Assembly: GCA_963575655.1 (NCBI GenBank)
Contig: CAUYTY010000111.1
Coordinates: 1 to 64,000, forward strand
Source: Gammaproteobacteria bacterium
GTDB taxonomy: Bacteria; Pseudomonadota; Gammaproteobacteria; CAIRSR01
Direction of reading: 5' to 3'
DNA: 64,000 nt
Part shown: positions 1-64,000 of the stretch, one piece after another
Numbering within the stretch: the stretch's first letter is position 1
Layout: each line of letters starts with the position of its first letter
The notes under the pieces: generated by a model
The model's input: only the letters and a program-made list of their open reading frames with translations
Database searches by the model: none
What the model was told of the DNA's origin: nothing
Position numbers and translations under genes: made by a program

Positions 1-24
1 ATAATGAGTTACAATCGATTAACC

Positions 25-330
25 CACCCGTTGCACTTCAAGGTTGAATCCGCCCTTCGAAAACACGATTTGACGTGGGATGAACAATACGTCTGGAATT
101 AACTGAAAACGATGTCGATTAAATGTAACATGAGGTTCTTCCTCTGACGCAACCCCACTGGCGGTTGAGATTTGTGTCTTGAATTACAAGCACGGGGTAG
201 CGGCATAAATGCCGCAACCCCGGGCTAGAAGATGATGCCCCCTTGAGGCAACGCATTCATAGGGTGGTGTACGCAACTTTACGGTGGTAACCCATCCCAG
301 CAGCCAAGCAAAGATAGCAACTCTCCCAAT
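25..330. repeat. Diverged copy of a palindrome-bearing intergenic repeat
   Basis: This stretch has no gene. It resembles 1270-1550: both start with a TTGCACTTC...TTGAATCCGC segment, carry a TTGAATTAC box followed by a strong palindrome (193-222 here), then GATGATGCCCC and a similar tail. The palindrome stems differ from those in the other copy, but the changes are paired so that the stem is kept. This suggests a structured element, either RNA or a DNA hairpin. The rest of 1-419 shows nothing I recognise. Confidence 0.55.
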
Positions 331-419
331 GATTACTCTGAACGACTGCCATCCCTCGTTGTTAACAAAAACGGTTCAACATGACCTAGATGATTTAACG
401 ACTGTTAGAAAGCTAATGA

Positions 420-1091
420 TTAGATCTGAACCTCGACGAGGGTAATATCATCTTTATGAGTAGATGACTTAACATATTCATTGAGCAAGACGATTAGGTC
501 ATTCAAAGCACTTTTCCCTGCGACCATCTTCTCCAAAAATGCCTCCAGTCTATTCATCCCAAACATATCACCATTGTTATCCTTGGCTTCAATAATACCC
601 CCAGAAAATGCATATAGATGATCTTCTTTCTCCAGCGATATATTTATAGTAGCACTAGCAATGTCTAATTCTCTGGAGATACCAAGGGGAAGCATTCCCG
701 ATGGGAAATAATGCTGAATCGCCCCCTTCCTAATCAATAGAACATCAGGAAGGCCAGCGTTCCAAAGAGTAACCCGAGTACGTTCCAAGGAAATATCAAG
801 AAAGATGGCGGCAAGAAACATTTCCGTGGGTAGCCTTGCACAAAGTTGATAATTGATTTCATGAAGGATCTGCTCCCCGGAAGCGCCTTTTTTGGCTAAT
901 TCATGCAGGATATAGGTGACCAAAGGACCACCGATGGAATGAATTGTTAGAAAAGTGGTAGCCCGCAAGATAAAATGATCCTTTTTCCCCCGGGAAAGAA
1001 AAAAGTCTTGAACCATTGATAAGAAAAGCCAACCCCCCCCCCGCCGGGTGGAAAGGGTGCCGGGGAAAAAAATCCCCGGCCCCCCTGCCAC
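420..1091 (-). pseudogene. Truncated SpoIIE/RsbU-type (PP2C family) phosphatase fragment
   Basis: The C-terminal ~180 residues look like the second half of a SpoIIE/RsbU PP2C-like serine phosphatase. There is a degenerate glycine loop (HSIGGPLVTYILHEL) where the family has D-x-T-G-H-G, a TLWNAGLPDVLLI strand, a P-x-G-x-x-LGI segment, and the closing DDITLVEVQI, the usual C-terminal metal-binding motif. The N-terminal half with the first metal-binding Asp, and any sensor or receiver domain, is missing. Upstream is a C10 run, a G/C-rich hairpin (1059-1080) and then a 192-bp repeat, so the 5' part was probably lost or replaced. Family assignment is fairly sure. That the gene is dead is inferred from the missing residues. 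It lies near a receiver-GGDEF gene, but no functional link can be shown. Confidence 0.6.
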
Positions 1092-1105
1092 AAGCTTATT
1101 TTTTA

Positions 1106-1297
1106 TGGTTGCATCAAGGGCTTTCGCGGCATAAACGCGATTGTGTCCTTGGCACGATAAGGCCGTACCAAGGACACAACCGCATTTATTCCACGGTCCC
1201 TTGACGCTGCGAGGATTCGTCTGATACAGAAATTAGAGTACCTCGCTCACTCAACTAACTGTTAATTCAAGAGTTGCACTTCGAGTTTGAATCCGCA
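1106..1297 (+). repeat. 192-bp repeat, copy A, identical to 28265-28456 in inverted orientation
   Basis: Read by eye, the 192 bases match the reverse complement of 28265-28456 base for base. Inside is a long inverted repeat, TGTGTCCTTGG at 1142 and CCAAGGACACA at 1168, extended outward by GCG/CGC. The right end runs on into the diverged repeat at 1270-1550. The left end abuts the truncated phosphatase. Perfect identity between copies 27 kb apart implies a recent duplication or gene conversion. The two copies could support inversion of the segment between them. Confidence 0.8.
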
Positions 1298-1550
1298 AAG
1301 AAACGTCCGGTATTCATCTGAGGCAACGCCTTTGGGCGCTGGAATTTATGTTTTGAATTACGAACCCAGGGTGGCAGCATGAATGCTGCTACCCTGGGCT
1401 AAAGGATGATGCCCCTTTGGGGAAAAATTCTTCTTACCCTCCACCCACACCCATCCAACCACTCCAGGATTGTGGGTGCGTAACCTTATGCTGGTGGCCC
1501 GTGCATAGATAGCTTTCTGGTAAAGCTGATCACGCTCAAAGCTTTGCAAG
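1270..1550. repeat. Second copy of the palindrome-bearing intergenic repeat
   Basis: This is homologous to 25-330, with the same order of boxes and the same spacing around a central palindrome (1365-1398) whose arms are CCCAGGGT and ACCCTGGG with inner arms CAGCAT/ATGCTG. The first copy has GGGGT/ACCCC and CGGCAT/ATGCCG, so substitutions are compensated on both sides of the stem. It has no coding signal. It ends just before the IS630-family element at 1576. Confidence 0.6.
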
Positions 1551-1575
1551 AAAATACTGAATCGATGGCTTCTTA

Positions 1576-2723
1576 TACTAACCTGCGCGTTGGTTAGGGG
1601 ACAAGCAAGTAAAAATAATCTATTATTAGTCCAACCAAAAAATAAGACATGAAATTGCTAAAATTATGAAAAATTCTGATGGACGTTCTCTCGATCACTC
1701 TACCCTTGAGTATATAAGGCTTCAAGCAGTAAAAGCTGTACGTAAAGGAATGTCTCCTAGGGAGGTGGGCGAGATTTTCGGTATGCACCGATCGAAGGTG
1801 TACGAATGGGTGAAGAAGGCAAAAGAGATGGGTCTAGCTACGTTAAATGCGAAACCTGTCCCTGGAAGAAAATCCTTCATCAATGAACAGCAAGAAGGAA
1901 TACTCGTATTCTGGCTGTGCGCATTTACCCCATTGGATTTTGAATTCTCGACAGTCTTATGGACAACTGAAATGATAAAGACATTAATAGAGAGGAAATT
2001 TTCTATTTACATGAGTCGTTCCGCGGTGGGCCGTTTTTTGCGCCGCATTAATTTAACTCCACAACGGCCAGTATATCGTGCGATAGAGAGGGACCAATTT
2101 TCAGTAGATAATTGGATTAACAAAGAGTTTCCTAGAATCAAAGAGTTGGCAAGTAATGAGGGTGCTATAATCTATTTTCTTGATGAGGCTGGGGCGCGCA
2201 CCGATTATCACGCGGGTACAACTTGGGGGCTAGAAGGTTTAACTCCCATAATTCCCTCCACTGGTGGACGTTATCGCATAAATATGATCGCTGCGATAAC
2301 TTCTGAAGGAAAGATGCATTTCCAAATAGGTCCCTCATCGCTCAATGGTGGTGCGTTTGTTGAATATCTAAAAATTTTGGCTCAAGAGAATTCATGCCCC
2401 ATCTATATTGTAACAGACGGGTATTCTGCCCATCATGCAAAAGTAGTTAAGGAATATCTGGAGACGACAAATGGAAAGGTTAAAATATTCTTTCTTCCCA
2501 CCTATTCTCCACACCTTAATCCTGTCGAGCTAGTATGGAGCAATATTAAGACACAAGGAATTGCGCGTCACCTTATTCGTAATGTGGAGGAGTTAAAAAA
2601 TAAAGCTACTCAACTTTTAGAGGATTTAAAAAAATCGCCAGAGAAAGTCAGAGAACTTTTTAAAGAAGAATCCGTCCAATATGCTATTTAGCTGGAGTCC
2701 CCTAACCAACGCGCAGGTTAGTA
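1576..2723 (+). mobile_element. IS630-family insertion sequence, complete
   Basis: The element is bounded by perfect 27-bp inverted ends starting TACTAACCTGCGCGTTGG on the left, with the exact complement at 2697-2723. The outermost TA on each side is the target duplication expected of IS630/Tc1-type transposition, leaving a body of about 1,144 bp (1578-2721). It carries one transposase gene that fills most of the element. Ends, duplication and gene are all intact, so it may still be active or have inserted recently. Confidence 0.93.
1666..2691 (+). CDS. IS630-family transposase
   Basis: This is a 341-residue DDE transposase. Residues 10-60 form a helix-turn-helix (MSPREVGEIFGMHRSKVYEW) that would bind the inverted ends. 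A second winged-helix region follows to about 130. The catalytic domain shows all three acidic residues in family context: D173 in YFLDEAGARTD, D251 in IVTDGYSAHHAK and E288 in YSPHLNPVELVWSN. The gene lies wholly inside the element between perfect inverted ends, 88 bp from the left end and about 30 bp from the right. It is full length with no frameshift, unlike the IS1-family transposase at 30 kb. Base composition is more A+T-rich than the neighbouring housekeeping genes, as expected for a mobile gene. Confidence 0.95.
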   Translation: MKNSDGRSLDHSTLEYIRLQAVKAVRKGMSPREVGEIFGMHRSKVYEWVKKAKEMGLATLNAKPVPGRKSFINEQQEGILVFWLCAFTPLDFEFSTVLWTTEMIKTLIERKFSIYMSRSAVGRFLRRINLTPQRPVYRAIERDQFSVDNWINKEFPRIKELASNEGAIIYFLDEAGARTDYHAGTTWGLEGLTPIIPSTGGRYRINMIAAITSEGKMHFQIGPSSLNGGAFVEYLKILAQENSCPIYIVTDGYSAHHAKVVKEYLETTNGKVKIFFLPTYSPHLNPVELVWSNIKTQGIARHLIRNVEELKNKATQLLEDLKKSPEKVRELFKEESVQYAI

Positions 2724-2843
2724 CTCCTTCCGTGGTGGTGCATGATAATCCCATTTCAAGTCACACGGATGAGTCGGTCGATATGTTGAGGATCACGGTG
2801 ACAGCCTGAGAATTTATTTTCTTACTTGGGAGGAATAAATTCG

Positions 2844-2954
2844 ATGCTATTGACCACCTTGATGCTTTGCAGAGAGAATGGGGGTGGGGTTTCTGAAGAG
2901 GTGGTGGTAATTATCCAATTATTAGAAATAGTTCAATTCCAATCTGGCGCCTGA
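2844..2954 (+). CDS. Possible 36-residue leader peptide, unknown
   Basis: A short ORF starts with ATG 8 bases after GGGAGGAAT, a good ribosome binding site, and ends at a TGA about 50 bases before the receiver-GGDEF gene. The peptide begins MLLTTLMLCRENGGG and is half hydrophobic. I recognise no homolog. It could be a small leader gene, or a remnant of a gene displaced by the nearby insertion element. Nothing but the ribosome binding site supports it. Confidence 0.25.
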   Translation: MLLTTLMLCRENGGGVSEEVVVIIQLLEIVQFQSGA

Positions 2955-3002
2955 AAAGTTGCGCCAAGTATTGGTAGTACAAGGGTGGAAGGACGGAAAC
3001 GT

Positions 3003-4001
3003 ATGAGTATGATCACGCGGCGCTCCAGAATTCTGATTATTGATGACATGCCGGCCAATCTGCGGACATTGGGAGCTGTGCTGTCCAAAGAATTCGAACT
3101 GCAAATTGCCAAGTCAGGGGCCATGGGGCTGGCGTTGGCGGAACAGTCGCCACCCGATCTTATCTTACTTGATGTAATGATGCCGGAAATGGATGGTTAT
3201 GAAACCTGCCGACGGTTTAAGTCTGATGCCCGCCTGCAGACTATCCCGATAATTTTTGTCACCGCCATGGTTGAAAGTGACGCTGAATATTCAGGTTTGG
3301 TCTTGGGCGCTGCTGACTATATTACAAAGCCAATCAATGTGGAAATTGCCAGTCAACGAATTCGGAATCTACTTGAACGGGAGAGATTGCGTAAAGAAGT
3401 TGAAGTATACCGTGATTATCTTGAGGAACTTGTGCAGGCACGTACTCTAGCTCTATCCATTGCGCAAGCGCATGTGTCTAATCTTGAGGGTATTGCCTAC
3501 TACGATCCACTTACTGGAATACCTAACCGCCGCTTGATGATAGATCACCTAAATCAGTCAATTGCTCATGCGAAAAGGATGGGGCGGCTATTAGCTGTTT
3601 GCTATTTTGATTTAGACGGTTTTAAACCGATCAATGACCAGTTGGGGCATGACGCGGGAGATCAATTGCTGTGTGAAATTACTCGCCGACTACAAGCTAT
3701 TCTCCGGGAATATGATACCCTAGCTAGAGTGGGTGGAGATGAATTTGTGTTACTCTTGAGTAATCTTGAGAAAGATACGGAATGCTATGATATCTTGGAG
3801 AGGGTTCTAACGACCATTAGAATGCCATTCATCATCAAGAATCAATTCATTATAATATCAGCAAGCCTAGGGCTGACAATTTATCCATACGATGATGCAA
3901 CGGTTGACGATTTAATCAGTCATGCTGATCAAGCAATGTATAGAGCAAAGCAAGAGGGGAAAAATCGTTTTTCGGTCTATCCCATCTCCACTGACCTTTG
4001 A
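3003..4001 (+). CDS. Response regulator with receiver and GGDEF (diguanylate cyclase) domains
   Basis: This is a 332-residue cytoplasmic signalling protein. The receiver domain covers about residues 7-125, with the acidic pair IIDD near the N terminus, the phospho-acceptor Asp in LILLDVMMPEMDG, and the conserved Lys in DYITKPIN. A coiled linker (about 125-160) joins it to a GGDEF domain with the intact active site RVGGDEFVLLL and the N-terminal YYDPLTGIPNRR. REYD lies five residues before GGDEF and matches the inhibitory RxxD site for c-di-GMP. The protein is therefore expected to make c-di-GMP when phosphorylated and to be product-inhibited. No cognate histidine kinase is adjacent. I chose the ATG at 3003, preceded by AAGGA with 9-base spacing; a GTG at 2985 would add six residues. 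Confidence 0.88.
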   Translation: MSMITRRSRILIIDDMPANLRTLGAVLSKEFELQIAKSGAMGLALAEQSPPDLILLDVMMPEMDGYETCRRFKSDARLQTIPIIFVTAMVESDAEYSGLVLGAADYITKPINVEIASQRIRNLLERERLRKEVEVYRDYLEELVQARTLALSIAQAHVSNLEGIAYYDPLTGIPNRRLMIDHLNQSIAHAKRMGRLLAVCYFDLDGFKPINDQLGHDAGDQLLCEITRRLQAILREYDTLARVGGDEFVLLLSNLEKDTECYDILERVLTTIRMPFIIKNQFIIISASLGLTIYPYDDATVDDLISHADQAMYRAKQEGKNRFSVYPISTDL

Positions 4002-4163
4002 CCTTTTCGAGTCTAATTATTAATCCCTGTCGGAATGACGAACTAACCGTTTACTAGGCGGAAACTTTGGTTAGCTATTAGCTGAGGGTATCTCTTCGCT
4101 CAACTTCTGGCTAATGGCTGATAATCTCTGTTGTGTGATATGCTTAACAAATTACATTTAGTT

Positions 4164-4214
4164 ATGGAGAATATCGAGTTAGTCGAGCAGATTCGGGCCG
4201 AGGATGAGGGAAGA
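4164..4214 (+). pseudogene. Gene 5' fragment cut by the ~430-bp repeat
   Basis: An ATG opens a frame beginning MENIELVEQIRAEDEG. It runs straight into the repeat at 4215 and stops 27 bases inside it. The charged helical start looks like real protein but is too short to name. It may belong with the fragment on the other side of the repeat (4642-4863), which would make the repeat an insertion into one gene. That link is inference only. Confidence 0.25.
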
Positions 4215-4641
4215 GTTGAGTCGCCGCCTAACTTTTCAACCTAGCGGAATCCATTCCGCTGGCTGAAAAGTTTGAGATTCAACCAGCCCGCCGAAAGGCA
4301 GCCGACAAGAAGTGAAGCGAAAGCGAGTCACCCTGGGATGCTTCTCCAGTCCCAGGCTCTGACGACGAAAGGAATGACGGTCGAGACGGTATAAGACCCA
4401 ATCCTTAGTCTGACCGACCTTCTTGTTCTGGGCGAGGAGACCTTTACTGGCGTAAGCCAAGTTACCCTTACGGGTTGACAGCCGGGAAAGACCTGCATTT
4501 TTACAGAAACGTCAAAGGACGGCGGGCTGCCTGAACCTCAATAGCAGCGGCTTCAGAATTTCCCTCGCGTCCTCTGCTCCATCGCATTACGCAACCGGAC
4601 TGGGGGAGCGTCGCACTCCCAGTGCTCCTTCGAGGAATACT
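4215..4641 (+). repeat. ~427-bp mobile-element-like repeat, copy 1
   Basis: This is nearly identical to 21437-21867, with about a dozen differences and small indels. The left end carries a 39-bp near-perfect palindrome (4232-4270: CTTTTCA..AGCGGAAT..ATTCCGCT..TGAAAAG). The right end carries a GGGAG/CTCCC hairpin. Inside, at about 4463-4499, is a block (CCTTACGGGTTGACAGCCGG) that is also found, slightly diverged, on the minus strand of the IS200/IS605-like element at 12118-12155. No intact ORF is present. End palindromes without terminal inverted repeats, plus the shared block, suggest a non-autonomous IS200/IS605-type element. That class is inferred. Confidence 0.7.
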
Positions 4642-4863
4642 CTTTTTCCCGAATCTCATTGCCTCCATCGAAGCTAAAGATTATGCATTGCAACAAGCCT
4701 TGCAACAGAAAGAACAGGCATTGCAACAGAAGGGGCAAGTTCCGCAGTGCGCATTAAATCTGTTGGCTTCTCAATGTATGTCCGAGACACAGGCAAAAAC
4801 GAGTCTTGATCTAATTGATTGGGGTGAGCATAGATCTTTTATGGTGGTACGGACTAGCTCGTA
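4642..4863 (+). pseudogene. C-terminal remnant with Gln-rich coiled coil
   Basis: Immediately after the repeat an open frame encodes IASIEAKDYALQQALQQ, two near-identical LQQKEQA heptads, then CMSETQAKTSLDL and about 20 more residues to a TAG. Tandem Gln/Lys heptads followed by a short MSE.QA helix resemble the C-terminal tails of Rpn or Uma2-like PD-(D/E)XK proteins, which are common in repeat-rich gammaproteobacteria. No catalytic part is present and no start codon belongs to it except one inside the repeat. I call it a fragment; the family is a guess. Confidence 0.35.
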
Positions 4864-4897
4864 GATCAATACGCAGATAACCCAGGTTGCCACCGAT

Positions 4898-5488
4898 ATG
4901 GCGATTCTTACAATTAACGCTGATGGTTGGATTCATGGGGCGCGGTGCGTAAACTCGCCTAATTGTGACGAGCGGCCACCGAATACGGATATCGACCTCT
5001 TGGTGATTCACGGTATTAGCCTACCGCCGGGCCAATATGGGGGGCCGTGGATAGACGCTCTCTTTACCAATGCGTTGCCGCCAGCGGCTCATCCTTATTT
5101 TGTGGCGTTGGAGGGGGTGCGTGTTTCGAGTCATCTTCTAATACGTCGAGACGGTAATCTAGTCCAATATGTCCCTTTCCAGTACCGCGCTTGGCACGCG
5201 GGCGTTTCGTCTTGGGCGGGGCGGACGCGCTGCAATGATTTCTCGATAGGAATAGAGCTGGAAGGGGTCGATACTGTTTCTTACGCCGATGTCCAGTATA
5301 CTGTTCTCGCTGAGGTGATTCAGATTCTCATGGAGGCGTATCCGGGGATTACCTCAGAGCGGGTGGTTGGCCATAGCGACATTGCTCCGGGACGTAAAAC
5401 TGACCCCGGTCCTGCCTTTGATTGGGGCCGGCTGTGTGGTGTGCTCGACGAACGCAATACCCGGCCCCACTCTGGTTCTCAGTGCTGA
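4898..5488 (+). CDS. ampD: 1,6-anhydro-N-acetylmuramyl-L-alanine amidase AmpD
   Basis: This is a 196-residue cytoplasmic zinc amidase (amidase_2 fold) that splits the bond between anhydro-MurNAc and the stem peptide during peptidoglycan recycling. Its activity sets the level of the muropeptide inducer of AmpR-type beta-lactamase systems. Visible family marks are the first zinc His in DLLVIHGISLPPG, the FYV/FVALEG-type substrate segment, SSHLLIRRDG, AWHAGVSSW, and the C-terminal GHSDIAPGRKTDPGPAFDW with the remaining zinc ligands and catalytic Lys/Asp. Length matches E. coli AmpD closely. There is no signal peptide, as expected for the cytosolic recycling enzyme. The ribosome binding site before the ATG is weak. 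The 3' end overlaps the convergent corB-like gene by 10 bases. Confidence 0.93.
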   Translation: MAILTINADGWIHGARCVNSPNCDERPPNTDIDLLVIHGISLPPGQYGGPWIDALFTNALPPAAHPYFVALEGVRVSSHLLIRRDGNLVQYVPFQYRAWHAGVSSWAGRTRCNDFSIGIELEGVDTVSYADVQYTVLAEVIQILMEAYPGITSERVVGHSDIAPGRKTDPGPAFDWGRLCGVLDERNTRPHSGSQC

Positions 5489-6744
5489 GATTCAGGCTTA
5501 ATACGTACGACCTTGACTACGTTACCGCCAATCTCCACCACTTCCATTGGATAACCGGCAAGTAGAAAGTGACTGCCTACTGCTGGGATCGTCTCGATGT
5601 GCTCCAAGATTAAACCATTGAGGGTTTTGGGGCCTTCCATGGGAAGTTTCCAATTCATTTGGCGGTTGAGTTCCCATACACTAACTCCACCGTTCACTAG
5701 ATAGCTACCGTCGGGTTCAAGGGCGATATTGTTGAGTTCGACGTTGGGTTCATGGGCGAGTTCACCGACGATCTCCTCCAGAATATCCTCTAGGGTTAAA
5801 AGACCACGAATGTCGCCATACTCGTTGACTACCAATCCTAATCCCTGGCGGTGTTGTTGAAAGTGCAGCAGTTGCGTGTGTAGTGATGTTCCGGGGGGGA
5901 TGAAATGAACCTCTCGAAGTGCTTGACGCACTCCCGCCAGATCAAAATCGGGGCGCACCAGTAGCGGTAGAATATCGCGGACATGCAGCATGCCCTCTAT
6001 TTGATCGAGACTCTCACGATAAACCGGTAGGTGAGTATGAATAGTCATGGTGAGGCGGATAAGTAATTCCGGCCAGGGATCGTTCAAATCCAGCCCGATG
6101 ATCTCTGTGCGCGGTACCATGACATCCTCTACCTTGATATTTTCCAGCTCCAACAGCCCCATCAGTACCCGCAAATGACGACGCGGGACAATTTCCGTCA
6201 CCTCGTTGATTACTGAGCGTAACCCCTCCTGAGAAAAGGGTTCGCTGCTATTATCATGAGTTAGAACTCGTCGTTCCAGCCACAATAGACCCCGTGTAAA
6301 GGAATTGAGCGTCCATACCACGGGTGTAAATAGTTGCACTAATGGGAGTAGTATGGGAGCGAGGGTGAGTCCCACCCTTTCTGGATTCAGAATGGCTGCA
6401 GTTTTCGGGGCAAGATCGGCGACGACCAGGACCACTAGGGAAAGGAGTACGGCAGCGACTACAACCCCTAGATCTCCCTCCAGACGCCAACCAATCAGTG
6501 CCGCTAATCCAGCGGCACAGACCTTAAAGAAAGTATTGCCGAGCAAGAGCAGTCCCATCAAACGATCGGGGTGTTCCAGTAATCGCGCAGCAATAGCTGC
6601 CTGACGTTGACCGCGAGAGATTAAATAACGCAGGCGATGGCGATTCAGGGCCATCAACCCGGTTTCCGCCCCTGCGCAAAAGGCTGCCAGCGCCACACTC
6701 AGGGCAAGACCAGTAATAAGTAGGCTAAGGGGAATATCGTTCAT
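5479..6744 (-). CDS. CNNM/CBS/CorC_HlyC-domain membrane protein (CorB/YfjD-like)
   Basis: This is a 421-residue inner-membrane protein of the CNNM/CorB family, linked to Mg2+ (and Co2+) efflux or transport. The N-terminal DUF21 domain (about residues 5-190) has four hydrophobic segments and the ETGLMALNRHRLRYL and LAPKTAA motifs. Two CBS motifs follow (MVPRTEIIGLDL... and GLVVNEYGDIRGLLTLEDIL), which in the family bind adenine nucleotides. A CorC_HlyC domain with LNGLILEHIETIPAVG closes the protein. All domains are present and in order. It lies 75 bp downstream of the ypjD-like gene on the same strand, the same pairing seen in E. coli (ypjD next to yfjD), so the two are probably one transcript. 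Confidence 0.9.
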   Translation of the reverse strand: MNDIPLSLLITGLALSVALAAFCAGAETGLMALNRHRLRYLISRGQRQAAIAARLLEHPDRLMGLLLLGNTFFKVCAAGLAALIGWRLEGDLGVVVAAVLLSLVVLVVADLAPKTAAILNPERVGLTLAPILLPLVQLFTPVVWTLNSFTRGLLWLERRVLTHDNSSEPFSQEGLRSVINEVTEIVPRRHLRVLMGLLELENIKVEDVMVPRTEIIGLDLNDPWPELLIRLTMTIHTHLPVYRESLDQIEGMLHVRDILPLLVRPDFDLAGVRQALREVHFIPPGTSLHTQLLHFQQHRQGLGLVVNEYGDIRGLLTLEDILEEIVGELAHEPNVELNNIALEPDGSYLVNGGVSVWELNRQMNWKLPMEGPKTLNGLILEHIETIPAVGSHFLLAGYPMEVVEIGGNVVKVVRIKPESQH

Positions 6745-6819
6745 AGAAGATCTAAACCCACTACCACCCGATTATTCATTGTAAAAGATGCCGGCCTCTT
6801 TGTTATTCTGGAACTTGGT

Positions 6820-7635
6820 TCAGCGTCGCCCCAGGATTAGCTCTAAAACAAACTTGCTGCCGAAATAGGCCAACACTAGCACGAGAAAACCTGCCAGTGT
6901 CCAGCGAATGGCGACACGCCCACGCCAGCCAAATCGTCGCCGTCCCCATAGCAAGATGGCAAACACCACCCAGGCGGCGATGGACAAGACGGTTTTATGG
7001 ACTAGGTGTTGGGCGAATATATCTTGCAGAAAGGCAAAACCTTTGATGAGGGCCAGGGTGAGCATGACAAATCCCAATCCGATCATCTGAAACAACAGCT
7101 CTTCCATCGTTTCTAGGGGCGGTAGAGCGCGGATGAAGCCCCCTGGGCGCTTGTGGTGCAGATGATTTTCCTGGATGGCGAGCAGTATGGCCTGCGCTGC
7201 GGCAATCGAGAGCAGGCTGTAGGCCAGGATCGAGAAGATGATGTGGAGGTCGAGTCCCAATGTGTGGTGTTCGAGCACAACCTGGTGGCTGTGGAAGTAC
7301 AGGTCTAGGGCGAGACCCACCGCAGCGATGGGCAGAATCGCCACGCCCAAGTTTTCCAGTGGACGCACCAAGGCCGCTAGCATTAGCAATAACGCCATAG
7401 CCCAGGTAACCAGTGAAGCGGCGTGAAGGATGGCGAGATCCAACCCCTCTCTGGTCAGGATTTCCTGGACTAGGATCACCGCGTGTAACGCCGAGCCAAC
7501 CAAGGCAAGGGTGATTATGTGGCCTTTGCTGGGGGTCTTCTCTTCAGGAGACCTGCGTCGCAACCGTCGAGCTAATAAGCCGCCGGCAGTGAGATACAAA
7601 GCAATGGCAAGAATACCGAAAAGTGTCACAGGCAT
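6820..7635 (-). CDS. ypjD: YpjD/CcsA-type cytochrome c assembly family membrane protein
   Basis: The protein has about 271 residues from the chosen start MPVTLFGILAIALYL, with eight or so hydrophobic segments. It contains the CcsA/CcmC-like core: conserved His residues near the membrane surface (ILVQEIL...AILHAASLV, then LGLDLHIIFSILAYSLLSIAAAQAILLA) and a basic loop after it. The frame stays open 16 codons upstream, but the sequence there is polar and the family starts at MPV, so I use 7635. E. coli YpjD (CorE) is encoded beside the CorB homolog, as here, and has been tied to divalent-cation resistance. Haem handling is only suggested by the fold. The promoter probably lies in 7636-7884, shared divergently with speE. 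Confidence 0.85.
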   Translation of the reverse strand: MPVTLFGILAIALYLTAGGLLARRLRRRSPEEKTPSKGHIITLALVGSALHAVILVQEILTREGLDLAILHAASLVTWAMALLLMLAALVRPLENLGVAILPIAAVGLALDLYFHSHQVVLEHHTLGLDLHIIFSILAYSLLSIAAAQAILLAIQENHLHHKRPGGFIRALPPLETMEELLFQMIGLGFVMLTLALIKGFAFLQDIFAQHLVHKTVLSIAAWVVFAILLWGRRRFGWRGRVAIRWTLAGFLVLVLAYFGSKFVLELILGRR

Positions 7636-7884
7636 AGCAGTAGACCACGACTCTCTAAGGGTCTTCCCACCATCTTTGCACATCTGCTCATGGGGTTGAG
7701 GGGGTTTGGCAGTAATCTGGTGGGGTGGGGTTTGTTTGGGGCGTCCACGATATCAGTTGTCGGGCGTCGCTTGTTCGCTGGCGGAGGTGTGGTTATCATC
7801 CGCCACCTTTCTATTTTCAGATAGACCGTAAGATACTACTGGTCTACTGTCCAATAACCACCACAGTAACCGGAGGAGCGCGGC

Positions 7885-8766
7885 ATGTCATCAGCAGAGG
7901 TAACGGAAACAGCATCGGTAGGGACGTTGGCAGGTAGCTGGTATACCGAGGAATGGCAGGGGGCCGGGGCCGCTATCTCCCTCAAGACCGCCCGACGGCT
8001 GCACGTTGAGCAATCCTCGTTCCAGTGTATCGAGGTCTTCGAGACCGAGACCTTTGGCCGACTCCTTACCCTGGATGGGTTGGTCATGGTCACCGGGCGG
8101 GACAATTTCATCTACCACGAGATGCTTTCCCATCCGGCCCTGTTTTCTCATCCCGCGCCGCGCGATGTACTCATCATCGGTGGGGGGGACTGTGGGACCC
8201 TTAACGAGGTACTTAAGCATACCGAGGTAGCTCGGGTGGTGCAGGTCGAGTTAGACGAAGGGGTTACGCGAGTTTGTGAGCGATTCTTCCCGGAGTTATG
8301 TGCGTCGAATGGTGACCCTCGTGCGGAGTTATTGTTTGCCGATGGTATCCGCTTCGTCGCTGAGGCCCCGGCTGCGTCTTTTGATGTGCTGCTGGTGGAT
8401 GGTACCGACCCGATTGGTCAGGCAGCGGGGCTGTTCTCTGAGGAGTTCTACCGGGATTGCCACCGTTTGTTGCGTCCGGGTGGAGTCCTCGCGGGTCAAA
8501 CCGAGTCGCCCTTATTTCATGCTGACCTTATCGTTGATGTCCACCATGCGTTGCGTGGCGCCGATTTTGCGCAGGCACGCACGCTGCATTTTCCCCAATG
8601 TACCTACCCTTCCGGTTGGTGGAGTGCCACGCTGGCTGCACGGGATGGCGCCTTGGGTGAGCCACGACCGCTCCCCGCCGGTTTCTCCACTCGCTACTAC
8701 GATACCGTGGTCCATCAAGGAGCATTGGCCTTACCCCGCTTCTTACGAGAGCGCTTGCCTCGATAG
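7885..8766 (+). CDS. speE: Spermidine synthase (polyamine aminopropyltransferase)
   Basis: This is a 293-residue cytosolic enzyme that moves the aminopropyl group of decarboxylated S-adenosylmethionine to putrescine. The N-terminal beta-strand domain is followed by a Rossmann methyltransferase-like fold with LIIGGGDCGTLNEVLKH (nucleoside binding), VQVELDEGV (acidic ribose contact) and the gatekeeper loop LLVDGTDPIGQAAGLFSEEFY. QCTYPSGWWSATLA matches the substrate-side motif. GGAGG sits 7 bases before the ATG. Its partner speD is in this window at 31.8 kb, not adjacent, unlike E. coli speED. The G in GGGDCGT replaces the more usual GGGDGG and is tolerated in several bacterial members. Confidence 0.92.
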   Translation: MSSAEVTETASVGTLAGSWYTEEWQGAGAAISLKTARRLHVEQSSFQCIEVFETETFGRLLTLDGLVMVTGRDNFIYHEMLSHPALFSHPAPRDVLIIGGGDCGTLNEVLKHTEVARVVQVELDEGVTRVCERFFPELCASNGDPRAELLFADGIRFVAEAPAASFDVLLVDGTDPIGQAAGLFSEEFYRDCHRLLRPGGVLAGQTESPLFHADLIVDVHHALRGADFAQARTLHFPQCTYPSGWWSATLAARDGALGEPRPLPAGFSTRYYDTVVHQGALALPRFLRERLPR

Positions 8767-8901
8767 AATAATGATCTTCTGTGCCGAGGTGAGTGTGGCG
8801 TACTATTTTCGAATGGGTGGATACGTTGCGCGGTTAGCGGTGCCCCAATCCTATTGTCATTTCGGCAGGGAGTGCCGGATCGTATCTCGTCGAATTATTG
8901 A

Positions 8902-9765
8902 ATGGACCTGATATCAAATAGGATGCCGCATATTCCTGCTGCGCCGAATTCCATTCAAAGGGGAACGCCGCTAAAACACTTGCTTGGGCCAGAGGCGGTA
9001 GATTGTCTGGCGTACAATATCTTGCTGGTGCATCCACAGTTTGATGGAGATGCGTTTCGTAGGGATGCGTTGGATGGTTTGGAGCCGCTAGGTATTCTGG
9101 ATCGCGGTAAGAAGTTGGCGCGGGTACTTCGTCAATATTTGCCGGAAAGATACGCGCCAGCAATAGAGATACTCTTGGCTTCACTGGCTCCGCCACTGAC
9201 TCGTACTGACGATCTCGGATTGGCGGTGTTTTTTTATCTGCCGCACGTTTTCTTTGTGGCAGCGTATGGTATTGATCCAGAAGGCAATGAAGGGCAGGAC
9301 CCCTTTGAAATCTCGATGAGGGCGCAATACGAACTCACTAAACGATTTAGTGCCGAGTTTTCGCTACGGCCATTCTTGATTCGAAGACAAGAGCAGACCT
9401 TATCACGATTACTTCAATGGACTGCGGATCCAGATCCCCATGTGCGGCGGCTTTGCTCGGAGGGTACTCGCCCAAGGTTGCCGTGGGCGGTACGAATTCC
9501 TGCGCTTATTGCGGATCCGGCCCCAAACCTGCCAATTCTTGAGGTGCTCAAAAACGATAGCAATCTTTATGTGCGCCGCAGTGTTGCCAACCATCTTGGT
9601 GATATTGCCAAAAACCACGCTGAACTGGTATTTGACATTTGTGAGCGATGGCTAATGGACTCATCTAACGAAGTAAAATGGCTTATCCGTCATGCGTTGC
9701 GACATCCAGCCAAGCAAGGGGATAAAGTTGCGCTTCAATTGAGAAGTGCCGCGAAAGCCAAGTAG
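8902..9765 (+). CDS. HEAT-repeat DNA alkylation repair protein (AlkC/AlkD-like)
   Basis: The 287-residue protein is almost wholly alpha-helical. The C-terminal half reads as HEAT repeats with the AlkC/AlkD signature, DPDPHVRRLCSEGTRPRLPW, then PILEVLKNDSNLYVRRSVANHL and SSNEVKWLIRHALRHPAKQG. In this superfamily the concave HEAT surface grips DNA and excises N3- or N7-alkylated purines. SEGTRPRLPW is characteristic of the AlkC-like branch. No signal peptide. It stands alone, about 135 bp after speE and 120 bp before coaX, all on the same strand. Substrate range cannot be told from sequence. Start chosen at the first ATG; ATG at codon 8 is possible. Confidence 0.78.
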   Translation: MDLISNRMPHIPAAPNSIQRGTPLKHLLGPEAVDCLAYNILLVHPQFDGDAFRRDALDGLEPLGILDRGKKLARVLRQYLPERYAPAIEILLASLAPPLTRTDDLGLAVFFYLPHVFFVAAYGIDPEGNEGQDPFEISMRAQYELTKRFSAEFSLRPFLIRRQEQTLSRLLQWTADPDPHVRRLCSEGTRPRLPWAVRIPALIADPAPNLPILEVLKNDSNLYVRRSVANHLGDIAKNHAELVFDICERWLMDSSNEVKWLIRHALRHPAKQGDKVALQLRSAAKAK

Positions 9766-9888
9766 GGAGTAGGCAAACATTACAAATATGTCTTGCGGGG
9801 ATTTAGTGGGGGTTGGAAAGTTTTCGTCGCCATTAATTTAGAAAGAGGGTATATGATTAATGAGGCGCAAGTTACATAGGAACTATCC

Positions 9889-10626
9889 GTGATCCTCCTG
9901 TTAGATATCGGTAATTCTCGGGTAAAGTGGGGTGTGCTCGCAGATGAAGGGCGAATCTCCGGGGTAGCGTCACGTTCTCTCGGTGGTCACGGTATTGGAG
10001 GCATTGCGGAGAGTTGTTGGTCGAGTTTCTCACCAACTCGGGTTATTGCTTCAAACGTGGCAGGGAGTAACCTGGCGGGCGAATTACGAGGGTGGGTGTG
10101 GGCAACTTGGCAACAGGAGGTAGAGTTCTTGGTGCCAACGGAACGGGCCTACGGTGTAACCAACGCCTACCGTGACCCCTCTCGTCTGGGTGCCGACCGT
10201 TGGGCTGCCCTCCTGGGCGCGGCGCGGCGGCCGCATGGTCATTTGTGCGTAGTGGATTGCGGTACTGCCGTAACGTTAGACCTCCTTTCCGCCGACAACG
10301 TCCATCTTGGTGGTCTAATTGTCCCAGGGAGGCGATTGATGCGCGACTCTTTGGTTACTGGTACGGCGGGGGTTCGTTACACCTGGGGAGCGGAAGCGGT
10401 GCTCCTGGCTTGTGACACGGGCAGTGCCGTTGCCGGTGGGGCGCTCTATGCCACCATTGCGTTGATCGACCGAGTGGTTGCCGACCTTGTCGAAGAATTC
10501 TCTGCCCCGGTCACGGTGCTCCTTACCGGTGGAGATGGCGCCCTTCTGCTCCCGTTGTTGGCGGGTACGGTTGAGTATGAAGCCAACTTGGTCCTACACG
10601 GACTCGCGGTCACCGCTGGTGTGTGA
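9889..10626 (+). CDS. coaX: Type III pantothenate kinase
   Basis: This is a 245-residue kinase of the ASKHA fold that makes 4'-phosphopantothenate, the first committed step to coenzyme A. It carries the phosphate-1 loop LLLDIGNSRVKWG at the N terminus, DPSRLGADRWAALLGA, the phosphate-2 loop VVDCGTAVTLDLL with the catalytic Asp, and GGLIVPGRRLMRDSL. Near the C terminus VLLTGGDGALLLPLL is the adenosine loop. Start is a GTG at 9889 with AGGA 8 bases before it. No birA lies upstream, although birA-coaX is a common arrangement. CoaX is the only pantothenate kinase seen here. Confidence 0.93.
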   Translation: MILLLDIGNSRVKWGVLADEGRISGVASRSLGGHGIGGIAESCWSSFSPTRVIASNVAGSNLAGELRGWVWATWQQEVEFLVPTERAYGVTNAYRDPSRLGADRWAALLGAARRPHGHLCVVDCGTAVTLDLLSADNVHLGGLIVPGRRLMRDSLVTGTAGVRYTWGAEAVLLACDTGSAVAGGALYATIALIDRVVADLVEEFSAPVTVLLTGGDGALLLPLLAGTVEYEANLVLHGLAVTAGV

Positions 10627-10670
10627 GCGGGTGATCTTGGATGGGCCGAATTCAGCAGTCACGGGCACGG

Positions 10671-11564
10671 TTACTCGTAGTTCCCCTTCCGGGCTTGTTC
10701 CTTAAACGCTTGGTAAAGCTCCATCATTCGTCGGTATAGTGGTCCCGGATGTCCAGTTCCTACTGGAGTTCCGTCGATGGTCACTATCGCTACCACCTCA
10801 CGGGTAGCGGAGGTTATCCAAACCTCATCGGCCCTACGCAGATCTTCTACTACCAGCGTATCTTCTCGTGCGGGGATACCGTCGGCAGCCGCCAGTTCCA
10901 AAACCAAGTCGCGGGTGATGCCGGGTAGTAGCAGAGGCCCTTTGGGGGGCGTGATCAGTGCGCTGTCGTGCACGATGAAGACATTGCTCGCTGCTCCTTC
11001 CGTCACTTGTGCGCCGCGTACCAGAATTGCCTCGAATGCTCCCGCATCAATGGCTTGTTGGCGCAGTAAGACGTTGGCAAGCAGGGTGATGGTCTTGATG
11101 TTACAACGTCCCCAGCGGATATCCTCGGCCAGGATCGCACTTACGCCGTTCTGACGTTTATCCGCAGGGAGTGGCAGCAGCGGGGTGGCCATCGCGAATA
11201 TGCTGGGAGGCACACCCATTGGAAAGGCGTGGTCGCGGTTGGGGCCAACCCCTCGGGTCACCTGGAGATAGAGGGAGAGATCACCATTGCCATTACGGGC
11301 CACGAGGTCGCTGAGGAGGAGGCTCCACTGCTCGCGACCCAAGGGGTTGGTGCAGCGAATCTCGCTGAGGCTGTTCTCGAGCCGGTTTAAGTGCTCAGTG
11401 AGACGAAACAGATGGCCGCCATAGGCGGGCACCACCTCGTAGACACCGTCACCGAAGAGAAATCCGCGGTCCAAGACGGATACCCGCGCCTGATCGAGGG
11501 GGAGGAATCTACCGTCGAGATAGACGATCGGGGTCGCTGGGGTGGCGAGATTGGCAGGGGGCAT
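10671..11564 (-). CDS. PLP-dependent class IV aminotransferase, D-amino acid transaminase type
   Basis: The protein has 297 residues from the chosen start MPPANLATP. It is a fold-type IV PLP enzyme: VYLDGRFLPLDQARVSVLDRGFLFGDGVYEVV at the N terminus is the family's substrate and phosphate region, the Schiff-base Lys is in CNIKTITLLANVL, and EGAASNVFIV and the GITRDLVLELA loop follow. The combination fits D-alanine aminotransferase or a branched-chain-like member. These enzymes supply D-Glu/D-Ala for peptidoglycan or transaminate branched-chain keto acids. The open frame extends 27 codons upstream, but that part is unlike the family and overlaps likely promoter DNA, so I do not include it. It converges on coaX. 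Confidence 0.82.
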   Translation of the reverse strand: MPPANLATPATPIVYLDGRFLPLDQARVSVLDRGFLFGDGVYEVVPAYGGHLFRLTEHLNRLENSLSEIRCTNPLGREQWSLLLSDLVARNGNGDLSLYLQVTRGVGPNRDHAFPMGVPPSIFAMATPLLPLPADKRQNGVSAILAEDIRWGRCNIKTITLLANVLLRQQAIDAGAFEAILVRGAQVTEGAASNVFIVHDSALITPPKGPLLLPGITRDLVLELAAADGIPAREDTLVVEDLRRADEVWITSATREVVAIVTIDGTPVGTGHPGPLYRRMMELYQAFKEQARKGNYE

Positions 11565-11704
11565 GGCCGAATTCCGGGCTCGGATTGTATCTATGGTGCA
11601 CCTGCCGCAGCAGAGGACCGATGGGTGAATCTGTGTTGGGCGCAACGCGAAAGGGGAACCCAGGCCGCCGCCGCCTAGGTCCCCGAGCTTGGTTCCCTCT
11701 CTCT

Positions 11705-12031
11705 CTACAGAGACAGGATCCAGGCAACGATCTTCTTCAGATCATCATCAGAGGCTGTGGGATGGGGGGGCATCGGTATCGGACCCCAAGTGCCCGCGCC
11801 ACCATTCTTTACCTTCGCCAACAGATTTGCTGGGGCGGCTGCATCTCCCTTGTATTTCGCTGCCACATCTTTGTAGGCGGGGCCGACCAACTTCATGTCA
11901 ACTTTGTGACAGGCTAGGCAGTCGTACTTGCCTAGTAACGCCTCACCTTCGTTGGCCATTGCTGGGGCGGAGGCCGCTACAGCCAACCATCCCATTACAC
12001 CTACCACCGCCATCTTCTTGACAAAATTCAT
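11705..12031 (-). CDS. Small periplasmic c-type cytochrome (class I, c5/c551-like)
   Basis: The 108-residue precursor has a Sec signal peptide (KK, hydrophobic stretch, ASAPAMA cleavage site) of about 26 residues. The mature domain of about 82 residues has one haem site, CLACH, near its N terminus and the distal Met in GPIPMPPHP. Spacing matches small class I cytochromes (c5/c551 group) that shuttle electrons to terminal oxidases. The first possible start of the open frame is far upstream (12343), but that part lies in an IS200/IS605-like element. The ATG at 12031 starts the signal peptide. Its Shine-Dalgarno GGAGG (12037-12041) is the very end of that element, so translation, and perhaps transcription, now depends on the insertion. 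Confidence 0.9.
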   Translation of the reverse strand: MNFVKKMAVVGVMGWLAVAASAPAMANEGEALLGKYDCLACHKVDMKLVGPAYKDVAAKYKGDAAAPANLLAKVKNGGAGTWGPIPMPPHPTASDDDLKKIVAWILSL

Positions 12032-12035
12032 CAGA

Positions 12036-12426
12036 GCCTCCGAGAAACCCCGCCTTTCAGGGCGGGAAGGAAAGGAGACGGTTTTCTCCGCCCCTTTGGA
12101 TAGAAAAACCTTTAAATTTGCCGGCCTTTCCCGGTTGTCAGCCCGCAAGGGCCTGGTGACGCACACTTTGCGGTGTGGCTCCTCTTGCTCGCTTATTCGT
12201 GGGTTTTCGTATCCTTTCGGGTCCCTCCTTGGCAGCAGCACTGGCTTCAACCCTGTATGCCTGTTAACCGCTGACCGCAGTGTTCGGAGCTGAGGAGGCA
12301 TTCCGGAGTGCCTATTACACCGCTTGCGCAGATTCCACGACAAGGTTTCGTCGCAAAGCGACGGAGCTGGTCAACTTCAAAACTTGCTTTCACAAGCCTC
12401 GCCCTATTAGGGCAGGGTAGTTGACC
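12036..12426 (-). mobile_element. Non-autonomous IS200/IS605-like element without transposase
   Basis: Read on the minus strand, the left end is GGTCAACTACCCTGCCCTAA with a GCCCTA-T-TAGGGC hairpin (12401-12413) followed by CTTGTGAAAG. The right end is a CCCGCCCTGAAAGGCGGG-type hairpin (12048-12066) followed by TTTCTCGGAGG. Both are typical of IS200/IS605 subterminal hairpins, from family knowledge. There are no terminal inverted repeats. About 390 bp carry no intact tnpA or tnpB. The minus-strand block at 12118-12155 resembles the core of the ~430-bp repeats and may be remnant omega-RNA scaffold. The right end touches the ribosome binding site of the cytochrome gene. Confidence 0.65.
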
Positions 12427-12947
12427 ATCTCATTGATACGTAAGGACACCCACACGTCGTAGCGTGACTCGGCCACGAATCATAGTCTCTAGTATGTCCA
12501 TAAAAAGCACATACCCGACACCAGTCGATTATCCCTGTTCTTTAAAGGAAGAACACCAAGGTTACCGCTCAGTTATTGCAGGGATGCTCGCGGTGCCAAC
12601 CACGTCAACCAGCGCAGTATGCCGGTGGAACAGTGCTTATGGTAATCCATAAGAGCATGCAAGGGTATTTTTTTCAATGCCTAGAGAAAGCCCCTCATAC
12701 GCACACTGGCCATAGTACTCTCGAACGGCGTTTTTGCTCTAGCGGGGGCAGGGTGCGTGTACTGCGTTCCAAAGGGGATATCCCTATGTTTAGAGCACTT
12801 CGGGGCTTTGGTAAGGTAAAGTGATTGTCGCGTAAATAATGTGATTGTTTATGTGCGGGTTGTTGGTTGCTGAATTAAATGCACCGTAAGAATAATAGGT
12901 TACGAGAGGTGTGCGGTGGGATTGTCGAAGGATAGATTGTGATCTAT
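12427..12947. other. Intergenic stretch, no gene recognised
   Basis: Short open frames of up to 82 codons cross this region, but none has a convincing ribosome binding site or a protein-like composition. The last ~130 bases are A+T-rich and could hold promoter sequence. In many gammaproteobacteria the genes upstream of atpI are parA and parB; neither is present here. Confidence 0.5.
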
Positions 12948-13048
12948 TAGACCTTATCGGAAACCCCCTACCTAGCTCTGCCGGACAACGCAACCTCATG
13001 ATTTATATTGACTGTGGTGTGTGATGAGGAGGTTTCCGATAAGGTCTA
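12948..13048. mobile_element. 101-bp MITE, copy 1
   Basis: The element is bounded by inverted ends TAGACCTTATCGGAAACC and its complement, 18 bp perfect, with TA at both edges consistent with a TA target duplication. A second copy of equal length with one visible base change lies at 29165-29265. There is no coding capacity. TA-flanked inverted ends suggest mobilisation by an IS630/Tc1-type transposase, but the ends do not match the IS630 element at 1576. Confidence 0.85.
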
Positions 13049-13132
13049 TTGGTTGGAGGGTAGCTATTTTTGTCAACGAATTGTCAATAGGTAAGTTCTA
13101 TTACATCCATCGATGATTCCCTGGAGGCCCTA

Positions 13133-13162
13133 TTGACTCAGCTTGTGATTCTCCCCTACACT
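13133..13162 (+). promoter_or_regulatory. Putative sigma-70 promoter of the atp operon
   Basis: TTGACT (13133) and TACACT (13157) are separated by 18 bases and lie about 90 bases upstream of atpI. Both hexamers are close to consensus. This is the best promoter-like pair between the MITE and atpI, but it is a pattern call only. Confidence 0.45.
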
Positions 13163-13250
13163 TCGAGTCCCTTACTGCTGTGGTGAGTAATCATTCGCTG
13201 CAGGCGGGTGGGTTTTCGCAGAGTTTTTGTAACACTCGGCCACCTTTATC

Positions 13251-13619
13251 ATGAGCTACGCATCCGCACTCTTGACCAGTGGTGTCAGGCGTCTTTTATT
13301 TTTTCAAGCAGTGATTATTTTGGTTGTTGGGTGCGGTATGTGGGTACGTTACGGATATTTTTCTGCCCTTTCCTCCCTGTATGGGGGAGGAATCGCTATG
13401 GTTGTGTCCGCCTTGCTTGGTTGGCGGATGCTTGGCATAATAGACGCGCGTTTGAGTTTATTGCGTGTGTCGCTCGGGGCGCTGGAGCGTTTCTTGCTGG
13501 TTTTGCTGGGCCTTTGGGCGGGTATAGGTTGGTTGCGTCTTGCACCGCTTGCTTTGATTATGGGGTTCGTCGCTGCCCATATCGGTTATTTCTTTAAGTT
13601 GCCTGATCGTCTGGCGTGA
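13251..13619 (+). CDS. atpI: ATP synthase protein I (AtpI)
   Basis: This is a 122-residue membrane protein with four hydrophobic segments (about 16-35, 40-58, 74-95, 97-117) and a short basic C terminus, as in AtpI. It is not part of the enzyme but helps assemble the c-ring. It is the first gene of the atp operon, 66 bp before atpB. Family recognition rests on length, topology and position because AtpI sequences diverge strongly. Its presence is notable because the c subunit it serves is not encoded in the operon. Confidence 0.82.
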   Translation: MSYASALLTSGVRRLLFFQAVIILVVGCGMWVRYGYFSALSSLYGGGIAMVVSALLGWRMLGIIDARLSLLRVSLGALERFLLVLLGLWAGIGWLRLAPLALIMGFVAAHIGYFFKLPDRLA

Positions 13620-14477
<858 letters not shown>

Positions 14478-14735
14478 TTTAGTCTCCCGGGGCATCTGGG
14501 GATATTGTTGTCGATTCCGTTGGGATTGTTGGTATGATTGTGCTCGGAGTGAGTAGGCTAATCGCTTTTTGGGGTTGCGAGGGTTGCTGCTCTAAGGATG
14601 GGTTGGAGCGGTACTAGTGCGTGGCTGTCGAGATTCTGAGCCCTTAGGTTGGGACGAGTTATTGTAGGTGCCTCTCCCTTATCTTCTGTTAATAAGGGTA
14701 GGGGTGGGGTAGAACATCTTGTTAGGAGTTTCTCA
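14478..14735. other. atpB-atpF gap where atpE is expected but absent
   Basis: In gammaproteobacteria the ~80-codon atpE lies here. Three forward frames are broken by stops within about 45 codons, and the reverse frame that stays open encodes nothing like a c subunit. The glycine-rich helix and the ARQPE loop of subunit c are not seen in any frame. The region has a CCCTTAT/ATAAGGG stem (14677-14699, loop of 9) just before the atpF ribosome binding site. No residual atpE sequence was recognised. Confidence 0.75.
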
Positions 14736-15206
14736 GTGAACGTTACCGCCACGTTGCTCGGCCAGATGATCACCTTTACGGTGCTCGTGCTATTCGTCAA
14801 AGAGTATTTGTGGGGTCCAGTGACCCAGGCCTTAGAGGATCGCAAGAAACGGATTGCTGATGGTTTGGCGGCCGCCGAGCGTGGTCATCATGAGCGCGAG
14901 CTGGGTAAAAAAAAGGCGATGGAGATCATTCGAGAGGCTCGTGCGTCGGCAGCGGAGATGATCGAACAGGCCAATATTCGTGCCCATGATATTATCGAAG
15001 ACGCTGAAGGTGAGGCACGGGCTGCGGCCGAACGTCAAATGCTCGCGGCACAGACCGAGATCGAACAGGCAGCCAGTCGCGCCAGGGAGCAGTTACGCCA
15101 TGAATTAGTCGTCCTTGCCGTTGCGGCCGCTGAACGGATTTTGCGTAAAGAGGTCGATGCCAAAGAGCATGAGCAGTTGCTCGCCCATTTCGCCGCCAAC
15201 CTTTAA
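14736..15206 (+). CDS. atpF: F1Fo ATP synthase subunit b
   Basis: The 156-residue peripheral stalk subunit has one N-terminal membrane helix (NVTATLLGQMITFTVLVLF) followed by a long, charged, Ala-rich coiled coil (LEDRKKRIADGLAAAERG...) that dimerises and binds delta. The start I take is the GTG in front of NVTATLLGQ, which matches E. coli MNLNATILGQ and has TTAGGAG 7 bases upstream. The open frame begins earlier, but that part is not conserved. Length equals E. coli AtpF (156). Confidence 0.94.
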   Translation: MNVTATLLGQMITFTVLVLFVKEYLWGPVTQALEDRKKRIADGLAAAERGHHERELGKKKAMEIIREARASAAEMIEQANIRAHDIIEDAEGEARAAAERQMLAAQTEIEQAASRAREQLRHELVVLAVAAAERILRKEVDAKEHEQLLAHFAANL

Positions 15207-15230
15207 TACGTTCGCCGTTAAGGCATCGCC

Positions 15231-15767
15231 ATGTCGGATAAGATCACCATCGCCCGCCCTTATGCCCGTGCTGTCTTCGAGCAGGCACAGCGGGAGGACG
15301 CTTTAGAATCTTGGTCGGAAATGCTTACCCTTGCCGCCCATGTTGTGGAGGATCCTGTGATTTCGGGGCTTCTCGACAATCCGCTGATTGGTCGTGATCA
15401 GATCGCGGGAATGATTTTCGGTGTGGTGGGGGAGCACTTCTCGGAGCAGGGGCGTAACCTGATCCGGGTTTTGGCAATGAACGATCGGATCGTGGTGTTG
15501 CCAGAGATTGCCGCGTTATTCGACGCACAGAAGTCTGAAGTCGAAAATAAGTTGGAGGCAGAGGTTGTTTCTGCCTACCCGATGAATGACACGCAAGAAC
15601 AGATTCTTACCCAGGCGTTAGGAAAGCGCTTTGGTCGTACGGTCAAGATTACGACGCGTGTCGATCAAAATCTCATCGGCGGTGTCATTGTACGCGCCGG
15701 TGATGTTGTGATCGACGGTTCGCTGCGGGCAGGATTGGCGCAAATGGCAAGCGAGTTGCGTGTCTGA
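15231..15767 (+). CDS. atpH: F1Fo ATP synthase subunit delta
   Basis: The 178-residue OSCP-like subunit joins the b stalk to the top of F1. The N-terminal six-helix domain starts TIARPYARAVFEQAQ, the hallmark segment. The C-terminal part has VVSAYPMNDTQEQILTQALGKRFGR and ends in IGGVIVRAGDVVIDGSLRAGL, both conserved. The gene starts 24 bp after atpF. A protease-like gene, not atpA, comes next. Confidence 0.95.
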   Translation: MSDKITIARPYARAVFEQAQREDALESWSEMLTLAAHVVEDPVISGLLDNPLIGRDQIAGMIFGVVGEHFSEQGRNLIRVLAMNDRIVVLPEIAALFDAQKSEVENKLEAEVVSAYPMNDTQEQILTQALGKRFGRTVKITTRVDQNLIGGVIVRAGDVVIDGSLRAGLAQMASELRV

Positions 15768-15791
15768 GTTGCGTTTGTAGGGGAATAGTGT

Positions 15792-16214
15792 ATGGGACTG
15801 ATTTATGCGGAAATAACTTTGAGTAATGCACGTAAACCGGAAATTCGCCCGATCGCGGTACGTGCTCTGGTCGATACCGGGGCGGTGCATCTTTGTATAC
15901 CAAAGCATATTTCCCTGCAACTAGACCTGGATAGCTACGAAGAGCGTGAAGTTGAAATCGCCGATGGTTCGGTGCAGCGGCGGTCTTATGTTGGGCCGAT
16001 CCTGACTGCTTTTGAGAATCGTCGTTGTCTAACAGGGGCGATGGTGCTAGGTAACGAGGTGTTGTTGGGGGCAATTCCGTTGGAGGATATGGATCTAGTG
16101 GTCAATCTGGCTCGACAGGAGATCACGGTCAATCCCGCCAACCCCAACCTCGCGGTTAGCAAAGCAAAGCCAATCACGCGACCCGAAGGTCGTGGTTTGA
16201 GAAACTCGGTCTGA
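15792..16214 (+). CDS. Clan AA (retropepsin-like) aspartic protease
   Basis: The 140-residue single-domain protein has RALVDTGAVHLCIP near residue 27, the active-site D-T-G-A of clan AA, followed by a flap-like segment (VEIADGSVQRRSYVGPI) and the second conserved strand VLLGAIPLEDMDLVV before a tail. One domain of this size would act as a homodimer, as retropepsins do. No signal peptide is seen, so it should be cytoplasmic. It lies 24 bp after atpH and 115 bp before atpA on the same strand, so it is probably co-transcribed with the ATP synthase genes. That place is normally empty in bacteria. Stand-alone proteases of this family are known but their substrates are not. It may be a passenger gene. 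Confidence 0.8.
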   Translation: MGLIYAEITLSNARKPEIRPIAVRALVDTGAVHLCIPKHISLQLDLDSYEEREVEIADGSVQRRSYVGPILTAFENRRCLTGAMVLGNEVLLGAIPLEDMDLVVNLARQEITVNPANPNLAVSKAKPITRPEGRGLRNSV

Positions 16215-16329
16215 TGAATAATGCGTAGCGATAATGTGTACGACCGAATGATTTTCTGTGGAAATTGATGGTACGCCCTATTCATCTCTTTGCCGGCATG
16301 AACGTTAAGCCTCTGAGGAATTCTTGATT

Positions 16330-17874
16330 ATGTTGCAACTCAGCCCTACTGAAATCAGCGAACTGATCCAGAAGCAGATTCAGACATTCGACATTAAGGT
16401 CGAGGCACACACCGAAGGTCGGGTGGTGAGCCTCACCGATGGTATTGCTCGTATCCACGGATTAGAGGATGTCATGTCGGGTGAGATGTTGGAGTTTCCC
16501 CAGCAGACCTTTGGGATGGCGCTCAATCTGGAGCGTAATTTCGTGGGTGCGGTAATCATGGGGGATTACAAACATATCTCCGAGGGGGACACGGTACGCT
16601 GTACTAATCGTATCCTGGAGGTCCCGGTAGGACGTGCTCTGCTGGGGCGGGTAGTTAATTCGCTGGGTGCCCCGATTGACGCCAAAGGTCCCATTGAGGC
16701 AGAAGGTCGTGCCACCATCGAGAAAGTGGCTCCGGGGGTGATTACTCGCAAGTCTGTGAGTCAACCGATGCAGACCGGAATCAAGGCCATTGATGCGATG
16801 GTTCCCGTCGGGCGGGGCCAGCGCGAGTTGATCATTGGTGATCGGCAGACTGGCAAAACTGCAGTTGCGATTGACGCTATTATCAATCAGCGTGATACCG
16901 GTGTCATTTGCATTTATGTCGCCATCGGTCAGAAGGCCTCCAGCATTGCCAATGTCGTGCGCAAGCTGGAGGAGCACGGCGCGTTGGAACATACCATCAT
17001 CGTGGCGGCCCCTGCCTCCGAGTCGGCGGCGCTGCAATTCATCGCCCCTTATGCCGGGTGCGCGATGGGTGAGTATTTCCGTGACCAGGGCGAGGATGCC
17101 CTCATTGTCTACGATGATCTCACTAAACAGGCATGGGCCTATCGGCAGGTGTCGTTATTGTTGCGTCGTCCGCCGGGTCGTGAGGCCTATCCGGGCGATG
17201 TCTTCTATTTGCATTCGCGCTTGCTGGAGCGTGCTGCCCGGGTTAATGAGGAATTCGTGGAGAATGCCACGGGTGGTCGGGTGAAGGGCAAGAGTGGCTC
17301 GCTAACGGCATTGCCGATTATCGAGACCCAAGCAGGTGACGTGTCGGCCTTCGTACCCACTAATGTGATTTCAATCACCGACGGCCAGATCTTCTTGGAG
17401 AGCGATCTATTTAATGCGGGGATTCGGCCTGCCATTAATGCGGGTCTCTCGGTATCGCGGGTGGGTGGTGCAGCTCAGAGTAAGATCATCAAAAAACTCG
17501 GTGGTGGTGTACGTCTGGACCTGGCCCAATATCGTGAATTGGCGGCCTTTGCCCAGTTTGCCTCTGACCTGGATGAGTCTACCCGTCGACAACTGGAACG
17601 CGGTCAGCGTATTACGGAATTAATGAAGCAGCCCCAATATCATCCAATGTCGGTGGCTGATATGGCGGTGTCTCTGTTCTCCGTGAGTCAGGGGTTCTTG
17701 GATGATGTGCCGGTAAAGAAGGTAGTAGAGTTTGAGCGTGCCCTGCATAGCTATATGCATCACTACCAGGCTGACCTTCTTGCCCGTATCAACGAGAAGC
17801 CGGAGTATACCGACGATGTGGAGAGTGGCCTGCGTGCTGCTCTTACGGATTTCAAGGCTACCCACGCCTGGTAA
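16330..17874 (+). CDS. atpA: F1Fo ATP synthase subunit alpha
   Basis: The 514-residue non-catalytic nucleotide-binding subunit of F1 shows [17 protein letters not shown] at the N terminus, the Walker A loop [29 protein letters not shown], Walker [12 protein letters not shown], the arginine-finger region with [10 protein letters not shown], and the C-terminal helical domain. All are as in E. coli AtpA (513 residues). A TTG two codons earlier could also serve, with GAGGAA suitably placed. I prefer ATG at 16330 because the family starts MQLN/MLQL. Confidence 0.97.
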
Positions 17875-17974
17875 TAAAACTAGGCTGTGCGGACACAAGT
17901 CTCCCTTAAGGGGGCGCATCCGGGGGCGATGCGTCTATCTGGCGCAATAGCCGCAACCGAGTGAGTAGACGAGT

Positions 17975-18841
17975 ATGGCCGGCGGTAAGAACATTCGCGA
18001 AAAGATCAAAAGCATCAAGAGCACCCAGAAGATCACCCGGGCCATGGAGATGGTGGCCGCTAGCAAGGTGCGTCGCTTTCAAGATCGGATGGCGGCGTCC
18101 CGCCCTTACGCAAATCTCATGCGTCGGGTGGTTGGGCATATGTCTCGTGCCAATCCCGAATATCCCCATCCCTATGTCCTCTCTCGCCCAGAGGTTAAAA
18201 ATCTCGGTTTTATCGTTATTACCTCGGACCGTGGGTTGTGTGGCGGCCTCAATAATAATGTGTTGCGTTCCGTGTTGTTGCGGATGCGCCAAGCAGAGCG
18301 TGAGGGGCAGGGGGTGCGGTGTTGTAGTATCGGACTCAAGGGGAATGTGTTTCTCAAACGTGCTGGGGCAAATATTGTTTCCAGTGTGGCTCACCTGGGC
18401 GATCCACCTCATGTTGCGGATCTGATTGGTGCGGTCAAAGTCATGTTGGATTCCTATGTGAGTGGTGAGATTGACCGTCTGTATCTGGTCTACAACCATT
18501 TTGTCAATACCATGACTCAGACCCCGACTGTAGAGCAACTCCTGCCACTACCTCCCGATACCGGAACTGAGGCTACTAAGGATTCTTGGGATTATCTCTA
18601 CGAACCAGAGGCGGGGCAGGTAATTAGCGAATTGATGGTGCGTTTTATCGAATCATTGGTTTATCAGGGAGTCGTGGAGAATATGGCATCCGAAATGGCG
18701 GCGCGCATGGTGGCTATGAAGGCGGCCTCTGACAATGCGATGGCCGTTATTGGTGAACTTCAGATTGCCTATAACCAGGCCCGTCAGGCGGCCATTACCC
18801 AGGAGTTGTCGGAGATTGTGGCTGGAGCTGCGGCGGTGTGA
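17975..18841 (+). CDS. atpG: F1Fo ATP synthase subunit gamma
   Basis: The 288-residue rotor shaft of F1 begins [28 protein letters not shown] with the diagnostic N-terminal helix. The central Rossmann-like part contains [16 protein letters not shown]. The C-terminal helix ends [18 protein letters not shown]. Length is that of E. coli AtpG (287). It lies 100 bp after atpA. Confidence 0.97.
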
Positions 18842-18874
18842 TGGGGGCGGATGGTTTTGGGTAGTGCCGATTAG

Positions 18875-20323
<1,449 letters not shown>

Positions 20324-20350
20324 TGAGTGTAACGAGGGGAGGATACTGAC

Positions 20351-20779
20351 ATGTCCATGACCATTCATGTGGACATTGTGAGCGCCGAGGGGTCGCTCCA
20401 CTCAGGCGTCGCCACGATGGTGTGCGCCCCGGCGATGATGGGTGAGGTTGGTATTATGCCTCGCCATTCGCCTTTCCTCAGTAAGCTTATACCCGGAGAG
20501 GTGCGGATTCATACCCAGGGGGGCGAGGAAGAGATTTTCTACATCTCCGGCGGCCTTCTGGAGGTTCAGCCTCATGTGGTGACAATCCTGGCGGATACTG
20601 CGGTGCGCGCCAAGGACCTCGATGAGGTCAAGGCCTTGGAGGCCAGGGAACGGGCGATGCAGCTTATCAAGGATCGTAAGTCAGACGTTGACTATGTCCG
20701 TGTCCACGCCGAATTGCTGGAGGCTATTGCCCAGCTGCGGACGATCCAGACGTTGCGCAAGAAATTGAAACGGGCATAG
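20351..20779 (+). CDS. atpC: F1Fo ATP synthase subunit epsilon
   Basis: The 142-residue subunit has an N-terminal beta sandwich (IHVDIVSAEGSLHSG, GIMPRHSPFLSKLIPGEV, YISGGLLEVQPHVVTILADTAVRA) and a C-terminal two-helix hairpin that regulates rotation. It starts 27 bp after atpD with GAGGAGGAT-like sequence before the ATG. It closes the operon; a G/C-rich stem follows. Confidence 0.96.
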   Translation: MSMTIHVDIVSAEGSLHSGVATMVCAPAMMGEVGIMPRHSPFLSKLIPGEVRIHTQGGEEEIFYISGGLLEVQPHVVTILADTAVRAKDLDEVKALEARERAMQLIKDRKSDVDYVRVHAELLEAIAQLRTIQTLRKKLKRA

Positions 20780-20795
20780 ACCTATACCTTTTCAT

Positions 20796-20816
20796 CCCCT
20801 TCCTCGTGGGAGGGGG
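20796..20816 (+). terminator. Possible stem after atpC
   Basis: CCCCTTCC and GGAGGGGG can pair with a 5-base loop, 17 bases after the atpC stop. No T-run follows, so this may be a weak terminator or an mRNA 3'-end stabiliser before slyD. Confidence 0.35.
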
Positions 20817-20920
20817 TGAACGGTTACCAAGAAATTATGGTGGACCGATCTTTTTCCCCGGTGGTCCGTTATTTTCCCTTCCGTTGTTATCCTCTCGCCG
20901 ATATTCTTAAGGAGATCTTT

Positions 20921-21400
20921 GTGGCTCGCGTTGTCAAGGGAAAAGTAGTTTATCTTACCTACAACATTCGTGATATGGCGGGAGATTTCCTAGAGCAATC
21001 TGACCTTCCCATTGGATATATCCATGGCGTGGGTGGCGCTCTATTTCCCAAAGTGGAACAGGCATTGGATGGTGCTGAGGTTGGAGCTACGATTGAGGTC
21101 ACCCTTGCCCCAGAAGAAGGCTTTGGGCCATATCTGCAGGAGCTGACCTTTATCGATGATATTGATAACGTCCCTCCTGAACTACGCTATGTTGGGGCAC
21201 AGGCCCAAATGGAAAATGATCAGGGAGAAGTTCATACTTTCGTGGTCTCCAATATCGATGATGGTAAGCTCACGGTGGATGGTAATCATCCTTTTGCCGG
21301 TCGCACCCTGATCTACACCGTCGAAGTGCTCCACCTACGAGACGCTTCTCCTGCCGAGATTACCCGTGGCGAGCCGTTTGATGCCCCGCAGTTGCATTAG
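20921..21400 (+). CDS. slyD: FKBP-type peptidyl-prolyl cis-trans isomerase, SlyD family
   Basis: The 159-residue protein has the SlyD layout: a short FKBP half (VVKGKVVYLTYNIRDMAGDFLEQS..LPIGYIHGVGGALFPKVEQAL), an inserted chaperone flap (VTLAPEEGFGPYLQELTFIDDI...VVSNIDDGKLTVDGNHPFAG), then the FKBP return strand (RTLIYTVEVLHLRDAS). It assists folding and proline isomerisation in the cytosol. The His/Cys-rich metal-binding tail of E. coli SlyD is absent. I take the GTG at 20921, which has AAGGAG seven bases before it. The frame extends 35 codons upstream but is not conserved there. Confidence 0.88.
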   Translation: MARVVKGKVVYLTYNIRDMAGDFLEQSDLPIGYIHGVGGALFPKVEQALDGAEVGATIEVTLAPEEGFGPYLQELTFIDDIDNVPPELRYVGAQAQMENDQGEVHTFVVSNIDDGKLTVDGNHPFAGRTLIYTVEVLHLRDASPAEITRGEPFDAPQLH

Positions 21401-21436
21401 AACGCAGGGTATGAACCAGGCTGACGGCCGTCTCTT

Positions 21437-21867
21437 GTTGAGTCGCCGCCTAACTTTTCAACCTAGCGGAATCCATTCCGCTGGCTGAAAAGTTTGAGAT
21501 TCAACCAGCCCGCCGAAAGGCAGCCGACAAGAAGTGAAGCGAAAGCGAGTCACCCTGGGATGCTTCTCCAGTCCCAGGCTCTGACGACGAAAGGAATGAC
21601 GGTCGAGAGACGGTATAAGACCCAATCCTTAGTCTGACCGACCTTCTTGTTCTGGGCGAGGAGACCTTTACTGGCGTAAGCCAAGTTACCCTTACGGGTT
21701 GACAGCCGGGAAAGACCGGCATTTTTACAGAAACGTCAAAGGACGGCGGGCTGGCTGAACCTCAATGGCAGCGGCCTCAGAATTTCCCTCGCGTCCTCTG
21801 CTCCATTGCATTACGCAACCGGACTGGGGGAGTGTCGCACTCCCAGTGCTCCTTCGGGGAGAATACT
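21437..21867 (+). repeat. ~431-bp mobile-element-like repeat, copy 2
   Basis: This is nearly identical to 4215-4641. The left palindrome and internal block are the same. The right-end hairpin is more perfect here (ACTGGG..GGAGTG-TCG-CACTCC..CAGT). The homology ends at GAATACT (21867) and glmU's TTG start is the next base. GGGGAG in the last 15 bases is the best Shine-Dalgarno for glmU and lies inside the repeat. The element has evidently inserted just upstream of, or into the leader of, glmU. Confidence 0.75.
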
Positions 21868-23286
21868 TTGAAATCCCGTAATGACAGTGATGTCCGGGGA
21901 GTTTCCCCGTGGGCTGTGATTATCCTTGCCGCTGGGCAGGGGACGCGCATGCGTTCCGACTTGCCTAAGGTCCTCCATACCCTGGGCGGCAAGTCGTTGT
22001 TGTCCCATGTCGTTGATACTGCTACTCAGTTGGATGCAGCGCGGATCTGTGTGGTCTATGGCCATGGCGGTGAGCAGGTGCGTGCCACCCTTCCAGACCT
22101 GCCGGTGGTGTGGATGGAACAAAGGCCACAATTGGGTACAGGTCATGCCGTCGCCCAGGCCTTGCCCCACCTTCAGCGTGGCGATACCGTACTGATCCTG
22201 TATGGTGATGTCCCGCTCATCCAGCCTGATACCTTGCGTACCCTGGTTACCGCTGCCGTATCTTTCTCAGATACCTCGACCGGTGCGTTGGCCATACTGA
22301 CCCTGAAGTTGCCAGATCCCTTCGGCTATGGTCGCATTGTGCGCGATGAACTGGGTCAAGTAGTTAGTATTGTTGAGGAAAAGGATGCTACCCCGGAGCA
22401 ACGCCGGATCTGCGAGGTCAACACTGGCATTCTGGCGGTGAATGAGGCGCGGCTAGCCGATTGGATCAGCCGGCTCGACAATCACAACGCAGCGGGTGAA
22501 TATTACCTCACAGATATTGTTGGTCTGGCCGTAGCCGACGGGGTACCGGTGCATACTGTTCAGCCTAATACGGTTATTGAGGTCCTTGGAGTCAATCACC
22601 GCGCCCAACTCGCTGAATTGGAACGGACCTACCAAGCGCGTCGGGCGCAGGAGCTACTGTATGCCGGGGTGACCCTGCGTGACCCCACCCGCTTTGACGT
22701 GCGAGGAACGCTGGAAGTAGGCCGTGATGTGGAAATCGATATTGATGTTGTCCTAGAGGGGCAGGTACGCTTAGGCGATCGGGTACGTATTGGCCCCTAC
22801 TGCCACCTCAAGAATGTGACTATTGCCAATGATACTGAGGTGCGCTCTCATTCCTCCCTGGAGGGGGTTACTATTGGTACGGGCTGTATCATCGGTCCTT
22901 TTGCGCGTCTGCGTCCTGGCACTGATCTTGGCTCTCGGGTCCACGTTGGCAATTTCGTCGAGATCAAACAGACTCAGGTAAACGATGGTAGTAAGATCAA
23001 CCATCTGAGCTACGTGGGCGATGCCGTTATCGGTCGTGGGGTCAATGTTGGGGCGGGTACTATCACTTGCAATTATGATGGCGCCAACAAACATCGTACG
23101 GTGATTGGCGATCACGCCTTTATCGGTTCCGATACTGCTTTGGTGGCCCCGGTTGAGATTGGGGCGAATGCCACCATCGGTGCTGGTTCGGTCATTACTC
23201 GCGACGCCCCATCTGGAGAATTAACCTTGAGCCGTTCCCGCCAGGAAACCTACCCAGGTTGGACTCGACCGGTTAAGAAAAAATAG
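21868..23286 (+). CDS. glmU: Bifunctional GlmU: GlcN-1-P acetyltransferase / GlcNAc-1-P uridyltransferase
   Basis: The 472-residue cytosolic enzyme makes UDP-GlcNAc for peptidoglycan and lipid A. The N-terminal uridyltransferase half has [40 protein letters not shown] and [20 protein letters not shown] left-handed beta-helix of hexapeptide repeats follows from about residue 265, with [21 protein letters not shown] and [14 protein letters not shown]. Length compares with 456 in E. coli. The start is unclear: TTG at 21868 (SD GGGGAG), a GTG at 21832 inside the repeat, or a GTG at 21910 just before the conserved strand. I take TTG. If the original start was lost, the repeat supplied the present leader. 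Confidence 0.93.
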
Positions 23287-23316
23287 ATCATTTAGGTCTG
23301 TCTCCAATTATCTATC

Positions 23317-23373
23317 AACACCGAAAACAAAAGTCAGAATCTCGCAAGGGTTCTGACTTTTGTTTTCGGTGTT
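23317..23373. terminator. Perfect 23-bp inverted repeat between glmU and glmS
   Basis: The arms at 23317-23339 and 23351-23373 are exact complements (AACACCGAAAACAAAAG...) with an 11-base loop, TCTCGCAAGGG. The A-rich and T-rich arms would work as a bidirectional rho-independent terminator. The right arm ends 36 bases before the glmS ATG, so it could also be an attenuator or a structured leader of glmS. Confidence 0.7.
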
Positions 23374-23409
23374 TGCATGAAATTGGACAGATTTTCCTGG
23401 AGTCTCGTT

Positions 23410-27323
<3,914 letters not shown>

Positions 27324-27341
27324 AAGAACCAGGGGTCAGAT

Positions 27342-28089
27342 CTACTCCGGCTTTAACCATTTTGCCGCTACTTGGCTGATGAGATCAGAATAATCGGGAT
27401 ATTCGACAGGACAAATCAATGGCAAGGCCATTTCAGCAATGATTTGTGCCACGGCTTGATTGGTCAGCGGAAAATTGGTGCGACGGGCACGATCGGCGAT
27501 TACCATTTCCTGACCCCAAAAGTAGACCCGTGAACCGCCGGTATTGGCGCGCATCCGCCGGACTTCTTCGTCGCGGGTAGCACCGAATAGCGGCAACCAG
27601 ATATCGGCCATTAGCGTGTCGGCCCGTGTCTCGGGTACGAATTTATAGGCATCGCCCTGAATAATCGTAATCTTGTGGGCGGCCTCGGCCGGCAGCTGTT
27701 CGGTTATGCCTGAGCAACGCACCATTTCGATGACCTCGGGATCGAATTCAACCGCCGTGACCTGGGTCACTGCGGGATTGAGTGCTGCGTTTAGCATGGC
27801 CCACCCATCCCATCCCAAGCCCCATTACCACCACATGCCCGACCGCATGGCGGTATCCTAACTCCTGACTCTCGATTTCCTTGGGTGTCATGAACATCTA
27901 GGTTTTGGTTACACCATTCTCCGTACGCGTCAGGGCCACCATATTGATGACCAATTGCGTTAATGTCCAATATCCAGGGCACAATACCATCTCGGCTATT
28001 TTAAGACGCCAGCGCGTACTTTCAAAAGGTTGATAGGTTGGACAAAATAGATCGGTAGTATAAGTTGGAAGGGAGGGAGCATTTGTCAT
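27342..28089 (-). pseudogene. SAM-dependent methyltransferase / spermidine synthase-like pseudogene
   Basis: Three pieces in order match one Rossmann enzyme of about 248 residues. The first runs from the ATG at 28089 (MTNAPSLPTYTTDLF...) to a TAG after GVTKT. The second is MTPKEIESQELGYRHAVGHVVVMGLGMGW in the same frame. After a shift at a duplicated GGGATGGG near 27815, the third is AMLNAALNPAVTQVTAVEFDPEVIEMV through GDAYKFVPETRADTLMADIWLPLFG to the end. The glycine-rich loop sits on the frameshift, so the protein cannot be made intact. AVEFDPEV and DIW.PLFG resemble spermidine-synthase-type methyltransferases. No second polyamine role can be claimed. Confidence 0.7.
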
Positions 28090-28206
28090 GATGAGAGGGT
28101 TAATTAATTGGTTGCAGACCGAAAATGATAGGGTGGACAGGGATCTTTTTGCCTGCCTATGCAATTGCCTACGGTATCTAAAATATTTGCAGGATAAAAG
28201 TATTTC

Positions 28207-28264
28207 ATGAATAAAACACACCACAAGAAACGCTTTATTCTGCTGACGCTTGTCAGTTTTATTC
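28207..28264 (+). pseudogene. 5' stub of a membrane-anchored gene, possibly macA
   Basis: An ATG opens MNKTHHKKRFILLTLVSFI, a basic N terminus followed by a hydrophobic helix. The frame then enters the 192-bp repeat and ends. In macAB operons the adaptor MacA has exactly such an N-terminal membrane anchor and lies just upstream of macB, whose 3' part begins on the other side of the repeat. A deletion between them, with the repeat at the junction, would explain both. The link is inference from position. Confidence 0.4.
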
Positions 28265-28456
28265 TGCGGATTCAAACTCGAAGTGCAACTCTTGAATTAA
28301 CAGTTAGTTGAGTGAGCGAGGTACTCTAATTTCTGTATCAGACGAATCCTCGCAGCGTCAAGGGACCGTGGAATAAATGCGGTTGTGTCCTTGGTACGGC
28401 CTTATCGTGCCAAGGACACAATCGCGTTTATGCCGCGAAAGCCCTTGATGCAACCA
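28265..28456 (-). repeat. 192-bp repeat, copy B, inverted relative to copy A
   Basis: Base-for-base reverse complement of 1106-1297 by eye. It joins the stub at 28207 to a macB fragment that begins mid-domain, so it marks a deletion or rearrangement breakpoint. It includes the TGTGTCCTTGG/CCAAGGACACA inverted repeat at about 28384-28420. Confidence 0.8.
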
Positions 28457-29157
28457 GGCAGTTGTCTGGTGGACAGCAACAGCGGGTCAGTGTTGCCCGT
28501 GCGCTGATGAATGGCGGCGATGTGATCCTTGCCGATGAACCAACCGGTGCTTTGGACAGAAAAAACGGTCAGGAGATGTTGAGTATTCTGCACGAACTGA
28601 ATAGCCAAGGTCATACGATTATTTTAGTTACTCATGATATGCAGGTAGCAAATCATGCAGAACGTATTATTGAACTCAGCGATGGCAAGATTATCAGCGA
28701 TCAACGGAATTTCCAGGTCGTTTCTGAAAAAACAATCGTACTATCCGCAGGGCGTCCGACGATTGGTAAGTCGTCGCTTCATGAAAATTTGGGACGTTTT
28801 GTTGAAGCGTTCAAAATGTCATTGGTCGCGATGGCGTCTCACCGGATGCGTACCTTACTAACTATGCTTGGGATCATTATTGGCATAATGTCGGTAGTTT
28901 CAGTGGTTGCGCTCGGGCAAGGGGCACATCAAAAAGTAGTCAATGACATTAAGAGATTCGGAACAAATGTCATAAATATTTATCCCCATGGCGACTTCGG
29001 AGATTATGCGAACAATCGAAGCCTGACTTCTCCTGATCTGAATGCCTTAAAATCACAGGTCTATGTGGACAGCCTAACCCCAGAGGCTTTCGGAAATTCG
29101 ATGTTGCGTTATCGAAATGTGAAAGCCAAATCATGGGTTGGGGGAGTAGGAGAACAG

Positions 29158-29429
29158 TAGACATTAGACCTTATCGGAAACCCCCTACCTAGCTCTGCCG
29201 GACAACGCAACCTCATGATTTATATTGACTGTGGTGGGTGATGAGGAGGTTTCCGATAAGGTCTATTATCGAAAACCCAAAACCTCACCCCCCGCCCCCC
29301 TCTCCTTAACAGGAGAGGGGGAGATTTTTTGCCTGTTCCGTCCAGGAGTTAAGCATAACAACGGAATAATTCTCCCCCTCTCCTGTTAAGGAGAGGGGGT
29401 TGGGGGGTGAGGTTTCCGATAATGTCTAG
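29158..29429. mobile_element. Nested MITE insertion in macB
   Basis: The outer element begins TAGACATTA and ends TAATGTCTAG, with long near-complementary arms (ACCTCACCCCCC.. at 29283 and ..GGGGGGTGAGGT at 29402) containing AGGAGAGGGGGAGA hairpins. The 101-bp MITE (29165-29265) lies within its left end, so it inserted second. Cutting out exactly 29158-29429 restores the macB reading frame. Confidence 0.75.
29165..29265. mobile_element. 101-bp MITE, copy 2
   Basis: Same inverted ends and length as 12948-13048 with one base difference (GTGGTGGGTG for GTGGTGTGTG). TA flanks on both sides. It sits inside the left arm of the larger palindromic element, giving a relative age for the two insertions. 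Confidence 0.85.
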
Positions 29430-30076
29430 TATTTTCGCGTCTATGGATATGAAATGGACAAAGGATCTTCATTCAGGCAAAGTGATGTGCAGAAACAGGC
29501 GCAAGTAGTGGTGATTGACATAAAGACCAGCAAGAAATTGTTTGCCGCTCATGAAAACCCTATCGGAAAGATCGTTTTTGTTGGGGATCTTCCCTGTCAG
29601 GTGATTGGCGTTACTAAGGAAAAGGGAACATTTGGCAATAATCAGAACCTTTTGATCTGGCTTCCCTACACATCTGTGATGAGTCGATTATTGGGGCAGA
29701 ATTATTTCGACTTGATCACGGTTCGTGTCAAAGAGGAGGTGCCGAATAAAATTGCCGAACAGAGTATTATCAAACTGCTCAAACAACGCCATGGTACGAA
29801 GAACTTTGTTACCTATAGTACTGACGATATCCTGAAAACCGCGCAAAGAACAACTAACACATTGATTTTGTTGATTTCTACTATTGTGGTGATTTCTCTG
29901 ATTGTTGGTGGTATTGGGGTCATGAATATCATGCTGGTTTCGGTTTCCGAACGGGTGGTGTTTCAGACCTGGATATTGCGGTAGCCATTCTTCAAACATG
30001 GGTATCGGGTGACTTTCTGCCATAATTTTGAAGTATTATCGTGCGCAACGAGAACTTTACTTGGAAAGAACCTCCA

Positions 30077-30400
30077 ATGGCTAACAGAGCTGTTTTGTGT
30101 CCATGCTGTAAATGTGATCATGTCGTTAAACGCGGCAAGACGGAACTTGGAAAACAACGCTATCTCTGCCTGAAGCCGGAATGTGGTAGGAAGACATTCA
30201 TTTTAGATTATACCTACCAGGGGTATTTGCCAGAAGTCAAGGAGCAGATCATCGACATGGCAATGAACGGCAGCGGGATCCGTGATACTGCGCGGGTATT
30301 GGGAATTAGTCCAGGGACGGTTATTAGCAAAATAAAAGAAACAAGAACCCTATATGGAACCAGTCAATCGGTCACTACTGGAAAGACTGAATTCAGATGA
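30077..30400 (+). CDS. insA: IS1-family InsA-like protein
   Basis: The 107-residue protein has an N-terminal zinc finger (CPCCKCDHVVKRGK...YLCLKPECGRKTF) and a helix-turn-helix (GSGIRDTARVLGISPGTVISKIK) that binds the IS ends. InsA alone is a repressor; the transposase is the InsAB' fusion made by a -1 shift. The expected fusion frame is indeed open from about 30348, reading EPYMEPVNRSLLERLNSDDI, in the family's order. The start MANRAVL is chosen over an earlier ATG as it matches IS1 InsA. Confidence 0.85.
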   Translation: MANRAVLCPCCKCDHVVKRGKTELGKQRYLCLKPECGRKTFILDYTYQGYLPEVKEQIIDMAMNGSGIRDTARVLGISPGTVISKIKETRTLYGTSQSVTTGKTEFR

Positions 30401-30825
30401 CATTCTTTCTGATATTCAGAAAGTTGAAGGTGCTGAAGTGGATGATAATGTGGAGCTATGTCGGCAACAAGGAAAATCAACGCTGGCTTTGGCATGCTAT
30501 TGACCATGCTACGGGAAATGTTCTTGCGTATGTGTTTGGCAAAAGGAAAGATTCGGTATTTTTGTCCTTAAAAGAACTCCTCAAGCCGTTTGGGATTTCT
30601 CGATTTTATACTGACGATTGGGGGGCTTATGAACGGAATTTACCAGTCGAACAACAAATCATTAGCAAGAAGAATACTCAAAAAATCGAGAGGAAACATT
30701 TAATGTTACGGACACGTATCAAACGGCTTGCCCGGAAAACCATTTGCTTCTCCAAACTTGAGAAAATGCATGATATTGTGATTGGTCTCTTCATAAATCG
30801 CTATGAATTTGGCGTCTTAGTCTGA
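30348..30825 (+). pseudogene. insB: IS1-family InsB' transposase, frameshifted
   Basis: The frame EPYMEPVNRSLLERL...EVDD is in phase for fusion with InsA but shifts at GATGATAATGTGG (about 30440), where GATGAAATGTGG would encode the conserved DEMWSYVG. A single extra T explains it. The rest continues in another frame: MWSYVGNKENQRWLWHAID, FYTDDWGAYERN with the second catalytic Asp, and KIERKHLMLRTRIKRLARKTICFSK with the catalytic Glu. The first catalytic Asp is thus out of phase and the enzyme is probably inactive. Confidence 0.8.
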
Positions 30826-31182
30826 AAAATATCTAAATTATGGAACATTACTGGCCATATCCAGGTCTGGAACACCACCTCCGAACGCACATATGAAATT
30901 GGGATTCGCATGGCCGTTGGCGCACGACAGAATGATATTATGCAGCAATTCCTGATTGAAGCGATTTTGGTTTGCTTGGTTGGCGGGTTGATTGGGATTC
31001 TGCTGTCTTACGGTGTGGGAATAATCTTTCCGTTCTTTGTTACGGCAGTCGCAATGGAATTTTCTAACGCATCGATAATTTCTGCAGTCGTATGTTCTTC
31101 GCTGGTTGGTGTGTTGTTTGGATATTTGCCGGCGCGTAATGCTGCGCGACTTGATCCGATAGAAGCATTGGCCAGGGAGTGA

Positions 31183-31525
31183 TGGGCCTGCGGGGATGCG
31201 GTGAGGAACGAACCACATCAGGCGAACGGTGTTTGGATAACCCAGTGTTGGGCTGACGAAAAATCAACATAATTCTTCGTGAATTGCTTATGTTTCAAAG
31301 TTGGGCTTCGCAAAAAGACGCTTAGCTCAACCTACGGGCTGCGCTGGTGAGCCATGGCTCCCACAATGGCTTAACGCCGGGACGGGTGCCTTATGTTTTT
31401 TCTCCGCCCGTGATAGGGCTGCAGATTCTGGCAAAACGTCCGGCCCTCCCGGCTACTACTCGGGGGGCGTCGCACTCGCTACGCTCCCCTTCCGCTATAT
31501 CTGTGCTTCTTCAGCGAATGGTAAG
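31183..31525. repeat. Intergenic REP-like palindromes
   Basis: No gene. GATGCGGT-9-ACCACATC at about 31194-31218 is a near-perfect stem that could end transcription of the former macB. A TTGGGCTTCGC...GCTCAACCTACGGG unit near 31301-31340 resembles a hairpin repeat common in proteobacterial intergenic DNA. GAGCCATGGCTC (about 31350) is a 12-bp palindrome. The remaining G+C-rich stretch has open frames of no recognisable kind. Confidence 0.4.
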
Positions 31526-31618
31526 TAACCCAAGTTGCTACCTAGCGCGTTTTTCTCCCCTCTCTCTCCGCGAGAGGGGCTTTTTCGTTTCTCACCGTAT
31601 AGGTAGCAACTTGGGTTA
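31526..31618. repeat. 93-bp inverted-repeat element
   Basis: TAACCCAAGTTGCTACCTA (31526-31544) is exactly complemented at 31600-31618. Within it is a CCCCTCTC..GAGAGGGG hairpin followed by TTTTTCG, which could act as a terminator. Size and symmetric ends suggest a miniature mobile element. No second copy was seen in the window. Confidence 0.6.
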
Positions 31619-31784
31619 AGCAAGACCTGTCCCCAAGCTTTCACACTGCTTTGGCAGTGTAAATGGGTGGTTACCTGAAAGTTTGAACATCCGGCTCAGA
31701 TTGGGGTTTTCCTGTAGATTCATCACACTATAATTCGCGGTTCTCCATGGGGGGCGTGTGTGCCCTGCGTGGGAAGGGGGGACT

Positions 31785-32672
31785 GTGACGTTGGACGTGC
31801 CGATCAAGAAAAAGCTCAAATTGCATGGTTTTAACAACCTAACCAAGACCTTGAGTTTTAACATTTATGATATTTGTTACACCCAGACAGCTTCTCAGTG
31901 TCGGGCCTATTTGTGCTACATCGACGAGGTTTACAACGCGGAACGCTTGACGAATATCCTCGTCGAGGTTTCGCGAATCATTGGGGCCAATGTCCTCAAT
32001 GTGTCCCACCAGGACTACGATCCTCAGGGGGCGAGCGTGACCATGCTCATTTCCGAGGAGCCCGTCACGGTCGAACCACTAACGATGGCGGCCGCACCTG
32101 AAGAGGAAGAGCCGGGTCCGTTGTCGGGTGCCTCGCCCCATGCCTCTGCGGGGTCGTACCTGGACCTGGACTTGCGGCCTGAGACAGTGGTCGCGCATCT
32201 CGACAAGAGCCACCTGACCGTTCATACCTACCCAGAGAGCCATCCGGAAAATGGTATCAGCACCTTCCGTGCGGATATCGATGTCTCTACCTGCGGCCGT
32301 ATCTCCCCGCTACGAGCATTAAATTATTTGATCCACACCTTCGAATCGGATATTGTCACCATGGATTATCGGGTACGTGGTTTCACCAGGGACGTGAGCG
32401 GCAAGAAGCACTTCATTGATCACAAGATCAATTCGATCCAGAATTTCTTGGCCACCGACACCAAAGACAAGTACAACAAAGTGGATGTCAACGTCTACCA
32501 GGAAAATATTTTCCACACGAAGATGATGGTCAAGCACTTTGACCTCAACAACTACCTGTTCGGAGCTGCCAAAGAGGATCTGCCTCCTGAGGAGCGTAAG
32601 CGCATTAAGCGTCGCCTCAAGCGCGAAATGGCTGAGATCTTTTACGGGCGCAACATTCCCAAGATGCCCTGA
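31785..32672 (+). CDS. speD: S-adenosylmethionine decarboxylase proenzyme, E. coli type
   Basis: The 295-residue proenzyme splits itself to form a pyruvoyl cofactor and decarboxylates AdoMet to the aminopropyl donor used by SpeE. It follows E. coli SpeD from [20 protein letters not shown] through the processing region [20 protein letters not shown] to [26 protein letters not shown] and the end [13 protein letters not shown] low-complexity Pro/Glu/Ala insert at about residues 85-125 ([20 protein letters not shown]) makes it some 30 residues longer than E. coli's 264. Start GTG 31785 has GGGAAGGGGGG before it; an upstream start at 31758 is less likely. Confidence 0.93.
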
Positions 32673-32705
32673 TGGCGGGGGCGCAGTCCACACAGGAAAG
32701 AGTTT

Positions 32706-33311
32706 ATGGCCTACAGCGATTTTACCCTGAAGAAGGTAAAGGAGAGTTTTGGCCTGTCGGTGCAAGAAGGCGCCTCGTTGTTTGCCGCAGTGACGGAGAT
32801 GGCCGTTAGTTCGTGGTTGCAAGCGACGCTGGCGCGTAATTTACCATTGGCGCTTGCGATCAATACTGAGAAAGCGCGTTCCGAACTATTGATTATTAAT
32901 CTGCTGCTAGAGGCGCGGGCGCAATTAGGGAATAGAGTGAGTCTGTTCTCTGGTATAGACTTTACGGTAGACCGAGAGCGCGGCTTAAATGGATTTTGCG
33001 ACTATGTTCTGAGTAATTCAGATGAGCAGTTTTATCTGGATAGTCCAGTGGTTATGGTCGTAGAGGCGAAGAACGAAAACATTATTTCCGGCCTAGGGCA
33101 GTGTGTTGCGGAAATGCACGCCGCACAGCTCTATAACGCACAAGAAAAGAAGGTGCTATCTGGTATTTATGGTGCGGTGACGACCGGTAATGAATGGAAA
33201 TTTTTAAAGTTGGACAATATGACAGTTTACATTGATCAAGATGCCTACTACATCAACCAGGTAGCAAAGATTATTGGAATCTTGGTTAGCATGGTGAGAG
33301 CGGTAGATTAA
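32706..33311 (+). CDS. Uncharacterised PD-(D/E)XK nuclease-like protein
   Basis: I do not recognise a named gene. The 201-residue soluble protein has the layout of a restriction-endonuclease-like fold: an N-terminal helical segment with RSELLIINLLLEARAQL, then FSGIDFTVD and VVMVVEAKNENI, where the Asp and the E-x-K pair stand as in the PD-(D/E)XK active site, and a later helix with GQCVAEMHAAQLYN. Small proteins of this type are frequent in cyanobacteria and filamentous gammaproteobacteria. It lies 33 bp after speD with AAAGAG before the ATG and may share its transcript. The nuclease call is inference from motif spacing. Confidence 0.6.
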   Translation: MAYSDFTLKKVKESFGLSVQEGASLFAAVTEMAVSSWLQATLARNLPLALAINTEKARSELLIINLLLEARAQLGNRVSLFSGIDFTVDRERGLNGFCDYVLSNSDEQFYLDSPVVMVVEAKNENIISGLGQCVAEMHAAQLYNAQEKKVLSGIYGAVTTGNEWKFLKLDNMTVYIDQDAYYINQVAKIIGILVSMVRAVD

Positions 33312-33465
33312 CCCACGCAGGGATTATGAGGCATTTGGTTGGAGCGGTTACGTACCTACTTGAAACAGAGGTGACGGTTCCCTGCCGGTTGCCTGATGCG
33401 ATCATGCGAAAAGGTGTCCCACGTTCCGTGGATAGCCACTTAAACAAGTCATTTAAGAGTGTGTC

Positions 33466-36400
33466 ATGACTACCCTACTGAAGCGTTTTTTCCCAGTGTT
33501 CCTTGCTGTGCTGTTGACTGCCTGTGGAGGTGGTGGCGGGGGTGGGGGAGGTTTTACTGGTAGCGGGAGTGGCAGCGGAAGTGGCGGAGGAGTGGGGACA
33601 ACAGTGGGGTCGGTCACCCTCCCGGTGCAGGTGAACGCCAATGGAGGGTTGTCTGTAGTCGCTGGTGGGTCGTCGATACCGTTGAAGATTACGGTCAATG
33701 ACGCGAACGGTCGGCCCCTCTCTGGGCAGACGGTAACCTACACCACCACCAGTGGAACCTTATCGGCGACACAACCCTCAACCGTTGCCTCTACCGGCAT
33801 TGCCGTTGCGATTGCCAAGTTTCGAAAAAATCTCACTGGTTTATCTTCTAGCGCACACGCGAGTAGCAGTGGTAGCTCAATTGAGGTGACTACCGACGTG
33901 AGCGGTGTTGCTACGGTCTACCTTTCGGGGGATGGGACGCAGGGCACGGCTACCGTGACGGCGACCTCTGGAGGAAAGACTGCTGCGCCTTTTGTTGTAC
34001 ATTTCAATCACGTTGGTTCCATTATTGCGACATCTGGGAGCAGCAGTATCTCTGCGGGTGGGAGTTCTCAGACCCGGATTCGGGCCACGGTAAGGGACGC
34101 GACCGATCAGCATATCCCTATTAATGGGGCGAAAGTTACCTTTACTACCTTTACCGGTACCCTGTCTTATCCCCCCGATACCACACCGCCAGTGATCTCG
34201 GGAACCCATATCGATAACATCGAGACTGATCTTGATGGTATTGCGGAAGTATCTCTTACCTCTCCGAATCAGGTAGGTAGTACCACTGTCACCATTGCTT
34301 CCAGTGGTTTTAGCGATCAAGTTGTGGTCAGCTTTGTTGCGGGCGTACCTGCCAATCTTTCCATTAGTGCGAATCCAACCTCTGTTAATCCCCACAACGA
34401 CAGCGTTCTTCAGGCTACGGCAAGTGATGCCAGCGGAAATCCGGTCGCGAATCAGACGGTAAGTTTTACCCTGAGCGGTGGAAGTGGAAGTGATGGGGAT
34501 CAACCCTCTCTTTCGGCACCGGTGGCTGTTACTGACGTTAATGGTCATGCGCAGATTATTTATACCGCTGGTCCGGTAGGTGGGTCGGATCTGGTGACCG
34601 CCCGCCTGGCCAATGATCATATTACGGCTCCGACCACCATCATCACTGTGCGTCCGGGGGCTTCGGTGGTGGGGGAGGTCGCGGTTACCGTGGGTAGCAC
34701 TACCCTTGTCGCGGATGGGCAGAGTTACGTAGCTGTGCGCGCCACGGTATTGGATGACGGTACCAACCGGCGTCCTCTCCTGGGGGTTCCGGTTAATTTT
34801 GTCACTGGGGCGGGGAGCTTTTCACGAACCAATGCTACGGTTACCACGGCAACTTCCTATACGAACACGTTAGGAGTGGCCGAGGTTACCCTGACTTCAT
34901 CACCAAATCTTGGTAACGCCGACATTACTGCCTCTGTTGGCGGGTTCATGGGTAACGCCACCGTGAGTTTTGTGGCTGGTCCTCCGGATCATGTCAGCAT
35001 CTCTGCCGTACCTAGCACCATAGAATCGAACAATACCAGTGCTATTACCGCCACCGTCCTTGATACCTATAACCACCCAGTGGTTAATCAGACGGTGAGT
35101 TTTTCGTTTTTGGGCAGCAACCACAACAACGCGAGTCTGCTCCCCGTTGCGGTTGCAACGGATGCTAATGGCCGGGTAAGTACTGTCTATACGGCAGGCA
35201 TAGGTTCGGGCACGGACACCATCATGGCCCAGTGTGCCAATGGAAAATTTGCTACCGTTGATATCACGGTGCAGCCTAGCCTGCCTAACAAGTTGGGGTT
35301 TGCGACGGATAAGGCTGCGGTTCAGTCGAACGGTTCGGATGTTGCCACCCTTACTGCGTCGGTTCTGGATGCTAGGAACGCGAGCATCAGCGGAGTGAAT
35401 GTCTCCTTCCGGGCGGACGGTGGGCAGATTAGCCTCAACCATGTCACTACCGATGCCTCGGGTAATGCCACGATTACTTTTTCTGCGGGATCCTTGTCGC
35501 GCGATAACCGGACCGTCAATGTCACCGCTACGGTGGATGGACTCACAGAGAAAACCATTCCCATTAACGTCATCGGCAGTCGCTTGTTGTTGGACGCTGG
35601 TGGTACTACATCACTACCTGCGGATGGTTCAACCACTTCGTTGTTGGTTATTGCAGCTCAGGATTCGGCGGGGGTAGCGGTCAGCGGCGCTCCCCTCTGC
35701 CTAGATCAAGAATTGACCAGTGGTAATGCTACCCGTGGTGATCTGACCTTTCTTAAGTACGACCCCGCAAATCCTAACCCCACGACTTTTGAACCTGTGG
35801 CGGCGTTGTGTACGTTGTCGGGTGGTTCTGGGTTTGAGATTGGAACGACCGGTGGAGACGGGCGTATAACGGTACGTTTGAGGGGGCGTAGCGCCGGTGC
35901 GGTTACGGTCGTTGCCCACGGTCTAGGTGCCAGTACCGTCTCCAAACAGCAGTACACGGTAAGCCCGGTTGCGTTCCAGATTTCGTCTCCGGCTAAAGTC
36001 CCCATCCCTAGTCTGCGTATCAGAAACACGTCTACTACAGATGTTTGTGGCACGACGCCGCGCGATGAATCGACCCAGCAACAACTGAAGATCCGTGAGG
36101 TGTGGGCTTCTGCCCCGCCGGTTTCCGGTTCGACGGCACCCAGCGAGGTTTTATTTGCCAGTACATTAGGTTCTTGGCGGGCGAGTGGAGTGGTGGACAC
36201 GGCGCAAGGTAAGTCTACGATTCGAATACCGGCGGTTGATGGTAAGGCCTGTGCGGTGCTTACCTCTACAGTGGCGGGAATTGCCAACGTTACTGCGCAG
36301 GATCCTCTCGATAGTACCCGCTCTGACTCCATGACGGTTGCCATCTCCGCGTCTGCGAACGACGCTGCCTCTATTGCCATCCAGGCGACTCCGTCCACTC

Positions 36401-38802
36401 TGCCGATCAGTGGAGGGGGAACGGTTAATCAATCCAATCTTAAGGTTACGGTGCGTACCACTGATAATCAGCCGGTGGGAGGGGCTATCGTCTTTCTGTC
36501 CCTGAGTAATCCTACCGGTGGTGGTGAGAGCATCTCCCCGGTTTTGGCCATTACCGACGATGCGGGGGTTGCCAACGCGACCTTTAGCTCCGGCTCACAG
36601 CCTTCCAGTGGTCAGGGGGTTGTGATCAATGCCAGTGCGGTGGGTACCGAGATTACCGCTCATACCAACTTGCTGATCTCTCAAGCTGCTGGGTCAGTTG
36701 CTATCGGTACCTCTACGGTTGAACAGGTTACCGATGACGATACCGCTTACATCATGCCCATGTCGGTGTTAGTGACCGATGTAGCGGGCAACGCGGTGCC
36801 TGGGGCCGCAGTGAATCTGACCGCTTGGCCAACTCTGTACTTTACCGGCCATCGTGTCGAAGGCGCGGCAGTCATTACCGGTGTCTTTCCCAACGAGGAT
36901 GTCAACGAGAACCTTATTCTGGATACATCGCCGAGAAATGAGGATACCAATGGCGATCATCGGTTGACGCCACCTAATACCTCTGCGGGTAGCCTGCCGG
37001 CGACGGTAACCACGGATGAGAGCGGTCGAGCGTCTTTTAATTTGACATTCCTAAAAGAATACGCCAACTGGATTCAGACACGAGTTCGTGCCACTGTTTC
37101 AGCACAGGGGACAGAGGCGCAGTCTCAACTCCTATTTACACTGACGCCTACGCAACACGATGTAGAAGCCAAAGTATTGCCACCCTCGCCTTTTAATTGT
37201 CCCACTCAGATTACTTTGCTCGATCCTGCGACCCAGTTGGCGTTGGACCCTGCGACGGTAAATCTGGCAGCCGGGGTATCAGGAAAGGTAACCGTTGCCA
37301 TCTTGGGACCTACCCTGGCAGACCAGACGATAATTCGTACGATCTCTAATGCGACCGACCCCAACAATAATCTGGTGGTTACTGCTACCTCTGGATCTAC
37401 CGATAGCTCGGGTCATTTCACCTCGGATATACAAGTGACGGCTGGTGATGGCGGAGATAGTGCGGTCATTACTTATGCTGTGGGCTGTGCCGTTGCTACG
37501 TTAAATGTGGTTGTCCCGACGACGCCTACCTATTTGGTTCTTTCTACGGATAAGGTCACGGTGAAGTCAGATAGTTCTGACAATGCCACGATTACTGCCA
37601 CGGTCTTGGATGCTAGCCACGCGGCTATGGCTGGCGTTGAGGTCGGTTTTTCTGCACCGGCGGGCCAGATTAGTGCCTCTTCTGCCACTACTGACAACGA
37701 TGGTCGTGCCTCTATTACCTTCTCAGCAGGGGCGATAGGCAGTAATCAAACTGTTTGGATTGATTCTCAGATTCAACGGGTCGGAGGGCAGGCCCTCCAA
37801 CGTCGGATTCCTATCCAGATCGCGGGGACCACGGTAGAGTTGATCGTTGGTAAGACCTCGCTTCCAGCGGATCAATCCGAATTTGTCGATGCCAATGTGA
37901 TGGTACGGAATGCTGGGGAGCATCCCATCTTTGACGTACCGGTATGGGTCGAGATTCAGAACGTTGATTCGTCAGACGGCAGCCACGGTAATCTGGCGCT
38001 GACTACTACCTCCGAAGTCTCGATTACGACGCGAGATTGTCCATTGACTGAAGGTACACGAGTCTGTTCTACGGAGGGAATTCCCCCTAATGCGTTATTC
38101 CTTGGCTTTACCGACGTGACTGGATTGCTCAAGGTACGGGTACGTGGTGCTCGGGAGGGGGTGGTTGCGTTAGCGGCCTATAGCCAAGGGGCATCGACAT
38201 CACTCCAATTCTCGATCAGTGCGGCGGCTAACCTACTTCGGATCGAGCAACCAGTCGTGTCGGTAGTACCACCGGTTGTTTATGTCTCGGGGGGGACCCC
38301 GCAACCCAATCATCCCACGTATCTCGATTTTAAGGTCAGTGCCCCCGGTATTACGACGCAAGTGACTTTTTCAACTTCGCTAGGAAGTTGGCGTGGTGGC
38401 GTTTGGAATAGCGGGATCCAGTCTTGTGATAATTTGGTAGGCGCCAGCCAAGCGGTGGTTTCGGCGGCGGTGATTAATGGGGTGGCTTGCGCCCGATTGA
38501 CCTCTGATATTGCTGGTACTGCCTCCATATTGGTACGCGATACCAATGCCCCGCTCCGATCCGATGTTAGGGTTGTTGCCTTCTCGGCGGAGATCTCTCA
38601 AGCCGGGAAACTGTTGTTTGGTGCGGATCGAAACGTGTTACCGGTCAGTATTGGTGTTGCCAATAAGTACACGGCGCAACTGAGTGCGCGATTACTGACT
38701 GCCAATGATGCTCCCATTGCAGGGGCCAACATTTCTTTTACCCTTTTGGACTCTACCGGGGGGGGGAGAGACTATTTCACCGCCGTTGGCTACTACCGAT
38801 AG
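33466..38802 (+). CDS. Giant Ig-like (Big_1) repeat lipoprotein, N-terminal part up to the frameshift
   Basis: A lipoprotein signal (MTTLLKRFFPVFLAVLLTAC, lipobox LTAC) is followed by poly-Gly and a Gly-Ser linker to about residue 50. Bacterial Ig-like domains of ~100 residues of the invasin/intimin type follow, each with a pattern like ATVxDxxGxPVxxQTVSF..TDxxGxAxVxYTAG. From about residue 605 a ~750-residue super-repeat begins (LGFATDKAAVQSNGSDVATL..), and it restarts near residue 1355 (LVLSTDKVTVKSDSSDNATI..). The frame ends at 38802 only because of an extra base in nine Gs (38758-38766). With eight Gs it reads TGGGETISPPLATTD and joins the next frame. The expected product is a very large surface adhesin or fibre. 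No sorting or autotransporter domain is seen. Confidence 0.85.
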   Translation: MTTLLKRFFPVFLAVLLTACGGGGGGGGGFTGSGSGSGSGGGVGTTVGSVTLPVQVNANGGLSVVAGGSSIPLKITVNDANGRPLSGQTVTYTTTSGTLSATQPSTVASTGIAVAIAKFRKNLTGLSSSAHASSSGSSIEVTTDVSGVATVYLSGDGTQGTATVTATSGGKTAAPFVVHFNHVGSIIATSGSSSISAGGSSQTRIRATVRDATDQHIPINGAKVTFTTFTGTLSYPPDTTPPVISGTHIDNIETDLDGIAEVSLTSPNQVGSTTVTIASSGFSDQVVVSFVAGVPANLSISANPTSVNPHNDSVLQATASDASGNPVANQTVSFTLSGGSGSDGDQPSLSAPVAVTDVNGHAQIIYTAGPVGGSDLVTARLANDHITAPTTIITVRPGASVVGEVAVTVGSTTLVADGQSYVAVRATVLDDGTNRRPLLGVPVNFVTGAGSFSRTNATVTTATSYTNTLGVAEVTLTSSPNLGNADITASVGGFMGNATVSFVAGPPDHVSISAVPSTIESNNTSAITATVLDTYNHPVVNQTVSFSFLGSNHNNASLLPVAVATDANGRVSTVYTAGIGSGTDTIMAQCANGKFATVDITVQPSLPNKLGFATDKAAVQSNGSDVATLTASVLDARNASISGVNVSFRADGGQISLNHVTTDASGNATITFSAGSLSRDNRTVNVTATVDGLTEKTIPINVIGSRLLLDAGGTTSLPADGSTTSLLVIAAQDSAGVAVSGAPLCLDQELTSGNATRGDLTFLKYDPANPNPTTFEPVAALCTLSGGSGFEIGTTGGDGRITVRLRGRSAGAVTVVAHGLGASTVSKQQYTVSPVAFQISSPAKVPIPSLRIRNTSTTDVCGTTPRDESTQQQLKIREVWASAPPVSGSTAPSEVLFASTLGSWRASGVVDTAQGKSTIRIPAVDGKACAVLTSTVAGIANVTAQDPLDSTRSDSMTVAISASANDAASIAIQATPSTLPISGGGTVNQSNLKVTVRTTDNQPVGGAIVFLSLSNPTGGGESISPVLAITDDAGVANATFSSGSQPSSGQGVVINASAVGTEITAHTNLLISQAAGSVAIGTSTVEQVTDDDTAYIMPMSVLVTDVAGNAVPGAAVNLTAWPTLYFTGHRVEGAAVITGVFPNEDVNENLILDTSPRNEDTNGDHRLTPPNTSAGSLPATVTTDESGRASFNLTFLKEYANWIQTRVRATVSAQGTEAQSQLLFTLTPTQHDVEAKVLPPSPFNCPTQITLLDPATQLALDPATVNLAAGVSGKVTVAILGPTLADQTIIRTISNATDPNNNLVVTATSGSTDSSGHFTSDIQVTAGDGGDSAVITYAVGCAVATLNVVVPTTPTYLVLSTDKVTVKSDSSDNATITATVLDASHAAMAGVEVGFSAPAGQISASSATTDNDGRASITFSAGAIGSNQTVWIDSQIQRVGGQALQRRIPIQIAGTTVELIVGKTSLPADQSEFVDANVMVRNAGEHPIFDVPVWVEIQNVDSSDGSHGNLALTTTSEVSITTRDCPLTEGTRVCSTEGIPPNALFLGFTDVTGLLKVRVRGAREGVVALAAYSQGASTSLQFSISAAANLLRIEQPVVSVVPPVVYVSGGTPQPNHPTYLDFKVSAPGITTQVTFSTSLGSWRGGVWNSGIQSCDNLVGASQAVVSAAVINGVACARLTSDIAGTASILVRDTNAPLRSDVRVVAFSAEISQAGKLLFGADRNVLPVSIGVANKYTAQLSARLLTANDAPIAGANISFTLLDSTGGGRDYFTAVGYYR

Positions 38803-41800
38803 CAGTGGTGAGGCGCATGCCACCTTTAGTTCTGGTACCACGGCCTCTTCTGCGGGTGGATTACGTATTCAGGCGTCGGTTCTGGATTTAGCTGCCAATG
38901 CACCAGCGGACGCTAAACCAAAGACAATCAATATTATCATTTCCGATAGTGCCGGCTCGGTGATCATTAGCCGAGGCACCACGGTAGTTGCTAGCGAGGA
39001 CAATACTGCCTACCTGTTGCCGATGTCGATTTTGGTGGCGGATGTGGCGGGTAATCCGGTGGTGGGCGCTACGGTGACACTGAGCAATTGGGCTACGTAT
39101 TACTCCACGGGGGTGAGGGATACCATCACGGCTGAGTATCCTGTGATTGAAAATGGTTCGGCAGTACTCACGGATACCTTTGCCAACGAAGACATCAATG
39201 GCAACACCAGTTTGGATGCGGGCGAGGATAGTAATGGCGATGGTCACCTGACCCCTCCCAACTCCGCAGCAGGTACGGTTCCGCGCACGGTTACCACTGG
39301 TGAGGATGGCCTGGCGAGTTTCAACCTGAGGTATCTCAAGGAAGATGCCGATTGGGTGGTGGATCGTATTACGGCGAGTACTTCAGTCCAGGGCAGCGAG
39401 GTTACGGCGAATTACAATATCCGTCTGCCGACGAGTAAGTCAGATATTTCGGCTGAGACTCTGCCGGATTCGCCATTTAATGCGGGATGTCCCTATAGCG
39501 CGGTAGTGAATTCTGCCAGTACGTTATCAATTCCGCCGGGTGGTTCTTCCGTTGTTACCGTGCAGCTATCGCCCCTTCCCTTCTGCTCGGAGCTGTCGCC
39601 ACAGTCGAATAGTCCCTGTCTAGCAGATGGAATTTCTCCGCCATCGTTGAATAGTCGACCGGTAACTGCATTAGTCGACAACACGCAAGCGGTGGGTGAC
39701 CTCAATGCCACGGCAACCAGTGGTACTACTGGTGTTATCGGGGGGGTTGACGGTCGGTTTGAATCAACCATCGCGGTTTCGACGTTGGATGCCCAAGCAG
39801 GAGATGCGGCTACCGTTCACTTCTATGCCAGTTGTGCCAAGGTCTCGGTGCGGGTCGTGGTTGGGAACGCTACTCCTGCGCATATCACAATGTCCGCATT
39901 TCCCTCTCAAGTGCTTCCGGGAGGTAGCGTCAGAGTAACCGCAGTGGTTACGGATGTTGACGATACCCCGGTGGCCGATTGGCCAGTTACCTTTGGGGCG
40001 ACCGGCGATAGCGGTGGGTTTTTCGGTGTCGCAGCGTTGACTACGGATAGCCATGGTCAGGTCAGCACCACTTATACCGCTGGTCAACAGCCGGGTACTG
40101 ATCACCTTACCGTTCAAGCAAGCGCAACGTTGAATGCGACGCAAGATGTTCGAGTGAATCCAAGCTCACCCTTGGTGGCGGCCATTGAACTCCAAGCGGG
40201 GGCGGCCAATATTCCGGTGGGGGGTTCTGGTGTCAATCTGCGGGCCACCGTGACCAATTCATTTGGTCAGCCGTTGGAAGGAATTACGGTGACTTTTGTC
40301 ACCAATGCTGGAACATTCCAGGGCCTTGCCTCGGTGGACAAAACTACCAACACCCAAGGTATTGCGGATATAACACTATCATCTGGTGACGTGGTGAGTA
40401 CCGCCACTGTGACGGCGAATGCCAACGGCTTCCTGGCATCCACTCGGGTCACCTTCGATCCGGGTTCGCCCAAGTTTGTTGAGCTGTCCACTGCCCCCGG
40501 TATTGTTCAGCCCCTTGGTACTGCCGTAGTGCAGGCAGCCGTCTGGGACGCCGAGGGAAATCCGGTACCTGGCCAACAGGTGGCATTTTCCTTCGTTACC
40601 AATCGCTCCAATGGTTCGGTGAATCCGTCAGTGGCGACAACCGGTCTTGATGGACGGGCGACTACCACCTATACCGCTGGCAGTACTACCGGCATCGATC
40701 GCCTTCGTGCTCAGGCCGCCAACGGCGCCAACATCCCTCAGCAAGGTAACCAGAATCCGGTGGATATCACCGTGAGTGCGGGTGGGGTAGTGATTGGCAG
40801 CGTGGCGCTTCAATTTGGCAGTGCGACGTTGGTTGCGGATGGAACGAGTCGCGTCTCGTTGCGTGCCCACGTGAGCGATAGTGGTGGCCAGTCTGTGGCT
40901 GGGACGACGGTCCAGTTTTCCTCAGACGGTGGAACCCTATGGGATGCGTTCACGGGGGGCAATTCCGTTGGTAGCGCCGTGACCGACGCCACGGGGAACG
41001 CCCAGCTTTTCCTCCAATCCTCTACCCGAATTGGTGTTGCTACGGTGCGAGTTAACGCTACCGGCTTCACCGATAGTGGAACGGTTACCTTCGTTGCCGG
41101 TGACCCTGCGACGATTACCTTAGGTGCCGCGCCAACCACAGTGAACCCTGGTGGTATCGCGACGTTGCGGGCCACGGTAGTGGATGTCAACGGCAATGCG
41201 GTGAGTCAACAGACGGTTACGTTTGGATTCAGTGCCAACGGTAACGGGATTACCAATGCCAGTGGCGCCCTGCTCAGTGCGACGACGGCTACTACTGATA
41301 CCAATGGTGTGGCTACGGTGGTTTATACCGCTGGTACCCGGAACGGGACTACGGTGGCTCACGATTTTCTGGTGGCGCAGACCACCAATGGCCGTTCCTC
41401 ATCCCCCATGGATATGACAGTCGATCCCAGTGCTGCTGTGGTGGCAGGGGTAGTGCTGACCACGGGTAGCGCTAGCCTGCCTGCGGACGGTGTCAGTCGG
41501 ACATTGTTGCGGGCGACGGTTACGAGTACTCAGGGTCAACCCATCGTTGGGCTGGCCGTACAATTCTCTAACACGGTGGGAGTATTGGAGGCATCTGACG
41601 GTACTGTCGCCAACAGTGCCTCGACAAATGCCAGTGGTATCGCTGAGTTGTATCTAAAATCTCCTCGTATCATCGGTATTTCCACCATTACAGCCACCGC
41701 TGGTGGATTTAGTGACGCTGCCACGGTGAGTTTTACTGCCGGTGCCCCGACTCAAATCACCCTAAATGCGGCGCCAGCAACGGTCAATCTGAATGGGTCA

Positions 41801-44800
41801 AGCACGATCCAGGCGACGGTGTTGGATGCCCTTGATAACCCGGTGTTGGGTCAGACAGTGAGCTTTGACATTACCTCTAATCGGAGTGGCGGTAGCCTGG
41901 GTTCAACCTCTGCGGTTACGGATGGAAATGGGCGTGCGACTGTGATCTACGTCGTAGGTGCTACGGGCGGAACGGACATCGTACGGGCAAGGTTGGCCAG
42001 TGGGGTCCAAGCAACGGCGACGGTGGTGGCTGATGCGGCAGCAACGGTAGTGGGGTCGGTAGCAGTGAGCACGGGCGCGGCTAGCGTTATGGCGGATGGC
42101 GCGAGCAGGGTCTCAGTTCGGGCGACGGTACAAGATACGGCTGGGCATGTGGCGGTTGGGGTGACGGTTGATTTCACTACTACTGCTGGGACCCTGTCCC
42201 AGGCAACGGCACAAACCAATTCCTCTGGAGTGGCGGAAGTAAGCTTAATCGCACCAACCCAGGTGGGGAGTTCTACGGTTACGGCTAGCGTTAGTGGTTT
42301 CAGTAACAGCGCTGTCGTCAGTTTCACGGCAGGCGCACCCGCGCAGATTGCCCTGAGTGCCGCACCCGCAACGGTGAATCCGAACGGGACGAGCGCGATC
42401 CAGGTAACGGTGTTGGATACCTTTGATAACCCAGTGATCGGTCAGGCAGTAAGTTTCAGCGCTACGGTCAACCAAAGCGGGGGAAGTCTCGGCGCGGTTT
42501 CTGCAATTACCGATGCTACTGGGCGTGCGACAGTGGTCTATACCGTGGGCGCTACGGGAGGTACCGATACGATACGGGCACGATTGGCCAATGGAGTTCA
42601 GGGAACGGTTGATGTGGTCGTCGATACCTCGGCGGTAGTGGTGGGGTCGGTAGCGTTAGTTACGGGAGCGGCCAGTGTGGTGGCTGATGGCACGAGCACC
42701 GTCTCGATACGGGCCACGGTGCGCGATACCTCGGGCTTAGCAGCAGTAGGGGTGACCGTGGATTTTGCCACCACCGCCGGAACCTTATCCGCAGCGGCGG
42801 CCGTGACGGACAGTACCGGGTTGGCAGAGGTTAGCCTGACCGCGCCCACCTTGGTGGGGAGTACTACGGTCACGGCGAGTGCTAGCGGTTTCAGTAGCAG
42901 TGCCGTGGTGACCTTAGTGGCGGGTGGACCGGCCCTGATTACTTTGACTGCTGCGCCAGAGACGATTAACCCGCATGGGGCGAGTACGATCCTGGCAGCG
43001 ATAGTGGACACCTTCGGAAATCCTGTGGTGGGTCAGCTCGTGAATTTTGACTTGGTGACCAACGGTAGTGGTGGAAGTCTGGGGGTAGCCTCCGCAGTTA
43101 CGGACAACAGCGGACGGGCGACCGCGATCTATACGGCGGGGGTCTCGAACGGTACGGATGTTGTGCGCGCGCGTCTGGCCAACGGAATCGTGGCGACGAC
43201 GAACATAGTGGTCAATACCTCAGCAACCGTAGTAGGGTCGTTGGTGGTGGTTGCAGGTGCGGTCAGTGTGGTAGCCGATGGTGCGAGTACCGTTTCGATC
43301 CGGGCAACGGTACGAGATACCTCGGGCCTGCCTGCGGTGGGGATGGTGGTTAATTTCTCCACTACGGCGGGGATATTGTCGGCGGCGACGGCGGTCACTG
43401 ATGCTACCGGGGGAGCGGAGATCAGTCTGACGGCACCGAACCAGGTGGGGAATGCCACGGTCACGGGTAGCCTTAATGGATTCGTTGCTAGCACGGTAGT
43501 AACTTTCCTGGCGGGCGCCCCGGCGCAGGTCACCTTGACCGCAGTTCCGACAGTCCTCAATCCCGGTGGAACGAGCACGATCCAGGCGACCGTACAGGAC
43601 GCCAACGGCAACGCGGTGACGGCCCATACCGTCGCGTTCGGCATTACTACCAATAACAGCGGTGCTGCCCTGAGTGCCTCGGCAATTGTTACGGATGCCT
43701 CCGGTCACGCATTAGTTACCTATACGGCGGGTATTACCGGCGGTGTTAGCGATGTGGTGACGGCCACTACCACGAATGGAAGATCGGGACAGGTGACGTT
43801 GAATGTTAATAGCGTTTCCGTGGGTGCCATCCTGGTATTGTCGGCGGCCAATCTGGTTGCGGATGGCACCCAAACTACCACGGTGCGCGCCATCGTTCGT
43901 GACCTGAATGGAAATCTAGCGCAGGGGGTCACCGTGGCCTTCTCGGTCAGCAATGGGTCGGTGACGGTCACCGCGCCGGTGACTGGGGCGGATGGGACGG
44001 CGAGTGCATCTCTACAGGCACCCACTCGTACCGGTAGTGCCAACATTATCGCCAGTGCTGGTGGTATCTCGGGCAATACCTCGATCCAGTTCATCGCGGG
44101 TCCAGCCGCCAACGTTGTGCTATCTGCCGCGCCCTCAACCGTAGCCCCTACGGCGTCAACGACCCTGACGGTTACCGTTACCGATACCCAAGGGAACCCA
44201 GTAGGGAACGATTCTGTTCGCTTCTCTACCTCAAATAATGATAGTGAAGGTTCTTTGGCCTCTACTACCGTGACTACCAATGCCAATGGTGTCGCTACCG
44301 TCGTCTACACGGCAGGTGTAGCGGGTGGGGGAAGTGTTGTGACTGATACCCTGAAAGCGGAAGACCTGACGGTGGATCCTGCGGTGGTAATACCAGGGAC
44401 CGTGAATGTGACGGTAGACCCGGCAACCATCACCCTCACCAGCTTGTCGTTGGCGATCGTCAACGGTACGTTGACTCTTACCGCAGACGGGACGAGTACT
44501 GCACGTCTCCGTGCGACGGTCCAACGGCGGACCATTGGGGGGGGTAGTGTACCGTCGGTGGGGACCTCTGTGGTTTTCGAGACTACTGCGGGTAGCCTGG
44601 ATGCAGGTACGGCCGTGACTGACAGCAATGGGTTGGCTGAGGTGGTCTTAACTGCCCCGACCAGGACCGCCACGGCTACCCTAACCGCTCGAACGGGCGG
44701 GCTTACTGCTACGACGACGTTGGCCTTCGTAGCTGGTGCTCCGGATGCTGGTAATTCCAGTTTGACGGCTAATCCCCAAACCCTTGCGGCAGATGGGGCC

Positions 44801-46600
44801 TCTACCTCCACAGTGACGGTGATCCTGGCGGATGTGAACGGCAATCTGGTCGCCGACGGTACCTCGGTTACCTTAGTGACTACCGCAGGAACCATTGCCA
44901 TCAATCCGGTGAGTACCCTTTCGGGGCGCGCGAGCTTTACCCTGAGTGCGCCTACGGTTACCGGTACTGCGTCGTTGAGTGTTGCTCAGCTACCGAGTCT
45001 CACCACCGATGTGACCTTTGGATCTACCTCTACGGGTGACCCGGCCAGTATCCTGCTCTCTGCGGGTACCACACAGATCTCCGTGGCGGGGGTGGGTCAG
45101 GTAGAGAACACTACCATTAGCCTGCAAATCAAGGATGATGCGGGCAATCCGATTGATGAGAGCAGTTACGGCGACGATTCACTGAACAATCTGAGAGTAA
45201 GGATGGTGACGCAGCCACATGGAGGCGAGTATGTGAGTGGCGTGAATGCGGCGAGTCAGGTATGTACCACCCTGTTTGGTAGTTCTGTCGACCAACTCTC
45301 TTGTCCTGGCGTCAGTGCGGGTCCGGTTTATCTGCGTACTACCCATGGTTCACTGACCCTGAATCTCCAGGCGGGTACCCTACCTGGTGTGGTGGAAGTC
45401 GAGATCGCGGTCTTGCTCAAGGCCGACGGTAGCGCTCTAAGCTCACCCCTGACTGCCTCTCTGTCTCAGGTGGTCATTGCCTCCGGTCCACCACATACCA
45501 TTGCCTTGACCAGTCCAATCACGAATGCAGTGACCAACGTAGGGGCGGGGTTGTATCGGCGGGTTGGTAGTGCGTCGGTTACCGATAGATACGGTAATAA
45601 TGTGCCGAATGGTACGGTGATTAACCTTGGCTTGGTGGACTCGGTGTTGGCGCAGGGTTCGGCGGGTGTTATTACCGCAGGGGATGCTACGTTAACGGCG
45701 GGTACCAGTTTGCTCACCGTAAGTTGTACCGACTCAACGACTTGTAATGCCCTGGTGGCTGATTTCCTCACTCAAGTAGAGCGTAATAACACGCTAAGGG
45801 GGATCCAAGCCAACGATCGAGTGCTGATTGAGAATGCCCAGGCACAGGATAAGGGTCGTTTTGTGGCTAGCCCCCTGACGGTTGCGAGTACCACGTTGGA
45901 GGTACAGTCGCCTTACGTGGGAACTATGCCTAGCGGGTCAATACCTGCCCCTCTGTATACGGTGGGCGCCTCTCTACTTGGCGCCCAGATCGCGGGTAGT
46001 GACGCCTCTGGGGGTAATCTTACGGTGGGTACTGCTACCACCCAGGACGGTATTATCAATTTCCGCGTGACCTATCCGGCCCACAATAATAATGCCGGTA
46101 CGAGTCGCGGCACTATTCTCGTGGGTTGCTATGGCTATCAAGCGGATGGTTCGTATAGCACCGATGATAAACGTTATGACGTGCCGCAATCGACGCAGGT
46201 TTATGTGATTGCCAATGCCAGTAACGATAGTGCTACCGCCGTGGATAAAGGGCAATTCTGCTTTACTTCTATATCTGGATGGACGTTGGGTCCAGATACG
46301 TCATTGAGTAGTAGTAGTAACGTGACGCTACTGTTGCAAGATGGCGGTGATACCGTCCCTCTGCCCTTTGTGGGAGTTTCTTGCCTCGCGGTAGTTACTG
46401 CACGGGATGTTACGAGCGATTTTGATCTGGCTGCGGTTGTGCAGAATAATGCGGAGAATGCCAAAGCCCAAACCGATATTAACGGTAACGTAGTAGTAGC
46501 AGTCACGGTGTCAGGTACAGCTCTAGTATCGGGGGATGCGGGTACCGTGACCTGCACGGCAGGTGATGCCACCGGTACCATTAGCGTGGCCATACCGTAA
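38768..46600 (+). CDS. Giant Ig-like (Big_1) repeat lipoprotein, C-terminal part after the frameshift
   Basis: The continuation of about 2,600 residues completes the second super-repeat with DINGNTSLDAGEDSNGDG, a calcium-binding-like acidic loop. It then runs through about six tandem ~200-residue units (nucleotides ~40170-43810), each of two Ig-like domains starting VGSVALVTGAASVVADG and ITLTAAPETINPHGAS types. More diverged domains follow, and finally a non-repetitive ~500-residue end with several Cys (CTTLFG, VSCTDSTTCN, VGCYGYQADG). It has no start or ribosome binding site of its own, so it is expressed only if the G9 tract is read as eight or eleven, by slippage, or if the ninth G is an error. 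Full protein about 4,377 residues. Confidence 0.85.
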   Translation, partial: ETISPPLATTDSSGEAHATFSSGTTASSAGGLRIQASVLDLAANAPADAKPKTINIIISDSAGSVIISRGTTVVASEDNTAYLLPMSILVADVAGNPVVGATVTLSNWATYYSTGVRDTITAEYPVIENGSAVLTDTFANEDINGNTSLDAGEDSNGDGHLTPPNSAAGTVPRTVTTGEDGLASFNLRYLKEDADWVVDRITASTSVQGSEVTANYNIRLPTSKSDISAETLPDSPFNAGCPYSAVVNSASTLSIPPGGSSVVTVQLSPLPFCSELSPQSNSPCLADGISPPSLNSRPVTALVDNTQAVGDLNATATSGTTGVIGGVDGRFESTIAVSTLDAQAGDAATVHFYASCAKVSVRVVVGNATPAHITMSAFPSQVLPGGSVRVTAVVTDVDDTPVADWPVTFGATGDSGGFFGVAALTTDSHGQVSTTYTAGQQPGTDHLTVQASATLNATQDVRVNPSSPLVAAIELQAGAANIPVGGSGVNLRATVTNSFGQPLEGITVTFVTNAGTFQGLASVDKTTNTQGIADITLSSGDVVSTATVTANANGFLASTRVTFDPGSPKFVELSTAPGIVQPLGTAVVQAAVWDAEGNPVPGQQVAFSFVTNRSNGSVNPSVATTGLDGRATTTYTAGSTTGIDRLRAQAANGANIPQQGNQNPVDITVSAGGVVIGSVALQFGSATLVADGTSRVSLRAHVSDSGGQSVAGTTVQFSSDGGTLWDAFTGGNSVGSAVTDATGNAQLFLQSSTRIGVATVRVNATGFTDSGTVTFVAGDPATITLGAAPTTVNPGGIATLRATVVDVNGNAVSQQTVTFGFSANGNGITNASGALLSATTATTDTNGVATVVYTAGTRNGTTVAHDFLVAQTTNGRSSSPMDMTVDPSAAVVAGVVLTTGSASLPADGVSRTLLRATVTSTQGQPIVGLAVQFSNTVGVLEASDGTVANSASTNASGIAELYLKSPRIIGISTITATAGGFSDAATVSFTAGAPTQITLNAAPATVNLNGSSTIQATVLDALDNPVLGQTVSFDITSNRSGGSLGSTSAVTDGNGRATVIYVVGATGGTDIVRARLASGVQATATVVADAAATVVGSVAVSTGAASVMADGASRVSVRATVQDTAGHVAVGVTVDFTTTAGTLSQATAQTNSSGVAEVSLIAPTQVGSSTVTASVSGFSNSAVVSFTAGAPAQIALSAAPATVNPNGTSAIQVTVLDTFDNPVIGQAVSFSATVNQSGGSLGAVSAITDATGRATVVYTVGATGGTDTIRARLANGVQGTVDVVVDTSAVVVGSVALVTGAASVVADGTSTVSIRATVRDTSGLAAVGVTVDFATTAGTLSAAAAVTDSTGLAEVSLTAPTLVGSTTVTASASGFSSSAVVTLVAGGPALITLTAAPETINPHGASTILAAIVDTFGNPVVGQLVNFDLVTNGSGGSLGVASAVTDNSGRATAIYTAGVSNGTDVVRARLANGIVATTNIVVNTSATVVGSLVVVAGAVSVVADGASTVSIRATVRDTSGLPAVGMVVNFSTTAGILSAATAVTDATGGAEISLTAPNQVGNATVTGSLNGFVASTVVTFLAGAPAQVTLTAVPTVLNPGGTSTIQATVQDANGNAVTAHTVAFGITTNNSGAALSASAIVTDASGHALVTYTAGITGGVSDVVTATTTNGRSGQVTLNVNSVSVGAILVLSAANLVADGTQTTTVRAIVRDLNGNLAQGVTVAFSVSNGSVTVTAPVTGADGTASASLQAPTRTGSANIIASAGGISGNTSIQFIAGPAANVVLSAAPSTVAPTASTTLTVTVTDTQGNPVGNDSVRFSTSNNDSEGSLASTTVTTNANGVATVVYTAGVAGGGSVVTDTLKAEDLTVDPAVVIPGTVNVTVDPATITLTSLSLAIVNGTLTLTADGTSTARLRATVQRRTIGGGSVPSVGTSVVFETTAGSLDAGTAVTDSNGLAEVVLTAPTRTATATLTARTGGLTATTTLAFVAGAPDAGNSSLTANPQTLAADGASTSTVTVILADVNGNLVADGTSVTLVTTAGTIAINPVSTLSGRASFTLSAPTVTGTASLSVAQLPSLTTDVTFGSTSTGDPASILLSAGTTQISVAGVGQVENTTISLQIKDDAGNPIDESSYGDDSLNNLRVRMVTQPHGGEYVSGVNAASQVCTTLFGSSVDQLSCPGVSAGPVYLRTTHGSLTLNLQAGTLPGVVEVEIAVLLKADGSALSSPLTASLSQVVIASGPPHTIALTSPITNAVTNVGAGLYRRVGSASVTDRYGNNVPNGTVINLGLVDSVLAQGSAGVITAGDATLTAGTSLLTVSCTDSTTCNALVADFLTQVERNNTLRGIQANDRVLIENAQAQDKGRFVASPLTVASTTLEVQSPYVGTMPSGSIPAPLYTVGASLLGAQIAGSDASGGNLTVGTATTQDGIINFRVTYPAHNNNAGTSRGTILVGCYGYQADGSYSTDDKRYDVPQSTQVYVIANASNDSATAVDKGQFCFTSISGWTLGPDTSLSSSSNVTLLLQDGGDTVPLPFVGVSCLAVVTARDVTSDFDLAAVVQNNAENAKAQTDINGNVVVAVTVSGTALVSGDAGTVTCTAGDATGTISVAIP
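40170..43810 (+). repeat. Six tandem ~600-bp coding repeats
   Basis: Units begin near 40170, 40785, 41440, 42040, 42640 and 43230. Those from 42040 on are the most alike at DNA level, sharing GTAGTGGGGTCGGTAGC-like junctions and GGTGCGAGTACCGT blocks. Such long near-identical tandem repeats recombine easily, so copy number may vary between cells and may be collapsed in a short-read assembly. Confidence 0.7.
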
Positions 46601-46636
46601 AGCAAGATAGGCAATCTAGGTTGTTACCTATGGCCC

Positions 46637-46681
46637 ATTGTCTCGTCACTCCGCCAGGGATTGCCGGAGTGACGAGACAAT
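46637..46681. terminator. Hairpin after the giant lipoprotein gene
   Basis: ATTGTCTCGTCACTCCG (46637-46653) and its exact complement (46665-46681) enclose an 11-base loop 37 bases after the stop. The loop and inner stem contain CAGGGATTGCCGG, a motif repeated at 46845-46860 and, inverted, at 63490-63505. It may be both terminator and REP-type repeat. Confidence 0.55.
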
Positions 46682-47294
46682 AATCAACACTAGCGGCTTC
46701 CGACTAATGTCCTCTCCCTCGATTTGAGATAGCGTTTGCGTCTATGCTGGTATTGATTGTTTAGGGCCGCCAAGATCTAAACGTAACCTACCGAAACGAC
46801 TAAATAGCCCGAGTGGTCTCTAGCAAACGATTAAGTCGTCATCACGGCAGGGATTGCCGGAAAATTCAGAACTCATGGACGTGAACCTCGGTCTATGCCT
46901 TTTGTGTTCTCCATGTCTTCCGTGGTCGTTGAATTTCGACATTCCCTATCAGAATGACGGATAGCTAAAGCTTGGAGCAAATATTAATGGCTGTCTTCTG
47001 GTGGCGGAGGTTTTTGCTCTCCGTTTGGGGGGGGGATTTCTGATCGGAAAAAACATTTAGAAACAAAAAATTTACAAATCTCGTGCGCCGTCTTGTTAAT
47101 CTAGTGGTGAGCGACCTGAGTCATGTGCTGTCCATCTTGTTGGTGTTATCAGTTTTTGCGAACGCCATTTGTATGGCGGGCGGGTGCCTGTGGGTAAATC
47201 TATAAAGTTGAGTATTTTTGTTGTGTCTGCGGGAGTAACCCATGTTTATGGTGCAGGATAATACTTGACTAACTAAAGTTATTCTTATGGCTGC
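46682..47294. other. Intergenic region upstream of nuoA, no gene
   Basis: About 600 bases without a credible ORF. It contains a second REP-like motif CGGCAGGGATTGCCGG (46845-46860), a G9 run near 47026-47034 and A-rich stretches just after. Fragments such as CCCTATCAGAATGACGG look like decayed REP copies. Confidence 0.5.
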
Positions 47295-47324
47295 TTGACA
47301 CCCGTTAATGAGGTGGCCTAGACT
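47295..47324 (+). promoter_or_regulatory. Putative sigma-70 promoter of the nuo operon
   Basis: TTGACA (47295) and TAGACT (47319) with an 18-base spacer lie about 110 bases upstream of nuoA. The -35 is a perfect consensus match. A TTGACT about 30 bases earlier may be a second promoter. Pattern evidence only. Confidence 0.5.
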
Positions 47325-47434
47325 TCTCCCACTCTAAGTGTCACCGGTGCTGCAAAGTGTCAAGTAATTGTGACAGAGCGATATCTGCCGGTGGCGAGAG
47401 TGCTTACTCAGTGTCCCACTGAAGGAAGTGCGTA

Positions 47435-47791
47435 ATGCTGCAAAACTATCTTCCTATCCTATTGTTCCTGATGGTTGGTCTGGGGACAGGGGTGGTTTCT
47501 ATTACGATGGGGTTCGTTTTAGGGCCACATCGGCCTAACAGTGAGAAACTTTCTCCCTACGAGTGCGGCTTCGAGGCGTTCGAGGATTCGCGTCTGAAGT
47601 TTGATGTGCGTTACTATCTAGTCGCCATTTTGTTCATTATCTTCGACCTGGAAATTGCCTTTCTCTTTCCTTGGGGCGTAGTGCTGAAGCAGGTGGGTGG
47701 CTTTGGTTTGGCAGCAATGGCGTTATTCCTCGGGATTCTCGTAATCGGTTTCATCTACGAGTGGAAGAAGGGGGCGCTGGAATGGGAATAG
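47435..47791 (+). CDS. nuoA: NADH-quinone oxidoreductase subunit A
   Basis: The 118-residue membrane subunit of complex I has three helices and the conserved loop [43 protein letters not shown], which borders the quinone site. The GAAGGAAG ribosome binding site lies 6 bases before the ATG. It opens the nuo operon and overlaps nuoB by 10 bases. Confidence 0.96.
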
Positions 47792-48258
47792 AGGGGCTTC
47801 TCGAAAAAGGTTTCGTGACCACAACCGCTGACCAGGTCATCAATTGGGCGCGCACCGGTTCGATGTGGCCAATGACCTTCGGTTTGGCGTGTTGTGCGGT
47901 GGAGATGATGCACGCGGGGGCCGCGCGTTATGACTTGGACCGTTTTGGTATTGTGTTTCGGCCGAGTCCGCGTCAATCCGATGTGATGATTGTGGCAGGG
48001 ACCTTAGTGAATAAGATGGCCCCGGCCTTGCGTAAGGTCTACGATCAAATGGCCGAGCCGCGTTGGGTGATCTCGATGGGGTCGTGTGCCAACGGTGGCG
48101 GTTACTATTACTATTCCTATTCCGTAGTTCGCGGTTGTGATCGGATTGTGCCGGTAGATATTTATGTGCCGGGCTGTCCTCCCACGGCTGAGGCATTGAT
48201 CTACGGAATTCTCCAATTGCAAAAGAAGATCCAACGCACTAATACTATTGCCCGGTAG
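47782..48258 (+). CDS. nuoB: NADH-quinone oxidoreductase subunit B
   Basis: The 158-residue peripheral-arm subunit holds cluster N2, the last cluster before quinone. Ligands are visible: the double Cys in [21 protein letters not shown] and [15 protein letters not shown]. The start [11 protein letters not shown] at 47782 overlaps the nuoA end, and the longer open frame upstream is nuoA in another phase. It is shorter than E. coli NuoB (220), as is common outside Enterobacteria. Confidence 0.96.
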
Positions 48259-48314
48259 TGGGGAGATAGCGGTGTTGGCCTCTTACCTTCTGAGAACGGG
48301 AAGCGATTCTGGCC

Positions 48315-48920
48315 ATGAATAGACTCAGTCTGGCGGAACGTCTGCGAAACCACTTTGATGGCGTCTATACGGCGTGTGTTCAGGATCGTGGTCAGCTTAT
48401 CCTGACCGTGCCGCGAGAGCGTCTCTTAGAGATGGCGCAGCAATTGCGGGACGCACCGGACATGCGTTTTGATATGTTGGTAGACGTGAGTGGTGTGGAT
48501 TATTCCACCTATGGTGACGGAACCTGGAAGGGGGAACGATTTGCGGTCGTTTACCAATTGTTGTCTGTCGCCCATAATGAGCGGGTGCGTCTCAAGGTCT
48601 TTGTGGCGGATGACCCTCCCATTGTTGATTCGGTAGTTGGGTTGTGGCAGTCCGCCGATTGGTATGAACGTGAGACCTTCGATCTTTTCGGTATCGCCTT
48701 CGAGGGGCACCCAGATCTGCGTCGCATCCTCACCGATTATGGTTTCATCGGTCACCCGTTCCGTAAAGACTTCCCGACCAGTGGTAACGTGGAGATGCGT
48801 TATGACCCGGTGCGCGGACGAGTCGTTTATCAGCCGGTGACTGTAGAACCGCGTGTCCTGACACCGCGGGTGATCCGTAAAGACAACCGCTACGCGGAGA
48901 TGAACGGGGAAGGCCGGTAA
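48315..48920 (+). CDS. nuoC: NADH-quinone oxidoreductase subunit C
   Basis: This 201-residue 30-kDa subunit is conserved in the C-terminal signature [38 protein letters not shown]. It is not fused to NuoD, unlike E. coli NuoCD. It starts 56 bp after nuoB and ends 6 bp before nuoD. Confidence 0.95.
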
Positions 48921-48926
48921 TTCACC

Positions 48927-50180
48927 ATGGCAGAGATCAAGAACTACACCTTAAATTTCGGTCCGCAGCATCCGGCAGCCCATGGTGTTTTACGGTTGGT
49001 GCTGGAACTCGACGGTGAGGTGGTGCAGCGCGCCGATCCTCATATCGGTCTACTGCATCGTGGCACTGAAAAATTGTTTGAGAGTAGAACCTTTAATCAG
49101 GGCATCGGCTTCATGGATCGAATGGACTATATGTCCATGCTTTGCAATGAACATGCCTATGTTCTGGCGATTGAACGCCTCCTCGGTATTGAAGCACCCC
49201 TCCGCGCTCAATATATTCGAGTGATGTTTGATGAGATCACCCGAATTCTGAATCACCTCCTCTTCTTTGCTGCCCATGGTCTCGATATCGGGGCGATGAC
49301 GATGTTCCTGTATTGCTTCCGGGAACGTGAGGATTTGCTCGATTGTTACGAGGCGGTGTCCGGGGCGCGAATTCATACCCAGTATTATCGCCCGGGTGGG
49401 GTGTATCGCGACCTGCCCGATAGCATGCCTCAGTATCAGCCGTCCAAATGGAATAGTCAGAAGGATCTTGACCGGATCAATGCCAATCGCCAGGGAACGA
49501 TGCTGGACTTTCTCTGGGATTTTACCGAGCGTTTCCCCGGTCATGTCGATGAATATGAGACGCTACTTACCGAAAATCGTATCTGGAAGCAGCGTACCGT
49601 TGGTATTGGTGTGGTTAGTCCTGAGCGCGCACTTCAATTAGGATTCACTGGCCCGATGTTGCGAGGGTCGGGTATTGAGTGGGATCTGCGTAAGAAGCAG
49701 CCGTATGAGGTATATGACCGGCTTGACTTTGATATTCCCGTTGGGACGAATGGTGATACCTACGATCGGTATCTGGTGCGCATTGAAGAGCTTCGTCAAT
49801 CCAATCGGATCATCCGTCAGTGTGTGGAGTGGCTGCGCCACAATCCCGGCCCGGTAATGATCGGCGATCACAAAGTGGCTCCTCCCTCACGGAAGGAGAT
49901 GAAGGACAATATGGAATCCCTCATTCACCACTTTAAGCTCTTTTCCGAGGGCTATGTGGTGCCCGAGGGTGAGGTTTATGCGACTATTGAGCACCCCAAG
50001 GGGGAATTGGGCGTGTACATGATCTCGGACGGGGCCAACAAGCCCTATCGGGTCAAGGTTCGCGGTGCTGGTTTCGCACATTTGGCGGCTATGGACGAGA
50101 TGGCCCGTGGTCATATGTTGGCGGATGTGGTCGCCATTGTCGGCACCATGGATATCGTGTTCGGGGAGGTCGATCGGTGA
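48927..50180 (+). CDS. nuoD: NADH-quinone oxidoreductase subunit D
   Basis: The 417-residue 49-kDa subunit lines the quinone pocket with NuoB. Marks: [22 protein letters not shown] with the quinone-site His, [31 protein letters not shown], and near the end [21 protein letters not shown] and [12 protein letters not shown]. Derived from the hydrogenase large subunit but without its metal Cys. The stop overlaps the nuoE GTG start (GTGA). Confidence 0.97.
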
Positions 50181-50689
50181 GTACAGAACCCGAAGAGATC
50201 GTAAGCGAGGCGGTAACTCTATCCGCGCCAGTGCGTGAGGAGATTGACCGCTGGATTACTAAATATCCACCAGATCGCAAGCAGTCAGCGGTGATGGCGG
50301 CGTTGCGGGTGGTCCAAGATGACAATGGGGGCTGGTTGTCGCGTGCCCACCTGGAGGCAGTGGCGCGTTATTTGGATATACCGCCGATTGCCGTCTACGA
50401 GGTGGCCACTTTTTACTCGATGTATGACTTGGAACCCGTTGGTCGTCATAAAGTTTGCGTGTGTACCAATATCTCCTGCATGTTGCGGGGTTCCGATGAG
50501 GTAATGGCACACCTAAGTCAGCGGCTTGGCATCAAACCGGGTGAGACCACTGCCGATGGGCGTTTTACCCTTAGAGAAGTAGAGTGTCTCGGGGCCTGCG
50601 TTGGGGCGCCCATGATGCAGATCGGGCGGCAGTATCACGAAAATCTGACCTCCGAACGCATTGATCGGATCCTCGACAATCTGGAATAG
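50177..50689 (+). CDS. nuoE: NADH-quinone oxidoreductase subunit E
   Basis: The 170-residue thioredoxin-like subunit carries a 2Fe-2S cluster (N1a): ligands in [14 protein letters not shown] and [18 protein letters not shown]. The helical N terminus has [18 protein letters not shown]. It starts with GTG overlapping nuoD and ends 4 bp before nuoF. Confidence 0.95.
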
Positions 50690-50693
50690 CGCC

Positions 50694-51980
50694 ATGTCCG
50701 ATAATTGCAGTACCGAGAATGATTATGTCTGTCTTACCACGCTCCATCTCAATCCCCCCTGGGCATTAGACAGCTATCGTCAGGTGGGCGGTTATCAAGC
50801 GTGGGAGAAGATTCTGCGGGAAAAGACTCCTGCGGAAACGATTATCGCGGAGATTAAGAAGAGCGTTCTACGTGGACGCGGAGGCGCCGGTTTCCCGACC
50901 GGGCTGAAATGGACCTTCATGCCGCGTAATATTCCGGGGCAGAAATACATCGTCTGTAATTCCGACGAAGGTGAACCCGGTACTTGCAAAGACCGTGATA
51001 TCCTGCGCTATAACCCCCATGCCATTATTGAGGGGATGCTCATTGCCGGATATACGCTGGGCGCAACCGTTGGTTACAACTATATTCGCGGGGAGTTCTG
51101 GGAACCCTATGAGCGGTTCGAGGCTGCCCTCGCTGAGGCCCATGCCGCTGGGCTGATTGGTCACAATATCAAGGGATCCGGAATCGATTTTGAGATCTAT
51201 ACGCACCTAGGGGCCGGGGCCTATATCTGCGGAGAAGAGACCGCGCTCCTCGAGTCCATCGAAGGTAAAAAGGGGCAGCCGCGCTTTAAACCACCTTTTC
51301 CGGCCAAGTATGGCCTCTATGGTAAACCCACCACCATTAACAACGCCGAATCGTTGGCTTGTATACCCAACATCGTGCGCAATGGCGGGCATTGGTTTAA
51401 CGTATTGGGCGAGCCAATCTGCGGTGGCACCAAGATCTTTTGTATGTCGGGTCACGTAGCGCGGCCGGGTAATTATGAGATCTCCTTGGGAACCCCTTTT
51501 CTCGAATTACTTGCCATGGCGGGTGGGGTTTGGAAGGGAAATCGACTTAAGGCGGTCATCCCCGGTGGATCGTCAACCCCTGTTGTCCCTGCCGAGATTA
51601 TGAGACGGGCCACCATGGATTATGGTGGATTGATGAGAGTGGGCTCAATGTTGGGGTCGGGTGCGGTCATTGTGATCGATGAGACGACCTGTATGGTGCG
51701 ACTCCTCGCCCGGATCTCCCACTTCTACGCCGAAGAATCCTGTGGTCAGTGCACCCCCTGCCGTGAAGGTACTGGTTGGCTCGCCCGCATCCTTCACCGG
51801 ATCGAGCATGGCGAGGGACGGCTGGAGGATTTGGATCTCCTCACCGATCTGAGTAGCAAGATCGAAGGTCGTACCATTTGTGCCCTGGGTGATGCAGCGG
51901 CAATGCCAGTGGCGAGTTTTATCAAGCACTTCCGGGCTGAATTTGAGTACCACATTAAATACAAGAAGTGCATGGTTTGA
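50694..51980 (+). CDS. nuoF: NADH-quinone oxidoreductase subunit F
   Basis: The 428-residue subunit binds NADH, FMN and cluster N3. [13 protein letters not shown] is the dinucleotide loop, [16 protein letters not shown] the FMN site, [19 protein letters not shown] follows, and cluster ligands lie in [15 protein letters not shown] with a later Cys in [14 protein letters not shown]. The ATG at 50694 is chosen over an upstream frame that overlaps nuoE. Confidence 0.97.
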
Positions 51981-52079
51981 GAGATTCCCTGTCTAGGGTG
52001 GTCCATTATTGGGCAGTTTGCCAAGTTCGGACGCATGGTCAGTGATGCTGGTGTACCGTGGGTTCACGTGGGGTTTTGG

Positions 52080-52165
52080 CCCCGTGGAGAAGAAGGCGCT
52101 GGCCTTCGGTGTAGATCGAAGGTGAAACCGGCCTCTGCGAAGCAGGAACCGAACGTCATTTTTCC
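52080..52165 (+). mobile_element. Possible IS200/IS605 tnpB 3' remnant between nuoF and nuoG
   Basis: The 220-bp gap has an open frame reading GEEGAGLRCRSKVKPASAKQ then EPN, which resembles the C-terminal tail after the zinc finger of many TnpB (OrfB) proteins. Nothing upstream of it is left. It is followed by TTTCGGAGAACGG, which provides the GGAG for nuoG. The TnpB link is from memory of family tails and needs a search. Confidence 0.4.
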
Positions 52166-52200
52166 TGCGATGAATGAATGGGTTTCGGAGAACGGTTGCG

Positions 52201-54597
52201 ATGTTGAACATCCAGATCAACGGTATTGATATCCAGGCAGCGCATGGAACCATGCTCATTGATGCTGCCCAGGATGCCGGGATTGTTATCCCGCGCTTCT
52301 GTTATCACAAGAAGCTGTCTACCGCCGCCAGTTGTCGGATGTGCCTGGTGGAAATAGAGAAGGTGGCCAAAGCGATGCCGGCTTGCGCCACCCCGGTGGC
52401 GGAGGGGATGAAGGTCTATACGAATTCTCCGAAGGCACTCAGCGCTCAGCGTGGGGTAATGGAATTCCTGCTGATCAATCATCCCTTGGACTGTCCGATC
52501 TGCGATCAGGGAGGAGAGTGCCCGTTGCAGGATGCTGCCGTGGGCTTTGGTGCTGGTATTTCCCGCTACAGCCTCGGCAAGCGTGTGTTGCCCGATTCGG
52601 ACCTTGGACCATTGGTCGCGACCGACATGACCCGCTGCATCCACTGTACCCGTTGCCTGCGTTTCAGCAGAGAGATCGCGGGGGTGATGGATCTGGGTGC
52701 GATCTGTCGTGGTGAGCACATGGCGATCTCCACCTACGTCGGGTACACCCTAACTTCGGAACTCGCCGGTAACCTCATCGACCTGTGCCCGGTGGGAGCA
52801 CTTACCTCTAAACCTGCCCGTTTTAGTGCACGCTCTTGGGAACTCCAGGCGCATCCTGCTATCGGTCCTCACGATTCCTTTGGCTCCCACCTGCGGGTGG
52901 ATGTGCGCGGGGGGCGGGTGATGCGTGTGGTCGCCCGGGAGTGCGAGGAGATCAACGAGACTTGGCTCTCCGACCGAGATCGTTTTAGCTATCAGGGCCT
53001 CTACAGTGTCGACCGTCTCAAGGCCCCTCGTATTCGTGAGGCTGGGGTCTGGCGCGAGGTTAGCTGGCCGGTTGCGTTGGAATTTGTTGCAAAGGGTCTG
53101 GATCGGGTGCGAACTGCCCACGGCCCTGCCGCCCTAGGTGCCCTGGTGGCCCCCGCAGCTACCTTGGAGGAAGGGTATCTAGTCCAAAAGTTGATGCGGA
53201 TTATGGGAAGTCCCAATGTGGACCAACGTCTGCGTCAGGTCGATTTCTCGGATCAGGATCGTGACCCGGCGTTCCCCTGGCTCGGCTGTTCCATCTCCGA
53301 CTTAGAAGCGAAAGACGCCCTCCTGGTGGTGGGCTCTCGTCTGCGTAAGGAACATCCCCTGGTCAATCATCGTCTGCGTAAGGCGGTGTATCAGGGGGCT
53401 CATGCGATGTTCTTGGACGCAGTGGCTCGTGATTATAACTATGCACCGAGTGCCGTTATGGTCGCCCCTCCCAGCATGTGGGAGCGTGAGTTGCTAGCGG
53501 TCGCTAAAGCCGCGCAGGCCATCACCGGGCGGAGTGTGTCCTCGGACCTGGTGGTCCTGTGGAAAGGCATCGAGCCGGGGGTGTCTCACCAGATTACCGC
53601 CGATTACCTGACCCAATCCTCGTCTGCCGTAGTATTACTCGGCAACTTGGCGCAGGCGCACCCGCGTTTTGCTGCCTTGCGGGCACTGGCTGGGGTAGTG
53701 GCGGAATTAACTGGAGCTACCGTGGGTTATCTGCCCGAAGGGGCGGGGACAGTGGGTACCTGGTTGGCTGGTTGCGTCCCACATCGTGGACCGGGCGGAA
53801 AGCCTGCGGCGTCTGTGGGGCAAGATTGGCGCACCATGGTAACGGGAGGGGTGAAGGGTCTCGTGGTTTTGGGGGCTGAACTCGACCGCGATTGTGCCGA
53901 CCCGGCTGCCGCCCTGAAGGGTCTGAAGAAGGCCGATTTTGTGGTGAGTCTCTCTCCGTGGACCAGCCCCGCCCAGGAAAGCTACGCCCATGCCATTCTG
54001 CCGGTGGCCCCCTACGCCGAGACTTCTGGTACCTACGTCAACCTCGAAGGGCGTTGGCAGAGTTTCCAGGGTGTCGTCCCTCCGCTGGGAGAGACTCGAC
54101 CGGCCTGGAAGGTCTTACGGGTGTTGGGTAATCTCCTCAACCTGAGTGGCTTCGATTATTTCTCGTCGGACCAGGTGCTAGCCGAGGCGCGTGAGGTCAT
54201 CGGTGTGGTTACCCCCGATAACGTTATACCTTGGCAACCACTTCAGGGGGGCAGTGTGGCCCAGAAAGGTCTGGAGCGAATTGGGGAGGTCCCCATCTAC
54301 TCGGGAGATGCCCTGGTGCGCCGTGCGACTGCTCTGCAAGCTACTGTGGACGGTTGTGTACCCGTTGCGATTCGTATTCATTCCGCCACCTTGGCACAAG
54401 CTGGATTCACCGGTGCTACGGTAATTACCGTGCGCCAAGGAGAAGGAGAAGTGGATCTGCCAGTGATGGTGGACGACCGAATTGCCGAAGGTTGTATTTC
54501 GATAGCTGCATCCGTGGCGGAAACCGCTGTTTTGGGACCGACCTTCGGGATAGTAGAGCTAATACCTGCAGCGATGGCCCAGCGGGTTGCCGTTTAG
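52201..54597 (+). CDS. nuoG: NADH-quinone oxidoreductase subunit G
   Basis: The 798-residue largest peripheral subunit carries the N-terminal 2Fe-2S domain (PRFCYHKKL, ASCRMCLVE, MPACATPV), the His-Cys3 4Fe-4S (HPLDCPICDQGGECPLQD), 4Fe-4S ligands in CIHCTRCLRFSREI, and a molybdopterin-oxidoreductase-like C-terminal body that has lost its cofactor. The start MLNIQINGIDIQ at 52201 matches the family; the frame extends nine codons further but lacks conservation. GGAG lies about nine bases before it, in probable mobile-element sequence. Confidence 0.95.
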   Translation: MLNIQINGIDIQAAHGTMLIDAAQDAGIVIPRFCYHKKLSTAASCRMCLVEIEKVAKAMPACATPVAEGMKVYTNSPKALSAQRGVMEFLLINHPLDCPICDQGGECPLQDAAVGFGAGISRYSLGKRVLPDSDLGPLVATDMTRCIHCTRCLRFSREIAGVMDLGAICRGEHMAISTYVGYTLTSELAGNLIDLCPVGALTSKPARFSARSWELQAHPAIGPHDSFGSHLRVDVRGGRVMRVVARECEEINETWLSDRDRFSYQGLYSVDRLKAPRIREAGVWREVSWPVALEFVAKGLDRVRTAHGPAALGALVAPAATLEEGYLVQKLMRIMGSPNVDQRLRQVDFSDQDRDPAFPWLGCSISDLEAKDALLVVGSRLRKEHPLVNHRLRKAVYQGAHAMFLDAVARDYNYAPSAVMVAPPSMWERELLAVAKAAQAITGRSVSSDLVVLWKGIEPGVSHQITADYLTQSSSAVVLLGNLAQAHPRFAALRALAGVVAELTGATVGYLPEGAGTVGTWLAGCVPHRGPGGKPAASVGQDWRTMVTGGVKGLVVLGAELDRDCADPAAALKGLKKADFVVSLSPWTSPAQESYAHAILPVAPYAETSGTYVNLEGRWQSFQGVVPPLGETRPAWKVLRVLGNLLNLSGFDYFSSDQVLAEAREVIGVVTPDNVIPWQPLQGGSVAQKGLERIGEVPIYSGDALVRRATALQATVDGCVPVAIRIHSATLAQAGFTGATVITVRQGEGEVDLPVMVDDRIAEGCISIAASVAETAVLGPTFGIVELIPAAMAQRVAV

Positions 54598-54691
54598 CCT
54601 CACGTCTTTTTCAGTGAGCCATAGAAAAAAGTGTGGGTAGTTGTCTTTGACTATGGTAAGAAACAAAAACTTTTAATGAGGGGCGTGCGGG

Positions 54692-55699
54692 ATGTCCGAA
54701 CTTGTCCTAGTGGTTTGGTCCATCATTAAGATATTGGCAGTGATGATGCCATTATTGGCTGCGGTGGCGTGGTTGCCCTATGCCGAGCGTAAGATCATCG
54801 GTTACATGCAGATCCGCATTGGACCCAACCGGGTCGGTCCGCGCGGGTGGTTGCAGCCGATTGCCGATGCGCTGAAATTGATGTTCAAGGAGATCATCAT
54901 CCCTACGGGGGCCAATAAGTTTCTGTTCGTGTTTGCGCCAATACTGGCAATTGCCCCGGCATTGGCGGCGTGGGCGGTGATTCCCTTCTCGGATGGCCTG
55001 GTAATTACCAACATCAATGCGGCTTTGCTCTACATCCTGGCCCTGAGCTCAACCGGTGTGTACGGCATCATCATTGCCGGTTGGGCCTCCAATTCGAAGT
55101 ACGCCTTTCTGGGGGCGATGCGTTCGGCAGCCCAGATGGTGTCTTATGAGATTGCGATGGGTTTTGCCCTGGTGGGAGTGGTCATGGGGGCGAATAGTCT
55201 GAACCTCGGGGATATCGTCAACGCTCAGAAAGGCGGGATCTTAAATTGGTTTTTTGTGCCGATGTTCCCGTTGTTTGTGATCTATTTCCTCGCGGCGGTT
55301 GCAGAGACCAATCGTGCCCCGTTCGACGTGGCAGAGGGAGAGTCAGAGATTGTCGCAGGATTCCATGTAGACTATTCGGGAATGGCCTTCGCGGTGTTTT
55401 TCTTGGCAGAATATGCCAATATGATCCTCGTCTCCGTCTTGGCGTCTTTGATGTTTCTGGGAGGGTGGTTGTCTCCCTTCGAAGGAGTGCCCGTCATCGG
55501 AGAACCAAGTTTCTTGTGGCTGTTGTTTAAGGTTTCATTCTTCCTATTGCTCTACCTGTGGCTGCGCGCTACCTTTCCCCGCTATCGTTACGATCAGGTG
55601 ATGCGTTTGGGATGGAAAGTGTTCATTCCGATCACCATCGTGTGGATTATGTTGATTGGGGTGATGGTAGTCGAGGGATGGGCGTGGTGGAATGTATAG
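54692..55699 (+). CDS. nuoH: NADH-quinone oxidoreductase subunit H
   Basis: This 335-residue, eight-helix subunit joins the peripheral arm to the membrane arm and forms the quinone entry. [39 protein letters not shown] and [28 protein letters not shown] are diagnostic. It follows nuoG by 94 bp. Confidence 0.97.
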
Positions 55700-55748
55700 T
55701 CAGATGGCAAGTTCGACATTTGTAAACCTACACTAGGTTGCTGCGCCC

Positions 55749-56240
55749 ATGCTCAATACGATTGCCCGCTACCTAAAGAGCCTGTTCCTGTTGGAACTGT
55801 TGGCCGGATTGGGTGTGACCGGAAAATATTTATTCGGCCGCAAGATTACGGTCCAATATCCAGAGTCTCGGACGCCGCTGTCACCGCGTTTTCGCGCATT
55901 ACATGCTCAGCGCCGTTACCCTAATGGGGAAGAGCGTTGTATCGCCTGTAAGCTGTGCGAGGCGGTGTGCCCGGCACTTGCGATTACGATTGAATCCGAG
56001 CAACGCGCGGATGGTAGTCGGCGGACCGCCCGTTATGAGATTGATCTGTTCAAGTGCATATATTGCGGCTTCTGCGAAGAATCCTGCCCAGTGGATGCCA
56101 TTGTGGAAACCGCAGAATTTGAATGTGCCCTCGAACACTTTAACGAGCGTATTTTGACCAAGCCCCAGTTGCTTGCCCGAGGGGACCGTCTCGAGGCTCA
56201 GATTGCGGCAGACCGGGCTGCGGATGCACGTTATCGTTGA
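55749..56240 (+). CDS. nuoI: NADH-quinone oxidoreductase subunit I
   Basis: The 163-residue ferredoxin-like subunit has two 4Fe-4S clusters (N6a, N6b): [16 protein letters not shown] and [16 protein letters not shown]. The N-terminal amphipathic helix contacts the membrane ([16 protein letters not shown]). A 173-bp gap without a gene follows before nuoJ. Confidence 0.97.
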
Positions 56241-56413
56241 GTGTAGTGGCATAGCGCGTGCTGCTGGTTGTATTCCTTAGATGCGCGCAAGCCTGCGACG
56301 AGTGCTTTTTTCGGGTGGAGCGGCGCGTGTAGTTTGAGGTTCGGATGATTATCCGTCTGGATTTCTCGCGGGTAATACCCAGGTCGTGTTCTCATTACTA
56401 CTGTAGATAACCA

Positions 56414-57022
56414 ATGGAATCATTCATCTTTTACCTGTTTTCGGCGATCCTACTGATGTCTGCTACTGCAGTCATCACGGTGCGCAATTCGGTGCGCTCG
56501 GCGTTGTTTCTGGTGCTGGCCTTTTTTACCAGCGCAGGGTTATGGATACTGTTAGAAGCTGAGTTTTTGGCCATCACCCTGGTCGTGGTGTACGTGGGCG
56601 CGGTAATGGTGCTGTTCCTCTTTGTAGTGATGATGATAGATGTAAATTTTGCACCGCTGCGCGAAGGCTTTGCCAAGTATCTTCCGTTCGGGATGCTGGT
56701 GGCGGGAATTATGGCAGTGGAGATGTTGGTGGTGCTGGGGTCAGGATACTTTGGCCTGGAGCATTTTTCTGCTCCGAACCCTCATCCTGCGGAGTACAGT
56801 AATACCGCCGAATTGGGTGCGTTGATCTATACCGATTACGTCTACCCCTTCGAGATCGCTGCAGTAATTTTGTTGGTAGCGATTATTGCGGCCATTGCAT
56901 TGACCCTGCGGCGGCGTCCAGGGACGAAGCACCAGGATCCTGCCCAACAGGTTTCGGTACGTCGTAGCGACCGGGTGCGTCTCGTGAAGATGTCTGCTGT
57001 GGAGCGTGCCCCTCTACCTTAA
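56414..57022 (+). CDS. nuoJ: NADH-quinone oxidoreductase subunit J
   Basis: This 202-residue subunit has five membrane helices. The third helix motif VVVYVGAVMVLFLFVVMM is the family signature with the pi-bulge that gates proton coupling. The C-terminal tail is basic and soluble. A 77-bp gap leads to nuoK. Confidence 0.95.
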   Translation: MESFIFYLFSAILLMSATAVITVRNSVRSALFLVLAFFTSAGLWILLEAEFLAITLVVVYVGAVMVLFLFVVMMIDVNFAPLREGFAKYLPFGMLVAGIMAVEMLVVLGSGYFGLEHFSAPNPHPAEYSNTAELGALIYTDYVYPFEIAAVILLVAIIAAIALTLRRRPGTKHQDPAQQVSVRRSDRVRLVKMSAVERAPLP

Positions 57023-57099
57023 CTCCTCCTCTAGGGGAGGGCGAGATATTGCAACCCACCTAACCTTCTGCGTAGAAGAGGGGGAGAAACGTAGCGGTC

Positions 57100-57405
57100 A
57101 TGATCTCACTGTCGCATTTCCTCATTTTGGGTGCCCTGTTGTTTTGTTTGAGTGTTGCAGGGATATTCCTGAATCGCAAGAACGTGATTATCTTGCTCAT
57201 GTCGATTGAGCTGATGTTGCTTGCAGTCAATATGAATTTCGTAGCGTTTTCGCATTATCTGGGGAATGCTGCGGGCCAGATATTCGTTTTCTTTATTCTT
57301 ACCGTTGCAGCCGCCGAGTCCGCAATCGGGCTGGCGATTCTGGTGGTGCTGTTCCGTAATCGGAACACCATCAATGTCGATGATCTGGACTCACTGAATG
57401 GATAA
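57100..57405 (+). CDS. nuoK: NADH-quinone oxidoreductase subunit K
   Basis: This 101-residue, three-helix subunit has the conserved Glu residues in [14 protein letters not shown] and [16 protein letters not shown] that form part of the proton path. Its 3' end overlaps the first ATG of nuoL by 8 bases. Confidence 0.96.
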
Positions 57406-59378
57406 CCCGGTTAACATGCAGAGCGTCTATCTCACCATCGTCCTGGCTCCCCTGCTGGGCTCCCTCGCCGCTGGTCTATTCGGTTGGAAGATTGGCCGTG
57501 CCGGTTCCCATTGGGCCACTATCCTCGGGGTGGTCATCTCATTCCTGCTGTCGCTGGTCGTCTTTAAGCATCTGGTTATAGATGGTGCTGCTCCCTTTGA
57601 CGGTGCTATTTATACCTGGTTGGCGAGTGGTAGTGGTCTGCACCTGGAAGTAGGATTCCGGGTAGATGAATTGACCGCCGTGATGTTGGTGGTGGTAACT
57701 TTCGTCTCGCTGATGGTCCATGTCTATACCATTGGTTACATGCACGACGACCCGGGCTATACCCGCTTCTTCAGCTACATCGCGCTGTTCACCTTCGCGA
57801 TGCTGATGTTGGTGATGGCCAATAATTTCCTTCAACTCTTCTTTGGGTGGGAGGGCGTGGGTGTGGTTTCGTACCTCCTCATCGGTTTCTGGTTTAACCG
57901 TGAGAGTGCGATCTACGCCAGCCTTAAGGCATTTCTGGTCAACCGAGCTGGTGACTTTGGTTTTGCCCTGGGAATTGCCGCGATCTATCGATATTGCGGG
58001 TCAGTCGATTATGAGACGGTCTTTCGCAAGATTCCGGGTTTGGTGGGGCAAACGGTGTCACTGTGGCCGGGAAATGAATGGTCGGTTATCACCCTGATCT
58101 GTATCCTGCTGTTCATCGGGGCAATGAGTAAATCGGCGCAGGTGCCATTGCATGTGTGGTTGCCAGATTCCATGGAAGGTCCTACCCCGATCTCCGCCCT
58201 GATCCACGCAGCGACCATGGTTACCGCTGGTATATTCATGGTGGCGCGGATGTCGCCAATCTTTGAATACTCGGAGACGGCCCTTTCCGTAATCCTAGTC
58301 ATCGGGTCCATCACCGCCTTCTTTATGGGGCTGCTGGGTCTGGTCCAGAACGATATTAAGCGGGTGGTCGCTTATTCCACGCTGTCTCAACTGGGATACA
58401 TGACGGTCGCCCTCGGGGCCTCTGCCTATGCGGCGGGTATTTTCCACCTGATGACCCACGCCTTCTTTAAGGCGTTGTTGTTCCTTGGTGCGGGTTCAGT
58501 GATTATCGCCATGCATCACGACCAAGACATTCGTCATATGGGGGGGCTGCGTAAATACATGCCCATTACCTATTGGACCGGTTTGGTTGGGTCGCTGGCT
58601 TTGATTGGATTCCCAGGATTTGCTGGATTCTTCTCCAAAGACGCGATCATTTCCGCCGTAGAGGTATCCAAGCTTCCGGGCGCAAGTATCGCCTATGCCG
58701 CTGTCCTCTCGGGAGTATTTATCACGGCGTTGTATAGTTTCCGTATGTTCTTCCTGGTCTTCCACGGTCGGGAACGTATGGACCACCACACCCGTGAACA
58801 TCTCCACGAAACACCGGCGGTGGTCACTGCGCCGTTGGTTGCATTGGCGGTTCCCTCGGTAATTGCCGGAGCTATGTTTGTTGGTCCGATGCTCTTTGAA
58901 CATCCTGGTCTGTTCAAACATTCCATCTTCGTGCTTCCGCAACACGATGTATTGGGCGAAATGGCCCATCATTGGCACGGACCCGTTACCTTTGTGATTC
59001 ACAGCCTGACGAGTCCGGTGCTCTGGCTCGCCATTGCAGGTTTGGTACTGGCTTATGTGTTGTTCATCCTACGTCCCAACATTCCTGATTTGGTTGTGGC
59101 ACGGACTGGGATGATCTACCGCATTCTGCTGGAGAAATATGGCTTCGACCGCTTCTACGAGTTTTTCTTCGCAGGGGGGGGGGAGGTTGTTTGGCCGGTT
59201 CCTGTGGCAGACGGGCGATGTCGCGTTGATTGACGGAATAATGGTCAATGGTACGGCTCGCGCAGTAGGTTGGATTTCTTCCATCGTCCGTTATATCCAA
59301 TCAGGTTTCCTTTACCACTACGCCTTCGCCATGATTCTTGGCCTGCTCTTTTTGCTGGGCTGGTTTGTGGTCGCGTAA
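57398..59378 (+). CDS. nuoL: NADH-quinone oxidoreductase subunit L, split by a +1 shift at G10
   Basis: The antiporter-like subunit has the long lateral helix. Residues 1-595 are in one frame: [78 protein letters not shown] and [14 protein letters not shown] are all standard. At 59174-59183 there are ten Gs after GCA. With nine the frame reads [19 protein letters not shown] and goes on to GWFVVA at 59378, giving the expected ~660 residues. With ten it ends at 59233, losing the last transverse helix. A sequencing error, or slippage during expression, is more likely than a true knockout. MQSVYLTI at 57416 is an alternative start. Confidence 0.93.
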
Positions 59379-59393
59379 GCATAGGATTCAGGT

Positions 59394-60902
59394 ATGTCTC
59401 TGCCTTTGTTGAGTTTGATGATCTGGCTTCCGATTCTGGGAGCCGTTACCGTTCTCGCCCTCGGTGAGCACCGCCAAGGTCTGGTGCGTCAGGTGGCGTT
59501 CGGATTTGCGGCGTTGACCTTTATCCTGAGCTTGCAGCTATTCACGGGTTTTGACCCCTCCACTTATGCTATGCAATTCGTGGAGGATGCGCCCTGGATC
59601 CCGAACTTCGGTATTCGTTATTCGCTTGGGGTGGATGGTATCTCCGCACCACTGATCTTGCTCACCACTTTTTCGACAGTACTGGTGGTGCTTGCCGGTT
59701 GGGAGGTGATCCAGCATCGGGTCTCTCAGTACATGGCCGCCTTTTTGGTCATGGAAGGCGTGATGAATGGTGCCTTTGCGGCAATGGATGCCATTCTGTT
59801 TTACGTCTTCTGGGAAGGGATGCTTATCCCGATGTTTCTGATTATCGGGATTTGGGGAGGGGCGCGGCGTATCTACGCCACGATTAAGTTCTTCCTTTAC
59901 ACCTTTTTGGGATCGGTGTTCATGCTGATTGCTTTGATCTATCTGGGCCATAGCGCGGATAGTTTTAGTATTGCGAAGCTTCAGGAGTTGGGACATCTCG
60001 ATCTGACTACTCAAATTCTTATCTTTATTGCCTTTGCGCTTGCCTTTGCGGTAAAGGTGCCGATGTGGCCGGTGCATACCTGGTTGCCCGATGCACATGT
60101 GGAGGCGCCTACCGGAGGGTCGGTGATTCTGGCGGCTATTATGCTGAAGATGGGAGGATACGGCTTTCTGCGCCTCTCGCTACCCATTGTCCCCGATGGA
60201 AGCCAATACCTGAGTGGCGTAATGATTGCGTTGTCGCTTATTGCGGTCGTGTACATTGGTCTGGTTGCCTTGGTACAGCAGGATATGAAGAAATTGATTG
60301 CCTACTCTTCAATTTCTCATATGGGGTTTGTAACCCTGGGTACCTTTGCCGCATTTACCGCCCTCTCTGTGGAGAATCGTGCTGCAGCGGTGCTGGGAAT
60401 GGAAGGGGGTATGGTGCAGATGATCTCCCATGGCTTCATCTCGGGGGCATTGTTTCTCTGCGTGGGGGTGCTTTATGAGCGCGTCCATTCACGTCTCATC
60501 TCCGATTACGGTGGCGTCGCTAATACCATGCCGATCTTTGCCAGTCTGATGGTTTTTTTCGGTATGGCTAATTCTGGGTTGCCGGGTACGTCGGGTTTTG
60601 TTGGCGAATTCATGGTTATCCTCAGTACCTTCCAGGCCAATATTTGGTACGCCTTCTGGGCAGCAATGAGTCTGCTCTTGGGGGCCGCTTACACGCTATG
60701 GATGATCAAGCGGGTGGTGTTTGGACCGATTGGCAATGATCATATAGCCGCACTCACCGATATAAGTCGTCGGGAATTTGTCATCCTTGGGGTGCTGGCG
60801 CTGTTCGTGTTGCTGGTTGGTTTGTGGCCCGCCCCCCTGATAGACATGATGCGCGAGTCGATCGGTCATCTTGTAGACCAGATCGGCCGTTCGAAGATCT
60901 AA
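59394..60902 (+). CDS. nuoM: NADH-quinone oxidoreductase subunit M
   Basis: This 502-residue antiporter-like subunit has 14 helices. Conserved: SLGVDGISAPLILLTTF, FYVFWEGMLIPMFLIIGIWGG with the key Glu, VKVPMWPVHTWLPDAHVEAPTGGSVILAAIMLKMGGYG and SISHMGFVTLG. It starts 15 bp after the repaired nuoL stop. Confidence 0.97.
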   Translation: MSLPLLSLMIWLPILGAVTVLALGEHRQGLVRQVAFGFAALTFILSLQLFTGFDPSTYAMQFVEDAPWIPNFGIRYSLGVDGISAPLILLTTFSTVLVVLAGWEVIQHRVSQYMAAFLVMEGVMNGAFAAMDAILFYVFWEGMLIPMFLIIGIWGGARRIYATIKFFLYTFLGSVFMLIALIYLGHSADSFSIAKLQELGHLDLTTQILIFIAFALAFAVKVPMWPVHTWLPDAHVEAPTGGSVILAAIMLKMGGYGFLRLSLPIVPDGSQYLSGVMIALSLIAVVYIGLVALVQQDMKKLIAYSSISHMGFVTLGTFAAFTALSVENRAAAVLGMEGGMVQMISHGFISGALFLCVGVLYERVHSRLISDYGGVANTMPIFASLMVFFGMANSGLPGTSGFVGEFMVILSTFQANIWYAFWAAMSLLLGAAYTLWMIKRVVFGPIGNDHIAALTDISRREFVILGVLALFVLLVGLWPAPLIDMMRESIGHLVDQIGRSKI

Positions 60903-60929
60903 CCGTACTTGTACTCCCACGGAATTGCC

Positions 60930-62396
60930 ATGACCCTCGAGATGCTTAAACTCGCTGCCGCCTGCCCCGAGATCCTGGTGCTCGTAGGCGCCTGCGTCAT
61001 CCTCATGGTGGACGTTTTTCGATCCCAAGGTGAGGAGCGGTCGTTGACCTACGGACTTTCGCTGCTTCTCCTATTGCTGGGAGGAGGGGTGACCTTCTCC
61101 ACTTTCGGCGAGAATGTGGGACCCGCACTAAATGGTCACTTTATCAAAGACTCGCTAGGTGATTTAATCAAACTCTTCATCTACCTGACCGCCTTTGCCA
61201 CTTTTGTTTACTCTCGTGATTACCTGAGAGAGCGTCGGCGACTGAAAGGCGAGTTTCTGGTGTTGGGCCTGTTTGCAGTGCTGGGCATGTTGATGATGGT
61301 CTCGGCCGGAAGTTTCCTCACGCTTTTTTTAGGGTTAGAGCTGTTATCGCTGCCTCTGTACGCCATGATCGCCCTTGAGTCCGATTCGCCCATGGCCAGT
61401 GAAGCGGCCATAAAGTATTTTGTAATGGGTGCGATCGCCTCAGGTATGTTGCTGTACGGCATGTCTATGTTCTATGGCGCTACCGGGAGTTTAGACCTGA
61501 TCCGGGTTTCCGAGGCGGTGCATCGAATGGTGGCGGGTAATGTTGGACAGGAGCAATTGGTACTGATCTTTGGAACGGTATTTATCGTAGTAGGGGTAGC
61601 GTTTAAGCTCGGGGCAGTACCTTTCCATATGTGGGTTCCTGACGTTTACCAGGGCGCCTCCACCCCGATGACGCTGTTTTTGGGGACCGCGCCCAAGCTT
61701 GCCGGGTTTGCCATGTTGGTGCGTTTGTTGGTGGGCGCACTTGACCCTCTGGTGGGGCAGTGGCAACAAATGCTTGCGGTGCTGGCGGTATTGTCGATAG
61801 CGGTAGGTAACGTCGTAGCGATATCCCAAACCAATCTCAAACGGATGTTAGGCTACTCCACGATCGCACATGTCGGTTTTATGTTGCTGGGGATTATTGC
61901 TGGTAATCCGCAAGGCTACGGCGCAGCGTTGTTCTACGTCATTATCTATGCGCTGATGGCTGCGGGTAGTTTCGGTATGATCCTGTTGCTGTCCCGCGTT
62001 GGTTTTGAAGCGGATCTTATCGAAGACTTTAAAGGCCTGAGTGACCGGAGTCCATGGTTTGCGGCAATGATGGCGATCCTTATGTTTTCCATGGCTGGGG
62101 TACCACCCTTTGTAGGATTCTGGGCCAAGTGGGAGGTGTTGCGGGCGGTGGTTTACAGCGGTCAGATGTGGATTGCATTGGTGGCGGTGGCGTTCTCGGT
62201 CATTGGTGCCTGGTATTATCTGCGCGTGATTTGGTACATGTACTTTGAGAAGCCGCGTGACACCGTTCCAGCGCCTTTGGTACCGGCCGTGGAGATGGGC
62301 ATTATGATGAGCGCCAACGGTTTGGTATTGCTGTATTTGGGGGTGTTTCCCAGTAGCTTGATGGCGGTATGTTTGATGGTGTGGGGGGGGCGGTAA
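60930..62396 (+). CDS. nuoN: NADH-quinone oxidoreductase subunit N
   Basis: The 488-residue third antiporter-like subunit shows GLELLSLPLYAMIALES, AVPFHMWVPDVYQGASTPMTLFLGTAPKLAGFA with the channel Lys, and QTNLKRMLGYSTIAHVGFMLLG. The start MTLEMLKLAAACPEILVL is chosen; an in-frame TTG/ATG-like start 7 codons earlier has no support. It is the last nuo gene, and rmlB begins at the very next base after its stop. Confidence 0.96.
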   Translation: MTLEMLKLAAACPEILVLVGACVILMVDVFRSQGEERSLTYGLSLLLLLLGGGVTFSTFGENVGPALNGHFIKDSLGDLIKLFIYLTAFATFVYSRDYLRERRRLKGEFLVLGLFAVLGMLMMVSAGSFLTLFLGLELLSLPLYAMIALESDSPMASEAAIKYFVMGAIASGMLLYGMSMFYGATGSLDLIRVSEAVHRMVAGNVGQEQLVLIFGTVFIVVGVAFKLGAVPFHMWVPDVYQGASTPMTLFLGTAPKLAGFAMLVRLLVGALDPLVGQWQQMLAVLAVLSIAVGNVVAISQTNLKRMLGYSTIAHVGFMLLGIIAGNPQGYGAALFYVIIYALMAAGSFGMILLLSRVGFEADLIEDFKGLSDRSPWFAAMMAILMFSMAGVPPFVGFWAKWEVLRAVVYSGQMWIALVAVAFSVIGAWYYLRVIWYMYFEKPRDTVPAPLVPAVEMGIMMSANGLVLLYLGVFPSSLMAVCLMVWGGR

Positions 62397-63452
62397 GTGC
62401 GAATTCTGGTGACGGGGGGGGCCGGTTTTATTGGCTCCGAGGTAGTACGCCAGATTGTTCGCGACACCACAGACTACGTTATTAACCTGGACAAACTCAC
62501 CTACGCTGGCAACCTGGATTCGTTAGCGGAGGTGAGTGATCATCCTCGTTATTGTTTCGAACGGGTTGATCTTTGTGATGGGCCTGCGGTTGAGCAGGTA
62601 TTTAGAAGGCACCGCCCCGATGCGGTGATCCACCTGGCAGCCGAATCGCATGTGGACCGTTCTATCGATGGTCCGGCTGCCTTCATCCAGACCAATGTGG
62701 TTGGTACGTATTCTCTCCTGGATGCGATTCGGGCCTATTGGAATGGGCTTTCTCATGAGGCGAAAGTGGCGTTTCGCCTTTTGCACGTATCTACCGATGA
62801 GGTCTACGGCAGTTTAGGACCGACCGGTCTGTTTCGGGAAGATACCCCCTACCAGCCAAACTCTCCTTATTCCGCGAGTAAAGCAGCCTCGGACCATTTG
62901 GTGCGAGCGTGGTATCACACCTACGGCCTACCTACGCTCATCACCAATTGTTCCAATAATTACGGCCCCTATCAATTTCCTGAGAAACTGATCCCGCTGA
63001 TTATCTATCGAGCATTGGCGGGGCAATCTCTACCGGTCTACGGTAGAGGGGAAAATATCCGAGATTGGCTTTATGTGGCGGACCATGTGCGAGGTCTACG
63101 GGCGGTTTTGGCACAGGGACGACCGGGCGAAACCTACAATCTTGGTGGGCGTAATGAGCGTGCTAATCTTGATGTGGTGCGTGCCCTCTGTGCCTTACTC
63201 GATGAGATCGTCCCCGATTCTCCCCATCGTCCCCACGAACACCTTATCACCTTTGTCTCTGACCGCCCCGGGCATGACCTACGTTATGCTATCAACGCCG
63301 ATAAGATCGAGCGTGAATTAGGTTGGAGGCCACGAGAAAACTTCGAAACCGGTTTACGTGCCACGGTACGCTGGTATCTGGATCACCAGGCCTGGACCGA
63401 ACGTGTAATGTCAGGGGCCTATCGGGGCGAGCGGTTGGGTTTAAGTAATTAA
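62397..63452 (+). CDS. rmlB: dTDP-glucose 4,6-dehydratase
   Basis: This 351-residue extended SDR enzyme makes dTDP-4-keto-6-deoxyglucose on the way to dTDP-L-rhamnose. Rossmann loop [56 protein letters not shown] with catalytic Asp-Glu, [15 protein letters not shown] with the Tyr-x3-Lys pair, and [19 protein letters not shown] are all present. Start is GTG directly after the nuoN stop. Its ribosome binding site would be the G-rich end of nuoN, so it is translationally coupled to the nuo operon. Confidence 0.96.
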
Positions 63453-63645
63453 CCAGAGTTATTATCTAATAATCCGCTAGGTCGTTATCCCGGCAATTCC
63501 TGCCACAAGGTTGTATTCCGCTACCGACGCCCTCGACAAAATCTGGCAACCACGGATGATAATAGCTTGGGCTAGCTAACCAAGATGATTTCCGATCTCC
63601 GATCACAAGAACATACCACCCAATCAGCAACGTGGAGTGTCGTTC
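63453..63645. other. rmlB-rmlA gap with REP-like motif
   Basis: The gap holds CCGGCAATTCCTGCC (63490-63505), close to the reverse complement of CGGCAGGGATTGCCGG near 46.8 kb. No gene is seen. GTGGAG 8 bases before ATG 63646 is the rmlA ribosome binding site. Confidence 0.4.
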
Positions 63646-64000
63646 ATGCGCAATTTCTCAGGGCGTTCGTCTCCAATTAGTGGTCGGCGGGGCATTATCT
63701 TGGCGGGTGGTTCTGGTACCCGACTGTACCCATTAACCCAGGTAGTCAGTAAACAACTTCTGCCCATTTACGATAAGCCGATGGTTTATTATCCGCTGTC
63801 GGTCCTGATGCTGGCGGGAATTCGTGACATTCTAGTGATATCGACCCCCCAAGATCTGCCGCAATTTGAGCGACTGCTGGGTGATGGTCATCAATGGGGG
63901 GTATCTTTTTCCTATGCGGAACAACCCCACCCTGAGGGATTAGCTCAGGCCTTTATTATCGGGGCATCTTTTATCGGTAGCGCAAGTACTTGTCTCGTGC
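63646..64000 (+). CDS. rmlA: Glucose-1-phosphate thymidylyltransferase, 5' part
   Basis: The gene runs off the window. The first 118 residues show an 18-residue polar extension, then [20 protein letters not shown] with the nucleotide-binding loop, [20 protein letters not shown] with the catalytic Lys region, [20 protein letters not shown] and [15 protein letters not shown]. The enzyme makes dTDP-glucose, the substrate of RmlB upstream. The order rmlB-rmlA suggests that rmlC and rmlD follow outside the window. Confidence 0.95.

Follow-up and report, generated by a model that had tools for sequence, protein, structure and literature searches.

The 64,000-nucleotide stretch of DNA analyzed here (the window) lies on contig C111 of a genome, hereafter G000, with a size of 4.22 Mb in 261 contigs and a completeness of 98%. 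Its forward strand carries an atp operon that is complete apart from atpE, the gene for subunit c. The first gene is atpI (13251–13619; PF03899, E = 4.7e-8), encoding the assembly factor of the c-ring, whose presence had been noted in an earlier sequence-only reading of this DNA and was confirmed by the profile match. It is followed by atpB, encoding subunit a (13686–14477; PF00119, E = 1.4e-51), whose orthologs in three relatives (G001–G003) are 67–79% identical. The stop codon of atpB at 14477 and the GTG start codon of atpF at 14736 are separated by a 258-bp spacer (14478–14735), the 3' end of which forms the Shine-Dalgarno site of atpF. Downstream of the spacer are atpF (subunit b, 14736–15206; PF00430, E = 4.1e-27), atpH (subunit delta, 15231–15767; PF00213, E = 3.2e-47), atpA (subunit alpha, 16330–17874), atpG (subunit gamma, 17975–18841), atpD (subunit beta, 18944–20323), and atpC (subunit epsilon, 20351–20779). 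The products of the last four genes are 93%, 84%, 97%, and 79% identical to their G001 orthologs, respectively, and for atpD the identity to the family relatives ranges from 91% to 97%. A small aspartic-protease-like open reading frame between atpH and atpA (15792–16214; PF13975, E = 9e-5, under the curated cut-off) was found only in G000, and the atpH–atpA gap is 24–27 bp in G001–G003.

The absence of atpE between atpB and atpF, which the sequence-only reading had proposed, was borne out. None of the six frames of the 258-bp spacer contained a c-subunit frame or an atpE remnant, and a tblastn comparison of the spacer with the genome's own atpE gave only noise (best E about 2.6). The spacer occurs once in the genome, which ruled out a repeat. 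It had no Rfam match, and the folds of the corresponding gaps in four species of the family showed no obvious common feature. The four spacers could be aligned only at the ribosome-binding region.

The same reading had assumed that atpE normally sits between atpB and atpF, and this assumption held well. The genes for subunits a, c, and b were contiguous in 74 of 76 named outgroup loci and in all 24 outgroup operons that were examined whole. In both exceptions (L112 and L143), the c gene was still followed by the b gene. At L112, atpB was off the contig end, while at L143 an insertion sequence immediately 5' of atpE cut off atpB. The latter locus, from an unrelated metagenome-assembled genome (MAG), has its insertion-sequence transposase gene at 8900–10000, upstream of atpE, and atpB was not found within the locus.

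To place this arrangement among relatives, we compared four species of one GTDB family: G000, G001 from the same genus, and G002 and G003 from a sister genus. The latter two are the MAGs CAIJYR01 (KR_bin-0880) and CAIRSR01 (KR_bin-4016), labeled 'uncultured Thiotrichales'. All four species lacked atpE at the atpB–atpF site, with gaps of 258, 141, 135, and 185 bp in G000 to G003, respectively, and no c remnants. Absence in all four species and presence in the outgroup loci indicate that the break in the operon is old, real, and family-specific.

The sequence-only reading had considered that atpE had moved, had been replaced by a homolog elsewhere, or had been lost at an assembly gap, and had called for a whole-genome search with c-subunit profiles. 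Searching G000 with the PF00137 profile yielded four matches, one on contig C29, one on C110, and two on C27. None was on C111, in agreement with the claim that the window holds no c-subunit gene elsewhere. One of the two C27 genes, termed E1 (C27:2630–2932; 100 aa), is an intact, canonical atpE, scoring 41 bits against a cut-off of 24, so the part of the earlier proposal that placed the gene elsewhere stood. E1 shares the two-helix hairpin, the RQP loop, and the helix-2 glutamate of canonical F-type subunit c. This glutamate (in GLMESFPF) aligns to the D/E of solved c-subunits at the D61 position. The protein is about 75% identical to subunit c of Thiomicrospira, Halothiobacillus, and others. 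Unlike a canonical atpE, E1 lies outside the atp operon, although location between atpB and atpF is typical of the gene rather than defining. Intact E1 was found in all four family species. The C29 contig carries a V/A-type ATPase operon (L007), and similar c-type genes were present in G001, G002, and G003.

Could atpE really be in the operon and have been dropped during assembly or binning, with C27 being a foreign contig? The fragmentation of the genome and the small size of C27 (8 kb) would allow this. However, the three relatives, assembled independently, show the same absence, and in G001 atpB (C44:6171–6950) and atpE (C44:30345–30641) lie on opposite strands about 23 kb apart on a single 42-kb contig. 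C27 also carries genes for a histidine kinase and a class I lysyl-tRNA synthetase as well as rpmB/rpmG-like and thiL-like genes, and its E1 and the E1 of the sister species G001 share 85% identity. C27 further carries the species' own 416-bp repeat, in a copy that matches two in the window at 96% identity, which places C27 in the same genome as the window. Given these observations, an artefact is scarcely credible, and the assembly-gap part of the earlier proposal does not stand.

The 416-bp repeat has internal inverted arms, and its copies lie at 4215–4631 and 21437–21855 of the window and at 3723–4138 of the C27 locus L005. At least 40 full or partial copies were found in G000, of which 17, besides the query copy, were near full length with 90–96% identity. 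One copy begins 3 bp past the stop codon of the second c-like gene on C27. Diverged traces of the repeat were found in G001 and G002 and none in G003.

A second complete F-type operon is present on C110 (L006, 533–7284), with genes for subunits a, c, b, delta, alpha, gamma, beta, and epsilon and the c gene in its usual place. A similar operon occurs in G001 (C297; L064) and is absent from G002 and G003. The beta subunit encoded on C110 is about 65% identical to the atpD product of the window. Since C110 encodes the full set, its c gene might be thought to supply the c-ring of the operon in the window. This is very improbable, because G002 and G003, with a single AtpB each and no second operon, have the same gap and have kept E1, and because the C110 c-subunit shares only about 33% identity with E1.

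The surroundings of E1 differ within the family. E1 lies near thiL in G000, near secA in G001, and between genes for RNase II and a pyridine-nucleotide-disulphide oxidoreductase in G002 and G003. These differences suggest that E1 kept moving or that its surroundings were rearranged. A gene for a membrane-bound H+-pyrophosphatase (L058, 10168–12207) was located close to the c-gene pair of G002.

We compared AtpB, AtpE, and combined A+D+G trees, in which the AtpB and F1 placement of the family had no firm position, to ask whether the native gene had been lost and replaced by a xenolog from another gammaproteobacterium of the 'ESFPF' type, which was then duplicated. In the AtpE tree, E1 fell inside the 'ESFPF' gammaproteobacterial cluster, grouping with long-loop-type c genes (support 95/90), while the AtpB of the family, with its short loop before the last helix, fell outside the long-loop AtpB clade (96/97). 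This mismatch would fit a xenologous origin. However, in G029 a normally ordered operon encodes an 'ESFPF' c-subunit together with a short-loop AtpB, and vertical descent fits the trees too, given that AtpB and F1 do not place the family firmly. We therefore regard a xenologous replacement as rather unlikely. The relocation of atpE as such is well supported, and the trees are compatible both with a move of the native gene and with its replacement by a related one.

Directly downstream of E1, on the same strand, lies a second c-like gene, termed E2 (C27:3403–3720; 105 aa). The tandem, same-strand arrangement of E1 and E2 was found in G000, G002, and G003, with spacers of 470, 129, and 467 bp, respectively. 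E2 is thus present in three of the four species and in two genera, and G003 has two further, unlinked copies (on C28 and C65), giving five copies in all. No E2 was found in G001 (99% complete), although E1 was present, indicating that members of the family can do without E2. The E2 proteins are about 50–58% identical to E1, and both this identity and the trees make their homology clear. The five copies formed one clade (support 100/99), in which the G000 copy had a long branch and an odd composition. The three E1-linked copies scored 23.9, 28.5, and 27.5 bits with PF00137, around the cut-off of 24, while the two unlinked G003 copies (E2b and E2c) had no match.

Few residues in bioenergetics are as conserved as the carboxylate of subunit c. 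In all five E2 copies the residue equivalent to D61 of E. coli is a glycine, with Gly-Asn replacing Glu-Ser, so that the MESFPF motif is changed to MGNFPF or VGNFPF. The glutamine of the loop, which docks F1, is also replaced in all five copies. The loop proline is invariant, and the loop arginine is kept or changed to lysine (lysine in G000). The helix-1 glycines are retained in four of the five copies, and the proline of helix 2, the outer helix, is retained. An AlphaFold2 model of E2 showed two long helices and an additional C-terminal one, with a mean pLDDT of only 69.6. We searched 369 genomes of the class with a DNA motif for G-x-x-GNFPF, and matches at c genes were confined to three of the four family members. 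The lone GNFPF match outside the family (G338) was not at a recognizable c gene, and no E2 was found on viral contigs.

The loss of the essential carboxylate, the absence of E2 from G001, and the long branch and odd composition of the G000 copy raise the question of whether E2 is a functionless duplicate undergoing decay. We consider decay improbable, because the reading frame is open in all five copies, the identical Gly-Asn occurs in two genera, and good ribosome-binding sites (Shine-Dalgarno) precede E2. Moreover, between G002 and G003, where the E2 proteins are 82% identical, dN/dS was 0.058 for E2 and 0.070 for E1; these are rough values, as dS was 1.4–1.8 and near saturation, and usable ratios came from only two species pairs. 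A dN/dS of about 0.06 indicates that E2 is under purifying selection.

Taken together, these results make it very probable that, in the ancestor of the family, atpE moved out of the atp operon or a close relative took its place in trans, that the c-ring of the operon in the window is now built from the unlinked E1, and that E2 is a tandem paralog kept by selection. E1 would then be expressed in the needed excess and assemble with the AtpB encoded in the window. Once outside the operon, E1 would have been duplicated to give E2, which would have lost its carboxylate to glycine, together with the loop glutamine.

The copy numbers of c genes also differ within the family. G002 and G003 have four and eight F-type c genes, respectively, each with a single AtpB. 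The four genes of G002 are E1, E2, and members of two further clades, E3 and E4. The E3 and E4 genes (L059, L061) retain the carboxylate, were found only in G002 and G003, and are arranged as opposite-strand pairs away from any a-subunit gene and from the operon.

What might E2 do? Its most plausible role would be to act on the E1 ring, where it could be a minor component, tuning or blocking rotation without translocating protons itself, or a partner in ring assembly; we give a link with the ring of some kind, including true protomers, a chance somewhat below even. Almost as plausible to us, E2 may have left the ATP synthase to form a membrane oligomer of its own, such as a channel, a scaffold, or part of a transporter. 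That E2 has neither the proton site nor the loop glutamine would fit such a departure, as would the unlinked copies of G003, which adjoin unrelated genes. However, the tandem linkage to E1 is conserved in two genera, and the glycines retained in E2 are those of ring packing.

Known rotors bear on a role in the ring. In the rotor of Acetobacterium woodii, the c1 subunit is partly without an ion site. This heteromeric F/V-hybrid rotor (PDB 4bem; c1 + c2/c3), of which chains 4bem_J and 4bem_A were among the structure matches, resembles the present case in that several c genes go with one F1Fo. In A. woodii, however, the site-less hairpin is fused within a four-helix, V-type-like c1 encoded inside the operon, in a Na+ system, whereas E2 is an F-type paralog that stands alone, with about 105 aa, a single predicted two-helix hairpin, a glycine in place of the carboxylate, and a gene outside the operon. 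In the c10 ring of Bacillus PS3, a single c-subunit with a Glu-to-Gln substitution abolishes ATP synthesis and proton pumping, as related in a passage of PMC8809890 that cites Mitome 2004. Because a comparable single substitution abolishes the activity of a bacterial enzyme, it is improbable that E2 works as an ordinary c-subunit. By the same PS3 result, as that passage gives it, a ring into which E2 entered freely should suffer unless such entry were regulated. If E2 does enter the ring, it would either act as a brake under some condition or require compensation by design, of the kind found in the A. woodii hybrid rotor. A selected, carboxylate-less protomer that sets the gearing of the same ATP synthase rotor or locks it is a rather doubtful version of this role. 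If true, the ion count of the ring or the stopping of rotation would be controlled by the choice among c paralogs encoded outside the operon.

Subunit c is also encoded by multiple nuclear genes in Podospora anserina (PMC4956034) and for mammalian mitochondria. Those paralogs are reported to encode working c-subunits used for regulation, whereas E2 has no carboxylate. In Achromatium oxaliferum (PMC5587575), the atp operon is likewise often interrupted, with single genes on other scaffolds. However, that variation is among the genome copies of one cell and comes from mobile elements, while the arrangement described here is fixed across the family. We found no earlier account of bacterial atpE relocation or of duplicate site-less c genes in the open literature, which is not proof of absence.

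The relocation of atpE means that the co-translated atpB-atpE-atpF order is dispensable. Taken by itself the move is a moderately interesting finding, and it gains in interest from the conserved paralog without a carboxylate and from the surplus of c genes. The arrangement of E1 and E2 hints at a rotor of an unusual kind or at a built-in regulator. A family with a selected site-less c gene beside a relocated atpE is a natural test for heteromeric or switchable c-rings beyond the A. woodii type, and the two species with four and eight c genes per a-subunit gene add to that test.
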